Positions 1-51,471 of a stretch of DNA of 51,471 nucleotides are shown here, in pieces (the stretch's first letter is position 1; each line of letters begins with the position of its first letter). A program made the translations under genes and the position numbers. Location: NCBI RefSeq assembly GCF_937863485.1, contig NZ_CALMFY010000001.1, forward strand, positions 1-51,471, given 5' to 3'. Source of the stretch: an uncultured Nostoc sp. (lineage in GTDB: Bacteria > Cyanobacteriota > Cyanobacteriia > Cyanobacteriales > Nostocaceae). The notes below the pieces were generated by a model, which was not told the DNA's origin, made no database searches, and saw only the letters and a list, made by a program, of their open reading frames with translations.

Positions 1-1
1 A

Positions 2-337
2 ACTGGTTTACAAACTGTTGTTACTGTACCTCATAAACCTGCAATACGCTGTATTAGCAGTTTGATTTGCACAGCCAAGGAATTTGCTCTCGGTATTCGC
101 GGTCATTGGGGTATCTAAAATTGCCTTCATTGGGTGAAGGATGTTATTTTGAAAGAGGATAGTTCAACAATCCGTCTGGGCGACGCTCCGGCAAATCTTT
201 CCATCATCAGAGCGTAGGCGTAGCCCGCCGTAGGCATCGCACTCAATATACTTCGTCGAAATGGTTATACTTCCATCACAATTGCCCAAAGATTTATTTC
301 TCATGATATTGACAAACTACTTCATCTTGTGGAATGA
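2..337 (+). pseudogene. C-terminal remnant of an ISAs1-type transposase
   Basis: Read in the frame starting at base 2, this stretch gives a continuous transposase-like C-terminus: an IRGHWGI segment, then LHWVKDVILKED, then a helical tail ending HDIDKLLHLVE. The RGHWGIxN...LHWVxDVxxxED pattern is typical of ISAs1-family DDE transposases. The frame is broken by TAA at 116-118, just after HWGI. It is broken again by TAG at 215-217, which is the first codon of a 21-nt small repeat inserted in a HIP1 site (215-235). The beginning lies outside the window. No terminal inverted repeat was identified downstream. The element is inactive as it stands. The family assignment is from motif memory, not from a search. 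Confidence 0.75.
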
Positions 338-596
338 AACAGCCCTGCTTAATAAGGAGGGATTAAGGGGGGTAATTGGACTTGTGTGTACACCGTAGCC
401 CCTAGTAGGCGAGGGGAGCCTGTAGCTTTAGCTATAGGCGGGGTGAGGTTCTCTTATTGTGGGCAATTCAACGGAGATATCAGATTGAAAATCTCTTTCC
501 CTGTCACCTATTTTCAAGCTAAATATCAGATTTTTCCGGTTGAGCCAAAATATAAGTGAATAATTACTTTACATTGAATATGTATAGCTAAAACTC
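338..596. other. Intergenic region after the IS remnant
   Basis: No gene is supported here. The sequence contains a short GC-rich stretch around 395-450 with repeated gtagc and gaggggagcc-like words of the kind scattered between Nostoc genes, followed by AT-rich DNA leading to the next start codon. No clear terminator for the transposase remnant is visible. Confidence 0.4.
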
Positions 597-920
597 ATGG
601 AACTACCCCAACGCGTATCAGTCCGCTACAAAGACGCGTCCTTCAATACTAATGAAATCCGCTTGAGAACCTTCCGGCTTGGGTTACAAATATGGGAAGA
701 ACAAACCAAACCTAGAAAAACAGAGCTTTATCAGTTTATATCGTCTTGCTTGAAACAAGTTGACCGCCAAGATCGTTTTATGTTTTCTCTACTGTTCATA
801 GAATTAACAGACCTTATACGCAATTCTTCGTTGGAGAGAGGAACGAAAGAGGTTCTGATTAAAACAGCTTTTAGGGAGTTTGGTTGTGCGATAACAGATT
901 TTGAAGACGCTGCCAAATAA
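597..920 (+). CDS. Small hypothetical protein
   Basis: This is a 107-residue open frame starting at ATG 597, with no strong Shine-Dalgarno motif. The product is soluble-looking, without a signal peptide or membrane segment, and mixes basic residues in the first half with a more acidic end. It contains an aromatic stretch around residues 60-75 (FMFSLLFIELTDLIRN) that is likely helical. I do not recognise the family. It lies alone between the transposase remnant and a repeat-rich gap, so context gives no hint of function. It could be a real small gene or a fragment of a larger one. Confidence 0.45.
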   Translation: MELPQRVSVRYKDASFNTNEIRLRTFRLGLQIWEEQTKPRKTELYQFISSCLKQVDRQDRFMFSLLFIELTDLIRNSSLERGTKEVLIKTAFREFGCAITDFEDAAK

Positions 921-1287
921 AGTTGGTCATGGGGGTGCTGGTATTGCGTAGGCATAGCCAAACCCAGGCATTACCCTGAAGTATGAGGGAATGGGGGTTT
1001 CAAAACCTCTCTCCGCTTGCCTAACGGCAGGCTGACGCCAACGGGGAGAGGTTTGGAGAGGGGTCTTTAGTATACTTTACGACTGACTTTTTAAACATCC
1101 TCTGAGGGTATAACCCATCTCAGGTCAGGTTTTGACTGTTATCCGATTTCAAAAATCAAATATAAATCCTAGTAGTAGTGACAAAAGTAACTATTTAAAC
1201 ATGACTTTTATCACAGGCGTGTGCCTGATTATTCCGATTACATTGAGAATATACAAATCAAGTAATGCAAGGCACATTAAAGGATAT
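921..1287. other. Intergenic region with dispersed repeat words
   Basis: Part of a HIP1-targeted small repeat (gcgtaggcatagcc) is visible near 950. A second repeat-like stretch lies at about 1005-1060 (ctctccgcttgcc...ggggagaggtttggagagg). Positions 1149-1170 resemble one arm of the inverted repeat seen at 5101-5225, with the shared word TCAAAAATCAAAT. No gene is supported. Confidence 0.4.
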
Positions 1288-1584
1288 ATGAACCGCTTTA
1301 AATCTATTCTACTTGGAGGCTTATTAGCAGCTGCTTCAATTGCTGCTTTTTCTCAAAATGCTAATGCTGCTGAATTTAAATCTGAGCATGAGCATTTTAA
1401 TCGTAATACTGTAGCTTTTAATAACAGTAAAGTTCAATACAAACGTCAAGTCCGTGAACAACGCGCTCGTGAATTGCGTGAACGTCAAGCTCGTGAACGA
1501 CGCGCTCATGAATTACGTGAACGTCAAGCTCGTGAACGACATGTTCGTGAATTGCATGAACGTCAAGTTCGCTTTCATAACTAA
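1288..1584 (+). CDS. Small secreted Arg/Glu/His-rich repeat protein
   Basis: I chose ATG 1288 because it follows an AAAGGA ribosome-binding motif and begins a textbook signal peptide: MNRFK, a hydrophobic core, then SQNANA before AEF. The frame is open further upstream to 1132, but that part is not needed. The mature part, about 70 residues, is highly charged. Its C-terminal half is made of about 13-residue repeats built on RELRERQARER, which should form a charged helix. The product is probably exported to the periplasm or outside. Function is unknown. It ends just before a strong intrinsic terminator, so it is probably a single-gene transcript. Histidines increase towards the C-terminus, which might allow metal or nucleic acid binding; that is only a guess. 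Confidence 0.7.
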   Translation: MNRFKSILLGGLLAAASIAAFSQNANAAEFKSEHEHFNRNTVAFNNSKVQYKRQVREQRARELRERQARERRAHELRERQARERHVRELHERQVRFHN

Positions 1585-1612
1585 GAAAAGAAATTCTCGC
1601 TCATATTACCTT

Positions 1613-1642
1613 AGGAGAGTAGCAATACTCTCCTTTTTTTTT
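1613..1642 (+). terminator. Intrinsic terminator after the secreted repeat protein
   Basis: An 8-bp perfect stem, AGGAGAGT / ACTCTCCT, with a six-base loop (AGCAAT) is followed by a run of eight or more T. It lies 28 bases after the stop codon of the gene ending at 1584, on the same strand. Confidence 0.85.
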
Positions 1643-1914
1643 CTTAGTATAAATCTGCTCAAATCAATGCCATTATTATCCTATAAATAAATCTATTAAA
1701 TATCTTTGAAGATTGGGTTGCTGCCGAATTTAGCATTCAAAAAAGCTAAATTCAAACTCCAGTATTGGTTATCTATTTTATGGAAAATGTTACATATAAT
1801 GCTGTTTAAAATATCAAGATTATTTGCATTCAATCTGATTTGAAAATTGGCTCTTAATACAGTTCGCTACAATTACTATAGTTTTTATTTTTTAATTTTT
1901 GAAGAGGTCTAACA
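1643..1914. other. AT-rich intergenic region, promoter region of the DUF3011 gene
   Basis: The region is AT-rich and has no open frame worth calling. The run ttttattttttaatttttgaagaggtc just before 1915 contains the GAAGAGG ribosome-binding site of the next gene. I could not assign a -10/-35 pair with confidence. Confidence 0.35.
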
Positions 1915-2256
1915 TTGAATATGGTAATGCGTCTTCCCATAGTTGCTGCCAGCTTCATGGTTGCCAGCATTAGTATAGGTACACTTTTGGGCGTTGCAGC
2001 TCCCGCTTCAGCTCAGGAGATAATCACTTGTTCAAGCCAGAATAATCACAGGAATACTTGTTCAATACCTACTAGAGGTAGAGTGAGGCTTGTTAGGCAA
2101 TTGTCTGACGCCAGTTGTAGAGGAAATTGGGGCTATAGGGGTAATCGTATTTGGGTGAGAAATGGTTGCCGAGCTGAGTTCTCAGTTGGCGATCGCAGAA
2201 ACGGCAGATATGACAGATATGACAGAAACGGCAGATATGACAGATATGACAGATAG
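1915..2256 (+). CDS. Secreted DUF3011-type protein
   Basis: The product has a signal peptide (MVMRLPIVAAS... ending ASAQ) and a short cysteine-containing domain. Its order is C-SSQNNHRNTC, RVRLVRQLSDASC, NWGYRGNRIWV, NGCRAEF. This matches the DUF3011 pattern of exported proteins, in which the cysteines probably form disulfides. The C-terminal tail is a repeat of RNGRYDRYD encoded by nearly identical 27-bp units, so its length may vary between strains. A GAAGAGG motif lies 7 bases upstream of TTG 1915, which makes TTG the best-placed start. ATG 1921 or 1927 would also preserve the signal peptide. Biochemical function is unknown for the family. Confidence 0.75.
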   Translation: MNMVMRLPIVAASFMVASISIGTLLGVAAPASAQEIITCSSQNNHRNTCSIPTRGRVRLVRQLSDASCRGNWGYRGNRIWVRNGCRAEFSVGDRRNGRYDRYDRNGRYDRYDR

Positions 2257-2511
2257 GAAATTGGGTATTTGGGGTGATCGTAGCGAAACGGTCTAATTAA
2301 ATGCGATTGCCTGTAATCCTTGTACAGCAATAGTTTAAGCAAGGTGTATCTGGGGTGATATCAGGCTAATTCCTACTTTCAATCAGCAACACCCAAATTC
2401 TAGCTAAAGTTATAAGCTCCGGCTCCCCTCCCCTAGTAGGGGAGGGGTTGCTCTTGAGAGGTCACGCAGGAATCACAAGTAATTTACCGGACATGATATC
2501 ACCAGCGATCG
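2257..2511. other. Intergenic gap between convergent genes
   Basis: The two flanking genes point towards each other. The stretch at about 2417-2450 (ccggctcccctcccctagtaggggaggggttgc) contains a CCCCTCCCC / GGGGAGGGG inverted repeat of the dispersed Nostoc type. It could act as a structured 3' end but has no T tract. Confidence 0.35.
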
Positions 2512-3726
2512 CTAATAAAGAGATGCCAACACCTTATCTGCTGCTGCCCGGAATGCAGTTGCTGCACCAGCACTCATATCGCGTGGCGCACAGATGCGAT
2601 TTCTCACATAGGCGAGCGTGATCGCTCCAACCGCAGACACAATCGGATCGGCATTGTCTTTGTCGCCCACGCGCCCCCACGGTAATGCTGCACCATTCGC
2701 ATTCATGAGATAGTCAGCCAGCAATCTGAGGTGAAAATCAACCGCTTCTTTAACGGCTGTTGTGTCGCCATTGACCGCTAATGCTTGCACCCCGGAGTTT
2801 TTCAGGATGTCTCCTAAAGCAACTTCTCGGTTATCAGTCAACCTCTCAGCCGCTTCTGCCCGAAATTGGATTTCTTGGCTAACTGCTGGGTCTGGGGGCA
2901 AGGGATTGCCGATTGGTGTCATGCCCCATCTGCGAAGCACGACTAAATTGTTGGTCGTATCATCCGATTTGACGCGGTGATAGGCGGGACGCTGTTTAAG
3001 TGCTTCAAACCAAGCGTTGATGCGAGGATACCGGGGATTTCCCTTGAGTTGATATCCCCGATAAACGGGTAAGTTAGCTGCCAATCGGTCTAAATGAGGA
3101 CTATAACTAATATCTACCACGCTAAAGGTTGACAAAAAGTAGGGGCCAGGATACTTTCCGAGAAATTGCTCCAGTTCGTCTAATTTCGCTTCAAAAGCTG
3201 CCTTTAAGCTTGCTAATTCATGAGGATCTTCAGGGGCTTCTCTAAGAAATTTGTAGACGATATGTACACCATTGGTTTCAGCATCCTCAAGCCACTGCCT
3301 AGCAACGGCGTTTTCCTCTGGGTCTTCAGGGAGCAAGGTAGGCCCAAATCGTTCTTCTAATGCTAACAGAATGTCTTTGGATTCATAGACTAACTTTCCC
3401 TCAATTTTGGCAGCCGGGACAACGGTTGTGGTAACTAAATCGGTATACCATTTAGGTTTGTTAGTCAAGTCGATAAACTCTGTTGCAAAAGGAATTTCTT
3501 TTTCTTCTAGAGCAAACCAAACCCGTTCGCAAAATGGACACCAAGAGTTAGTATCCCGGTAGAGCAGTACTGGTGGTTCAGTATCTGGGGGCAGTTTATG
3601 AAGACTGCTAGGGATGGGAGCAGTAGAAGGGGACTGTCCTGGTCTACGCACCCGTCGAGCAGAGGTATTTTTTTGAGCAATTTCTAACAGTTGTTCCCAA
3701 TTAGATACTGTGTCTTGAATTGACAT
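2512..3726 (-). CDS. Glutathione S-transferase family protein, extended
   Basis: The protein has 404 residues and probably is a cytosolic thiol transferase. After a low-complexity N-terminus of about 50 residues comes a thioredoxin-like GST N-domain with the motif WCPFCERVWFALEE (about residues 62-75). A CPFC motif suggests glutaredoxin/omega-like thiol chemistry rather than a Tyr or Ser GST. The helical C-domain covers about 140-260 and includes a PYFLSTFSVVDI segment like the conserved hydrophobic core of GSTs. The last 130 residues, with an AVNGDTTAVKEAVDFHLRLLADYLMN stretch, are an addition not found in ordinary GSTs of about 220 residues. The start at 3726 gives MSIQDTVSNWEQ. The substrate cannot be inferred. 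It stands alone, next to a decayed transporter gene. Confidence 0.8.
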   Translation of the reverse strand: MSIQDTVSNWEQLLEIAQKNTSARRVRRPGQSPSTAPIPSSLHKLPPDTEPPVLLYRDTNSWCPFCERVWFALEEKEIPFATEFIDLTNKPKWYTDLVTTTVVPAAKIEGKLVYESKDILLALEERFGPTLLPEDPEENAVARQWLEDAETNGVHIVYKFLREAPEDPHELASLKAAFEAKLDELEQFLGKYPGPYFLSTFSVVDISYSPHLDRLAANLPVYRGYQLKGNPRYPRINAWFEALKQRPAYHRVKSDDTTNNLVVLRRWGMTPIGNPLPPDPAVSQEIQFRAEAAERLTDNREVALGDILKNSGVQALAVNGDTTAVKEAVDFHLRLLADYLMNANGAALPWGRVGDKDNADPIVSAVGAITLAYVRNRICAPRDMSAGAATAFRAAADKVLASLY

Positions 3727-3838
3727 ATTTCACCTGAGTTTAAGTTAACTTTTTTAAGGTGGGCATTATCCCAACGATATAAGATACGAACATTTTAACC
3801 ATTACAAGGACGTAGAATTTAGAAGCTCCAATTGTCAG

Positions 3839-4321
3839 TCAAACACTTGATTGACTATTTGCATTGATTAATCGCATTAGTAAAGCTTCCATCCATAAAG
3901 GTTTCACGTTAACTTTCGTTGCGATGACGTCTGCACGATAAAATGTGCCGGCTACATCTTGCTGGGAAGCGATCGCTTGTGGGAAAATCGGCAGCACTTG
4001 CGATCGCCGCTGTTTTAACCCTTCTTTGGCCTCTTTAAAGACAAAGGTTTCATCAATTGCAATTGCTTTTGCATAGTTCTTTGACCACGCGTCTATATGC
4101 GATGCTTGCCAATCTTGCGATTTCTAGATGCGGCAGAGGAAGTCTGCGATCGCACTCGGCGCTGCGACAATCGTAAAATTGCCTGAGAGAATGTTTTTCG
4201 CTGATTTGAGTACCTTGGCTCCATCTTTCTGGGCTTGCTGGATTGCATAACCGTAGGTAGCCCAGGCATCTAAATCACCTCTGGTGAAGGCAGAGAGTCC
4301 GTCTGGAATAGTTAGCGCCAC
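3839..4321 (-). pseudogene. Remnant of an SsuA-type sulfonate/nitrate ABC substrate-binding protein
   Basis: Read on the minus strand from 4321, one frame gives the C-terminal half of a periplasmic binding protein. It includes GDLDAWATYGYAIQQAQ and KNILSGNFTIVAAPSAIADF, then TAG at 4124-4126. The same frame continues as KSQDWQASHIDAWSKNYAKA and on to LWMEALLMRLINANSQSS and a TGA at 3839. This matches the aliphatic sulfonate/nitrate binding-protein family (SsuA/TauA-like) in its second lobe. The N-terminal lobe and signal peptide are missing, and no transporter permease or ATPase genes flank it. The single TAG sits where family logic suggests Gln, consistent with a CAG to TAG change. It is a pseudogene unless the amber codon is read and the N-terminus lies elsewhere. 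Confidence 0.75.
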
Positions 4322-4367
4322 GGCATTTTAGATTTTGGATTGAGAAAGTCTTACCCAGACTACCGCT

Positions 4368-4838
4368 ATGAAGACGAAAGACCGCTATTTTGTTTACTGG
4401 AAAACTCTATCTTTGATATTTTTATATTTGAGTTTGGATGAAACATTTAGTTTTCACGAGATTTTGATCATTCCGTCAGTGCGAGAATCGCTTCATCTCA
4501 ATCCTGTATTTTATGAAACCTGGGTTATCCCTGGTATTGTTTTAGTGGGAGTTTTTGCATTTAAATATCTAAAATTTTTGCTCCATCTCCATTACAAGAC
4601 TCGGTATTTATTTCTGATTGCCGCAATTGTTTATGTGGGTGGAGGCTTAGGTATGGAAATGGTGGGTGGAGTTTTGAGAATAGATTTTGGGCGACGTACC
4701 ATAATATCGTTAACTGGCATAATTCTTGAAGAGTCTTTGGAAATGGTCGGAATTGTGATTTTTATTTATGCGCTACTAACTTACCTTAGTAGCTTGAGAG
4801 AAAGCATTCAACTGAAAATCTATGTATCTGAAAAGTAA
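4368..4838 (+). CDS. Multi-pass membrane protein, possibly 5'-truncated
   Basis: The protein has 156 residues and about four membrane helices: LSLIFLYLSL near residue 15, WVIPGIVLVGVFAF near 52, YLFLIAAIVYVGGGLGMEM near 80, and EMVGIVIFIYALLTYL near the end. A conserved-looking acidic/histidine motif, SLDETFSFHE, lies at the end of the first helix. A second acidic pair, EESLEM, precedes the last helix. Similar proteins in cyanobacteria are, as I recall, longer at the N-terminus. The start here is only 46 bases from the broken binding-protein gene, so the 5' end may have been lost in the same event. No ribosome-binding site is obvious. Function is unknown. Confidence 0.6.
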   Translation: MKTKDRYFVYWKTLSLIFLYLSLDETFSFHEILIIPSVRESLHLNPVFYETWVIPGIVLVGVFAFKYLKFLLHLHYKTRYLFLIAAIVYVGGGLGMEMVGGVLRIDFGRRTIISLTGIILEESLEMVGIVIFIYALLTYLSSLRESIQLKIYVSEK

Positions 4839-4887
4839 TATGAAGTCCAGATAATCATATGATGTCCGGCAAATTAACTAATCATGG

Positions 4888-5093
4888 CTACTTAGCTTCT
4901 AGCAAAGTCCAGAAGTAGCCATCTGGCGCAACAAAAGAGAAACTCATCTTGCCAAACTGATTACTAATGATGTCTGTAACTTTTTGTGCAGTACTTGCTT
5001 TGATGCGATCGCAAAAGAATTGTCAGCCAACTGTAGGTTTTTCTTTTACTGTATCAATATTCTCTTTGATATCAACATAAATAGGAGATATAG
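4888..5093 (-). pseudogene. Broken partial duplicate of the VOC gene 3' end
   Basis: Bases 4888-5020 on the minus strand encode IKASTAQKVTDIISNQFGK and SFSFVAPDGYFWTLLEAK. This is nearly the same as the last 40 residues of the intact VOC protein encoded at 5572-6603. Upstream in the same frame comes QFF, a TGA stop, then ENIDTVKEKPTVG and IAISPIYVDI, which do not match the intact gene. It therefore looks like a chimeric remnant of a second, related gene copy. The two tails lie about 700 bp apart in direct orientation, separated by an inverted repeat and a tandem array. Confidence 0.75.
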
Positions 5094-5100
5094 CAATCCG

Positions 5101-5225
5101 ATTTGATTTTTGAAAAAATCTAAGTATATGTAGGGTGTGTTATCGCGTAGCGTAACACACCTAGAATCAGAGGTGGTGCGTTAGCCTTTGGCTAACGCAC
5201 CCTACGTATATTTCAAAAATCAAAT
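5101..5225. repeat. Nested inverted-repeat element (MITE-like)
   Basis: The ends are perfect inverted copies of ATTTGATTTTTGA (5101-5113 and 5213-5225). Further in, TATATGTAGGGTG pairs with CACCCTACGTATA. The interior carries two more hairpins, GTGTGTTA...TAACACAC and GTGCGTTAGCC...GGCTAACGCAC. The GTAGGGTGCGTTA-type word also occurs near 6770 and 28236 in the window, and a single arm of the outer repeat is present near 1150. This is the structure of a non-coding miniature element. Confidence 0.7.
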
Positions 5226-5285
5226 ATCAGTCCTATAGTTGGAGTCGTTATGGGGTAAAGCTGTGGTTGCTTATGATTGCCTGTT

Positions 5286-5463
5286 TGCTTTCTGATTTCG
5301 GTAGATTCAGCAAGCAAAAAGGCATATTGCTTACTCAAAAGGCTTGATTGCTTTCTGATTTCGGTAGATTCAGCAAGTAAAAAGGCATATTGCTTACTCA
5401 AAAAGCTTGTTGCTTTCTGATTTCGGTAGATTCAGCAAGTAAAAAGGCATATTGCTTACTCAA
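5286..5463. repeat. Tandem array of three 62-63 bp units
   Basis: Three copies of a unit starting TGCTTTCTGATTTCGGTAGA begin at 5286, 5349 and 5411, each ending in GGCATATTGCTTACTCAA. Copies are almost identical, differing at a few bases. The array lies between the VOC remnant and the intact VOC gene. The minus strand is open across two units, but this is most likely incidental. Confidence 0.85.
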
Positions 5464-5571
5464 TTTACCTGTTTAGTGTTTAAAGATAAAAATTAGATTG
5501 CTCAATAGTCATTAATCATGGGGCATTGAGCATTAGTTATTCTCCCCTGCCTCTTGCCCCTTTGGCACTAG

Positions 5572-6603
5572 TTAATTACCTTCTAGCAAAGTCCAGAAGT
5601 AGCCATCTGGCGCAACAAAGGAGAAACTAGTCTCGCCAAACTCATTACTAATAATGTCTGTAACTTTTTGTACAGTACTCGCTTTGATGCGATCGTAATA
5701 CTCCTGTATTCCCTTAACTCGATAGGTATATAAAGACATACCCAAGCTACCTGGTTGGGCTGCCTCAAAGCGCGATTCTAAATTAATATCTTCTGGGAAT
5801 CGAATGATGTAAAGCCTGCCACTGCGTGCAGCCATCAGGTCATACTTAGAAGAACGGGGATCATCAAAGGTAGTGACAATAAACTTTTCACCAGGGTTAA
5901 GGTCAAAAATATCTCGACCTGCTGGCGAAGATTCATAGCTAGTTTCGACACCATCACGCACACGTAGCAAACCCAAAACTTCTTCATAAAACTTCAGGGT
6001 TTCTTTGCTGTCATCCTGAACGATGATTCCCATATGGGTAAACTGACTAGCCTTGAGAGCAGCATTATGGTTAACTTGTCCGTAATCCGGTAGTGTATAA
6101 CCAAACCGTTGAAATAAAACCTGTCGAGCTAAGGGTTGCAGTAGCAGCATTTCTCGCACACCAACTGCTGGCTCAATAAAAGGACGGCTTTTCCTCTCTT
6201 TGTTGTAGATGACTTCCCAATAAGGGTTAGTGTGCCTAATAGGCAAACCTGCGGCTTTTGCATCCTCTATATGATTTAAGATACTTAAAATATCCGCTGT
6301 TAAGGTTGTTGCCCAACGATTTCCTTTAATTTTCATCGACGCTGTTCCCAAACCTTGATGCGTGGGGTTTTGCCAAACCATCAACCGAATCAAACCATGA
6401 TCTGAATTTTGATGGTAGAGGCGGATTGAGCGTAAAGATGAATTTACCCCATATAATTGATTGGCTACATCTGCGGTTAATTCACCCACTTGACCAATGC
6501 GATAGCCAAATTGCTCCCAATACTGAATTGCAGAAATTGGCTCTGGGATGCCGATACAGACTTCATAGATCCCTTCAATTGCAGTTTGTTGTTCTTGAGT
6601 CAT
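5572..6603 (-). CDS. Two-module VOC (glyoxalase/dioxygenase fold) protein
   Basis: The protein has 343 residues from ATG 6603 (MTQEQQTAIEG). The frame stays open to 6690, but the extra N-terminus does not look like family sequence. It has two vicinal-oxygen-chelate modules. The first is about residues 12-150 (EVCIGIPEPISAIQYWEQFGY...). The second is about 195-340 (FTHMGIIVQDDSKETLKFYEEVLGL... ending SFSFVAPDGYFWTLLE). Candidate metal ligands in the second module are the His in FTHMGI and a late acidic residue. Members of this superfamily include extradiol dioxygenases, glyoxalases and resistance proteins, and the substrate here cannot be told. A damaged partial copy of its 3' end lies just downstream, at 4888-5020. 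It appears monocistronic, with a 1-kb gap upstream. Confidence 0.75.
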   Translation of the reverse strand: MTQEQQTAIEGIYEVCIGIPEPISAIQYWEQFGYRIGQVGELTADVANQLYGVNSSLRSIRLYHQNSDHGLIRLMVWQNPTHQGLGTASMKIKGNRWATTLTADILSILNHIEDAKAAGLPIRHTNPYWEVIYNKERKSRPFIEPAVGVREMLLLQPLARQVLFQRFGYTLPDYGQVNHNAALKASQFTHMGIIVQDDSKETLKFYEEVLGLLRVRDGVETSYESSPAGRDIFDLNPGEKFIVTTFDDPRSSKYDLMAARSGRLYIIRFPEDINLESRFEAAQPGSLGMSLYTYRVKGIQEYYDRIKASTVQKVTDIISNEFGETSFSFVAPDGYFWTLLEGN

Positions 6604-7727
6604 AATCAGTGCTGAGTTAGGAGTTATTAGTTTTCCTCGTACCCATGCTCTGCATAGGAACGAGAGAAAAGCAAGGATTCGAGTATTCAAAACGACTTTT
6701 TACAGCAGTTTTTATTTAAGTAAGTCGGCTAGAAAAATTCAATGTATATGAAGAAATATAAATTGTCAGTAGGGTGTGTTAGCCTACTCTGTAACGCACC
6801 TTGAATTGTTGACAGTGCGTTGTTGCATAGCACAACGCAATGCCAGTTGCTACAACGGATAGCGCAGCGTAAAGCCTGCTGCATAGCAACTTTTAGAGAG
6901 CCTAATGGGAGGCTCCACCTCAAGACTTGCGGCAGAGCCGCTATGAGGTACATTTCCAGCTAGAGGCTAAAAACGAGGTTTTAAAGGAATTTTAGCTTAA
7001 GTTGACACGTATGAGCATTGCTGTGCCTATAGGGCATGGTCTATTTACCTAAAAATAGCTGTAAACATTTATAAAATTTATGTAAAGCTTAAGTATTATT
7101 AAGCTCCAAAGTTCTCTGGAGTAACTATAAGTTTAAATTATCTATTTTAGAAAGCATTTCTTTAATATAAAAGTGTTTTTTTTACCAAAAAATTTGATAT
7201 TGAAATCTAACTTAACGACAATACCACCTTAAGCTGAAAAGTATCGCAATATTTACCAAAAAAATCAGTAGTTTTGAAAAAATATTTGATTAAAAGTTAC
7301 AAGCGTATTTCAATGTATTATAAATCGCATTTATTTGAGATTTTGAAGATTTGGTAAAGAAGCTTACATAACCTTTCCCTCGTGATAATTAAATAATTAC
7401 AGCTTGGTTAAAAAAATGTGGAGAAAAAAACAAAATATTTGACCTAATTACTTACCATTTGGGTAATCCATTCAGGCATTTTCAGAAAATAAATTATCTA
7501 ATTTTGTAAAGTAGGTGTCTCGTTCACCCGTAACCAAAGCCGGGTTTTTCGACCCAGCCCACAATAAATAGTTAGATATTTTTTTATTTGGAAATCCGTA
7601 ACCAAATCAATAATTAATGTTTTGTAAATAGGATTACGCAAATAGCAAGTAATCTACATTGAACTAATGAATAGTTCTTTGACTGAGGCTGAACTTACGT
7701 ATTCGTGAGAAATTCAGGAGAAATAAC
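6604..7727. other. Long AT-rich intergenic region
   Basis: More than 1 kb has no convincing gene. Bases 6765-6850 hold a dispersed gtagggtgtgttagcc / gcgtt-type repeat. Around 7045-7070 is half of a hairpin (tatttacctaaaaatagctgtaa) whose complete form is at 11458-11495. From 7080 to 7727 the DNA is strongly AT-rich and is the upstream region of the RTX gene. It has a GCCGGGTTTTTCGACCC-like structured patch near 7541-7558. AGGAG at 7712-7716 is the RTX ribosome-binding site. Confidence 0.4.
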
Positions 7728-8915
7728 ATGGCATTTATTTTCGGCACTACAAGTTCTGACAATCTCTTTGGGACTTCGGGAAATGACACCTTCAAAGGTA
7801 GTCAGGGTAACGACAGCATTAATGGTGGAGATGGCTTTGATACAGCAGACTACAGTCAACTAGGTCAAACTATTACCTTGTCAGGTGTCGGAACTATTAA
7901 AAAAGCTGGTGGATTGGGGCAAGATCAACTCTTTAAAGTAGAAAAGGTTATTGCTAATGCTAATGTTGCCAACAACACCATAGATGCATCCCAATCTTTG
8001 GCTGGGGTATTTATCACCGTTAACCTGCAAACCCAAAGTTTGGCTGCCAATAACGTTCCTGGGTTGGGAAGATTGCCATTTACTGTAGTCAACTTTGATA
8101 ATGTCATCGGCACAAATGCAAATGACATCATTGTTGGCGACAATCAAAATAACCGATTATCCGGTAATAACGGCAATGACACACTTGATGGCGGCACAGG
8201 TACTGACACCTTGAATGGGGGAGCAGGCAACGACACTTACATTGTTGACACTACTACTGACATCATTACGGAGGCTGTTAATTCAGGCACAGATATCGTC
8301 CGGTCTTCTGTCACCTACACACTAGGCGCCAATATAGAGAATCTGAGGCTGACGGAAAGTAGCGACATTAGCGGGACAGGTAACAGTCTTAACAACTTAC
8401 TTTTTGGTAATACTTCTAACAACACTTTGAATGGTGGAGGAGGCAATGACACTCTAGATGGTAATAATGGCAATGATATCCTCAATGGTGGTGACGGCAA
8501 TGATAGTCTACAGGGCGGGCCAGGCAATGACATACTCAATGGAGGGGCTGGAGACGACATCCTCATTGGTGTTTTCCCTGGTAGTCCGCTTCCACCTGGA
8601 TTAGGGGAAACTGATAACTTCACTGGCGGGCCTGGGGCAGACAGATTTATCTTGGGGGACGCTGTAAATGCTTTCTACGACGATAACAATACTGCGAATC
8701 CTGGTTTTGGGGACTTGGCTAATATTACTGACTTCGACCCTAGCCAAGATCGAATTCAACTCAATGGACTTCCACAGGACTACCGCCTGCAAGTTGTTGG
8801 AAGCAACACACGAATATTTTTAGACAAACCCGGAGCAGAGCAAGATGAAATCATAGGTATTGTGCAGGGGGTAGTGGGTCTCACACTTAGTAGTAACAAC
8901 TTCACTTTTTTATGA
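7728..8915 (+). CDS. RTX-type calcium-binding repeat protein
   Basis: The protein has 395 residues with several blocks of the nonapeptide GGxGxDxLx, the parallel beta-roll that binds Ca2+ outside the cell. A first block (about residues 12-36) has SGNDTFKGSQGNDSINGGDG. A second (about 138-165) follows NVIGTNANDIIVGDN. The longest (about 225-285) repeats GGGGNDTLDG, NGNDILNGGDGND and GGAGDDILIG. Between them is an RSSVTYTLGANIENLRLT module, often found with such repeats. The C-terminus (ITDFDPSQDRIQLNGLP) resembles the type I secretion tail of these proteins. There is no N-terminal signal peptide, as expected for type I export. An AGGAG site lies 11 bases before ATG. A coding-like tail in the +1 frame follows the stop, see the separate entry. 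Confidence 0.85.
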   Translation: MAFIFGTTSSDNLFGTSGNDTFKGSQGNDSINGGDGFDTADYSQLGQTITLSGVGTIKKAGGLGQDQLFKVEKVIANANVANNTIDASQSLAGVFITVNLQTQSLAANNVPGLGRLPFTVVNFDNVIGTNANDIIVGDNQNNRLSGNNGNDTLDGGTGTDTLNGGAGNDTYIVDTTTDIITEAVNSGTDIVRSSVTYTLGANIENLRLTESSDISGTGNSLNNLLFGNTSNNTLNGGGGNDTLDGNNGNDILNGGDGNDSLQGGPGNDILNGGAGDDILIGVFPGSPLPPGLGETDNFTGGPGADRFILGDAVNAFYDDNNTANPGFGDLANITDFDPSQDRIQLNGLPQDYRLQVVGSNTRIFLDKPGAEQDEIIGIVQGVVGLTLSSNNFTFL

Positions 8916-9111
8916 GCTGGAAAATGCTGGAGAAGGTACAAACAACACACTCGGTAGCGCTGAAGGGTTGAGTTCCTTATCATCAGGCTCAGACGTTAAT
9001 CTTTCAGCTCAGTTAGCAACAGTTCAACCGGGGAACACGGCAATGTGTCCCCCCTTACCCAACAAGAGATTATTTAGCAAGTCAGTACCTATTGCTCATT
9101 TTATCCCGTAA
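8914..9111 (+). pseudogene. Coding-like tail in the +1 frame after the RTX gene
   Basis: Directly overlapping the RTX stop codon, the +1 frame reads ELENAGEGTNNTLGSAEGLS, then LSSGSDVNLSAQLATVQPGN, before TAA at 9109-9111. The composition (N, G, S, T rich) resembles cyanobacterial surface proteins. The junction is a run of six T at 8905-8911. It may be a lost C-terminal extension of the RTX protein after a frameshift, or the start of another decayed gene. Confidence 0.4.
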
Positions 9112-9169
9112 TTTCTAAAGCTTTTTCCCTGATCAACAAGATTTAGCCACAAAATCATCTGACTATTTG

Positions 9170-10633
9170 ATGAAGAAAATAATGAATAGCACTAAATCAT
9201 TCAACCAAGTTAAACGCAGATTTACTGATAAGTTCGTTCTCAAAACGTGCTTTTTAGTTGCCAAAACACTGTTATTTACAATAGTGATGTTAAATAATGG
9301 CACTATTGTTGTAAATGCTGCACCTCAAGCCTTGCGTTCTGATATTAAGATTCGCAAGATTATATCTACGTTATCGACGATCTCTCCTTCTGTTCGGATT
9401 GCAAAAGATCCACGAAACAATACCCTCTATTACTTAAAAAGAAATGGTGAGATTTATCAAGTTAATTTAGTCTTATCTACTAGTACACTTGTCTACAACT
9501 CTAGTAATCATAAGCTAGGTGAAACTCAAGGTATGGCTATTGGTCCTGACGGGACAATTTATTTAGTTGGCAATGCAGACCTTGTGAATGACCAGACCAA
9601 AGCAATTATTGTTAAAGGCGTAATTAACTCAGGTACAGGAGAGCGCATCTGGTCTATTTTGGCTACGAGTGCAGGCTATCCCAAAAGTAAAACAGCTTAT
9701 GACCATCGCTTCAACGGCGTGGTTGTTAGCCCAGATGGTAAGTTTATCTATGTGAATAGCGGTTCTCGTACCGATCATGGTGAGGTTCAGTCTGCTGGTG
9801 GTCTATATCCCAATACTCGCGAAGTAGGATTAACTGCCTGTATACTCCGCCTTCCTAGTAATGGCCAAAATCTCTTTCTTGCAAACAATCGAGCAACCTT
9901 AAAGACAGCTGGCTATATTTTTGCAGAAGGAACACGCAATACTTTCGATATGGCCTTTGCGTCTAATGGGGATTTATTTGGCACCGAAAATGGTCCCGAT
10001 CGCGACATGTCAGAAGAATTAAATTGGCTACGTCTAGGTCATAATTACGGCTTTCCCTGGCGTATAGGCGGGACAGACAATCCCCAACAATTCCCGAATT
10101 ATAATCCTCTCAAAGACCTTTTGCTAAATCCTAAATTTGGCGCAGTTACAAAAGGCTACTATTATAACGATCCAAGCTTTCCGGCTCGGCCTAATATCAC
10201 CCTGACTGAACCAATTCGTAATTTGGGACCGGACGCAGACAGTTTCCGCGATCCTCAAGATGGCAAAGTCAAAGACGCTAGTGTTCTTGGGCAAACTTTT
10301 AGCACTTTTACAGCACACCGTTCTCCTTTGGGGTTAATTTTTGAAACACAAGGAGCAATGAGTCCGGAATTCAACAAAAATGGATTCGTATTGGGTTGGA
10401 CACCAGGCGACCCCACTGGCGAAACACTAGCAGGCCCTTTTAAAGATCCCAGCCAAGATCTGTTAGATTTGAAATTGATTAAAGTAGGAACTACCAACTA
10501 TCAACTTCAAGCCAAGCGCATTGTCCAAGGCTTCAGCAATCCCATTGATACTGAGATTATCGGCAATAAGATTTATGTACTGGAATACGGTGGGATTCAA
10601 GGAATTTGGGAAATTTCTATGCCTATAAAGTAA
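9170..10633 (+). CDS. Secreted glucose/sorbosone dehydrogenase-like beta-propeller protein
   Basis: The protein has about 487 residues with a long basic N-terminus and a hydrophobic signal segment (TCFLVAKTLLFTIVMLN...). The body fits the soluble PQQ-type glucose/sorbosone dehydrogenase fold. Family-like segments include RFNGVVVSPDGKFIYVNSGS, EGTRNTFDMAF...GDLFGTENGPDRD, ELNWLRLGHNYGFPWRIGG, and a closing YVLEYGGIQGIWEI. Enzymes of this family oxidise sugars in the periplasm using PQQ, but many cyanobacterial members have unknown substrates and cofactor use. The start could be TTG 9167, ATG 9170 or ATG 9182. I chose the first ATG. It lies downstream of the RTX gene on the same strand with a 250-bp gap, so co-transcription is uncertain. 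Confidence 0.8.
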   Translation: MKKIMNSTKSFNQVKRRFTDKFVLKTCFLVAKTLLFTIVMLNNGTIVVNAAPQALRSDIKIRKIISTLSTISPSVRIAKDPRNNTLYYLKRNGEIYQVNLVLSTSTLVYNSSNHKLGETQGMAIGPDGTIYLVGNADLVNDQTKAIIVKGVINSGTGERIWSILATSAGYPKSKTAYDHRFNGVVVSPDGKFIYVNSGSRTDHGEVQSAGGLYPNTREVGLTACILRLPSNGQNLFLANNRATLKTAGYIFAEGTRNTFDMAFASNGDLFGTENGPDRDMSEELNWLRLGHNYGFPWRIGGTDNPQQFPNYNPLKDLLLNPKFGAVTKGYYYNDPSFPARPNITLTEPIRNLGPDADSFRDPQDGKVKDASVLGQTFSTFTAHRSPLGLIFETQGAMSPEFNKNGFVLGWTPGDPTGETLAGPFKDPSQDLLDLKLIKVGTTNYQLQAKRIVQGFSNPIDTEIIGNKIYVLEYGGIQGIWEISMPIK

Positions 10634-10779
10634 ATCTCAATTTAGTTTATATTGTTCAAAGTTTTGGTTGATATAGCCAGAATGCGTAGGCGTAGACCGT
10701 CGCAGCGATCGCATCCCAAATGTGCAAAATGCCCCTCAGACTGAATGTCCCTGGCTCACAATAGAAAGTCGAATTCCTG

Positions 10780-11400
10780 TTAAAAAGCATTCGCCTTTGG
10801 AGGAAAACTTTTTGATTTACTGAAATTATGCAAAAATTGCAGTTCAGATGTAGTGAGGTCGCGCCATTGACCCAATTGTAGGTCATCTAATTGTAGGTGG
10901 GCTATGCTGACCCTGACCAGTCGCAAAGTCGGAAACCCAACAGCCGCAGTCATGCGCCGTACTTGGCGGTTTTTTCCCTCTGTTAAGGTCATTTCTAGCC
11001 AAGCTGTCAGTACATTTTTGCGAAATCTAATCGGCGGGGTGCGTTCAGGTAGCTCTGGCTCTTTTGGTAAGAGCCTAACTTCTGCTGGTTGAGTGCGGTA
11101 ATCTTGAATTTCCACACCTGTTTGCAACCTTTTTATCGCATCTGCATCTGGAATTCGCTCTACCTGTACCCAGTAAGTACGTTTATGACCAAAACGCGGA
11201 TGGGCGAGGCGATGTTGCAATTGCCCATCGTTCGTTAACAGCAGCAACCCTTCACTATCCCAGTCTAAGCGTCCTACAGGATACACATCAGGGACATCAA
11301 TATAATCTTTCAGGGTGCTATGTGTGGGAGCATCTTTTGTAAACTGGCTGAGAACGCCATAGGGTTTGTAAAAAATAATATATCGGTAATGATTTGTCAT
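10780..11400 (-). CDS. RsuA/RluB/RluE-family rRNA pseudouridine synthase
   Basis: This enzyme isomerises uridine to pseudouridine in ribosomal RNA. From ATG 11400 the protein (about 206 residues) opens with [15 protein letters not shown], the usual first strand. It has the catalytic motif [18 protein letters not shown], where the Asp of GRLD is the nucleophile, and the [10 protein letters not shown] and [10 protein letters not shown] motifs of the RsuA branch. It lacks an N-terminal S4 domain, which favours the short RluE type. The frame is open to 11526, but the extra sequence does not match the family. RluE in E. coli modifies 23S rRNA; the exact target here is inferred only. The C-terminus overlaps repeat-like DNA. 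Confidence 0.85.
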
Positions 11401-11689
11401 TGGGCATTGGGCAAATGGCACTAAGAAAAGTCTAAAGGCTTGTGTCACCTCGTTAAGAGTCTTACAGCTATTTACCTGAAAATAGCTGTAAGACTGGGAA
11501 TGTATTCCTGTGGGCCGTCTGGTCAAGAAAGAGGAGGCAAAGCCTCCAAGGCTCTTAACCAGTCAGGGCAAGGGCTGTATTTTAACTTAGTGCCATTGGG
11601 CATTGTTATTCTTATTCTTCTCTTGCTCCTCTGCTCCCTGCTCCTATTCTCTAACGGGACTTAAACATTTTTGAGGGAGAAATAAACCT
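11401..11689. other. Intergenic region with two strong hairpins
   Basis: One perfect hairpin at 11458-11495 has a 16-bp stem (AGTCTTACAGCTATTT with its complement) and a 6-base loop. A second inverted repeat at about 11519-11562 pairs CTGGT...AAGAG and AGGAGGC with GCCTCC and CTCTTAACCAG. Part of the first hairpin recurs near 7045. These look like dispersed repeats rather than terminators. Confidence 0.55.
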
Positions 11690-12454
11690 TCAAATACGCC
11701 CCCACATTAAGATGCGTTTATAGGGGAAAAAGAACGGACGCTCATCTTCTAGCAACTCGAACAGTTTCTGCTGATAACGTTCTACAAATCGTTCATAGGT
11801 TTGGGCATCTAGCTGCGATTCATATGCTGTTAGCAGTGTCCCACGATACCACTCTACTACGGCTTCTCGTGAAGGCAGCACATGTCCATAAATCTGAAGC
11901 TTTACTTCTTGCTTCACAAACCCCAATTTATAAAGCAGTTTGGCGTATGTTTCTGGAGAAAGTACCTCTAAACGCCGCACATATCCTCCCAATTCTTGAT
12001 TAAATTCCTTTGCAGTCTCAACTGCTATCTTATGCACTGGCTCATTATCCATCGTTGGTATTTGTATAGCAAGCTGTCCACCAGGTTGTAACTTGCCCCG
12101 CAATTTCTCAAATAACGCCTCATGTTTCGTCAACCACTGCAATGCTGCATTAGAAAATATCACATCAAACTCCCCATCTCCTGGGTTTTCCTCAATTTTT
12201 CCTTGCTCAAACCGTAGTCCGTTACCTTCAAACTGACGAGCCTTTTGCAGCATTTTCTCAGAAGCATCTATCCCTAAAGTCTCCTGTGCTGCTAAGGTGT
12301 CGTGCAGATACTTCGTTAACTTTCCGGTTCCACATCCTAAATCGAGAACTCGTAAGTTTTCTTGCCGATGTACCATGTTTACCAAGTCGTAGAACGGACG
12401 ACTTCTTTCGGACTCAAATCGTTCGTATAGTTCTGGATTCCATTTATCTGGCAT
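11690..12454 (-). CDS. SAM-dependent methyltransferase, trans-aconitate methyltransferase-like
   Basis: The protein has 254 residues and a class I Rossmann methyltransferase fold. Motif I is VLDLGCGTGKLTKYL (about residues 35-49), the acidic end of beta 2 is GIDASEKML, and the post-motif region is FDVIFSNAALQWL. The N-terminal WNPELYERFESERSRPFYDLV resembles Tam, which methylates trans-aconitate. The C-terminal part, with LYKLGF and WYRGTLLTAYES, also fits that family. Substrate identity is inferred from this general likeness. The start MPDKWNPELY at 12454 is the natural one. It is divergent from the hisC-type gene, with about 180 bp between starts. Confidence 0.8.
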   Translation of the reverse strand: MPDKWNPELYERFESERSRPFYDLVNMVHRQENLRVLDLGCGTGKLTKYLHDTLAAQETLGIDASEKMLQKARQFEGNGLRFEQGKIEENPGDGEFDVIFSNAALQWLTKHEALFEKLRGKLQPGGQLAIQIPTMDNEPVHKIAVETAKEFNQELGGYVRRLEVLSPETYAKLLYKLGFVKQEVKLQIYGHVLPSREAVVEWYRGTLLTAYESQLDAQTYERFVERYQQKLFELLEDERPFFFPYKRILMWGRI

Positions 12455-12631
12455 CTCTTGATAATTCCTAATTCGTAATTTGTAATTTGTAATTTATAAA
12501 GCCGTATTTTTTGATGTAAATGACAAAAAACGATATCGTCAGAAATTGTGGGTTGAAATTTGCTTAAGATACGCACCCAATACTTCTCTACGAGAGGTTG
12601 CACCAACGACGCCGCTCAGTACAAGTGCCCT

Positions 12632-13702
12632 ATGACTAACTACTTTCGCTCTAATGTTAATGCAATGGCTAGCTACATTCCCGGTGAGCAGCCCCAACGT
12701 GGTACACAGATAATTAAACTCAACAGTAACGAGAACCCCTATCCTCCTTCCCCTGCGGCACTAGCTGTGCTACAAAATATCGATGGCGAGTGGTTACGGC
12801 GGTATCCAGAACCTTTCGGGGGAGAATTCCGGCAAGCTGCAAGCAAAGTTTTAGGAGTTCCTAGTGATTGGATCATTGTCGGAAATGGCAGTGACGAATT
12901 GTTGAGCGTGATAATTCGAGCCTGTGCAGAACCTGGGAAGAAAGTAGTTTATCCGATGCCAACTTACGTGCTATATCGCACATTAACAGAAATGCAAGCT
13001 GCGGAAATTATTGAGATTCCCTACAGCGAGGACTACAGTTTACCTTTGAAAGAACTGGTTGCTGTGGATGGTTCTGTGACATTCATTGCGTCGCCTAATA
13101 GTCCATCGGGGCATGTGGTAGCAACAAATGATCTACGAAAATTAGCCAGCCAGTTATCTGGAGTTTTAGTGGTTGACGAAGCATATGTAGATTTTACCGA
13201 AGAAAATGCATTGGCTTTGGTAAAGGAATACGAAAACGTCATCGTAATTCGCACACTTTCTAAAGGGTACTCGTTGGCGGGATTGCGGCTGGGCTTTGGG
13301 GTGGCGAATCCCAAACTGTTGCAGGGGTTGTTTAAGGTGAAGGATAGCTATAATATTGATGCGATCGCTTGTGCAATTGGCTCTGCTGCTATTACCGATC
13401 AAGCTTATAAAAATGCTTGTGTGGCAAAGATTAAAGCATCGCGGACTAAGTTAGCAACAGACTTAAAACAATTAGGTTTTCATCTTTGGGATTCTCAAGC
13501 TAACTTTTTGTTGGCACAGCCAAGAGAAGGAAACGCAGAATATCTCTATCAAAAACTGAAGGAACGGGGTATTTTAATCCGCTACTTCAAGCAACCTGGA
13601 CTAGATGATAAATTACGCATTACTGTTGGCACTGATGAGCAAAATCAGGCTTTAGTGGAGGCGTTGATTTATTTGTTAGAGACTGATACCAATTCTGTAT
13701 GA
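12632..13702 (+). CDS. hisC: Histidinol-phosphate aminotransferase
   Basis: This PLP enzyme converts imidazole acetol-phosphate to histidinol phosphate in histidine synthesis. The chosen ATG 12632 gives MTNYFRSNVNAMASYIPGEQ, the usual start region. An open extension to TTG 12560 looks non-native. Motifs include IKLNSNENPYPPSP, WIIVGNGSDELL, VVDEAYVDF and the PLP-lysine segment RTLSKGYSLAGLRLGFG. The C-terminus IRYF...LRITVGT is also typical. Length, about 356 residues, is normal for HisC. Cyanobacteria can carry more than one hisC-like gene, so this may be a paralogue with a related 2-oxo acid role. No other his genes are nearby. Confidence 0.85.
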   Translation: MTNYFRSNVNAMASYIPGEQPQRGTQIIKLNSNENPYPPSPAALAVLQNIDGEWLRRYPEPFGGEFRQAASKVLGVPSDWIIVGNGSDELLSVIIRACAEPGKKVVYPMPTYVLYRTLTEMQAAEIIEIPYSEDYSLPLKELVAVDGSVTFIASPNSPSGHVVATNDLRKLASQLSGVLVVDEAYVDFTEENALALVKEYENVIVIRTLSKGYSLAGLRLGFGVANPKLLQGLFKVKDSYNIDAIACAIGSAAITDQAYKNACVAKIKASRTKLATDLKQLGFHLWDSQANFLLAQPREGNAEYLYQKLKERGILIRYFKQPGLDDKLRITVGTDEQNQALVEALIYLLETDTNSV

Positions 13703-13878
13703 AGATGCGGCAAACTATATAACAAACGAACCGCAAAGGGGAGGCAGCGCGGTCTTGGGGGTTTCCCCCATGAGCGACTGCCGTCGCAAAGGACACAAAG
13801 AAAGAAAGAAAGAAAGAAAGAAATTTAGCGCAGCCTCACAAAGAAATGGTATGAGAACGAGAGGATCTAAAACCTCGG
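13703..13878. repeat. Intergenic repeats including an (AAAG)n microsatellite
   Basis: Positions 13797-13823 are an AAAG repeat of about six to seven units. Just before it, 13757-13780 carries gggggtttcccccatgagcg, a palindromic word also present at 51230-51250. The pair marks a dispersed repeat cluster between two convergent genes. Confidence 0.7.
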
Positions 13879-14463
13879 CTACGCCTTGAATTTTGACTTC
13901 TCTGCTTCTGATAAATTGCTTGTTGCAAGAAGTTTACTTTCTGAGCGCTGCACAGCATATATATAGTGCGGTATGTCGCGCCAGAGTATCTCCTTAACGA
14001 CCTTGAGGCCGTTCTTCTGGGCTACACGCCGAGAGGGAATGTTTTCTGGACGAATCAGAGAAATAACGCGATGCCTACGGCGGGCTACGCCTACGCAGCG
14101 TCCCAGCACGTTAAAGGCGTAGTCCTGGCAAGCATATGCAGCTTCAGTTGCGTAACCCTGCATTTGTTGATCGCGGCGGACATGATAACCAATTTCGAGT
14201 TCTCGGTGTCCCTCGACTTCCTGCCAAACTAGTCCGCAGTCGCCGATTACCTCGCCCGTCGCCTTGAGAGCCATCGCCCACAAGCCGTGGCCGTGCTGTG
14301 CGTAATTGCGGCGCTGCCGATCAATCCACTTTTGCACCATCTCCCGGTCAAACGGCTTTGGATAGTAGCGCATCGACTCTGCATCACCGAGGACAAGCAG
14401 TAGCGCGTCGAGGTCAGAAAGCGTCATTTCCCGCAATAGTAGGCGATCGGTTTCCAATATCAT
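13879..14463 (-). CDS. GNAT N-acetyltransferase (RimJ/RimL type) carrying an in-frame small repeat
   Basis: The protein has 194 residues and transfers acetyl groups from acetyl-CoA to an amine. It opens MILETDRLLLREMTLSDLDAL, typical of RimL-like GNATs. It has the cofactor-binding region ELEIGYHVRRDQQMQGYATEAA and the closing IRPENIPSRRVAQKNGLKVV. The usual spacing between YAFNVLG and RVISLIRPEN is enlarged by a 21-nt insertion at 14073-14093. That adds seven residues (about VGVARRR) within a former GCGATCGC site, without breaking the frame. The insertion is in the stretch before beta 5. Activity may therefore be altered or kept. The substrate is unknown. Confidence 0.8.
   Translation of the reverse strand: MILETDRLLLREMTLSDLDALLLVLGDAESMRYYPKPFDREMVQKWIDRQRRNYAQHGHGLWAMALKATGEVIGDCGLVWQEVEGHRELEIGYHVRRDQQMQGYATEAAYACQDYAFNVLGRCVGVARRRHRVISLIRPENIPSRRVAQKNGLKVVKEILWRDIPHYIYAVQRSESKLLATSNLSEAEKSKFKA
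14073..14093. mobile_element. 21-nt HIP1-targeted small repeat inside the GNAT gene
   Basis: The sequence GCGAT (14068-14072) is followed by GCCTACGGCGGGCTACGCCTA and then CGC. Removing the 21 bases restores GCGATCGC and the normal GNAT spacing. The insert is a 10-bp-arm imperfect palindrome around GGCGGGCT. It matches the copy at 215-235 in the opposite orientation. Confidence 0.85.
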
Positions 14464-14517
14464 GAGAGTTCAATCCAATCTAAGTACAGCATTTCATTAA
14501 TTCGTAGCGAATTAAAT

Positions 14518-14705
14518 TTGGCAATACCCTGCAATGCCAACGCATCGGCTTACATTGTTAATGCAATACCCTGCAATGCCAACGCATCGGCTTATATTAT
14601 TAATGCATCGCCTTGCATTGTTAATGCGTCGGCCGCATTGTTAATGTATCCCGATACAATGCCAATGCATTCCTTTAAAATGTTAATGCGTTCTCCTGCA
14701 TTAAA
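14518..14705. repeat. Degenerate 21-bp tandem array with hairpin units
   Basis: About nine units, each opening AATGC or AACGC, start at 14518, 14539, 14560, 14581, 14602, 14623, 14643, 14664 and 14685. The first four form two near-identical 42-bp pairs. Most later units carry an internal inverted repeat (for example AATGCA...TGCATT, AATGCG...CGCATT, GTATC...GATAC) followed by a short spacer. The array lies between two minus-strand genes. Confidence 0.75.
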
Positions 14706-14732
14706 AACGCTACGTTTCTATGCAAAACTGTA

Positions 14733-15548
14733 TTAAGTCCAGTTGCGTACTACAACAATCTTGAACTTACTTTCACCAGACAAATCGTAGTCTAAAGAGC
14801 CGTAGTGTTGCAAAGCCCAGTCTTGCAAATCTTGAATTGCACGGGCAAAGATATCATCCGGGATGTGCCAGGTATTGCGATAAACTTTGTTTTTATGATA
14901 TTCAAGCAATTTGTTCACAGTCAGTTCAGACTGCCATTTAGCTGCAACCACTGTTTCCAAATTTGCTCCTTGTTCGCGCAACTCACCTAAAACCTCTTCT
15001 TGTGTTGCACCATAGCCAGGTAAAGGGTAATCATAGCTAGCAATAATATCTTGCCAACGTTGCTGAAAATCAAACCTACCCTGATTCACATCTTCATTAA
15101 CTTTGCTGAAATTCATATTACCGTGAGTGTAGAGGTAAATTCCCCCTGGTTTGAGGACTCGGCGAATTTCTGCTAGTGCTTGCTTCCAAGCAGAAACCAA
15201 GTGAAATACATGAACTGTCAACGCCACATCAAAAGAGTTATCAGCAAATGGTAGAGAAGTTGCATCTCCCTTGACTGCTGTAAGTTGGTGAGACACACCC
15301 TCTAGCTTTTGGTGCAACTCAGCTAGCATTTTTTCAGAGATATCGACACCAGTGTAAGAATAGCCTCTTTTTGCGATCGGGATAGCAATTCTACCAGTGC
15401 CGATACCTGTTTCATAGAATTTGGTTTCTGCTGTTGCTGAAACTAGATTGAGGATAAAATCTGTGATTTGCTCAGAAATACCTGGGGGTAGTCCCCGTGT
15501 GGCATCGTAAATATCAGAAACGCGATCAAATGAAATTGTTGCAGCCAT
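14733..15548 (-). CDS. Class I SAM-dependent methyltransferase
   Basis: The protein has 271 residues. Motif I is FYETGIGTGRIAIPIA (about residues 42-57), followed by YTGVDISEKMLAEL and AVKGDATSLPFADNSFDVALTVHVFHLV. The segment RRVLKPGGIYLYTH is motif III. This is the UbiE/type 11 methyltransferase pattern. In motif I the first Gly of the usual D-x-G-x-G-x-G reads as GIGTG after ET, which is acceptable. AAAGGA about 13 bases before ATG 15548 serves as ribosome-binding site. The C-terminal third (NKLLEYHKNKVYRNTWHIPDD) is specific and may bind the substrate, which is unknown. It follows the Nudix gene on the same strand with a 54-bp gap. Confidence 0.8.
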   Translation of the reverse strand: MAATISFDRVSDIYDATRGLPPGISEQITDFILNLVSATAETKFYETGIGTGRIAIPIAKRGYSYTGVDISEKMLAELHQKLEGVSHQLTAVKGDATSLPFADNSFDVALTVHVFHLVSAWKQALAEIRRVLKPGGIYLYTHGNMNFSKVNEDVNQGRFDFQQRWQDIIASYDYPLPGYGATQEEVLGELREQGANLETVVAAKWQSELTVNKLLEYHKNKVYRNTWHIPDDIFARAIQDLQDWALQHYGSLDYDLSGESKFKIVVVRNWT

Positions 15549-15602
15549 GTATTTTTTATCCTTTCGTGATGGTTATTGACAAAGGCAAATCCAGTGAGAT
15601 GA

Positions 15603-16166
15603 TTAAGAAAATTGCACTTTACCAAGTTTTTTTAAAGCAAAGAATAATGAACTAATATGTAATGTTTGCAGCAATATACTATTATCAATATTTGTTATTA
15701 GCTTTTCTATAGGCAATAAAACTACATCAATTTGTTCTGTAACATCTAACTTCAAATCAGTTACACGTTCTACATCTGTTGCTAAAAAACAATGGGTTAA
15801 ATTGGTATGATTCGCTGGGTTGGGTGATAGTATACCAGTTTCAATAAAATTATTGCTAGTGTAACCAGTCTCTTCCAATAACTCGCGTTTTGCTGCTGTT
15901 AGTGGCGAAATATCTTCTACCTCTACAGCACCGCTAGGTAATTCTAAAATTGTTTTTCTCAGACCGTGGCGATATTGCTTTACTAAAACCACTTCCTGAT
16001 TTTTGGTTAAAGCTACAACATTTACCCATGTTGGATATTCCAGAACATAATAGGGGTCAACTATTGTTCCGTTAGGCATTTGGCAAGTATCAGATCGGAC
16101 TGAAATCCATCTATCTTTGACTAGATGTCTAGATTTTAATACAATCCAATCAAATGAATGTACCAT
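15603..16166 (-). CDS. Nudix hydrolase, ADP-ribose pyrophosphatase-like
   Basis: The protein has 187 residues and probably splits a nucleoside diphosphate linked to a sugar or similar group. Two family regions stand out: the N-terminal beta segment VDPYYVLEYPTWVNVVAL...VLVKQYRHGLRKTILELPSGAVE, and the Nudix box ending AAKRELLEETGY. The box has one residue more than the classical G-x5-E-x7-REUxEE spacing and reads GAVEVEDISPLTAAKRELLEE, so the first Glu position is shifted. The C-terminal FLATDVERVTDLKLDVTE is typical of ADP-ribose pyrophosphatases. ATG 16166 is the only reasonable start. It precedes the methyltransferase gene on the same strand. Confidence 0.8.
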   Translation of the reverse strand: MVHSFDWIVLKSRHLVKDRWISVRSDTCQMPNGTIVDPYYVLEYPTWVNVVALTKNQEVVLVKQYRHGLRKTILELPSGAVEVEDISPLTAAKRELLEETGYTSNNFIETGILSPNPANHTNLTHCFLATDVERVTDLKLDVTEQIDVVLLPIEKLITNIDNSILLQTLHISSLFFALKKLGKVQFS

Positions 16167-16203
16167 ATTTTAAATAATTCGTATGGTCTGGTAAAAAAAG
16201 CAG

Positions 16204-16330
16204 TTACAGTTTCAATAAACTTTTTTCTTCTAAATAACCAAGATTGCTACGGTCATGCTCATCTAATCCTCCCACAACTTCAACTGATTTATCAAATTTT
16301 TGGGCAATAATCTGGGCAGTTTCTATAGCT
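16204..16330 (-). pseudogene. C-terminal fragment of a histidine phosphatase
   Basis: On the minus strand this short stretch reads [20 protein letters not shown] and VVGGLDEHDRSNLGYLEE, then KSLLKL and TAA at 16204-16206. The ETAQIIA...GLDEHDRSN pattern matches the C-terminal half of small phosphoglycerate-mutase-like proteins. No N-terminal RHG motif precedes it. It abuts the end of the damaged metallo-hydrolase gene. Confidence 0.6.
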
Positions 16331-16333
16331 TCT

Positions 16334-16835
16334 CTACTCCACCAAAACTTCTCGCAGCACAACTGTTATATCCTGCAATGCACGTTCGCCATCGCCAACA
16401 AAAGTTGTACCGTGCATTGTCGCCAGTGTACCTGGCTTGAGTGCTGCCAACTCTTTGAGAATGCGTTGGCGCAGTCCGCCGCAGGCATCGGTATGTGTTG
16501 TGTATGCTATGTAATTGGGAGAAGGACTGGCTTCATAATTGACGATTGTTTGACGGAACCGTTCAATCACATCAGACTCAGTTAATGGCAAGCCATTCAT
16601 TTAGCGATCCACATTCGTCAGCTTCAAAATGGCTAAAGCTAATCCAGCGAATTTGTGATGGGTCAATGATCTTTGCCACTGCATCACGTACCAGTGAAAA
16701 CATTCCCTTTAGACCCGTATGAAACAATAATGGTTCTTCGTCTTTCACTAGAAACTGGATGAATTGCATATCTATTTTTGGGTCATAGGTTGAGATGCGA
16801 TAGATATCTGGGGCAATTTCGGTAATGCTAGTCAT
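16334..16835 (-). pseudogene. MBL-fold metallo-hydrolase with internal deletion
   Basis: The 5' part from ATG 16835 reads [36 protein letters not shown] and [20 protein letters not shown]. The HFEADECG stretch is the diiron flavoprotein-type version of the metal site. It then runs out of frame. The 3' part, in another frame, reads [20 protein letters not shown] and ends with [20 protein letters not shown]. Family members have roughly 80 more residues between these pieces, so an internal deletion has removed the middle of the fold and shifted the frame. A 21-nt small repeat (16466-16486) adds seven residues between THTD and RILKEL. It is inactive as it stands. It follows an HpxZ-like gene by 11 bases, so the two probably formed an operon. 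Confidence 0.75.
16466..16486. mobile_element. 21-nt HIP1-targeted small repeat in the MBL pseudogene
   Basis: GCG is followed by TTGGCGCAGTCCGCCGCAGGC and ATCGG. Removing the 21 bases leaves GCGATCGG, a HIP1 site with one changed base, and restores the THTDRILKEL spacing. The insert differs from the 14073 copy at several paired positions while keeping the palindrome. Confidence 0.7.
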
Positions 16836-16846
16836 AGTTTTTAAAT

Positions 16847-17233
16847 TCACACTGGCAATAATGAAACATGTGCTGAAACTACCTTCCATCCTTCGGTAAA
16901 CCTGTACCAAGTCTGGCTTTGTCGCCCGAAACGCTCTACACCATTAATATTGCGGCGAAACTCTAAAGTTACTGTTGCTGCATCTTTGCCAAAGGTCACA
17001 ACTTTGAGATTTGAGATTTCTCGCTCTATTTTCGGGCTTGGTCGATTCTGGCGAAAGTTACGAATTTCATCGCCGCCATAGAGGTTTTCTGTGATCCCAA
17101 ACCGCACCACTTCTGCCGCATCCCAAAACAAGCTATCCATCACCTCCAAATTGTTCTTGCAAAGGGCTTCTTCATACTTGAGGTACAAATCAGTTACTTC
17201 AGTTACAACAGTAGGATCATTTACGGTAGTCAT
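16847..17233 (-). CDS. HpxZ/AtzH-like NTF2-fold protein
   Basis: The protein has 128 residues from ATG 17233 ([13 protein letters not shown]). It has the small NTF2-like/DUF3225 fold. Motifs include [49 protein letters not shown] and [22 protein letters not shown]. This fits the family named HpxZ in oxalurate (purine) catabolism and AtzH in bacteria that degrade cyanuric-acid compounds. Its biochemical role is poorly defined, and calling a pathway here would be inference. The frame is open to 17272, but family sequence starts at MTTVND. The neighbouring, now damaged metallo-hydrolase was probably its operon partner. Confidence 0.8.
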
Positions 17234-17450
17234 ATCGCTGCGCTCTAATTCGTAATTGTTAATTCGTAACACGTAATTGCACTCCGCGCATAAATAAGTT
17301 TACTTGAATCAGCAAGGCACGTATTTTTTTGTTCTTCATCAATGAATAGGGGGCTATCATACTTGAATTAATATGAGTTCGACGAACTAAAAAACAGCAG
17401 GGAAGTGTTTGGGATACATATCAAGTGAGGGTTTTGTAGGCAATTATCAT
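17234..17450. other. Intergenic region upstream of the HpxZ-like gene
   Basis: The region is AT-rich with several taattcgtaat words and a T-run at about 17323-17330. No gene is supported. It leads into the 21-bp array. Confidence 0.35.
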
Positions 17451-17660
17451 TGTTATTTCGGCGACCGCATTTGTTATTTCGGCGACCGCATTTGTTATTT
17501 CAGCGATCGCATTTGCTATTTCGGCGATCGCATTTGCTATTTCGGCGATCGCATTTGTTATTTCAGCGATCGCATTTGCTATTTCAGCGACCGCATTTGC
17601 TATTTCGGCGATCGCATTTGCTATTTTGGCGACCGCATTTGTTATTTCGGCGACTGCAAT
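17451..17660. repeat. Exact 10 x 21 bp tandem array built on HIP1
   Basis: Ten units of exactly 21 bp, of the form TGYTATTTCRGCGAYCGCAT plus T, run without gaps from 17451 to 17660. In about half the units the core is the intact HIP1 octamer GCGATCGC; others have GCGACCGC. The repeat keeps the plus strand open as CYFGDRI heptads, but there is no start or conserved protein. The array replaces the 3' end of a truncated MFS gene on the minus strand. Confidence 0.95.
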
Positions 17661-17677
17661 TGCTGATTGCGTCCATC

Positions 17678-18049
17678 CTAAAGCAACTTAAGACAAAGAC
17701 CTCTTGTTGGTTTATAAACAAACTCAATAGTATTATTCAAGGCCAGCCAAGTCAGAGCCAAAGACTGAAGCATCCCCAGAATCTGGGCAACAAGCAGAAT
17801 GCGGTGGCGGTTGGTGCGATTGGCAACAATTCTACCCAGAAGAATCAAAATAAGAGTGGGAATTTGGCTAGCAAAACCTACCAGACCTAGCAACCAGGCA
17901 GAATCGGTGAGGCGATACACCAGCCAACTAGTAGCCACCTGGGTCATTGACGTACTAATTAGAGAAATTGCCTGACCTATGTAGTACAGGCGAAAATTTC
18001 TGGAACTAATAGCACGAAGCATGACCTGCGATTTTGTTGATGCTTCCAT
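17678..18049 (-). pseudogene. N-terminal fragment of an MFS transporter
   Basis: The 123-residue frame starts MEASTKSQVMLRAISSRNFR, then has membrane helices YIGQAISLISTSMTQVATSWLVY, LLGLVGFASQIPTLILILLG and the loop GRIVANRTNRHRILLVAQIL with a third helix. This is the first quarter of an EntS-type major facilitator exporter of about 400-420 residues. After LALTWLALNNTIEFVY the sequence stops resembling the family and ends near the 21-bp array. The remaining eight or nine helices are absent. It was probably truncated by deletion. Confidence 0.75.
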
Positions 18050-18076
18050 ACATTACCCCTCAGTAGTTCCCAATCC

Positions 18077-18853
18077 TTAACCGTGAATAAAAAAGTAGGC
18101 AGTCATACTGAAGGCAACAATCATGACAAATTTCCGAATTAAGTGCGGTTCAAGTTTACGAGCATAATGGGCACTTAAATAACCACCAAGAGAGCCACCT
18201 ACTGCCATCAAAATAGCTTGATGCCAAGCAATCACACCTGCAAAAATAAATGGAATAATTGCAATACCATTAATGCAACTTCCTAAAAATGTCTTAAAGG
18301 CATTCACGGTATGAATACTTTTGATACCTAAAAATGTCAGAGTTGCCAGCATTAAAATTCCTAAACCTGCGCCGAAAAAACCGCCATAAATTGCGATCGC
18401 TAATTGAGCCAGTACCAAATTAAATAAGGGTACAGATTCAGGCGATGACTTCTGGCTTTGACGCTGTAACCACTTTTTGAAAGGTTCACCAAAGGTAAAC
18501 ATCAGGGTTGCCAGCAGTAACAGATAGGGAATAAGCTTTTTAAACACATCTGGAGAAGTATATAACAAAGCTACAGAGCCAATTACACCACCAACTAAAC
18601 TGACACCACATAAAAGTAAAAAATCTCGCCGCTCAATGTCTAAATCTTGACGATATGCTCCAGCACTTGCTAGAGCAGCCACCCAAATCGCGGTATTATT
18701 CGTGGCGTTAGCTGCGATCGGGGATACACCCGTAAAGATGAGAGTTGGAAAGGTAATAAAGCTTCCACCACCCGCGACAGCGTTTAATCCGCCTGCAATG
18801 AAAGCGGTACTAAACAGAAGTAAACTATGGAAAAGTGTTAAAGATGGCGGCAT
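18077..18853 (-). CDS. TauE/SafE-family membrane permease
   Basis: The protein has 258 residues and about seven to eight hydrophobic helices. It opens LTLFHSLLLFSTAFIAGGLNAVAGGGSFITFPTL, the classic first repeat of TauE/SafE (DUF81) permeases. The second half repeats the pattern: FFGAGLGILMLATLTFLG and FLGSCINGIAIIPFIFAG. These proteins are thought to export sulfite, sulfoacetate or other organic anions. Its start ATG 18853 overlaps the stop codon of the upstream HAD gene (TAATG), so the two are translationally coupled. A TauD-family gene 2.4 kb away may or may not be functionally linked. Confidence 0.85.
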   Translation of the reverse strand: MPPSLTLFHSLLLFSTAFIAGGLNAVAGGGSFITFPTLIFTGVSPIAANATNNTAIWVAALASAGAYRQDLDIERRDFLLLCGVSLVGGVIGSVALLYTSPDVFKKLIPYLLLLATLMFTFGEPFKKWLQRQSQKSSPESVPLFNLVLAQLAIAIYGGFFGAGLGILMLATLTFLGIKSIHTVNAFKTFLGSCINGIAIIPFIFAGVIAWHQAILMAVGGSLGGYLSAHYARKLEPHLIRKFVMIVAFSMTAYFFIHG

Positions 18854-19506
18854 TATTTACGAATTATTAATTTGGGAATATCACTTGGAGAATGAGCAAT
18901 CAAGTCAGCACCATGAGCTTTCAATTCCTCCTCAGTTCCATAGCCATAGGTAACGCCAATTGAAGCAATGTGATGGTGCTTGGCTCCAATGATGTCATGT
19001 GAGCGATCGCCTACCATCACCACAGTGGAGGGTAAAAGTTTTTCTGTTAATAAAATATGGTGAATTAAGTCGCCTTTAACGCTTCGACTTCCATCAAGTT
19101 CACTACCGTAAACACCATCAAAAAGCAACGACAAGTCAAAATATTCAATAATCCGCATAGCATAAATGTATGGTTTGGAAGTTGCGACAAAAGTTTTATA
19201 ACCAGCAAAACGAATGGCTTTTAGAATTTCTGGAATCTGCGGATAAAGGGAGTTTTCAAATAATCCAATGGTGGCAAAGCGACGGCGATACAGTGAAATA
19301 GCCTGTTCAATTACTGTGCCATCTAAGGTCTTCAATAATTGCGAAAAGCTATCTTTCAGTGGTGGGCCAATACACCAATACAATTCATCAGCTTCCGGTG
19401 GTTTGTAACCGAGTTCAGATAGAGCATACTGAATGCAGCGAGTGATACCAAGTTTAGGATCTGTTAATGTCCCGTCTAAATCAAAAAGGACAGCGGAGGA
19501 AGGCAT
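18853..19506 (-). CDS. HAD-family phosphatase, phosphoglycolate phosphatase-like
   Basis: The protein has 217 residues. Motif I is VLFDLDGTLTDPKLGI at residues 7-22, with the nucleophile DxDGT. Motif II is in TFVATSKP, the Lys is in AMRII...SVKGDLI, and motif III/IV is VVMVGDRSHDIIGAK. A helical cap lies between (YALSELGYKPPEADELYWCIGPPLKDSF). This matches the Gph branch of HAD hydrolases, which remove phosphate from 2-phosphoglycolate or similar small molecules. Phosphoglycolate is abundant in cyanobacteria, but the substrate is not proven. It is followed by the TauE gene with a TAATG overlap. Confidence 0.8.
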   Translation of the reverse strand: MPSSAVLFDLDGTLTDPKLGITRCIQYALSELGYKPPEADELYWCIGPPLKDSFSQLLKTLDGTVIEQAISLYRRRFATIGLFENSLYPQIPEILKAIRFAGYKTFVATSKPYIYAMRIIEYFDLSLLFDGVYGSELDGSRSVKGDLIHHILLTEKLLPSTVVMVGDRSHDIIGAKHHHIASIGVTYGYGTEEELKAHGADLIAHSPSDIPKLIIRK

Positions 19507-19652
19507 ATCTTATACCAATCCGTAATTAACAAAGTCAGATTTGTTCTGGATTTACAGGAGAGCATCTGTAGCTTGATTTTGGACAATTGGTATTACATAA
19601 AATATTCTAAAAGCTCCAATCCCCGCTCTCCAGTCCCCAGCTTGATCACAAT

Positions 19653-20690
19653 TTAACTTTTATATTTGAGCGATTTTACAAAACCTTCGGCACTAAGTAA
19701 CGCAATCCCCAATGTGACAATACCAATCCCCACGCTCTGAATCACGTTTAAAGTTTCGCTAATCGTTACCCATGCAACTAATGCTGTCAATGCTGGACTG
19801 CTAGAGCCAATTATGGAGGCGGTAGATGCGCCAACCATCCGAATCCCCACATTGTTTAGAGTGTGTCCGAGAAAACTGACCAGACCGGAAAATATGCTGC
19901 CAATCCATAGAGGTGTCCAGTCAAGTTGGGCGCTCTTAGCTGGCCAGAATAGTAAGCTAACACCGGAGAGAAGTAGAGTACAGGCAAAACTGATCCAGGT
20001 AAAGGGAACTGGATGGAATTTTTCTAAACATTTTTGAGCAATGATGCAATAAAAGGCGTAAACGATCCCAGCACTAACACTAGCGAAAATGCCGATCGCA
20101 ATGGTATGACTGCTGTAGGTGGCAGAAGATTGGGGAATGGTGAGAGCGCTTCCTACCAGAATAATTCCCATCACTAGCCAACGGAACAATGTGGGGCGAT
20201 CGCCAAAAAACCTCCAGGACAGCAGCGCTGTAAATACGGGATAGGTGAAGAAGAGAGTCAAGGCAATGCCTGTGGGAATTAAGCCAATAGCAATGTAGAG
20301 TGAGGCAATATACACAAACATCAGTACCCCACAGCCAAGAGCTTGGATTAGAATATCCCTGCGTTCATGTAGTACGCTGGAGGCGGCATTGCGATTGAAT
20401 AAGTCTTTTAATTCTTTAAGAGCAGATGGATATAGCTTGAATGATAGAGATGCCATGAGTGGAACTACGAGCAGCATTCGCATGAACATCAGCAAGAATG
20501 AATTCTGCAAATCTGGTTTAACATATCCACCGAGTAAAAATAAACCGAGTACAAGATGTTCTGAAAACAAAACTCGGACAGTAACGTTGTGAAACGTCAA
20601 AACAAAGGAGGATAGTAGAACCGTTAGGATGCCCAACACTATAAAAAGTTTCCCTAGAGACGACCTGATTGTATTGTTAAAACCTAACAA
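19653..20690 (-). CDS. EamA/DMT-family transporter
   Basis: The protein has 345 residues and about ten membrane helices arranged as two EamA halves. Segments include FSEHLVLGLFLLGGY, ALGCGVLMFVYIASLYIAIGLIPTGIALTLFFTYPVFTALL, and in the second half GASTASIIGSSSPALTALVAW. These transporters export or import metabolites and amino acids; specificity is unknown. The open frame begins at TTG 20690, with no clear ribosome-binding site, so the start is uncertain. In-frame GTG codons occur shortly after. A 146-bp gap precedes the HAD gene on the same strand. Confidence 0.8.
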   Translation of the reverse strand: MLGFNNTIRSSLGKLFIVLGILTVLLSSFVLTFHNVTVRVLFSEHLVLGLFLLGGYVKPDLQNSFLLMFMRMLLVVPLMASLSFKLYPSALKELKDLFNRNAASSVLHERRDILIQALGCGVLMFVYIASLYIAIGLIPTGIALTLFFTYPVFTALLSWRFFGDRPTLFRWLVMGIILVGSALTIPQSSATYSSHTIAIGIFASVSAGIVYAFYCIIAQKCLEKFHPVPFTWISFACTLLLSGVSLLFWPAKSAQLDWTPLWIGSIFSGLVSFLGHTLNNVGIRMVGASTASIIGSSSPALTALVAWVTISETLNVIQSVGIGIVTLGIALLSAEGFVKSLKYKS

Positions 20691-20928
20691 ATCAGATGAA
20701 GTTTGAGGAAATCAAAGCCGTCGCTTCAAAAACACTGCCAATTGTTCATGAAAGTCTTGCTTATTAAGACTCTGGTATTGTTACTTGCATAGAGGGTCGA
20801 TAGAAAAGCGCGATCGTTATTAGATACTGAGTTCAGAATTCAGGAGTCACGAGTCATTAGTCAGTAGAAAGTTAAGTCAGCAAAAGGGAATGGGAGGTGA
20901 GGGGGAGCAAAGAAGTAGGGAAGTGGAT
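20691..20928. other. Intergenic region upstream of the EamA gene
   Basis: The region is AT-rich near 20700-20800, with tagt/gtcattagtca words near 20850 typical of Nostoc intergenic DNA. No gene is supported. It borders the 21-bp array at 20929. Confidence 0.35.
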
Positions 20929-21214
20929 TTCAAAGACTCATTAACGGAGTTCAAAGACTCGTCGGCGAGTATCAAAGACTCGTCGGCGAGTATCAAAGAC
21001 TCGTCGGCGAGTATCAAAGACTCGCCAGCGAGTATCAAAGACTCGCCAGCGAGTATTAAAGACTCGTCGGCGAGTATCAAAGACTCGTTAGCGAGTGTTA
21101 AAGACTCGTCGGCGAGTATCAAAGACTCATTCACGAGTATTAAAGACTCGTCGGCGAGTATCAAACACTCGTGAACGAGTATCAAACACTCGTCGGCGAG
21201 TATCAAAGACTCAT
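20929..21214. repeat. 21-bp tandem array of hairpin units with variable loops
   Basis: Thirteen full 21-bp units and a partial one follow the form TCAAAGACTCGTCGGCGAGT plus one base. Each unit has a stem ACTCG/CGAGT around a four-base loop. The loop varies (TCGG, CCAG, TTAG, TTCA, TGAA), while the stem is almost invariant. The spacer is about seven bases (ATCAAAG). Both strands stay open, giving IKDSSAS heptads on the plus strand, but there is no convincing gene. It lies just downstream of the TauD gene stop. Confidence 0.95.
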
Positions 21215-21237
21215 CCCCTATTCCCCATGCCCAAGTA

Positions 21238-22152
21238 TTACGCAGTCACCGCCTCACGTCGGTTGTACTGAGAAGCGTCTCCCTTGATAGCCTCACTTTG
21301 TTTACCATCGATACCCACTGGGAGATCCCCGACAATTGTCACTCGTTGAACGTGGCGGGGCTGGTCGCCGTAATCTGCGATCGCATAATGTTGAGTAGCC
21401 CGGTTATCCCAAAAAGCTACGTCACCAACTTGCCAACGCCACCGGACTGTGTTCTCAGGACGTGTTACATACGCTTGTAACAGTCGCAGAATATCATCTG
21501 ATTCAGTTGTTGATAAGCCACGGAACTGGCGCACAAATCCGCCGATGAATAACCCCCGCTCCCCAGATTCGGGATGGACGCGTACAACTGGGTGCAGAGT
21601 CTCGTATACAGTCGAGGTGAAGACAGCCCGGTAAGCCTTGGCATCTTCAGGTAGGTCGAATGCAGTTGCATAGTCGAATTTGTTGCTGTGTACTGCCCAA
21701 AGTTGGTCTGCAAGATTACGCAGATGGGTAGGTAAATCTTGGTAGGCAGTTACAGAGTTTGCCCAGATTGTGTCGCCACCAGTCGGAGGAATGTCAAGCG
21801 CTCGTAAGATAGAGCCGAGAGGAGGACGGTCTACGAATGTCACATCGGTATGCCAGCTATTGGCGCGGGAAGTGGTGCGACCATAATTCAGGTCTAAGAT
21901 TTCTGGATTTTCTGGAAGCGCTGGTACAGTTGGGTGGGCTGTAGTGACTTCACCGAAACGACGAGCGAAGGCGACTTGTCCAGCAGCATCGAATTGTTGC
22001 TGATCACGGAAAAATATCACTTTGTATTTGACTAGAGTCTTGCGAATATCGCTGATGATGTCATCGCTGAGGTTAGAACTCAGATTAACACCAATGATTT
22101 CAGCACCGATACGTCCTGCAACTGGTTTGATATCAAAGTATTGAGAACCCAT
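21238..22152 (-). CDS. TauD/TfdA-family Fe(II)/2-oxoglutarate dioxygenase
   Basis: The protein has 304 residues from ATG 22152 (MGSQYFDIKPVAG). GGAG lies 9 bases upstream, so the open extension to 22167 is not used. The family oxidises substrates such as taurine or alkyl sulfates with 2-oxoglutarate and O2. The iron ligands are visible as SWHTDVTF (His, Asp) near residue 100 and RATQHYAIADY (distal His) near 260. The 2-oxoglutarate Arg is in the HVQRVTIVGD segment. The N-terminal GRIGAEIIGVNLS is typical. Substrate is unknown; sulfonate use would fit the TauE-family gene and the SsuA-like remnant in the window, but this is inference. Confidence 0.85.
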   Translation of the reverse strand: MGSQYFDIKPVAGRIGAEIIGVNLSSNLSDDIISDIRKTLVKYKVIFFRDQQQFDAAGQVAFARRFGEVTTAHPTVPALPENPEILDLNYGRTTSRANSWHTDVTFVDRPPLGSILRALDIPPTGGDTIWANSVTAYQDLPTHLRNLADQLWAVHSNKFDYATAFDLPEDAKAYRAVFTSTVYETLHPVVRVHPESGERGLFIGGFVRQFRGLSTTESDDILRLLQAYVTRPENTVRWRWQVGDVAFWDNRATQHYAIADYGDQPRHVQRVTIVGDLPVGIDGKQSEAIKGDASQYNRREAVTA

Positions 22153-22503
22153 GTTTTTTATCTCCAAGAAGTTTATGTTTGGGACTAGCCTTTTTAAGGT
22201 GGGTGAAAATTTGGATCAAAAAACTCCTCTTTAACCTCTTAACTCTGTGTTGCGCCAGTTGCTTTAAGTCGGGGAACCGCAAGGGCGCACTGGCTTCTCT
22301 GTGCCTCTGTGGTTAAATAAAAGATTTTTTAACCGCAGAGACGCGGAGGGCGCAGAGAGAAAAAAGAGATTTTACAAGTCACCTTCCAAAGACTAATGTT
22401 TTTATTTAGGTAGTCAGCAGTCATTCAATTTTGGATTTTAGATTTTTCTTTCAATCCAAAATCCAAAATTCAAAATCTAAAATTGAATGACTTCTTTAAG
22501 CTG
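22153..22503. other. Intergenic region with palindromic repeat words
   Basis: Positions 22265-22385 carry a dispersed inverted-repeat type (tctctgtgcctctgtggttaa pairing with ttaaccgcagagacgcggaggg). Around 22430-22490, ttttggattttagattttt pairs with aatccaaaatccaaaattcaaaatc-like words. These form loose inverted repeats. No gene is supported. Confidence 0.5.
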
Positions 22504-23304
22504 CTAAACACCAGGGGTAGATCCGCCATCAACGATAATCTCTGTTCCTGTAATCGATGCAGCTAGATCAGACACCAAAAATAACGCTAGCGCAGCAATT
22601 TCTTCTGGCTGGGCGATTCTTTTTAAAGGAATACTTTGGATGTTTTGTGCCTTCACTTGCTCGACAGTGATTCCTTGCGCTTGGGCATTTTGCTGGGCTA
22701 AAGTCTCAGCACGCTCTGTAGCTGTAGCACCGGGCGATATGGCATTAATACGAATGTTGTACTCGGCTAACTCTTTAGAAATGCCCTTTGTGAAGTTGAG
22801 CAGAGCTGCATTGCTTGTGCCACCAGCTAGGAAGTTAGGACGAGGTGTCCGTCCTGCACCGCCGACTATATTGACAATCCGCCCATCACCCCGACTTTTT
22901 TGATGGGGGACGACGGCTCTAACTAGGCGGATGTAGCCTAATAATTTTAAGTTCCAAGCATCCAAAAATAAATCATCAGTTGATTCAAGGAAAGACCCAG
23001 CACGGGCTGATCCGGCATTATTAATCAAGATATCAATCTGACCAAACTGGGCCAAGGTGGTTGAAACAACTTTCTCAACATCCTCTGCTTTTGTTAGATC
23101 GGCGCTGATAGCAATTACTTTCGCCCCTAGTGTGGGTAGAGACTGGATGTCAGCTACTGCATTTTCTAATCTTTCTTGATTGCGGGCTGCGATCGCTACA
23201 TTCACACCCTCACTATAGAGTGCTTTGGCGTTGGCTAAACCAATTCCCGCACTTCCTCCGGTGACGATCGCTGTTTTACCTGATAGTTTTAGCTCTAAAC
23301 TCAT
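22504..23304 (-). CDS. Short-chain dehydrogenase/reductase-like protein lacking the catalytic Tyr and Lys
   Basis: The protein has 266 residues and a Rossmann fold. The cofactor motif is VTGGSAGIGLA (about residues 13-23). Further hallmarks are ILINNAG at about residue 92 and the closing VSDLAASITGTEIIVDGG. The usual catalytic YxxxK is not present: after IVGGAGRTPRPNF the matching stretch reads LAGGTSNAALLNFTK, with Gly in place of Tyr and Asn in place of Lys. Substrate binding may remain while classical reductase chemistry is unlikely, or catalysis uses other residues. A subset of the family shares this GGTSNAAL pattern as far as I recall. It is separated by 25 bases from the pyrophosphatase-like gene upstream and is probably part of the same operon. 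Confidence 0.8.
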   Translation of the reverse strand: MSLELKLSGKTAIVTGGSAGIGLANAKALYSEGVNVAIAARNQERLENAVADIQSLPTLGAKVIAISADLTKAEDVEKVVSTTLAQFGQIDILINNAGSARAGSFLESTDDLFLDAWNLKLLGYIRLVRAVVPHQKSRGDGRIVNIVGGAGRTPRPNFLAGGTSNAALLNFTKGISKELAEYNIRINAISPGATATERAETLAQQNAQAQGITVEQVKAQNIQSIPLKRIAQPEEIAALALFLVSDLAASITGTEIIVDGGSTPGV

Positions 23305-23329
23305 ACACAGTTACGCTCAAAAATGTAAT

Positions 23330-23683
23330 TTACTTGCGAACCAATAATATTGCCGATTGAGAGCCTGTATTGTGGATATCCAAGATGACTTGGCTTTCCC
23401 CTGATGTACAACCCAGAAGTATTTTGATTTCTGTATCCCGTTTTTCCAAGTCAACACTACAGATGACGGCGGTGACTTTTTTACCAGACAAACTACCTAT
23501 CCAGACATCAATATCGGCTGCATCCCCAGAGCGAGTATTTTCCAAGTATCCATAGTCCAGTGGATAAACAAAGGATGGATAATGTGGATGTGATGTCCCT
23601 TTTGGGCGATCTATCTTGAGATTACTAGCGGCTACAAGCTGATCTAGTTTGAACCAGAAGTCAGCATAATTCGTAATACTCAA
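23330..23683 (-). CDS. Small inorganic-pyrophosphatase-like protein
   Basis: The protein has 117 residues and resembles the core of soluble family I inorganic pyrophosphatases. The segment IDRPKGTSHPHYPSFVYPLDYGYLENT corresponds to the conserved ExPxGSxxKYE/YPxNYGYxPxT region. GDAADIDVWIGS stands where the enzyme has the DxDPxD metal site, but here most of the Asp residues are lacking. It is shorter than ordinary PPases of about 170 residues. Activity is therefore doubtful and it may bind another phosphorylated molecule. The start is TTG 23683, overlapping the TGA stop of the preceding dehydrogenase gene (TTGA), so translation is coupled. Confidence 0.7.
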   Translation of the reverse strand: MSITNYADFWFKLDQLVAASNLKIDRPKGTSHPHYPSFVYPLDYGYLENTRSGDAADIDVWIGSLSGKKVTAVICSVDLEKRDTEIKILLGCTSGESQVILDIHNTGSQSAILLVRK

Positions 23684-24627
23684 TTGGAAATGTGCAATAC
23701 AGCCTTGCCAGGAAAACGCCTGTCGAGTAGTTGTTGCGCTACATCAGCTATTTGTGTCCAAGAAGCTTCTAAATCAATGTGAGGACGCAACTGACCTGCT
23801 TCTACTAGACTCAAAAGCCGTTTTAGACCGACTGCGGCTGATTCAAATCTCAGTTCATCGAAAAGACGTAAACCATACAGGCTTACACTACCAGTCCCAA
23901 AGAATTGGCCAGCGTTGAATGTCACTTCTGTTCCCCCAGACACTCCATACAACACAGTTTTTCCATCCTGTGCCAGTAAACTAAGGGCTACCCCCAAAGT
24001 CTTACCACCCACTGACTCTATAATTAGATGATAGGGGCCATACTCGCTTGCGGGTGAGAGGTCTTCGCTAATCACCACCGATTGTGCCCCTGCTTCCTTG
24101 ACCAGAGTCTCATAGCCAGCTTGCCGAATGTGTGCCACGACGTGCGCCCCTGACAGCCGCGCCAATTGGATAGCAAAGTAACCAACACCTCCTGATGCAC
24201 CTGTAACCAGAACTGGGCGACCTAACAGCGAACCGCCTTTAAGCACAGCATGATACGCGGTTAAACCTGCTACAGGCAGTGTGGCGGCTTGAGCAAAGGA
24301 TACCGATGGCGGCACTTCTGCTAAGGCGTTGGTGGGAACAGACACGAGTTCTGCCCAAGCACCGGCACGGCGAAAGCCAACTACACGCGCCCCTTGGGGA
24401 GGCCCTGAACCATCGGTAGCGGGGGTTTCCACTACACCTGCCAAGTCCCAACCAGGCTGCCAACCAGCCTCAGCAGAAGTTGAACGTTTCACCTCTCCCC
24501 GATTCAGGGAAATTGCTGCCACTTTGACTAGTGCCTCATCTGGGGTAGGCGTTGGTGCAGTCACTTCACTCAGTGCCAAACGCCCCGGCACATTGGGATC
24601 AACAATCACAGCACGTATTTTACTCAT
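23680..24627 (-). CDS. Quinone-oxidoreductase-like (MDR family) dehydrogenase
   Basis: The protein has 315 residues of the medium-chain dehydrogenase superfamily, zinc-free QOR type. The N-terminal catalytic domain has PDEALVKVAAISLNRGEVK and GWDLAGVVE. The cofactor domain has PVLVTGASGGVGYFAIQLARLSGAHVVAHIR (about residues 140-170), an NADPH-type Rossmann motif. No structural-zinc cysteine cluster is visible. These enzymes reduce quinones or enones with NADPH. ATG 24627 is a good start. Its stop overlaps the start of the pyrophosphatase-like gene by four bases, and the short-chain dehydrogenase follows, so the three form a compact operon. Confidence 0.85.
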   Translation of the reverse strand: MSKIRAVIVDPNVPGRLALSEVTAPTPTPDEALVKVAAISLNRGEVKRSTSAEAGWQPGWDLAGVVETPATDGSGPPQGARVVGFRRAGAWAELVSVPTNALAEVPPSVSFAQAATLPVAGLTAYHAVLKGGSLLGRPVLVTGASGGVGYFAIQLARLSGAHVVAHIRQAGYETLVKEAGAQSVVISEDLSPASEYGPYHLIIESVGGKTLGVALSLLAQDGKTVLYGVSGGTEVTFNAGQFFGTGSVSLYGLRLFDELRFESAAVGLKRLLSLVEAGQLRPHIDLEASWTQIADVAQQLLDRRFPGKAVLHISN

Positions 24628-24997
24628 AGAGAATGCCTTGGCTTAGAGATGAATTTCTAGATCGGTAGTTCACAATGTACTGCCTACAATAATAAACTCG
24701 ACAGATTATCTAGTCCCTCTTAACCCCAAATCCCTACAACTAGGTTAATGATATTTAACAAACTACGGTAACTAGATGGGTTTATAGTATTTTAGAGGAC
24801 GTAGAAAGAAAACTATCACAAGACAGACAAAAGAATCAAGCATTCTGCGAAAAGATTTGTTTCATCAATGCTTGCATTTATTGCTACGTTGTAAGCTAGT
24901 CGCGGTCAACCTGCTACTCTATGATCAGCCACCTTCCAGGCGTCTAGGGATTTTACTACGTAGTACAGGAGTATTCAAAAGTAAGAATTTTTATCTG
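24628..24997. other. Divergent intergenic region
   Basis: The genes on both sides point away from each other, so both promoters should lie here. The stretch 24775-24830 (gatgggtttatagtattttagaggac) is AT-rich and could hold a promoter, but I cannot assign boxes confidently. An open frame joins 24857 to the acetolactate decarboxylase, but that N-terminus looks non-native. Confidence 0.35.
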
Positions 24998-25792
24998 ATG
25001 AAAATCAAGCGTTATTTCTGGATAACTATTGTAACCATCACTGCACTATTAATTGCTATTTTGCCAGGGAAAACTCAGCAAAGTACGTCATCAAATATCC
25101 TATTTCAAACCTCTACAATCAGCGCTTTGGCAGTAGGAGTTTTTGACGGTAATACTAATTTTAAGCAATTGAAAAAATCCGGTGATTTTGGTTTGGGAAC
25201 AATGAATTCTCTTGATGGAGAAATGATTGGATTAGATGGCAAATTTTACCAGCTTAGATCTGATGGAGTTGCCTCTCTCATTCCTGATTCCATGACAAGC
25301 CCTTTTGCGTCAGTCACCTTTTTTAAACCACAAACATTAATTAATCTAGAAGGGCAGATTAATTATCAACAATTGCAGCAATCGCTAGATCAGCGCTTAC
25401 CGTCTAAAAATTATCCTTATGCTATTCGCATTCAAGGTAATTTTCCTTATCTAAAATTTAGAAGTCTTCCCAAACAAACCCCACCCTATCGCCCTTTAGC
25501 AGAGGCGCTTAAAGAACAATCAATTTTTGAGTTAAGAAACGTCAATGGTACTTTAGTGGGTTTTCGTACACCCAAATATATGCAAGGAGTAAATGTTAAT
25601 GGCTATCACTTTCATTTCATAACTGCAAATCGGAAAACTGGAGGACATCTTTTAGATGGAGAATTCCAAAATGCTAAAGTAGAACTTGATACTCTATCAA
25701 AGGTTGAGATAAATTTGCCCAAAACTGCTGAATTTGACCAAGCTGATTTGGGAGATGGCAAACCTACTAAAATCAACAGAGTTGAACGGTAA
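24998..25792 (+). CDS. Acetolactate decarboxylase, exported form
   Basis: This enzyme turns 2-acetolactate into acetoin. The protein has about 264 residues from ATG 24998. It begins with a signal-like segment (YFWITIVTITALLIAILPG) and then the family sequence: FQTSTISALAVGVFDGN, GDFGLGTMNSLDGEMIGLDGKFYQL, PYAIRIQGNFPYLKFR, MQGVNVNGYHFHFIT and GGHLLDGEF. The HFHF...GGH histidines are the zinc ligands, and the Arg and Glu residues of the active site are present in the expected order. Secretion or periplasmic location is inferred from the N-terminus. No acetolactate synthase gene is next to it. It leads a three-gene run on the plus strand. Confidence 0.85.
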   Translation: MKIKRYFWITIVTITALLIAILPGKTQQSTSSNILFQTSTISALAVGVFDGNTNFKQLKKSGDFGLGTMNSLDGEMIGLDGKFYQLRSDGVASLIPDSMTSPFASVTFFKPQTLINLEGQINYQQLQQSLDQRLPSKNYPYAIRIQGNFPYLKFRSLPKQTPPYRPLAEALKEQSIFELRNVNGTLVGFRTPKYMQGVNVNGYHFHFITANRKTGGHLLDGEFQNAKVELDTLSKVEINLPKTAEFDQADLGDGKPTKINRVER

Positions 25793-25815
25793 CTAAATAT
25801 TTTTGGATTAAAGCT

Positions 25816-26217
25816 ATGTCACTACCAGAAACTATTGCAAAAGAAAAGGATACCCGTCCCCCAGTGGCGATTGGTCATGTGAGATTATATGTGAGTAATG
25901 TACCGGAGGCTAGCGATTTTTTCATCAAGATAGGGCTGCGGCTGATCACCCAATCAGAACAATTAGCTGTTTTAGAATTACGGGGAGGAACGCACTTAGT
26001 TTTGAGAACAACTTCAGAGGCGATCGCTCCTGGAATCAATGCGCCTTTTGATCTGATGGTAGATGATGTTTCCGTCACCAGAGATACTTTTAGGAAGTGG
26101 GGACTGACTGTTTCTGAAATCGAACCAGGCAGAATCCACAGTTCATTTACCTTGACTGCGCCAGACGGCTATCTATTGACGTTAACTTCCTCACATACAG
26201 GTGGTAGAGAAGTTTAA
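25816..26217 (+). CDS. VOC-fold (glyoxalase-like) protein
   Basis: The protein has 133 residues with one vicinal-oxygen-chelate domain. It opens RPPVAIGHVRLYVSNVPEASDFFIKIGLRLI, has VLELRGGTHLVLR in the middle, and ends SSFTLTAPDGYLLTLTSSHTGG, the typical PDGxxLxL closing strand. The candidate metal ligands, His of GHVRL and His of GTHLVL, are consistent with the family. Possible roles include isomerase, dioxygenase or binding protein; none is indicated. It starts 24 bases after the decarboxylase gene and is likely co-transcribed. Confidence 0.75.
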   Translation: MSLPETIAKEKDTRPPVAIGHVRLYVSNVPEASDFFIKIGLRLITQSEQLAVLELRGGTHLVLRTTSEAIAPGINAPFDLMVDDVSVTRDTFRKWGLTVSEIEPGRIHSSFTLTAPDGYLLTLTSSHTGGREV

Positions 26218-26245
26218 CAATGTTAGTCCAGGGTTAGATCACAAG

Positions 26246-26764
26246 ATGAAAATATACTCTCAACGACTCTGTTTAGAACCACTAAAACCGGATCATGCCG
26301 AACTGCTTTTTGATGGATTACAGAGTACGAGTATATACGACTTTATTGAAGATGTGCCGCCACAAAGTGTTGAATCGCTTCGCGATCGCTATATCGTGTT
26401 GGCACGTCGTCAATCACCAGATGGAACAGAGATTTGGTTGAATTGGGCTGTCTGGTCTTTTGTAGAGAAATGCTACGTTGGATATGTTCAAGCAACAATT
26501 ACTGTAGATAACAGTGCAATCATTGGATATGTGTTTTTCCCTAATTCATGGGGAAAAGGTTATGCACGCGAAGCGGTGAAGTGGATGATTAATTATTTAG
26601 TTGAGACATACCAAAATCTTAATTTTTGCGCTGATGTTAATGTTCAAAATCACCGTTCTATTGCTTTATTGCATAATCTGGGATTTGTCCGCTCGACATT
26701 TTTTGAAAATATTCAGTCTAACCAAGATGAATTTAACCACGAAGTACAGTATCAAAAACGCTGA
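26246..26764 (+). CDS. GNAT N-acetyltransferase (RimJ/RimL type)
   Basis: The protein has 172 residues from ATG 26246 (MKIYSQRLCLEPLKPDHAELL), which matches the common RimL-like start. The cofactor region is SAIIGYVFFPNSWGKGYAREAVKWMINYL, with the QxxGxG-type loop WGKGYA. The end INVQNHRSIALLHNLGFVRSTFF is also typical. The open frame begins upstream at 26201, overlapping the VOC gene end, but the first 15 residues look unrelated. The acetyl acceptor is unknown. Confidence 0.8.
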   Translation: MKIYSQRLCLEPLKPDHAELLFDGLQSTSIYDFIEDVPPQSVESLRDRYIVLARRQSPDGTEIWLNWAVWSFVEKCYVGYVQATITVDNSAIIGYVFFPNSWGKGYAREAVKWMINYLVETYQNLNFCADVNVQNHRSIALLHNLGFVRSTFFENIQSNQDEFNHEVQYQKR

Positions 26765-26812
26765 TAGATAATTAAATTCAGATTAGATGAATTTCAAAGT
26801 ATTTTACATTTT

Positions 26813-28108
26813 TTAACACCAAGTCTGCACAACATGACCCTTCAACTGTTGTCCTAACCAAGGTGTATTTTGTGAAAGTGTATAAAGACTTTTCCGTTCT
26901 ACTTTCCAGGTTTGCTGGGGATCAAATAAAGTAAGTTCCGCTGCTTGATCAGGTACGATCGCACTGACTTTCTGCCCCAAACACTCCGCTGGACTGCTAC
27001 TCAATGCCCGCCATAATTCTAAAGCTGTAAATTCCTCAGTTTCAACGAGATACTGCCATAACAAGGGTAATGCTAACTCGAAACCAATTGCCCCTGGAGG
27101 TGCTTCCGCAAAGGCTTGGACTTTTTCTTCGTAGCTGTAGGGTGTGTGGTCAATAGCGATCGCATCTATCACACCCGCACGCACCCCTGCACGCAATGCC
27201 ATAACATCACTGGGATTACCTAAAGGCGGGTCTAAATGCAAGCTGGTGTTATAACTCTTAACTGCTTTTGTATCAAGTAAAAGGTGCATCCAGGTGGTGC
27301 TGGCGGTGATGGGTAAACCAGCAGCCTTGGCTGAGGCGATTAATTCCACGCTGCGAGATGTGGAGACACGCATGATATGGACTGGTGTACCGATGGCTGC
27401 AACTAATTCAAGCATTGCTGCGATCGCAGTGGTTTCAGCGCTGGCGGGTATTGGAGGTAAACCGAAACGCAGAGCATCTGGCCCTTCTCTGATTACACCA
27501 TTTGCTGCTAATTGGCGATCGCTAGGCCAAAATGCTACTCGTTTACCCAACGGCTGGAGATATTCTAACACTCCCCGCAGCAGCGCCAAATTTTCTAAGG
27601 GCTTACCATCCGTAAAACCAACAACTCCAGCCGACGCTAAATCTGCGAATTCTGTCATTTGCTTCCCAGCAATATTTAGGGTGATAGCACCCCAGATATG
27701 AAGCAAGGGGAGACCAGAAGCAGAAGCAGCCAAATTAATTTTCTCCTTCTCCCTCATGTTTCCATGTCTTTTTTGCTGTAACTGTGCCACAAGCGCAGGG
27801 TTATCAATAACTGGGGATGTATCGGGTAAAATGCTAACTCTGGTAAAGCCACCAGCCGCAGCAGCTTGTAAAAGAGACAACAAGGTTTCCCGTTCTTCAA
27901 ACCCTGGTTCACCAGAGTGGCTGTATAAATCCACCAACCCAGGCCCAAGAACTAATCCCTGACAATCTCTAATTTGAGTATCAGAATTGATTTCAGAAAT
28001 GTGCGAAGCCACTGCTTGGATATAACCATCAGCAATCAACACATCAAAGAGTTCGTCGATTTCAGAAACTGGGTCGATTACCCGTACTTGTTGCAGCAGT
28101 TCAGTCAT
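26813..28108 (-). CDS. Dihydroorotase-like protein (PyrC family, altered metal motif)
   Basis: The protein has 431 residues of the amidohydrolase superfamily, related to dihydroorotase of pyrimidine synthesis. The first metal motif, normally DxHxHxRxPG, reads GPGLVDLYSHSGEPGFEE (about residues 55-72): Tyr stands for the first His and the Arg is missing. Later family segments remain: SILPDTSPVIDNPALV, VHIMRVSTSRSVELI, and AIDHTPYSYEEK in place of the DHAPH motif. This form with DLYSH is common in cyanobacteria. It may be a paralogue without full catalytic activity or with a changed metal centre. ATG 28108 is a sound start. It is convergent with the GNAT gene. Confidence 0.8.
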   Translation of the reverse strand: MTELLQQVRVIDPVSEIDELFDVLIADGYIQAVASHISEINSDTQIRDCQGLVLGPGLVDLYSHSGEPGFEERETLLSLLQAAAAGGFTRVSILPDTSPVIDNPALVAQLQQKRHGNMREKEKINLAASASGLPLLHIWGAITLNIAGKQMTEFADLASAGVVGFTDGKPLENLALLRGVLEYLQPLGKRVAFWPSDRQLAANGVIREGPDALRFGLPPIPASAETTAIAAMLELVAAIGTPVHIMRVSTSRSVELIASAKAAGLPITASTTWMHLLLDTKAVKSYNTSLHLDPPLGNPSDVMALRAGVRAGVIDAIAIDHTPYSYEEKVQAFAEAPPGAIGFELALPLLWQYLVETEEFTALELWRALSSSPAECLGQKVSAIVPDQAAELTLFDPQQTWKVERKSLYTLSQNTPWLGQQLKGHVVQTWC

Positions 28109-28683
28109 AAAAGTTTTTAGTTATGAGTTATATAGCGGTTTTCGTTTATATGCAATACACTCTGACCTCACTTCCATTCCTCTGCCCTTTTAGGCTACCG
28201 TGTACATACCCTGATCCACATTGGCTTTAATCTGGTAGGGTGCGTTATGGACATTAGTCCTAACGCACCGAATATCTGGGATGATGCCCTACCCTCAGCA
28301 ATAACACACCCGACAAAACTAGGATTTTAAGACTTTCAATCTTACTCCCCTACGCTACAAGGGTTGGGACTGTTCTTATTAGGTCTGTATTGCAATACAG
28401 TTCAGTTAAGGCTTAACTCTTTATCAAAGTCAATTTTTTAACGTAGACGCAAGGCGGCTTGCCGCAGGCTACCGCCAAGGGCGCATTCGCGCAGCGTCTC
28501 GTAGAGAAGAACGCAAAGGAAGAGAAGAAAGAGAAGGAAGAAATGCTTAACTGAACTGTATTGGTCTGTATTGGACTTAACCCAGAAGCGCTATCAGTTA
28601 TTTGTTCCTCAATAATTGCTTCTAACTTTATTCCTCACTCCTGTACAGACGCGATTAATCGCGTCTCTTCACTCAGCACTTTT
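28109..28683. other. Repeat-rich intergenic region
   Basis: No gene. Near 28236-28270 lies a gtagggtgcgtta...taacgcac inverted repeat. The MITE covers 28393-28563. A perfect 20-bp palindrome AGACGCGATTAATCGCGTCT is at 28647-28666, just after the end of the histidine phosphatase gene on the other strand. Confidence 0.6.
28393..28563. mobile_element. MITE with perfect 18-bp terminal repeats and flanking duplication
   Basis: CAATACAGTTCAGTTAAG (28393-28410) and its exact reverse complement (28546-28563) bound 171 bp of non-coding DNA. The flanks GTCTGTATTG at 28383-28392 and 28564-28573 are identical direct repeats, suggesting target duplication. The interior holds repeat words such as ggcggcttgccgcaggctaccgcc. 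A lone copy of the right end (CTTAACTGAACTGTATTG) lies at 36483-36500. Confidence 0.8.
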
Positions 28684-30039
28684 TTACAATGCCCCAGCTG
28701 CTGTTTTATCTAGTACCCCTCCACCCAAGTGAGTAGTGATGTTCATCGCTTGCAGTACTGGTAAACCATCTATTCCACAAGGGTAGTCGATAACACTGAC
28801 TGCGCCATTACCCTGGCGAAAATTCCAGAAATTTTCCAGCGATAAACCCAGAATGTGACAAAGCAAGGTTTTATTAGTAGCGTCATGAGCTACTACTAAT
28901 ACAGTTTTGAGTTGATTAGTTAATGCTGCTTGCACAATTGATTCCCAAGCTGCAACGCTGCGTTCCCACACCTGTTGCAAATTTTCCCCTTCAGGCATTT
29001 GCACTTGGGTCGGAACTAACCGCCAGCGTTGCAACTCTCCCGGAAACTCTTGCTCTATCTCTGCTTCTAATTTTCCTTCCCAGAGTCCGTGGCTGATTTC
29101 TCTTAAACCATTTTGCAATTCTAAGTTTATATTAGGATGGTGTTTTAAAATAATCTCTGCTGTTTCTTTAGGGCGCAGCATTGAGCTACTTACAGCAAAA
29201 TCAATCGCTACCTCTTGGAGAAATTCGCCTGCTTTTTGCGACTGTTGTCTACCATTGTCGTTGAGGGGGACATCAATTTGTCCTTGAAACCTGGTTTGGC
29301 GATTCCAGTCGGTTTCGCCGTGACGCACCAATAATAACCGTATTCCTTGATGATCCGGTCGCAATGAGGGTAGAGATTCTCCGGTGTGTTGCGTCTGATT
29401 TAAGGATTCTAGCTGGACTGGTTCCCCCAATCCTCCAGCAAAATTTAGTACGGTGATGCCACAGTTAGATTGCTGTATTGAATGGTAGCGACTTGCAGGG
29501 ATGGATAGCGCTGTGCTAATCAGGGCACGATTAATGCCGTTATGCCCCACTATGAGAATAGTTTCGCCTTGATGGTGGGACGACAAAATTTCTTGCCAAA
29601 ACTGCCGTGCTTGTTCGTATAAAGCAAGAACAGGAAAATGTTCTCTTGTTCCTTGTGCATCATTCAGCAGCATCCGCAGTTCGTCGGGGCGTTGATGCCA
29701 AGTGCGGTAGTCTTCGGCAAACTTTTGCTTGACTTCGGCACTCAGCAGTGCTTCCCATAAAGGCAAGTCGATTTCCAGCAGTAAATCAGAAACTTGGAGT
29801 ACAGCAGACTGTTCACGATGAGTAGCTAATTCACTATGAATAATATCTGCTGTGTGTTTTGCTCGTTGCAGGGGACTGCTGTAAATCGCATTAAATAAAA
29901 TATTGCTGAGGGCTTTGCCAACTTTACTGGCATCGTTACGACCTTTTTCGGTTAATGTTGACGCATCAGTGCGCCCCTGAATACGCCGCTCGGTGTTATA
30001 ACCGCTTTGACCGTGGCGCACAATGATGACACGAGTCAT
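28684..30039 (-). CDS. Two-domain histidine phosphatase (phosphoglycerate-mutase-like)
   Basis: The protein has 451 residues with two complete phosphoglycerate-mutase-type domains in tandem. The first has VIIVRHGQSGYNTERRIQGRTD (residues 3-24) and a later HNGINRAL. The second has LLVRHGETDWNRQTRFQGQIDVPLN (about 236-260) and AHDATNKTLL near 395. Each RHG histidine is the phospho-acceptor. Such fused proteins are common in cyanobacteria and are often annotated as 2,3-bisphosphoglycerate-dependent mutase, but substrate is unproven. A GGAGG motif lies about 10 bases before ATG 30039, confirming the start. Confidence 0.85.
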   Translation of the reverse strand: MTRVIIVRHGQSGYNTERRIQGRTDASTLTEKGRNDASKVGKALSNILFNAIYSSPLQRAKHTADIIHSELATHREQSAVLQVSDLLLEIDLPLWEALLSAEVKQKFAEDYRTWHQRPDELRMLLNDAQGTREHFPVLALYEQARQFWQEILSSHHQGETILIVGHNGINRALISTALSIPASRYHSIQQSNCGITVLNFAGGLGEPVQLESLNQTQHTGESLPSLRPDHQGIRLLLVRHGETDWNRQTRFQGQIDVPLNDNGRQQSQKAGEFLQEVAIDFAVSSSMLRPKETAEIILKHHPNINLELQNGLREISHGLWEGKLEAEIEQEFPGELQRWRLVPTQVQMPEGENLQQVWERSVAAWESIVQAALTNQLKTVLVVAHDATNKTLLCHILGLSLENFWNFRQGNGAVSVIDYPCGIDGLPVLQAMNITTHLGGGVLDKTAAGAL

Positions 30040-30515
30040 CTCAAAGCCCTCCTCTATCTAGACGATTAATTCTACTGCAAAATGATTGAAGAATTATCGA
30101 CTCAGGAAGGCGGATTTCGTAAAATGCAACACTTTATACTTGTATAAAAGGTAGGATGAGCAACAAAAACCGCCGTTGTGTTAACGATGCTTCCTAACAA
30201 AACTGTTTTTATCTAAACATAAATATTCGCTCTAACTCTAGTACAGCAAGGCGTCAATCCAGCTAGCATCCATCAGTGATAGATTAAGGTCATGAATAAT
30301 TTGTCAATAAGTAATAGTGCTTAAAATGAAACCAAAAATCAGGTTTGAAAACACAATTTTCGCTCCTGCGATCGCCTAATGTTTAAACCGAGCATTCGTG
30401 TGGTAACTCTAGCTTCTCATGTCACTCTGCCTCAATTCTTGCAAAGCTTTGTCTAATCTCGATTTCACCCACTTCTGTCAGGCAGTCAGGGTGTAGTGAA
30501 GGACATGCAGCAGGA
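30040..30515. other. Intergenic region next to the cassette
   Basis: AT-rich DNA without a gene up to about 30440. Bases 30491-30515 repeat the 5' end of the cassette gene 30608-31006 in the same orientation (shared words gacatgcagcagg and gtgaa), reading MSFTTP then a stop on the minus strand. This is most simply the start of a second, now lost cassette. Confidence 0.5.
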
Positions 30516-30607
30516 TCTAACGGCTGGAAGTTCAGCGACGGCGAGAGGAAAAGCAACCTCTCTGCGTCAGACACTACCCCGCCGTTCGTTGTAACGCCTT
30601 GTTAGGC
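30516..30607 (-). repeat. attC-like recombination site of an integron cassette
   Basis: Read on the minus strand, the stretch starts GCCTAACAAGGCGTTACAAC right after the gene stop and ends GAACTTCCAGCCGTTAGATC. The outer boxes CTAAC/GTTAG, the inner arms CGAACGGCG / CGCCGTCGCTG, and the imperfect pairing with a hairpin-forming centre (AGAGGTTGCTTTTCCTCT) are the architecture of an attC site. It lies where a cassette carries it, immediately 3' of its single gene. Confidence 0.8.
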
Positions 30608-31006
30608 TCAGTGGCCCGAGAATGGAGGTGGACAGATTTCCATGGTTTGAATCAAGCCATGCTCAATGGTATAACGATGACCAACGTGCTCATCGGAAAG
30701 AACTGTTCCAGCTAGGTCGCGCACGACCTGATGCACATCGACTAAGATACGCCCGGAATCCTCCCGATCAAAGGAAATCGGCTCAACGTGCGGATTGATG
30801 CCAGACCATTGCCTCGTCCAGTAAGCGCGGACTGCTTGATGTCCATGAACATAACCGCCTTCAAACGCTTTCGGCCAAGCCACGTCAGGAGTCGTTGTGG
30901 CGAGGGCGGCGTCAATATCTCGCGCGTTGAAGGCAGCGTACGCCGCGCGTATCAGTTCAATTTCTGGTGCAGATTTATCTGGCATAAGAGGTGTGGTGAA
31001 AGACAT
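30608..31006 (-). CDS. SnoaL/NTF2-like cassette protein
   Basis: The protein has 132 residues of the NTF2-like fold: IELIRAAYAAFNARDIDAAL, VAWPKAFEGGYVHGHQAVRAYWTRQW, and RILVDVHQVVRDLAGTVLSDEHVGHRYTIEHGLI. This is a SnoaL-type small polyketide-cyclase/isomerase-like protein. Such proteins may be enzymes or ligand binders, and the substrate is unknown. The gene is visibly more GC-rich than its neighbours. Its stop (TGA near 30608) is followed at once by an attC-like site. The sequence around its start is repeated beyond the attC (30491-30515). It therefore looks like a mobile gene cassette from a chromosomal or captured integron. Confidence 0.8.
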   Translation of the reverse strand: MSFTTPLMPDKSAPEIELIRAAYAAFNARDIDAALATTTPDVAWPKAFEGGYVHGHQAVRAYWTRQWSGINPHVEPISFDREDSGRILVDVHQVVRDLAGTVLSDEHVGHRYTIEHGLIQTMEICPPPFSGH

Positions 31007-31331
31007 GCAGCAGGGCTTTGCTTAAAAATTCTTATGCAGAACGCTTCCGCATAATATCCCGCAGCGGGTGGATTAAGCCGAATAATTCTGTATAACACCA
31101 TAACACCTTACATCACCTCGACATTTCGACACGGCTTTTAGGGCATGGTTAGGGCAGTGGCAGTGTCGGGACAGTCGTTGGGTCTGTGGCGAGTCTTTCG
31201 CCATAATGTACTAGCTTTGTTCCATTCTGAAGGTGCGCCCCGCACATGGGCTGCTGACTAGAAGCTGAAGAAGGCGTCTACACTCGTAGGGTATCTCCAC
31301 TAAAAATTACAGCGTCAACCTTGATGCCTGA
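31007..31331. other. GC-rich gap upstream of the cassette gene
   Basis: No gene is recognised. A near-palindrome at 31033-31055 has arms TTATGC-GAA and TTC-GCATAA. Further upstream are gttagggc and ttagggc words (about 31137-31152). The composition matches the cassette rather than the AT-rich flanks, so this may be part of the acquired segment. No integrase gene is visible. Confidence 0.4.
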
Positions 31332-31685
31332 TTATTTTCTGTCGATATCTAACTGTACTTCCAATCCATCATTGTCACTCCCAGACTGAGCAGGTGTTAA
31401 GAAAACAGAAGTATCTGGTAATGATAATGATTCGTTAAACTGGATTTTGACTGGAGTTTTATTACCTCTTCTATTATTGTTGGAGATGCTTGCTGGATTA
31501 GTTTGCTCAAAAAACCTTCCAAAGTCATCTTGGGCTGTTCTATTATCAATTCCAATTAGAGAATCACCAGTTAATCTGTATTGTTCTAAATTTGAGCTTG
31601 ATGTTGGTGACTGGGCGTACACCTGGCTTCCTAAGCTTGCAAAGGCTGCGGTAATTCCCAACAAAGCAATAATTTTGGTGTTCAT
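31332..31685 (-). CDS. Small secreted hypothetical protein
   Basis: The protein has 117 residues, with a clear signal peptide (MNTKIIALLGITAAFASLGSQVYAQ). The mature domain is polar and acidic: LTGDSLIGIDNRTAQDDFGRFFEQTN, VKIQFNESLSLPDTSVFLTP, and a tail NDGLEVQLDIDRK. There are no cysteines. I do not recognise a named family, although similar small exported proteins occur in Nostoc. Function is unknown. Confidence 0.65.
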   Translation of the reverse strand: MNTKIIALLGITAAFASLGSQVYAQSPTSSSNLEQYRLTGDSLIGIDNRTAQDDFGRFFEQTNPASISNNNRRGNKTPVKIQFNESLSLPDTSVFLTPAQSGSDNDGLEVQLDIDRK

Positions 31686-32033
31686 TTGTTCTATCTAAAT
31701 TATCTTTGATATTGCTTGTCTTTATTCTCTGGGTAAATTATTTTAATTAACTCTATCGTTAGGTTCTATTACAATAATTATATTGCGTATATACTTAGAT
31801 CGTCAATGATTCCTGCTCTGTGTTGCGTAAAGTAAACAGAAAAAATATTAGCCAAGCTATAACCTGGGCATCCCTTTAGGCAGTGCGATTATCTAGTTTA
31901 GTTTCCAAACGATCGCGGTTGAGTTCGTTGAGATATGCCAGGATTAAATCAGGGATATTTAAGAGTCGCAGTCGGGCGATCGCTCTCAGCAAGAAAAGCG
32001 ATCAAAGATAGTAAAGTCATCGAAAGATAAAAG
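31686..32033. other. Intergenic region
   Basis: AT-rich up to about 31800, then fragments such as gatcgcggttgagttcgttgagatatgccaggattaaatcaggg that are HIP1-containing but not in a recognised frame. No supported gene. Confidence 0.3.
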
Positions 32034-32312
32034 TTAAAATTTGTTTAAGCGATATCTACTGTAGATAAAGCGGTAAAATTGCGACACGGAATAGCCCGTC
32101 GTAGACATCGCTAACAAGATTTGGACAAACTGACCTAACCGACGTTTCCAGATAGTACGGGAAGTAGACTGACGTTGCAGGATCACTAAATTTTCTCGAA
32201 TTGTCGCTGTAGTGGGATGATTAACCCCTAAAATGCGATCGCACATTGCCAAGGCTTGGGTGTAGAGGGGTTCGGCTTCGTTGTACCGCCCAAAGCTATA
32301 ACCAAGCCTTAG
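32034..32312 (-). pseudogene. C-terminal remnant of a TPR protein
   Basis: On the minus strand the frame reads RLGYSFGRYNEAEPLYTQAL, AMCDRILGVNHPTTATIRENLVILQRQ, the end of a kinesin-light-chain-type tetratricopeptide repeat protein. After this the sequence turns into a hydrophobic tail (FVQILLAMSTTGYSVSQFYRFIY) that includes a HIP1-type small repeat (GCGATGTCTACGACGGGCTA around 32093-32112). No start or upstream repeats remain; the gene is a fragment. Confidence 0.65.
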
Positions 32313-32327
32313 AAATTTTTCCCAATC

Positions 32328-33248
32328 TCAACTTTTCTCATAGGTCAAATTACTTGGATGCGATCGCGCATTTGGAGTCAAAGTAATTAAATCGTCAATA
32401 TTGCGTTTCATTGTGTCGCAAATCGTATCTAGAGGTAAGTCGTTAGGGTCATAACCAAAAGGGTTTTCTATCTCCAAGCCGATGGCTTCAATGCCAAATA
32501 CTGTAAAACCAACCAAAGCAGCAATTAAACCTGTCCACCAACCCAAACTATCCACTATTTGAAAGGGTAATAGGAAACAATACAATAATAATAATTGCTT
32601 AAGATGAATGGCATAAGCTAATGGCATAGGTGTTTTTAAAATCCGTTCACAAGCACCTAAATTATCAACCAGATTATTCAATAATTCTTGCATAGATGTT
32701 AACTGGTAGCTATTAAGGCAATTGCGATGATACTGCTCCTGTAAATAATCTCCTATCCAAAAGGCAACCTCTATGGGGGGATTATTCATAATCTTCAGTT
32801 TTATATACTTAGTAGATGGCATTAAATCTTCTAACTCGCTATTGACTGCTTCTCCCCGCAAATGTAATTTGGTTGTCACAGCAAAAGCTACCAATAAATT
32901 TAATGCTGTAATTTTATTGTCTTTATCTTCTGGTGATATTTCATCAATTGATACCCAAATCTGCCGTGCCAGATTTCGGATGTTATTTACTAGAGATCCC
33001 CAGCATTTTCTCCCTTCCCAAAATCGCTCATAAGCAGTATTTGTGCGAAATACAAGTAACAAACCTAAAACAATACTAGGAATAACACTTCCCAAAATAG
33101 GTTGGGATACAGGCATCTCAAAATGGTCAAGTAGAGAAATCAAAAATCCGAAAGCTCCGCACCATAAAATATGTTTGTAAATTGCTTTCATCACCGAACC
33201 TTTAAGTTGTAATTTGGTGCGTAGCCATGTGAATTTTTCGGCTGTCAT
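32328..33248 (-). CDS. Bestrophin family channel-like membrane protein
   Basis: The protein has 306 residues of the bestrophin/UPF0187 family, which form chloride or bicarbonate channels. The signature is IPSIVLGLLLVFRTNTAYERFWEGRKCWGSLVNNIRNLARQIW at about residues 58-100, containing the TNxAYERFWEGR motif. Membrane helices lie at about residues 25-45, 55-70, and two near 215-250 (LLLLYCFLLPFQIVDSL and WTGLIAALVGFTVFGIEAIGLEIENPFG). The acidic end with NPFGYDPNDLPLD is typical. In cyanobacteria some bestrophins deliver bicarbonate to the thylakoid lumen; whether this one does is inference. ATG 33248 is a natural start. Confidence 0.85.
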   Translation of the reverse strand: MTAEKFTWLRTKLQLKGSVMKAIYKHILWCGAFGFLISLLDHFEMPVSQPILGSVIPSIVLGLLLVFRTNTAYERFWEGRKCWGSLVNNIRNLARQIWVSIDEISPEDKDNKITALNLLVAFAVTTKLHLRGEAVNSELEDLMPSTKYIKLKIMNNPPIEVAFWIGDYLQEQYHRNCLNSYQLTSMQELLNNLVDNLGACERILKTPMPLAYAIHLKQLLLLYCFLLPFQIVDSLGWWTGLIAALVGFTVFGIEAIGLEIENPFGYDPNDLPLDTICDTMKRNIDDLITLTPNARSHPSNLTYEKS

Positions 33249-33784
33249 GCAGTCACCCTGAATATTTAGTGAACCGATAGATTAAACATCGATACTTTAA
33301 AAATAATAACTATAGAAATAGCACAATTGGCAAAGAGGATACTGTAATAAGTAGTGTTAAAAAGATCACAGGATATGCTGGCGGCAATGACTGTATCCTA
33401 CCTTCTGTGACAATCCACTGAGGTCGGAAGGGGGAGCAGGGGAGGCAGTGCGTTGCGCGGGTTAAGAGCGTTGTAGCAACTGCCGTGAGGCAGGGGAAGG
33501 ATTATTATATAAAAGTCAAAAGCGATGCCTACGGTGGTCACTGACTTGTACTGAGCATCTCGGCAACTCTTGGAGACGCTACGCGTAGCTTGCTTCCCCG
33601 TAGGGGTACGCTCAATGGAGCCGCAGCCGAAGTAGTCGAAGTAGCTTTGCCGTACTCCTACGGGAATCTTGCTAGCAAGAGCGTCTCCAAGAGTTGTGCT
33701 GGCTAGGCCTACGCAGCAATTGTAAATAAATGTAAAGATATCTCGGTGGCTGCATAAATCCCGTGCCTCATCCCGATAAATCAA
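33249..33784. other. Intergenic region with large palindromic repeat cluster
   Basis: No gene supported. The section 33430-33730 is composed of dispersed repeat words including a HIP1-targeted piece (gcgatgcctacggtgg, about 33521) and the inverted-repeat element 33564-33696. An open minus-strand frame over it has no family character. Confidence 0.5.
33564..33696. repeat. Inverted-repeat element with 17-bp perfect ends
   Basis: CAACTCTTGGAGACGCT at the left is exactly complementary to AGCGTCTCCAAGAGTTG at the right, with inner partial matches (CCCCGTAGGGGTACG against CGTACTCCTACGGG). A shorter related unit is at 51313-51376. It is a dispersed non-coding repeat. Confidence 0.75.
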
Positions 33785-33932
33785 TAGAACAAAAAGTACA
33801 TGGCTATCGATGATGGTTATACAACATTAGTCTCTATCATGTATGCCAGTAAATTAAAAAGTTCTAACCTGTACAAATCCTGCCCTGTAAATTGAATGTT
33901 TAGACATAACTTATTTAGTTATGTCTTTTTTT
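33785..33932 (+). ncRNA. Possible small transcript ending at a plus-strand terminator
   Basis: A strong terminator points right at 33902-33932, but no plus-strand gene of normal size precedes it. The intervening DNA contains only a 31-codon frame (33800-33895, MAIDDGYTTLVSIMYASKLK...) without a good ribosome site. A small RNA or short peptide transcript is possible. The terminator also overlaps the VOC gene end on the other strand. Confidence 0.3.
33902..33932 (+). terminator. Intrinsic terminator, plus strand
   Basis: A 9-bp perfect stem AGACATAAC / GTTATGTCT with a seven-base loop is followed by seven T. The last codons of the minus-strand VOC gene (KKRHN and stop) are encoded within it. 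Confidence 0.8.
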
Positions 33933-34316
33933 GTAGTTAGTCTCAAAACGTTGAATTTCAATCAAATAACCACTGGGATCACGGAAAAAACAGTGGTAAA
34001 TGTTGTACTTTTCATTTAGTGTAGGTGGCTTTTCAAATTTGACGCCACGTTCTTTGAGATATTCAAACCACTCATCCACCTGCTGTGTTACCAAGGTAAA
34101 AATGACACTCGATTGCTTGTCGGCTGGAGGATCTGATGTTTTGGTTGCTTGACACAATCCCAAATATCCAGAGCCACTAACAGTATAAATTCGACAGGTT
34201 CCTTGATCAAGCCACAATTCCAAGCCCAGCTTTTGTTGGTAGAATTCTGTGGATGCATCGAGATCATGGGTATAAAAGAAAGTAACCTGCTGTTCAATTG
34301 GCGGATGATCAGACAT
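33915..34316 (-). CDS. VOC-fold (glyoxalase/bleomycin resistance-like) protein
   Basis: The protein has 133 residues from ATG 34316 (MSDHPPIEQQVTFFY). The frame stays open to 34361, but MSDHPP matches the domain start better. It is a single VOC domain: FFYTHDLDASTEFYQQKLGLELW, CRIYTVSGSGYLGLCQA, WFEYLKERGVKFEKPP and IYHCFFRDPSGYLIEIQRF. The His in YTHDLD and the Glu in LIEIQ are candidate metal ligands. Function could be isomerase, lyase or resistance protein. Its last codons lie inside a terminator for the opposite strand. Confidence 0.8.
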   Translation of the reverse strand: MSDHPPIEQQVTFFYTHDLDASTEFYQQKLGLELWLDQGTCRIYTVSGSGYLGLCQATKTSDPPADKQSSVIFTLVTQQVDEWFEYLKERGVKFEKPPTLNEKYNIYHCFFRDPSGYLIEIQRFETNYKKRHN

Positions 34317-34324
34317 AAAATACA

Positions 34325-34434
34325 TTTGAGTATATACCCCAACGACATCTGGCGATCGCATAGGTAAAAATTAATTGATGTTAGAAACCTGTTACTGCTC
34401 CAGAATGCCTTAAGGGCGTCTGGAGTTTCTTTTT
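34325..34434 (+). ncRNA. Candidate small RNA unit A (110 nt)
   Basis: The unit starts with TTGAGTATATACCCC, has AT-rich middle DNA, and ends with the hairpin CTCCAGA / TCTGGAG followed by TTTCTTTTT (34398-34434). A second unit with the same opening box, same ending stem and the same 110-nt length lies at 34692-34801. No reading frame is present. It could be a transcribed RNA or a duplicated terminator-containing repeat. Confidence 0.35.
34398..34434 (+). terminator. Intrinsic terminator of unit A
   Basis: The 7-bp stem CTCCAGA / TCTGGAG encloses a GCC...GGGC inner pairing and is followed by a T-rich run. Confidence 0.7.
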
Positions 34435-34440
34435 GGAAAA

Positions 34441-34477
34441 AGCGATGTCTACCACGGGCTGCGCCTACAAAATTTTC
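34441..34477. repeat. HIP1-type small repeat, degenerate copy
   Basis: GCGATGTCTACCACGGGCTG followed by CGCCTAC resembles the 21-nt element type, but its right HIP1 half has been lost. It is intergenic. Confidence 0.5.
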
Positions 34478-34586
34478 TAAATCATCCGGATATGCCAGAA
34501 CACGGCTGAATAGGGATACATACTGAATTACTTATATCTAATATAGGGCATCACTGTTGATGTACCCCTCCTAGCAAACAACTCTC

Positions 34587-34621
34587 GCAAAGCAGCCTCA
34601 GATAAACTGGGGCTGTTTTGC
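34587..34621 (+). repeat. Strong hairpin between the two candidate RNA units
   Basis: GCAAAGCAGCCTCAG pairs fully (two G-U wobbles) with CTGGGGCTGTTTTGC across a six-base loop. It follows a TTGATGTACCCC word at about 34557-34568 that loosely resembles the opening box of the 110-nt units. Its T run is inside the stem, so termination is uncertain. Confidence 0.5.
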
Positions 34622-34691
34622 GTTACTTCCAACGCAAAAGGTGTGTAAACGAGAAGCACAGCAGTTGATCCTCAGACATCCCTAGCTTTAT

Positions 34692-34801
34692 TTGAGTGTA
34701 TACCCTGATGACGGAGGATGCTATCAGGGTGAAAATTTGATATAGGTAAATGCGTATCTTTCCTGGCTCCAGATTTGTCACAAATATTTCTGGAGTTTTT
34801 T
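34692..34801 (+). ncRNA. Candidate small RNA unit B (110 nt)
   Basis: This unit matches unit A in opening box (TTGAGTGTATACCC), in AT-rich middle with a GGTRAAAATT word, in the CTCCAGA / TCTGGAG terminator stem and in total length. The conserved ends with a diverged middle fit a small duplicated RNA family. Expression is not shown by sequence alone. Confidence 0.35.
34767..34801 (+). terminator. Intrinsic terminator of unit B
   Basis: Stem CTCCAGA / TCTGGAG, with additional TTTGT / ACAAA pairing inside, then six T. Confidence 0.75.
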
Positions 34802-34860
34802 CATTATTGGAGTTTAAAAATTACCCATCTAATCTAGACTTCAGTGAATATTTTACTTTT

Positions 34861-35076
34861 CTATAGATTGATAGAATAAAAAAACAGAATAAGTAAAGCA
34901 AAGTATGACTTACCCGAAATCATATCCGGTGAAATTGGTGAGCTTATTGTAACTAATGGAAGAAAATTTTCTTTAGATGTTTTATTATATACAGGGCTTC
35001 GACAATACTCACAGCACCCTTTAGCACGTTCAGCAACAGCCTTTTTCTGTTGCATTGTGACTTGGTTTTCAGGCAT
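34861..35076 (-). pseudogene. Truncated HNH-nuclease-like gene
   Basis: The frame begins MPENQVTMQQKKAVAERAKGCCEYCRSP, the N-terminal zinc-ribbon start of cyanobacterial HNH endonucleases. The expected HNH catalytic core (HIxP...N...H) is absent. From residue 30 the sequence (KENFLPLVTISSPISPDM) belongs to something else or is degraded. The start ATG overlaps the stop region of a small upstream frame, suggesting an original two-gene unit. Confidence 0.6.
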
Positions 35077-35210
35077 ACATTTGCGTCTGAATTCCTAAAT
35101 TTTCCATCAAAGCAATAAGTGAAATCCCGTGCAGACGCGCTAAATCTGCTAAATATTCAATGCGTTGTGTTTGCAATTTTTCTATCTGTTCAGTTAAGCG
35201 ATCGCACTTT
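35069..35210 (-). pseudogene. C-terminal fragment of a small protein preceding the HNH fragment
   Basis: The minus strand reads RLTEQIEKLQTQRIEYLADL, then ARLHGISLIALMENLGIQTQMYA and TGA. The end RIEYLADLARLxGxSLxALMxxLGI recurs in small cyanobacterial proteins encoded before HNH genes, as far as I recall. No start codon remains; an upstream stop and a 27-nt repeat lie before it. Confidence 0.5.
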
Positions 35211-35236
35211 TAATCTTGACTAAAGCAAAGTGCGAT

Positions 35237-35263
35237 GTCTGACGATAAGGCGCTGCGCGTCTA
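35237..35263. mobile_element. 27-nt HIP1-targeted small repeat, intergenic copy
   Basis: GCGAT, then 27 bases starting GTCTGACGATAAGGCGCTGC and ending GTCTA, then CGC. Its removal restores GCGATCGC. It differs from the copies at 38059 and 38338 at paired arm positions while keeping the fold. Confidence 0.8.
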
Positions 35264-35281
35264 CGCACTGAATATAAATGT

Positions 35282-36103
35282 TTATTTTGTTATATATGTC
35301 ACAAAAATATCCTTTTTCATCTCTACTTCCGCCGCTGCGTCTGGATTATAAGCTGGTGATAATAAAAAACCCGCAAATGACGGTAAAGTAACTCCTGTTT
35401 TGGAATTACATGAGGGATAAAATAATGTGTAAAATGGCTCGGCTACAGAAGGAGTCCCAAGTTTAACACCCATAGTAGTTGCTAAAGCCTGAGCACGACT
35501 TTGAGCATCTTTCATAGCTGATTGGTACACTGAACTCTGCAAAGCTTGACAGTCATTGACTGCGTACTCAACGCCCACACTCTTGACGGAAAGATTTTCA
35601 ATTTCGCTCGTGGACTTGTTCGCTGTAGCAACAATTTCCTGGACGCGCTCGCGTGTTGGTTTTTCCAGTTTCACCAATATTTTGGCGTTATTTTCACTGG
35701 AATTAGTGTTAAGTTGCACTTGAATTTTATCAGCACTAATCCCTTTGGCAACTAGGCTATTAACTACAGGCTGGAGAGTTGCTTTAGTTAGTGATTTTTT
35801 GCTTGGTAAAGATTCTGCTACTGTTTTGTAATTTAAGAGTAGAATCGGTGAGGATATGCGGCGGACTGACCCTAAAGATGACGGTTGCGTTTCTAAGTTA
35901 TTATTGCTACCTCCGCTACTGAATAAAAATTCAATATCTGCTGTATCTGCTGGCACTCTCACTACCCCTTGACCGATTACCATTAATGAATGGCGATCGC
36001 TTGCTGGTGGGTAAAATAATTGGGCATTAGTGACTTTGGGTGTTAACGCTCCCACCCCGACAGTCACGGAAATACTTAGCATTAGAGCAGTTATTTTTCT
36101 CAT
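35282..36103 (-). CDS. SIMPL-domain (DUF541) exported protein
   Basis: The protein has 273 residues from ATG 36103 (MRKITALMLSISVTVGVGALTPKVTNAQ), a clear signal peptide. The open extension to 36139 is unlikely. The SIMPL domain follows: LMVIGQGVVRVPADTADIEFLF, a middle with LVAKGISADKIQVQLN, and AMKDAQSRAQALATTMGVKLGTPSVAEPF. Related proteins (BP26/OMP28-type) form periplasmic channel-like or signalling assemblies, and the function here is unknown. The protein contains a Ser/Asn-rich stretch near residue 70. It stands alone between repeat-rich gaps. Confidence 0.85.
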   Translation of the reverse strand: MRKITALMLSISVTVGVGALTPKVTNAQLFYPPASDRHSLMVIGQGVVRVPADTADIEFLFSSGGSNNNLETQPSSLGSVRRISSPILLLNYKTVAESLPSKKSLTKATLQPVVNSLVAKGISADKIQVQLNTNSSENNAKILVKLEKPTRERVQEIVATANKSTSEIENLSVKSVGVEYAVNDCQALQSSVYQSAMKDAQSRAQALATTMGVKLGTPSVAEPFYTLFYPSCNSKTGVTLPSFAGFLLSPAYNPDAAAEVEMKKDIFVTYITK

Positions 36104-36666
36104 GTCCTGGGAATGTCCTTTGAACTTAGTAATTGTCAAAGTTTACACCTCAAGAGCAATATACTGAATCCTTTATCCAAATAATTCAGGACTTACGCAC
36201 TCAAAACCTGAAACCTCGTTCGCATAGCGTGCGCGAAGCGCAATCTCCCCTAACCCCACTAAAAAAAGGGGATCTCTTATGAATACGGTTCACTTAAGAA
36301 AATTGTAGGTTGGGTAGAACGAAGTGAAACCCAACAAAGTCACGGAAGTGTTGGGTTTCATTCCTCAAACGCCACTTGCTTCTCCCAAAGGGAGAGGCTA
36401 GCGCCTGCCGTAGGATGCCCAAAGGGCTGTAGGGAGAAGGGCGCAGTGGCTCCCCAACCTACGCAGAAGTTGAGTTTTAGGCTTAACTGAACTGTATTGG
36501 ATCTCTGATCTGACTTTTCACGGTATCTGGAAAATCTCACTTCTTCTAAGAGAGAGACTTTGAATTTTCCCCCTTCCCGATGCAGAAAGGGGGTTAGGTT
36601 TTTCATGGGCCTTTCTATACAACGTGAAAAGTCAGATCAGCAGAGAGCCAAATCTTGTTAGAACTA
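36104..36666. other. Repeat-dense intergenic region
   Basis: No gene. Around 36310-36360 the hairpin gttgggtagaacg...aacccaac occurs, with a second ttgggtttc. A solo MITE end (CTTAACTGAACTGTATTG) is at 36483-36500. A different MITE occupies 36510-36635. Confidence 0.55.
36510..36635. mobile_element. MITE, family with CTGACTTTTCAC ends, copy 1
   Basis: The element begins CTGACTTTTCACGGTATCTG and ends GTGAAAAGTCAG, with five more bases of palindrome outside (CTGAT/ATCAG). The interior has agagagactttgaa and a hairpin CCCCCTTC...GAAAGGGGG. It is related along its length to 45842-45980. Confidence 0.8.
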
Positions 36667-37044
36667 TTAACCAAACCAGTGAGAAGGTTCACAAGCTGGT
36701 TCAACTGTTTCACAAAGATGATTGCTAATCCAATCTGACTTTTCTTGAATAATTAAACAAATGCCTTGGTGAATCAAATTTTGTAAATGTAGTTGCTGTT
36801 CAAAGGGCTTACGAGGCAACTTGTAAAAAGCCAAGCTTCCTTGTTCAGCCTCTGCTAGCGGAATCTGTCCGTTAGACATCACGCTATAAAAGGAGGGAAT
36901 GCGGTTGAGGACGAAAGCAATTAGCTCTTGGCGTAAGTCAGGAATCGCAAAGGCTTGTTGATATGGATGGGATGGATATGTATCCAAAACGCTTTCAATC
37001 TCTCCTACTACTGATTGCTGTGTTAAATTGACTACCGTTTTCAT
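36667..37044 (-). CDS. ComFB-domain protein
   Basis: The protein has 125 residues of the late-competence ComFB family: VVGEIESVLDTYPSHPYQQAF, RQELIAFVLNRIPSFYSVM, and FEQQLHLQNLIHQGICLIIQEKSDW. ComFB-type proteins in cyanobacteria have recently been described as cyclic-dinucleotide (c-di-GMP) receptors that affect cell size, motility or competence. Whether this copy binds a nucleotide is inference. A GGAG motif (aaaggagtttaaaaatt) lies before ATG 37044. It is followed by a 500-bp gap and is probably monocistronic. Confidence 0.8.
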   Translation of the reverse strand: MKTVVNLTQQSVVGEIESVLDTYPSHPYQQAFAIPDLRQELIAFVLNRIPSFYSVMSNGQIPLAEAEQGSLAFYKLPRKPFEQQLHLQNLIHQGICLIIQEKSDWISNHLCETVEPACEPSHWFG

Positions 37045-37578
37045 AATTTTTAAACTCCTTTTTTAATCTAGTCAATGGTTGGTGGAGAAAACAACTTTTT
37101 TAGATGCCAACGTCGTGATGACAATCAGTTAGAAGTAATTCAACTGATAGATACAATAGACTCTGAAACTAACTTTTTATATAGGTAGAATATCAGACAT
37201 TTGGGTTTGCTTATTTTAGTTAAGGTTTATACTGGTTCACAGCATGACTTCTTAAAACAGCGTCCAATAAGCTGGTAAGTTACCGACATTTTATATTTAT
37301 AATCCTAATTATTTAAAAATTCTGCCTTTTTGGCAGAAATCTACATAAAACGCAGCATCAAGGTTAGGGGATCAAGATTAACAGCAACAAAAAAACCTTG
37401 AATTAGGAACAACTTTTTAATAAAGTTAAGCTTTTTTGGTAATTTACATCACTTTTTCAGGTCTGCTGCAAAATTTGCTGTTTCATCTTAAAAACTTATT
37501 TGTTGCACATTCGTTTAGTAAGTCATAAAAATCACAACTCACTATAGTGCAAAATCAGTCTAGCGACAGATGAAAGAA
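37045..37578. other. Upstream region of the ComFB gene, AT-rich
   Basis: Over 500 bp without a supported gene. It is strongly AT-rich with several T runs (about 37160-37190 and 37440-37460) and should contain the ComFB promoter. I cannot pick boxes with confidence. No repeat family recognised above is present. Confidence 0.4.
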
Positions 37579-38058
37579 TCAGGTAAAAACATGTAGAAAG
37601 TTCACATTATCTAAAGGTAAATGATGCAATTGACGATTAATTTCATCAGCCGCAGCTAATCCAGAAAGCATCGCACCTTCTACAAGATTGCCGCCACACC
37701 AATCACCACAACAAATTAAAGGTAGGGGAGTTCCGGCAGACAAAAATGTTTCGTGCCAAGGACGGCTAGGAAAGGCATAACGCCAACGATGTACTTGCAT
37801 CCATTCAGGAGTATTCAGCCAAGGAAGGGACAGAGATTCAGCTGCTCGTTGCAACATATACTGTCCGGCAGGTTGTAAATCCTGTGATTCTAGATGACGT
37901 TGAGCAAAATCAGCGCTACTTTGCACCACAAAATGTGGCTGTTGAGGGTTAGGACGCTTGCTACTGTCCAAACCAATCCATGCTAAATCGGCATCATCCA
38001 CAAAAGTTAGAGCTTTCCACTCAGGGAGGGCTTGGGATGTGGGAGAATATCCAGCGAT

Positions 38059-38085
38059 GTCTGACGACAAGCCGCTTTGCGTCTA
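38059..38085. mobile_element. 27-nt HIP1-targeted element, copy 3 in the flavoprotein gene
   Basis: GCGAT (38054-38058), then 27 bases beginning GTCTGACGACAAGCCGCTTT, then CGC. Without it the gene reads YPSISAIAGYSP. In the gene frame its first codon is TAG. Confidence 0.9.
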
Positions 38086-38337
38086 CGCACTAATCGAAGG
38101 ATAAAATTCTACAGAACGCAGATTGTCAAGAAAGACTGCATCCAATACACTTTCACCCAAAGGTGACAACAGCATCACAGCTTGGGGTGCAGGAATGGCG
38201 ACGACTATAGCTTTTGCAGATAATTCTTCGTTGCTAGATTCAAGAGTCAGACGCCAGCTATTTTCAGGAGTTGGGGTAATAGCAATGACACGCTGATTCA
38301 GTAATATTTCTAAACCTGGAGCGAGAGATTTAGCGAT

Positions 38338-38364
38338 GTCTGACGACAAGCCGCTCCGCGTCTA
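38338..38364. mobile_element. 27-nt HIP1-targeted element, copy 2 in the flavoprotein gene
   Basis: Same element as 38059-38085 except two bases in one arm (CCGCTCCGCG in place of CCGCTTTGCG). Removal restores GCGATCGC and the reading EGMSAIAKSLAPG. In the gene frame its first codon is TAG. Confidence 0.9.
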
Positions 38365-38480
38365 CGCACTCATTCCCTCAGGTGCAACATAACGCGGACT
38401 GCGGTTTTTGGGTTCAGATAAAAAAGCATCTGCTGTGAGTTCGTAAACTTCCTCTGTCCAAACTTCAAGGATATGGCGCG

Positions 38481-38507
38481 TAGACGCAAAGCGGCTTGTC
38501 GTCAGAC
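38481..38507. mobile_element. 27-nt HIP1-targeted element, copy 1, reverse orientation
   Basis: Here the same 27 bases are in the opposite orientation, between GCG (38478-38480) and ATCGC. The gene frame passes through without a stop. Removal restores GCGATCGC and reads EILRSRHILEVW. Confidence 0.9.
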
Positions 38508-38868
38508 ATCGCAATATTTCCACAAAACGTCCCAACAATTCACCCTTTGGCTTCAGGTAACAAGCCCCATGATCCGCCCAAGTTCCATGCAAGCGACGTG
38601 TAGCCAATCTTCCTCCCAAACCACGGGACTTTTCCACAACTAGCACCGAATATCCAGCTTGACTTAACTGCTGGGCGCAGACTAAACCAGCTATTCCGGC
38701 ACCAATTACTGCAATATCAGTCATGAGTCAATAGTCCTTGGTCATTAGTTATTAGTCATTGGTCATTAGTTATTGGTTATTATCAAAGGACAAAATTACT
38801 ACTAATGACTGCTGAAAGCTAATAGTAGAATAAGGTACAGAAAGCTGCACGGAACGGAGGAAGGGAAA

Positions 38869-39711
38869 TTGGATGAAATGAGGGCGGCGCTAGAGTTAGC
38901 GACCGAAGAAGAATTGCAAGATTTAACGGCAATTCTATTTAGTCGTAAGTTCAATCCCCTAGACTATGTACACACACCCGAACCCATCAAAGTACAAAGC
39001 CAAGACCGTAAAGCTTGGTTAGACGCACTAGAGGGTCGCTTTCGTTTTTTAGCGGCAGATGGGATGACAGTATTACGGGGACGCACAGGCCAGGTAACTT
39101 ACCGACAAGCCTTAGTTCAAGTATGTAAGTATCTAAAAATTTCCTATTCTAATCAGCTGGCAACTATTGATTTAGAAGCAGAAGTATTTTTGCATCTGCT
39201 AGGACAGGTGTGGAAAAAATTACCTGAACAGGAAAAGCAAAAATTGACTGTACGGGTGCAGCATCAGCTGTTCAAATCAGAACTAAAACAACCGCTACCA
39301 CTTTTATTGCAACATGACCCCTTGGGGTTACTTTTCAAAGGCGGTAGTGCGATCACGGTTACTTCCATGCTCCAGCCACTTGTACTTAAGCAAATTGCCC
39401 GGCAATTTGCCATCCACTTTGCTACCTATGAAGTAGCCAAACAAGCGGTAATTACAGGTTCAGAAGCAGCTACAACCCAATTCCAAAGCTATGTAACTAT
39501 GCAAATGGCTCGACGGGGTATGACTGTGAGTGCAGCTCGTTATGGGGCAACCCGCAGTATATTTGCTGTGATTGGGCCAATGATGTGGGCTTGGTTTTTT
39601 GCGGATTTAGGGTGGAGAGTGATCGCCACTAACTATGGTCGGATCATCCCTACCATCTTTGCCTTAGCTCAAATTCGCCTCACTCGTGAGGAATGTTGGG
39701 AGCCAGCTTGA
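38869..39711 (+). CDS. YaaW-family (UPF0174/DUF3944-type) protein
   Basis: The protein has 280 residues. The N-terminal part (MRAALELATEEELQDLTAILFSRKFNPLDYV) is the short DUF3944-type segment. The rest fits the YaaW family: FRFLAADGMTVLRGRTGQVTYRQALVQVCKYL, LPLLLQHDPLGLLFKGG and a hydrophobic C-terminus (IFAVIGPMMWAWFFADLGWRVIA). Function of the family is not established. The best start is TTG 38869, 8 bases after GGAGG (38856-38860). ATG 38878 is the alternative. Its end overlaps the O-antigen ligase gene by 19 bases, so co-translation is likely. Confidence 0.75.
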   Translation: MDEMRAALELATEEELQDLTAILFSRKFNPLDYVHTPEPIKVQSQDRKAWLDALEGRFRFLAADGMTVLRGRTGQVTYRQALVQVCKYLKISYSNQLATIDLEAEVFLHLLGQVWKKLPEQEKQKLTVRVQHQLFKSELKQPLPLLLQHDPLGLLFKGGSAITVTSMLQPLVLKQIARQFAIHFATYEVAKQAVITGSEAATTQFQSYVTMQMARRGMTVSAARYGATRSIFAVIGPMMWAWFFADLGWRVIATNYGRIIPTIFALAQIRLTREECWEPA

Positions 39712-41051
39712 ACAAAGCTTTTTACTATTTCAAGTCTCGTTGGCAATCTTGCTGGAACTACTCTCTATGGGCACTGTTAATCTTCCCATTGAGTCCTTTA
39801 TTGGGGGCTGTGACTATAGTTGTTGTATCATTAATAACTTTACTGAAACAATACCAGAAAATTAGTCGCCGCCCCCTCAACTGGGGATTTGCCCTTTTGA
39901 GTGTGTTGCTGGTCATAAGTGCTGGGTTTGCCGATGACAAGACCGCAGCTTTCCTCGGCTTATTTAATTTATTACCATTCTTTTTAGTTTTCGCTGCCCA
40001 TAGCACTCTGATTCAAACATTTGCCCAATTGCGGCAAATGGCTTGGATTTTGGTGATCGGTTCCATGCCAGTAATAATTATCGGTTTGGGACAGTTATTT
40101 TTAGGCTGGAGTTTGAAGTTCGAGATTTTGTGGATTGTCTTAGCTTGGACGATCAGACCAGGAGGAAATCCACCAGGTCGCATAGCCTCACTCTTCTTGC
40201 ACGCCAACACCTTCGCTGCTTATCTAGCGATAGTTTTCATCTTGGGCTTAGGGTTGTGGCTTGAACAATGGCGATTGGGGATTAGGTATCGAGGATTCGG
40301 TATTGGAAAGAATTCAGTCTTCAGTTCCCAGTCCCCAGTCCCCTTTCTCTTTTTAACCGTGGCGATAATTACAAATTTCATTGCTTTGATTTTTACCAGT
40401 TCGCGCAATGGGTGGACGATCGCTATTTTCGCCTGTTTAGCTTATGCACTTTACCAAGGTTGGCGCATTCTTGTAGGTAGCGTTGCTGCGATCATCTCTA
40501 GTGTGCTTTTGGCAGCTTTTGCTCCCTCACCAGTCGCTCAATTTTTTCGTCAGTACGTTCCTGCTTTCTTTTGGGCAAGGTTAAATGACGATATGTATCC
40601 AGATAGACCAATCGCTTTAATGCGAAAAACTCAGTGGGAGTTTGCCTGGTCTTTAGCTCAGGAACATCCTTGGACTGGCTGGGGGTTACGCAGTTTTAGT
40701 AGACTCTACAAAGCCCAGATGCAGATTCCCTTGGGTCATCCCCATAACTTTTTTTTGATGTTATCTGCTGAAACTGGTTTTCCCAGTACTTTTTTATTTT
40801 GTAGCTTACTGGCTTGGATTTTGATTACAGGCGTTCAATTATTGCGAAAGTTAAAATATATAAATACAGAAGACAGACTGATATTTTTCAGTCATTTTCT
40901 AGCTTTTGTTGCGTGGGTTCTATTTAATACAGTAGATGTAACCCTCTTCGATATTCGTTTGAATGCGCTCTCATGGTTAATTTTGGCTGCCATTTGTGGA
41001 GTAGTACATCGTTATAACCAAGAAGATAGGTTTGCATCTCATCCAAATTAG
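39693..41051 (+). CDS. O-antigen ligase-family membrane protein with an inserted heptamer repeat
   Basis: The protein has 452 residues and about ten to twelve membrane helices. The family region near the end has EHPWTGWGLRSFSRLYKAQM and LGHPHNFFLMLSAETGFP, with the conserved His and Glu of the Wzy/WaaL ligase fold. Such proteins polymerise or ligate cell-surface glycans; some cyanobacterial members (IctB) were linked to inorganic carbon, but this sequence is not clearly IctB. Between LWLEQWRLGIRYRG and PFLFLTVAIITN the sequence GKNSVFSSQSPVP is encoded by agttcccagtccccagtcccc-like heptamers typical of intergenic DNA, so a repeat seems to have entered the gene in frame. ATG 39693 is used; it overlaps the YaaW gene. 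Confidence 0.8.
   Translation: MLGASLNKAFYYFKSRWQSCWNYSLWALLIFPLSPLLGAVTIVVVSLITLLKQYQKISRRPLNWGFALLSVLLVISAGFADDKTAAFLGLFNLLPFFLVFAAHSTLIQTFAQLRQMAWILVIGSMPVIIIGLGQLFLGWSLKFEILWIVLAWTIRPGGNPPGRIASLFLHANTFAAYLAIVFILGLGLWLEQWRLGIRYRGFGIGKNSVFSSQSPVPFLFLTVAIITNFIALIFTSSRNGWTIAIFACLAYALYQGWRILVGSVAAIISSVLLAAFAPSPVAQFFRQYVPAFFWARLNDDMYPDRPIALMRKTQWEFAWSLAQEHPWTGWGLRSFSRLYKAQMQIPLGHPHNFFLMLSAETGFPSTFLFCSLLAWILITGVQLLRKLKYINTEDRLIFFSHFLAFVAWVLFNTVDVTLFDIRLNALSWLILAAICGVVHRYNQEDRFASHPN
40310..40342. repeat. AGTCCCC-type heptamer repeat inside the ligase gene
   Basis: The run cagtcttcagttcccagtcc, then ccagtcccc, consists of imperfect heptamers of the short tandem repeat type usually found between Nostoc genes. 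It lies within a loop of a membrane protein and preserves the frame. Confidence 0.6.
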
Positions 41052-41244
41052 TCAGTTAGGAAATAGTGATCAGTAACTTAAAATTGCCATTAATTTCCGT
41101 GTATGCACTGGGGACGTTTAGAGTTTTAAATTAATAAGATTGCTATATTCACGTCTGTGACTGTGAGAGTGACTAATTAGGTATTAGTCGCTGTTGCTGA
41201 TTGTTGGGAAGGTGTAGGGACAATCCTTTGCGGTTTTCCTGCAT

Positions 41245-41276
41245 GACGGGCATCTCTTGTAGATGCCCTTTTGAAT
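41245..41276 (+). terminator. Probable terminator downstream of the O-antigen ligase gene
   Basis: GGGCATCT / AGATGCCC forms an eight-base-pair stem with a five-base loop, followed by TTTTG. It lies about 190 bases after the ligase stop codon, so it could end that transcript. Confidence 0.6.
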
Positions 41277-41776
41277 ATTTATTATTTTATTACTTAAAAA
41301 ATATTTAATTTGACGGAATCTCTGAAAAATTTTTATCTTTCATCAAGGAAAATAAAACATGATTACTGAAATTAAACTAGTACAACACGGCGGAAATAGA
41401 GCAACGATTTTAAAACCCTAAAAAACCCATTCCGTAATCCTTTTGACTTTTGAATGCATGACTTGCGCCTTGCGGTACTAGGTCTTTGTAACCCGCCAGA
41501 ACCTATTTATTTGCATGTAAAAAACGGAGAATTAAATGGGGAATTCTACCTGTGGTATAACTACGATATCAATAGTGTTCAAACTAAGTTGCAGACATCT
41601 AAAAATTCCCATATCGTCTCTGGTGAACCAATACTGTTTTGAAAGATTGGCAAGGCTGGGGAAGTGAGGCAGACGGAGAACAACAAATGACCAATAACCA
41701 CTCAGACAAATAAGTAAGTGGGCAAGAATAAATCAAACAATATTACGCAATCTAAAATTAATTAAATTGGGTGATA

Positions 41777-41822
41777 GTAAGCGGCTCCAGCCCTATTATA
41801 AGGGCTAAAGCCGCTTACTATA
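41777..41822. repeat. Long inverted repeat
   Basis: TAGTAAGCGGCT pairs with AGCCGCTTACTA, and inside AGCCCT pairs with AGGGCT. The palindrome has no T tract and resembles dispersed hairpin repeats; it may serve as a bidirectional structure. Confidence 0.7.
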
Positions 41823-41954
41823 AACCTTTAATTATTCACGCCTACTTACTTAACTTTCTCTAACTGAACCGGATTGCAATAACCTTTTTGGTGTAAGCTC
41901 TCGGTAAAATGGGTGTGTCGGTAACGAAAAAAAGACGCCTCTATAACCAATCTT

Positions 41955-42476
41955 ATGCTTACAACAGCTGACTTTCTTCAGTACACCCAATGGTCCGGTA
42001 TAGCCACCTTGGTATTTGCTGCCTTAGCAGTTTTGGCTTTTATTCTCAAATGGGGCATCCGCTTTCGGCTGGTGGGTACGACTGGCTTTATGCTGGTGCT
42101 GACAGCTGGTTTATTTGCACTCTCAATAGTCCCCTTGAGTCGGACTGTGATTCCCGGAGCAGTCCGGTACACTTTAGTTTATGACAATGGGTCAACACAA
42201 GCGGTGATTGCCACATCACCCCAAATTACACCCACACAATTAGAAGCAACTTTACGTCAAGCAGCTAGTAATCTCTTCTCTTATGGTCGCTCAGGTACAC
42301 GCGAAGACGACAAGTTGACAGTTCGCGCCCGTACCATTATCCACCCGGAACAAGGGGCTTCTGTACCAGTTTACTTGGGTGAGGTGAAGCGATCGCTCGT
42401 TTCGCATCAAAATTCCCCAGTCACAGTCGAAATTTACACAGACAAATTCGCCCAATTGCCAAAACCTACTGCTTAA
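41955..42476 (+). CDS. Ycf51-family protein
   Basis: The protein has 173 residues of the Ycf51 family, found in cyanobacteria and red-lineage plastids. It opens MLTTADFLQYTQWSGIATLVFAALAVLAFILKWGIRFRLVGTTGF, with two membrane helices (about residues 15-33 and 40-62). The soluble domain has PGAVRYTLVYDNGSTQAVI and LRQAASNLFSYGR. The end is PVTVEIYTDKFAQLPKP. The function of the family is not settled; a thylakoid or cell membrane location is likely. ATG 41955 is the only natural start. Confidence 0.85.
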   Translation: MLTTADFLQYTQWSGIATLVFAALAVLAFILKWGIRFRLVGTTGFMLVLTAGLFALSIVPLSRTVIPGAVRYTLVYDNGSTQAVIATSPQITPTQLEATLRQAASNLFSYGRSGTREDDKLTVRARTIIHPEQGASVPVYLGEVKRSLVSHQNSPVTVEIYTDKFAQLPKPTA

Positions 42477-43141
42477 GAGGAGCACGGGGGCAGGGGAGAA
42501 TTGGACAATTTTTTCTTCAGCCCTCATTTTCTTTTCCTCTCATCCTCCCAGAGGACAAAATAATTTACCTATTATCAGAATAACAAAATTTATTTTGTAT
42601 TTACTGATACATTAATAGTTATTTTTAGATTAAGATATTCACACTTTAGTGCTTCCACTGTTAGAAAAGGTCAATCAGCGTGCAGGTAATAGGTACTGAA
42701 AATTGTGATTTTTTAGTTGTTATCCTCATTACCACTGTTGCGATTTTCACAGTCTTTGCGGCAAATGAATCGGCTGTGAGGGCGTACAGATAGATGTATG
42801 CCTCTTTGCACCTATCCATAGCTGGAATGACCATCGACACATGATTCAGTTCTCAATAACTTTTCCTGAGAATCTGAGAGTGGTAATGTTAATTAATTAT
42901 ACGGTTATTCAAAACTTTGATAGTTCGGAATTTCAGGCTAATGGACATCACAAATTCAAGCAACGTCGTTAAATTGCTTAACCAATTGGCGATGGGGTTT
43001 GTATTTTTCATTACATCGGTTAAAACTGAGTTGAGTCAGATGCTTTGTTTGTAGCCATTCTGAAAGCAGCGTGGCAACAAGCATTCCTGACTGCAAGTCT
43101 ATTAGATTAAGAAATATCAAGGTTTTGGCAAACTAGATTAT
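42477..43141. other. Intergenic region, possible micro-ORF
   Basis: More than 650 bp without a recognised gene. A GTG-started 37-codon frame at 42680-42793 follows an AAAAGG motif by nine bases. It encodes FLVVILITTVAIFTVFAANE, a possible single membrane helix, then a short basic end. It could be a very small membrane protein, but there is no family support. The rest is AT-rich and should contain the promoter of the downstream operon. Confidence 0.35.
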
Positions 43142-44332
43142 ATGTCTAATCAACTTTCTACTCAAGGTTCTTTGTCTACTCAAACCTCTAGTTCATTATT
43201 TACGCTCACAGTTGCCCCAGCAAAAGTAATCCGTGGTTCTGAGGTGTTGCAAGCAGCAGCAGTAGAGATCGCCTGTTTGGGAAGTCGTCCCTTAATTGTG
43301 GCAGGTGAATCTACTCTCGCCATCAGCCGAAAAAATTTGCAACCAGTTTTAGAAACGCAACAGTTACATACAGCTCAAGCTTCCTATGGTGCAGATTGCT
43401 GCGAAGCTAGCCTAAAATCTTTACAGAAGACGGCAAAAGAACATAAAGCTGATGTAATTATCGGTGTCGGTGGCGGCAAAGCCCTAGATACAGCTAAATT
43501 AGCCGCGCAGCAGTTACAGCTGCCAGTGGTGACAATTCCGACATCAGCGGCTACCTGTGCAGCTTGGAGTGCCTTGTCGAATGTTTATTCAAAAGACGGG
43601 GCATTTCTCTACGATGTGGGGCTGTCTCGTTGTCCCGATTTACTGATACTTGATTATGACTTGATTAATACTGCACCACAACGGACTTTAGTAGCTGGAA
43701 TTGGTGATGCGATCGCTAAGTGGTATGAAGCCTCAGTTAGCAGTGGGCATTTGCAAGACACTTTAATTATTGCTGCGGTGCAACAAGCACGAGTTTTGCG
43801 AGATATCCTGTTGCAAAAGTCAGCCACCGCCTTGAAAGAACCAGGTAGTGAGGTTTGGCGAGAAGTTGTAGACGCCACTGTTTTACTCGCCGGGGTAGTT
43901 GGGGGACTTGGAGGGGCGCAGTGTCGCACAGTTGCAGCCCATGCCGTGCATAATGGTTTAACTCATATTTCAGGACATGGCAGTATTCATGGCGAAAAAG
44001 TTGCTTTTGGGATTTTGGTGCAACTGCGTTTAGAAGAAATGCTACAAAGCAATCAACTAGCTGCATCGGCACGACAACAGTTGTTAAAGTTCTACACAGA
44101 AATTGGACTACCCCAAAAATTAAGTGATTTGGGATTGGGCAATATTACATTAGGCGAGTTGCAAACAGCCGCTGAAATTGCTCTGGTTCCTAATTCTGAC
44201 ATCCATCGACTACCATTTAAAGTCGCGCCAGAACAGTTGATGGCGGCAATGGTTTCCACCACTGCACCCATAGATAGTAGAGACATGAATCGAGTTTCGC
44301 CCAAGGGAATGAGTGACGAGGTTGAAGAATGA
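43142..44332 (+). CDS. Iron-type (glycerol dehydrogenase-like) alcohol dehydrogenase
   Basis: The protein has 396 residues of the group III metal-dependent dehydrogenases. The NAD region is ADVIIGVGGGKALDTAKLAAQ (about residues 100-120), followed by TIPTSAATCAAWSALSNVY. The metal ligands are in AGIGDAIAKWYEA, and in VAAHAVHNGLTHI...GHGSIHGEKVAFG (about residues 262-285), as in GldA. Substrate may be glycerol, another polyol or a sugar-derived ketone; it is not certain. The N-terminus contains a Ser/Thr-rich stretch not in the family core. The gene overlaps the aminotransferase gene by ATGA, so the two are translationally coupled, which suggests one pathway. Confidence 0.85.
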   Translation: MSNQLSTQGSLSTQTSSSLFTLTVAPAKVIRGSEVLQAAAVEIACLGSRPLIVAGESTLAISRKNLQPVLETQQLHTAQASYGADCCEASLKSLQKTAKEHKADVIIGVGGGKALDTAKLAAQQLQLPVVTIPTSAATCAAWSALSNVYSKDGAFLYDVGLSRCPDLLILDYDLINTAPQRTLVAGIGDAIAKWYEASVSSGHLQDTLIIAAVQQARVLRDILLQKSATALKEPGSEVWREVVDATVLLAGVVGGLGGAQCRTVAAHAVHNGLTHISGHGSIHGEKVAFGILVQLRLEEMLQSNQLAASARQQLLKFYTEIGLPQKLSDLGLGNITLGELQTAAEIALVPNSDIHRLPFKVAPEQLMAAMVSTTAPIDSRDMNRVSPKGMSDEVEE

Positions 44333-45540
44333 GTTTAAATTGGATTGTCCCAGCAGAACGTATACAAAAACTGCCACCTTATGTATTTGCCCGTTTAGAT
44401 GAACTGAAAGCTAAAGCACGCGAACAAGGGCTGGATTTAATTGATTTGGGTATGGGAAACCCGGATGGTGCGACGCCAGCACCAGTTGTAGAAGCAGCGA
44501 TCGCTGCTTTAAAAGATCCCGCCAATCATGGTTATCCTCCTTTTGAGGGGACTGCTAGTTTCCGCCGGGCAATCACCAATTGGTATCATCGTCGCTATGG
44601 TGTGGTTCTCGATCCCGATAGCGAAGCCTTACCACTGCTGGGTTCTAAAGAAGGATTAACCCATCTAGCGATCGCCTACATTAACCCTGGTGATGTTGTT
44701 CTGGTTCCTTCCCCAGCTTATCCCGCCCATTTCCGCGGCCCAGCGATCGCAGGTGGGAAAATCCACAGCTTGATTCTTAAACCAGAGAATGACTGGTTAA
44801 TCGATTTAGCTGCAATTCCTGACGAGATTGCTAAACAAGCCAAAATTCTCTATTTCAACTATCCCAGTAATCCTACTGCTGCCACCGCCCCCCGCGAATT
44901 TTTTGAAGAAATCGTCGCCTTCGCCCGCAAATATGAAATTTTGCTGGTGCATGATTTGTGTTATGCCGAGTTAGCTTTTGATGGTTATCAACCCACTAGC
45001 TTGCTAGAAATTCCTGGTGCGAAAGAAATTGGTGTGGAATTTCACACCTTATCCAAAACCTACAATATGGCTGGTTGGCGCGTTGGGTTTGTCGTGGGTA
45101 ACCGCCATGTAATTCAAGGTTTACGGACGCTGAAAACTAACTTAGATTACGGCATTTTTGCCGCATTACAAACAGCAGCTGAAACCGCCTTGCAACTGCC
45201 AGATGTGTATTTGCACGAGGTACAACAACGCTACCGTACCCGCCGCGATTTCCTGATTCAAGGATTAGGAGAGTTGGGTTGGGATATCCCCAAAACTAAG
45301 GCGACAATGTATCTTTGGATGAAGTGTCCCGTTGGCGTTGGTTCCACAGATTTTGCCCTGAACGTGTTGCAGCAAACTGGTGTTGTTCTTACCCCAGGTA
45401 ATGCCTTTGGGGTTGCAGGTGAAGGTTATGTAAGGATAAGTTTAATTGCCGACTGCGATCGCTTGGGTGAAGCTTTACATCGCTTTAAGCAAGCTGGTAT
45501 CCGCTATCAACCTGAAGCCGTAGTCTCTGCTTCACAATAG
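44329..45540 (+). CDS. PLP aminotransferase, aspartate/alanine-aminotransferase type
   Basis: The protein has 403 residues of fold-type I aminotransferases. It starts WIVPAERIQKLPPYVFARLDELKAKARE and has the family region LIDLGMGNPDGATPAPVVEA. Later segments are ILYFNYPSNPTAATA, VHDLCYAELAFDG, the PLP-lysine motif EFHTLSKTYNMAGWRVGFVVG, and the substrate Arg in the EGYVRISLI stretch near the end. This pattern fits the LL-diaminopimelate/aspartate/alanine group. The exact amino acid is unknown. It overlaps the dehydrogenase gene by four bases. The two may work in succession on a keto acid and its alcohol or amine, which is inference. Confidence 0.85.
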   Translation: MSLNWIVPAERIQKLPPYVFARLDELKAKAREQGLDLIDLGMGNPDGATPAPVVEAAIAALKDPANHGYPPFEGTASFRRAITNWYHRRYGVVLDPDSEALPLLGSKEGLTHLAIAYINPGDVVLVPSPAYPAHFRGPAIAGGKIHSLILKPENDWLIDLAAIPDEIAKQAKILYFNYPSNPTAATAPREFFEEIVAFARKYEILLVHDLCYAELAFDGYQPTSLLEIPGAKEIGVEFHTLSKTYNMAGWRVGFVVGNRHVIQGLRTLKTNLDYGIFAALQTAAETALQLPDVYLHEVQQRYRTRRDFLIQGLGELGWDIPKTKATMYLWMKCPVGVGSTDFALNVLQQTGVVLTPGNAFGVAGEGYVRISLIADCDRLGEALHRFKQAGIRYQPEAVVSASQ

Positions 45541-45552
45541 AAATGGCGTCCC

Positions 45553-45735
45553 CTTATCAATAATTCGCGTCGATCGCAAATGGCAGAGGGATTTACGCGA
45601 ATATTAGGAGAAGGTAAAGTTGCTGTTGCTAGTTCAGGTTTGGTAGCAAATGAGGTAGATCCCGTCACTGTTGAAGTGATGGCAGAGATTGGTATTGAAA
45701 TTAGCAATCAGACTTCTAATATCAAGTTCGGATAA
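45553..45735 (+). pseudogene. Fragment of an arsenate reductase (LMW phosphatase-type)
   Basis: The plus strand reads LINNSRRSQMAEGFTRILGE, VAVASSGLVANEVDPVTVEV and MAEIGIEISNQTSNIKFG, then TAA. This corresponds to the N-terminal part of thioredoxin-coupled ArsC proteins: NSxRSQMAEG following the P-loop cysteine, then SxGL...V.P...VMxExGIDIS. The first residues including the Cys are replaced by the sequence after the aminotransferase gene, and the C-terminal half is missing. Confidence 0.7.
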
Positions 45736-45841
45736 TTAGTTATGATTCCCACAGTCATTGCACCCCACCCCACCAAAGCTACGCTTTGGTGGGGTTCTTG
45801 AAGTTTTTTTATTTGACCCAACAATGAAGTCAGGATTTATA

Positions 45842-45980
45842 CTGACTTTTCACAGTATTTGGAAAACCTCACTTCTATTTCTCTTTCCTTTTAGGAGAGA
45901 GACTTTGAACTTTCCCCCTTCCCGTGTCGGGAAGGGGGTTAGGTTTTTCGTGGGCTTTTTCAGATGGCGTGAAAAGTCAG
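45842..45980. mobile_element. MITE, family with CTGACTTTTCAC ends, copy 2
   Basis: The element starts CTGACTTTTCACAGTATTTG and ends GTGAAAAGTCAG. The interior matches copy 1 (agagagactttgaa, tttcccccttcccg, gggggttaggtttttc). A small TATA word occurs next to both ends. This copy is about 13 bases longer than copy 1. Confidence 0.85.
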
Positions 45981-46091
45981 AGTATAAATCAAGTTGAGAA
46001 TTATCCGGATTGATGGACAAAAGCAGTGTAATTACTAAATGTAAAATGTAATAACAATTACAATGATAGTTTATTTAGTATAAATAATTTT

Positions 46092-46643
46092 ATGTTGTCT
46101 GATTTAGATTTGGTTCGAGAGTTTGTATACAACTCTATCCAGAAAAAAGATATTTTATTGGCAAATCGTTCTTTAACAGCACAAACAGTTTATAATATTA
46201 ACCATCTAGCAACAAAGGCTGAAGGCATAATTGCCACTGCCCAACTAAATACCACAGCAAGTGAATTCTTAATTCGGTCTAATTCATCCCATTAGGAATT
46301 ACTAAATCAGGCTTTATCAGAATGCAATTATCTCCTTAAAGGAAGCATAGATAGTTGTGGTTTCTATCACTATCAACACTACCAAATCCCTAAAGACTAT
46401 AGGTTGCAATGTACTAAATCTGTCATTTTATGGCGAGCTTGGTGGAAATATCGCAAGAATATTTTACGACTAGGAATTCTATCGGATCTTTTAATACAGA
46501 CAAGAGATTCCTGGTATCCAATCAGAGATTTAACCATTAGTGATGGACTTCTATATATCAAAACTTTAGGAAATGAGATAGAAATTCATGCAGATGACCT
46601 AGTGATTTGGTTAAGCAAAATTGAAGTAAATTCTCAAAATTAG
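46092..46643 (+). pseudogene. Hypothetical gene interrupted by a single TAG
   Basis: A single frame runs from ATG 46092 to 46643, broken only by TAG at 46293-46295. The first part reads MLSDLDLVREFVYNSIQKKD and NINHLATKAEGIIATAQLN. After the TAG the frame continues ELLNQALSECNYLLKGSID and QCTKSVILWRAWWKYRKNILRL and ends with EIHADDLVIWLSKIEVN. The whole would be about 183 residues. No known family or domain is evident. The stop can be explained by CAG to TAG (Gln), and no frameshift is needed. It could be read as two small genes, but continuity of frame and composition argues for one. Confidence 0.6.
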
Positions 46644-46828
46644 TCATTAGTCATTAGTCAAAAACTTCACCCCTCCCTACCCCTCAGAAGTCAATACGCT
46701 TGGGTTAAGGAAATTTATCGTTTAGGCCTTAATGACAAAAGCCCGGCATGAATTACATAAGCAATTACAAACTGCTTAAACAACAAGTATTTCGGCTTTT
46801 CAAGCGTGCCATTCGTCTTTGAGTTAAA

Positions 46829-48898
46829 TTATGTCTTTTTTCGAGCTTCCAAGGATTGTAAGTTAGTTTGCAGATTGCTACAACTACAAATCAGGTTTGC
46901 GATCGCTCGAATTAATTTAGCAGGCTCTACTGGTTTGGTGATATGCTGCTCAAATCCGGCAGCAATTGCTTGTTGATAATCAACCTCAGCTGCGTAAGCT
47001 GTGAGAGCGATCGCTGGAATTGTCCCTCCCATATCTGGTGACATGGCTCTGATTTGACGTATCAGCATATAGCCGTCTACTTCCGGCATTCCAATGTCGC
47101 TTAACAGCAGGTTTGGCTGGAACTGAGGCATGACTTGTAGTGCTTCTACAGCTGATGCTGCTTGAGTTACTACCGCGCCAGACTGCTCCAGAATGAAAGC
47201 AATTAACTCTCGCGTATCACGTTCATCATCCACAAGCAGAACTTTTACCCCATTTAGATCAGGCGAATCATCAGGTTGTTGCTCACTCTCGTGGCTATTT
47301 AGATAAATCTTGATCAGCGGTAGCAGGACTGTAAAGGTTGCTCCCTGTTCTTCGCCCAAACTTTCTGCTTGAACTGTGCCCCCATGTAGCTCTACAATGT
47401 GACGAACAATAGCTAATCCTAATCCCAGTCCGCCAAATTTCCTGGTAGTTGCACCATCAGCTTGTCGAAAGTAGTCAAATACATAGGGTAAAAAATCTGG
47501 GCTAATTCCCTTACCTGTATCACTAACTCGAAGTTGAGCCTGAGAACCAAGTGACTGTAAACTGATTTCTACCTGTCCACCTTGGGGTGTAAACTTAATC
47601 GCATTAAAAAGTAGATTCCAGATAACTTGCTGCAAGCGACTTGAATCACCAGTTACTTGACCGATGTTTGGTTCAAGGATAGTGTTAATCTGAATCAATT
47701 TGGCTTCAGCCGCTAGACGTACAGTTTCTATTGCTGCTGCGATCGCACTTTCCAGATTCACAGGAGCAATATTCAGGCTGAGTTTACCTTGCAAAATTCG
47801 AGAGACATCCAGCAAATCTTCAATTAATTGCGTCTGAAGCTTGGCATTGCGCTCAATGGTTTCCAGGGCGCGAGTGGTGGTTACTTGATCATACTTTTTA
47901 GTTTGCAGTAACTTCGACCATCCCAGGATCGGGTTTAGCGGCGTGCGAAGTTCGTGGGAAAGAACCGCCAAAAATTCATCTTTGATCCGGTTAGCTTGAA
48001 CTAACTGCTCTTTTTGCTGCTGTAACGAAGTCATCAATTGAGCGCGTTCCAGAGCAACCGCCACCTGATCAGAGGTTGCTTGCAGCAGGGCAATTTCCCC
48101 AGAAGTGAAGTGGGTACGGGTGCGGCTGGCAAAGGAGAGGACACCAAGCAGCTTTCCCTGAGCAATTAACGGTTGACCGGCATAGGCTGTGATTCCAAAA
48201 GGATGAAGGATTTGGGCATTTGGATGGCTAGAGTGCAGCACATCATTGACGACAATTTGATGGCGTTCTTGCGCCACTAGTCCGCACATCCCTTGATTAA
48301 ATTCCAGGTATTCAATTGTTTGAAATACTTCATCAGTAATGCCGTTGCAAGCTACTAACCGAAATTTCTGCTTATTTTCATGTGTATCGATTAGATAGTG
48401 GAAGTAAAAATGCAAATCCATCTGCGCCGAGAGTTTGCTGAACAAGCTGTTCATTAGATCCAAGGGGCGCTCGGTTGAAAGCAAATCGCTGGTTGTTTCA
48501 GAAAGCAGTTTGAGTCGTTCACTGCGCTCTTGCAGAGCAAGTTCAGCAAGCTGGCGTTCCCGAAGGGCGCGTTCGCGTTCGGTGATGTCAACTGCAACCC
48601 CTCCTACCAGGCGTTGCCCAGATGCATTGGCAATCGGAAACTTATATACTAAAAATTCGCCGAGGGTGCCATCTGTGCGTGGCGCAGACTCAATCATTTC
48701 AACAACCTGATTCGTCTCGGCAACCATTCTAATGTTATCAAGCAGGGGTTGAGCGATTTCGGCTGGGTATAGGTCAAAAATATTTTTATTAATCGCCTTA
48801 TTTGTTGCTAAATCAAATGTCTTTAGATAAGTTGGACTGAGGTAAAGTACACGTCCGTCCGCATTCGTAATCCATGCGGCGGCTGGAATATTGTCCAT
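46829..48898 (-). CDS. 3' part of a split hybrid histidine kinase (PAS-GAF-HisKA-HATPase-REC)
   Basis: From ATG 48898 the protein has 689 residues. A PAS domain (residues about 1-115, MDNIPAAAWITNADGRVLYLS) is followed by a GAF domain (about 125-290). The kinase core has the H-box DEFLAVLSHELRTPLNPIL near 310, the N-box VIWNLLFNAIKFTPQGG, the G-boxes VSDTGKGISPDF and GGLGLGLAIV, then a receiver domain (VLLVDDERDTREL, LLLSDIGMPEVDG, ALTAYA, TKP). The frame is open further upstream to 49186 and encodes the rest of another PAS domain. That continues the neighbouring frame at 49285-50583 once the intervening 158 bp is removed. This half keeps all catalytic elements. Confidence 0.85.
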   Translation of the reverse strand: MDNIPAAAWITNADGRVLYLSPTYLKTFDLATNKAINKNIFDLYPAEIAQPLLDNIRMVAETNQVVEMIESAPRTDGTLGEFLVYKFPIANASGQRLVGGVAVDITERERALRERQLAELALQERSERLKLLSETTSDLLSTERPLDLMNSLFSKLSAQMDLHFYFHYLIDTHENKQKFRLVACNGITDEVFQTIEYLEFNQGMCGLVAQERHQIVVNDVLHSSHPNAQILHPFGITAYAGQPLIAQGKLLGVLSFASRTRTHFTSGEIALLQATSDQVAVALERAQLMTSLQQQKEQLVQANRIKDEFLAVLSHELRTPLNPILGWSKLLQTKKYDQVTTTRALETIERNAKLQTQLIEDLLDVSRILQGKLSLNIAPVNLESAIAAAIETVRLAAEAKLIQINTILEPNIGQVTGDSSRLQQVIWNLLFNAIKFTPQGGQVEISLQSLGSQAQLRVSDTGKGISPDFLPYVFDYFRQADGATTRKFGGLGLGLAIVRHIVELHGGTVQAESLGEEQGATFTVLLPLIKIYLNSHESEQQPDDSPDLNGVKVLLVDDERDTRELIAFILEQSGAVVTQAASAVEALQVMPQFQPNLLLSDIGMPEVDGYMLIRQIRAMSPDMGGTIPAIALTAYAAEVDYQQAIAAGFEQHITKPVEPAKLIRAIANLICSCSNLQTNLQSLEARKKT

Positions 48899-49155
48899 AA
48901 AAGCTTGAAATTGCTCTTGACTCTGACTCAGCGCTTTTTTAGCTTGTTTGAGATCACTAATATCAAGAATGAACGCAACTGATTTGTGCCGAGATTCTCC
49001 TAAAAGGGAGTAACCAACTACAACTGGGACACTCGAACCATCCTTGCGAATGCACTCCTTCTCATAGGGAGTACAGGTTCCCTTCGCTGTTGCTTCGGCA
49101 ATAGCCAGTTCATCTAAATATTGGTACTCAGGGGGCGTGATATCAGTCCAGCATA

Positions 49156-49305
49156 GGGGAGCAACGCGAAAAAGTGAGATCGGGGTTTAGTTCTCAATTA
49201 TACCTCTATATTCTCAACAAAACTTGGTTTTTTAGTTGCGATCGCATCCCGAAACAAGCTATATACGTCCCAGGTTGCAGCACCTCACAAAATCGCGTTG
49301 CTCCC
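49156..49305. mobile_element. MITE inserted in the hybrid kinase gene, with 8-bp target duplication
   Basis: The ends GGGGAGCAACGCG at 49156 and its complement CGCGTTGCTCCCC at 49294-49306 form 23-bp imperfect terminal repeats (further matching GTGAG / CTCAC). CCAGCATA is present on both sides (49148-49155 and 49306-49313). One base is shared between repeat and duplication, so the exact edge is ambiguous by one. Removing 158 bp (element plus one duplicate) joins the two kinase frames as GRLCWTDI. The element has no coding capacity. Confidence 0.9.
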
Positions 49306-50583
49306 CCAGCATAGTCTGCCAGCCTGGATATCTTCCTGGGTATAGCCCACAATTCGCAAGAACTCGTCATTAGCTTCAGTGATGCTACCATTCACATCAC
49401 CAAAGAGAATGCCAACTATATTCGCTTTAACAAAACTCCTGAGGCGTTCATCACTTGCTTGGACTGCCTTTTCTGCTAGCTTGCGATCGCTGATGTCACG
49501 GAAGAAAATGTTAAGACCATCCTCACAAGGGTAGACGTGAATCTCCAGCCACAGGTCATACTTGGACGGGTAGTAGTAGTGATGCTGGAAGTGGACGGGA
49601 ATCTGTTCTGCCATCGCCCGTCGGTATTGGCGTTCTACATTAGTGCCTACTGATGCAGGCCACTCCTCCCAGTGCGACTTACCGATAACCTCTGTGCGGA
49701 GTTTGCCGTTAATTCGCTCTGCTTCGGCATTTTGGTAGATGATTCGCCAGTCCCGGTCTAAAGTAATAAATGCATCACTCATGTTTTCCAGAGTGCGTGT
49801 ATTCCGCTCGTTGGCTTGCTGTAATGCCGCTTCTGCTTGTTTGCGTTCGCTCAAATCAACAACGAAGCCAATGACTGTTTCTTGAGTATCTCCCACAAGC
49901 ACAGAACCGAGCAAAACGGGAATGCGATCGCCATCTTTGCAGATGTATTCCTTTTCAAAGGGTTTACATACTCCGGTCGTTCTAAGTTCTTCCACTGAAT
50001 ACTCACTCAATTGAAGATACTCAGGTGGGGTGATCTGGCGCCATTTCATTTGGTTAGCGGACAAATCTTCTCGCGTATAGCCTACCATCTTCAGAAAAGC
50101 ATCATTGGCTTCGATGATCGAGCCATTTTTTATCTCAGTTAGGATGACTCCAATGATGTTGGATTCTGCTAGTCGGCTAAACCGCATTTCGCTATTTTGC
50201 AACAATTTCAGGCTTGTCTCTGCCGAAAGTCTAGCAGTTCGTAACTCTGAAGAAAGGGCAGTAATTAAGAAGGATACTAGTGAGAATGTGGTTAATCGTA
50301 CCAAGACGTTCAGGCTGAGGAAATCGAACGAGTAGACTGGCTCAATCAAAAAATAAACAACAGTTGTAATAGATAGAGCGATCGCCACTACTCCAAGTCC
50401 CATGCCACCATACCAAGCACTGATTGCCACAGCAGCATAAAATAATGTAAATACGCTCGGATCGAAGACTGGCACCAACAGTCGCGTCAGCAGCAGCGCC
50501 GCTATGACTGCCAGAATCATCACACTATAGTTTAGCAACCAAGAGCGCATCATCAAAATCTTTTCCGGTACTTTCACCATCAT
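49285..50583 (-). CDS. 5' part of the split hybrid kinase (DUF4118 membrane region plus PAS domains)
   Basis: From ATG 50583 the frame gives 432 residues. The N-terminus has four hydrophobic helices in the style of the KdpD-type DUF4118 module (YSVMILAVIAALLLTRLL, LFYAAVAISAWYGGMGLGVV, LVRLTTFSLVSFLI). Three PAS units follow, at about residues 130-245, 255-370 and the start of the next, which is broken after AGRLCW. The remaining residues up to the stop are encoded by the inserted MITE. With the downstream half this would be one membrane-bound hybrid kinase of about 1198 residues. It is preceded by an HTH gene with a one-base gap (TAAGATG). Confidence 0.85.
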   Translation of the reverse strand: MMVKVPEKILMMRSWLLNYSVMILAVIAALLLTRLLVPVFDPSVFTLFYAAVAISAWYGGMGLGVVAIALSITTVVYFLIEPVYSFDFLSLNVLVRLTTFSLVSFLITALSSELRTARLSAETSLKLLQNSEMRFSRLAESNIIGVILTEIKNGSIIEANDAFLKMVGYTREDLSANQMKWRQITPPEYLQLSEYSVEELRTTGVCKPFEKEYICKDGDRIPVLLGSVLVGDTQETVIGFVVDLSERKQAEAALQQANERNTRTLENMSDAFITLDRDWRIIYQNAEAERINGKLRTEVIGKSHWEEWPASVGTNVERQYRRAMAEQIPVHFQHHYYYPSKYDLWLEIHVYPCEDGLNIFFRDISDRKLAEKAVQASDERLRSFVKANIVGILFGDVNGSITEANDEFLRIVGYTQEDIQAGRLCWGSNAIL

Positions 50584-50584
50584 C

Positions 50585-50839
50585 TTAAGAGTCCTCTCGC
50601 TGCTCTGCTATTAGGAGATACTCGTTCAGTAGTCTTTTGCCTGATTCGCCCATCTTCTGTAACATTTCTTCAATTAGTTTTAGTCCCATCTGTGAAGGCA
50701 CTGTAGATCCGTTCTCCCAGCGATTGACTGTTCGTAGGGAAACTCCCAACTTAGCTGCAAACTTTTCCTGAGAGAGATTGAGTTGCTGCCGAAGTTCACG
50801 GATGAAATCTGAAATTTTTAATAGCTTTCCTAGTTCCAT
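50585..50839 (-). CDS. XRE-type helix-turn-helix regulator
   Basis: The protein has 84 residues from ATG 50839 (MELGKLLKISDFIRELR); the frame is open to 50905, but the shorter start matches the family better. It contains one HTH_3 domain: LRQQLNLSQEKFAAKLGVSLRTVNRWENGSTVP (about residues 17-49), with the recognition helix SLRTVNRWENG. The C-terminal helix LIEEMLQKMGESGKRLL may support dimer formation. The stop is one base before the ATG of the split kinase gene, so the two genes form an operon and the regulator is likely linked to its signalling. Confidence 0.85.
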   Translation of the reverse strand: MELGKLLKISDFIRELRQQLNLSQEKFAAKLGVSLRTVNRWENGSTVPSQMGLKLIEEMLQKMGESGKRLLNEYLLIAEQREDS

Positions 50840-51471
50840 AATAAGAAGATTAAGACAGTTGTCTCGCCATTTGTCTCGAACTTGAGGAAGAATTTGAACA
50901 GTCATTAGTCGTTATCAATTTCATCTTTTGACGAAATACTGATATCAATTCTCAGTCTTCATTGGTTACTGTTAACTGGAGAAAGTATCTATATAAACAT
51001 TAAATTTTGTCAGGTGTGTAATGTTCAAATAGGATTATTTTAAGTACTTTGATGAGTTTCAAGGATTACGCAGTGCCAAAAATCTATGGGTAGTGGATTA
51101 CATTGTTACGGCTCGTACCCTACTTAATACTTTATATATAGTAATCCTATTTTAGTTGTAAAAATTATTGTAGACGCGCAGCGGTGAAGCAGCGCGGTCT
51201 TCTCCCAAAGGGAGAGGCTAGCGCCAAGGGGGTTTCCCCCATGAGCGACTGCTGTTAGCGCAGCGGTAGCGACGTAGGAGCGTCACCCGGAGGGCTTGCC
51301 GCAGGCTACCGCCAACTCTTGGAGACACTACCTGTAGCAAGATCCCCGTAGGGGTACGCGCAGCGTCTCCAAGAGCGCCAAAAAAGAAGGAAAGAAGTTT
51401 ACGAATCATTTAGGAATGCTATAGCAATCCTAAATGAGTTGTGAAAAATCACAGTTGTTGATAAAGTGAAT
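50840..51471. other. Terminal intergenic region with repeat cluster
   Basis: No gene supported. An inverted pair AAATAGGATTA (51028-51038) and TAATCCTATTT (51142-51152) bounds about 125 bp and may be another miniature element. A mosaic of dispersed repeats fills 51170-51380, including gggggtttcccccatgagcg and the unit at 51313-51376. A near-perfect 30-bp palindrome (catttagga...tcctaaatg) lies at 51407-51436. An open minus-strand frame over the cluster is not a gene. Confidence 0.5.
51313..51376. repeat. Short copy of the CAACTCTTGGAGACG inverted-repeat element
   Basis: CAACTCTTGGAGACACT at the left and AGCGTCTCCAAGAG at the right form an imperfect hairpin. The centre has GATCCCCGTAGGGGTACG, as in the copy at 33564-33696. 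It is about half as long as that copy. Confidence 0.7.

Follow-up and report, generated by a model that had tools for sequence, protein, structure and literature searches.

Three copies of a 27-nucleotide repeat, likely SDR5, fill every HIP1 site of a renalase-like gene in Nostoc and most likely inactivate it

The DNA analysed here is a 51,471-nucleotide stretch of a contig from an uncultured Nostoc sp., hereafter the window. It contains a gene for a renalase-like FAD-dependent oxidoreductase that is interrupted by three short inserts, s1, s2 and s3. The features of the locus, numbered on the window, are the following.

37579..38724, minus strand: interrupted gene for a renalase-like FAD-dependent oxidoreductase, identified by Pfam, structure search and fold comparison; start ATG at 38724-38722 and stop TGA at 37581-37579, minus strand.
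38362..38724, minus strand: first open piece of the gene, which runs for 120 codons up to the amber of s2 and corresponds to the 120-aa database protein P0002.
38481..38507, minus strand: insert s3, 27 nt, in HIP1, within codon 73; left part of the split HIP1 at 38478..38480 (plus strand), right part at 38508-38512.
38338..38364, plus strand: insert s2, 27 nt, CC variant, in HIP1, after residue 111; left part of the split HIP1 at 38333..38337 (plus strand), right part at 38365-38367.
38059..38085, plus strand: insert s1, 27 nt, in HIP1 (GCGAT^CGC), after residue 195; left part of the split HIP1 at 38054..38058 (plus strand), right part at 38086-38088.

GCGAT and CGC lie on either side of each insert and rejoin to GCGATCGC every time; in all three copies the octamer is split between bases 5 and 6, or 3 and 4 when counted on the opposite strand. 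The sequences of s1 and s3 are identical and their orientations opposed; s2 differs from them at two bases, both central. Deletion of s1, s2 and s3 leaves a single frame of 354 codons. An earlier note on this DNA had located the three 27-nt inserts within HIP1 and proposed that their removal restores one renalase-like frame, and it was exact on both counts. It had also read TAG as the first codon of two copies, which are s1 (complement of 38083-38085) and s2 (complement of 38362-38364); the third, the inverted s3, is open in the gene frame and reads CLTTSRFAST. That the inserts lie "always in frame" is true and at the same time automatic, because 27 is a multiple of three; it is the reading of each copy that decides between a stop and an open insert. 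No insert-like match arose in 100 shuffles of the window.

The read-through translation of the interrupted gene matches the Amino_oxidase and NAD_binding_8 domains and aligns with a bacterial renalase (PDB 4zcc) at an E value of 5e-25. When an intact orthologue was modelled, its best match among solved structures was again bacterial renalase, which confirmed the renalase fold and the FAD-binding domain. The fold is shared at a TM score of about 0.8 with 4zcc, but the identity is just 27-28%, and the function, for a renalase the oxidation of dihydro-NAD(P) isomers, is predicted from fold and sequence.

The history of the inserts can be followed across the genus. In a search of 53 genomes, our own included (G000), a full-length stop-free orthologue is present in 30, a stop-bearing one in two (our own with two TAG codons, G022 with one) and fragments in five; no orthologue was found in the remaining 16, two of which, G006 and G045, are just 72% and 85% complete. 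Altogether 23 of the 53 genomes, our own among them, lack the gene or have it only in fragments or in interrupted form. The 29 intact orthologues that were aligned (G017, the thirtieth, was left out) contain none of the three inserts, and the note's own proviso, that orthologues with the same residues would speak against insertion, does not apply. At the corresponding sites these orthologues have HIP1, in a shifted or mutated form in some, and most of the empty sites are perfect octamers. The nearest relative, G048, with 98% protein identity, is empty at all three sites. Comparison of filled with empty sites confirms an insert length of 27 nt and reveals no duplicated target bases. For the window's sites, insertion is a simpler explanation than loss.

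The number of targets that the gene offers is small. In 20 of the 29 aligned intact orthologues, the gene has exactly three HIP1 octamers, at nucleotides 212, 330 and 582; four have the first HIP1 displaced by two bases, and five retain two of the three sites. In the window's gene every one of the three is occupied. Because 43 HIP1 octamers in the window are still unfilled and our genome (7.52 Mb) holds only 17 copies of the element within three mismatches, random placement hardly accounts for three copies in a single gene. Both s1 and s3 are the sole copies of their exact form in that genome. Elsewhere in the window, between 17503 and 17615, five HIP1 octamers are spaced in 21-base steps (one step is 42), an arrangement that resembles a HIP1-containing tandem repeat.

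By its site, its genus and its length, and not by sequence comparison, the 27-nt element is likely SDR5. Elhai and colleagues reportedly described SDR5 in 2008 as a small dispersed repeat of Nostoc, and their abstract is said to report a conserved secondary structure with compensatory changes. SDR5 copies range from 21 to 27 nt, and the element here measures 27. Recent mobility is indicated by inserts at sites that are empty in the 98% relative. According to a passage of Elhai 2015 (PMC4390886), SDR5 sits within HIP1 between the third and fourth nucleotides, and GCG^ATCGC is what we find on the reverse strand of the element in all three copies. In the features compared we see no difference between SDR5 and the element of the window; what is special here is that three copies, ambers among them, saturate a single gene.

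A pattern scan returned 632 copies distributed over all 53 genomes, from 5 to 27 per genome. We examined the context of 257 distinct copies for which 60 or more flanking bases were available on both sides, a non-random sample that is complete for G001-G005 and G007, includes 17 of 19 copies from G000 and 11 of 15 from G048, and is otherwise made up of best matches or clusters. Within this sample 198 copies lie in a perfect HIP1, 241 in a HIP1 within one mismatch, and 16 at two or more mismatches, so the copies commonly found outside HIP1 that would have told against the note's account are not what this sample presents. The two central bases of the element are its most variable and fall in the loop of a possible stem formed by positions 15-17 and 21-23. 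Among 73 of 118 distinct forms picked by hand, the more divergent ones being mostly omitted, this stem has C-G replaced by U-A in two rows and G-C by A-U in three. With the same hand-chosen 73 of 118 forms, none of 500 shuffles reached five two-sided cells and 62 of 500 reached two pairs. The score of the stem in these 73 of 118 hand-chosen forms is 0.166, against 0.156 when it is slid by -2. The short stem is suggestive only, as judged from these alignments, and covariation across the whole element proved weak.

Other small mobile DNAs share some of these properties. MITEs are larger and have terminal inverted repeats and target duplications; our element leaves no target-site duplication. To our knowledge, neither the Rickettsia palindromic elements (RPEs) nor REPINs and REP sequences are directed to HIP1, and we know of no sequence relation between RPEs and the 27-nt element. 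RPEs, in the part of the source concerned with them (PMC10969869), are mobile repeats that make in-frame fusions within protein genes, a likeness to our element, but they measure about 150 bp, as against 27 nt. The same source mentions MITEs as natural inactivators of cyanobacterial genes, in the mcy cluster, and small mobile DNA that disables genes is a further likeness (PMC10969869). REPINs and REP sequences with their RAYT transposase are described, in a portion of another paper (PMC3116915), as tiny non-autonomous mobile DNA that occurs in N. punctiforme as well; unlike the 27-nt element, REPINs are there REP doublets linked to a RAYT.

Copies of the element cluster. Counted by eye, 25 pairs of neighbouring copies lie within 2 kb of each other in 15 of the 53 genomes, compared with 2.0 expected under uniform placement. 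Among the 26 close pairs in the loci that we fetched, seven have a flank in common, as local duplication could explain, and these seven include all four identical pairs. The 19 pairs that share no flank differ by one to five bases, as distant pairs do (0.018 identical), and copying from neighbours is therefore not supported as a general rule. The identity of s1 and s3 is striking, given that they are not next neighbours. The note had left the choice between successive events and local preference; more than one event is supported, and preference stands in part, since copies are clustered but seven of the 26 pairs share a flank. Mechanistically, the element may reach HIP1 by a site-specific step, possibly a cut in HIP1 combined with an RNA or DNA donor copy, and it would tend to settle near other copies.

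Two of the three inserts are not confined to the window. G022 carries the s2 copy at the same site, alike in variant and orientation, and Nostoc mirabile CHAB5784 (G013) carries the s1 copy at the same site (the identical insert is in L128). In the gene tree our genome groups with G048 (100/100), G013 with G007, G052 and others, and G022 elsewhere; each shared copy requires two changes on this tree, and trees in which the carriers are forced together are rejected. We lean towards short exchange or repeated hits at the same site, in preference to repeated precise loss. Exchange, meaning that s1 (with G013) and s2 (with G022) were swapped between species by short-tract recombination with no fresh insertion, comes close to an even chance. 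Lineages that are not sisters agree in site, orientation and 27-mer variant, and independent agreement is unlikely because the forms of the element are diverse: in our biased sample the s1 form accounts for 28 of 257 copies and the s2 form for 10. What weighs against exchange is the shortness of the common tract, since the carriers first differ at -10 and +28 around s1 and at -14 and +18 around s2, and no gene-conversion tract was detected beyond some tens of bases.

The same short tracts bear on a second explanation, in which the shared copies are separate hits on the same HIP1 sites acting as insertion hot spots. The flanks mostly match each species' own lineage, two changes per site are enough, the gene offers just three targets, and the clustering described above points in the same direction. 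With the frequencies of the biased sample, however, a match of variant and orientation on two occasions would have a chance of about one in a thousand, and we consider separate hits unlikely. Less probable still is that the copies are ancient and were lost precisely, with HIP1 restored, in most lineages. The mostly perfect octamers at empty sites and a patchy sharing that extends to other sites would fit such a history, but it demands some six to ten losses per site (counted by hand on the tree) against two gains, excision has not been directly observed, and of the 80 loci in a scan of named genomes, with up to seven mismatches allowed, only that of N. mirabile has an insert inside the gene.

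Whichever route brought the copies together, the question posed by the note was whether the gene is dead or read through, and the balance has now tilted to dead. Our main reading is that three copies of an element, likely SDR5, fill all the HIP1 sites of the gene, that an in-frame TAG comes with two of them, and that the gene, which on account of these two ambers most likely yields no working enzyme, is a young pseudogene; we give this a probability of about 0.85. Two ambers would have been tolerated in a gene that so many members of the genus lack or hold in pieces.

Evidence of decay comes from relatives that carry the inserts. The s3 peptide, whole or altered, occurs in four truncated database proteins: P0002 (the window's own, three contigs), P0003, P0004 and P0008. 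The search that yielded them was confined to proteins of about 66-210 aa, and their shortness is partly by construction for this reason. The last three are known from protein sequences alone. D51 and G37, invariant across 31 aligned relatives, are altered in two of them, as D51N in P0003 and as G37E in P0004. In P0008 both residues are unchanged, about 40 codons that separate s3 from s2 are lost, s3 is fused to the tail of s2, and the protein ends at the position of the s1 stop. P0004, from a contig of 43,904 bases, has in addition a seven-residue (21-nt) insertion nested within its s3 repeat. Another renalase-like protein, P0007, has a large internal deletion that starts from the s2 position and joins GMSA to MLSGLAAADE. 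None of the 120 full-length relatives among the matches listed contains the element peptides (148 below threshold; 7,997 candidates scored). For the 163-aa C-terminal piece of the window's gene no near-identical database protein was found, the best reaching 88%. For the s1-bearing gene of N. mirabile, residues 1-153 were not found within 5.5 kb around the locus, and the gene lodged inside it is presumably a transposon-type TnpB.

A read-through product, if it were made, would probably not work, because in the model of the intact orthologue L055 (pLDDT 86.6) s1 maps to the middle of strand 188-198, beside the invariant A197, and s2 to helix 110-114, near the invariant G108; s3 falls at the end of helix 62-73. 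Substitution rates were not used in support of pseudogene status: the window's branch has 5 non-synonymous and 11 synonymous changes, a proportion that does not differ from that of intact pairs, and no raised ratio was found on this branch or on that of G022. A ratio that is not raised fits a young event and continued use equally well. All five non-synonymous changes lie past residue 195, a region in which intact pairs also vary more.

Reading of the ambers would call for a suitable tRNA. RF1 is present in our genome, and none of its 66 tRNA genes has a CUA anticodon (ARAGORN; 150 of 517 first-look candidates scored). One tRNA-like gene has a UUA anticodon, a score of 44 bits and an anticodon stem that contains a mismatch; it lies on contig C197 of G000 at 29762-29831 (L416), with a HIP1 octamer within that stem. 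The matching genes of G028 and G035 (L414, L415) have CUA, which brings the gene to three of the 53 genomes, and the renalase-like gene is intact in both of these bearers of the CUA form. The neighbour in G000 and G028 is a gene that we take to be aldehyde-dehydrogenase-like. From its anticodon the tRNA-like gene, as UUA or CUA, is a candidate natural nonsense suppressor, and the odd UUA tRNA of our genome could in principle allow a weak reading of TAG. Amber suppression by a CUA tRNA was set aside, none being found among our own 66 and the form being seen only in the two other genomes. No literature match was found for tRNA arrays with suppressors.

That the gene is alive, with a tRNA suppressing its ambers so that a protein of 381 residues, three nine-residue inserts included, is made, is for these reasons very improbable: the frame does run on across all three inserts, the substitution ratio is not raised and the UUA gene with its two CUA counterparts exists, but RF1 is present, CUA is lacking among the 66 tRNAs, the UUA gene is low-scoring with a mismatched stem, s1 would disrupt a modelled strand, of the three insert-bearing relatives two have substitutions at otherwise invariant positions and one a deletion, the copy in N. 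mirabile is wrecked, and both CUA genomes have intact genes.

The inactivated gene is one outcome for an element of this size; the phase in which copies are read across the genus suggests another. The palindromic HIP1 can receive a copy in either orientation and 27 nt leave the frame unchanged, so that a copy has six possible readings, two of which contain a stop in the common form of the element. Among 432 HIP1 sites in mechanically taken ORFs of 200 or more codons, with the renalase-like gene loci excluded, the octamer begins at codon position 1 in 232 cases, at position 2 in 125 and at position 3 in 75, and these counts predict a stop in 41% of random insertions of the common form. The baseline is 0.438 with the renalase-like orthologues and 0.413 to 0.416 without them, and with the lower value the depletion of stops persists. 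Of 92 copies that lie in a perfect HIP1 in ORFs, 21 are in stop-capable phases (p 3e-4) and 14 read a stop (p 1e-7). Counted as distinct sites, 12 of 70 are stop-reading against the 41% expected (p 3e-5), and when the copies of the renalase-like gene are removed, 10 of 68 against 0.41 (p 3e-6). At position-1 sites the amber reading is found at 6 distinct sites and the open one at 25, or at 4 and 25 without the renalase-like gene (p 1e-4). For codon position 2 the orientation that gives a stop is no less frequent than the other (9 versus 7 distinct sites), but stop-free forms of the element are enriched there, at 9 of 15 against 56 of 242 elsewhere (p 0.003, for copies and not sites). In expressed genes, open readings would persist, and stop-bearing ones would be purged or mutated.

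The repeat is thus probably translated in other genes, as judged from their reading frames. One example is fmt, for which one full-length methionyl-tRNA formyltransferase scores above the cut-off in each of eight genomes, with partial relatives below it. In four of the eight (G002, G005, G021 and G022; loci L417, L419, L423 and L424) the protein contains an in-frame VWRQAA[LP]RL, with TGG in place of the TGA common in the element; precisely those nine residues are absent from Fmt of G000, G048 and G013, and ten are absent in G003. An LptD-like/DUF3769 gene (Pfam on one) bears the in-frame repeat at one site in five genomes (L005, L175, L147, L156 and L226), where the central dinucleotide is TT in three and CC in two. 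Further in-frame hosts include histidine kinases and a condensation-AMP enzyme. A copy in the amber phase of an alpha/beta-hydrolase gene in three genomes (L007, L218 and L407) has its TAG mutated to TTG. In G013, loci L169 and L176 share a copy with in-frame TGA within ORFs of over 900 codons, the gene having apparently been duplicated after insertion, to judge from the two loci. A literature search by title and abstract opening, the text of Elhai 2008 lying outside its coverage, found no coding copies of SDR5.

Taken as a whole, the element, likely SDR5, is ordinary and its position extreme: it saturates a dispensable gene and has most likely killed it; the saturated gene is a striking new case of a kind of element already described. 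More generally, in genes of consequence the same repeat appears to be read as nine extra residues of the protein. We put forward tentatively, at somewhat less than even odds, that a HIP1-homing 27-nt element is at once a serial gene killer, filling neighbouring sites until a dispensable gene is saturated, and a donor of nine-residue inserts, their stops edited away, in indispensable genes (Fmt, LptD-like) and other active ones (the condensation-AMP enzyme, kinases). If this is true, no smaller mobile element would be known to contribute protein sequence. The note's suggestion of insertions among the smallest in-frame mobile ones is a better fit for Fmt and the other genes than for the renalase-like gene that inspired it. 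At this locus close relatives supply alleles with and without the inserts, the copies lie in both orientations and belong to two variants, and the same sites are occupied in more than one lineage; it thereby bears on the question of how a 27-nt sequence moves. The phase test is a simple genome-wide way to separate insertions that are probably translated from dead genes, and together with the Fmt case it suggests that such elements can supply short protein inserts under selection.
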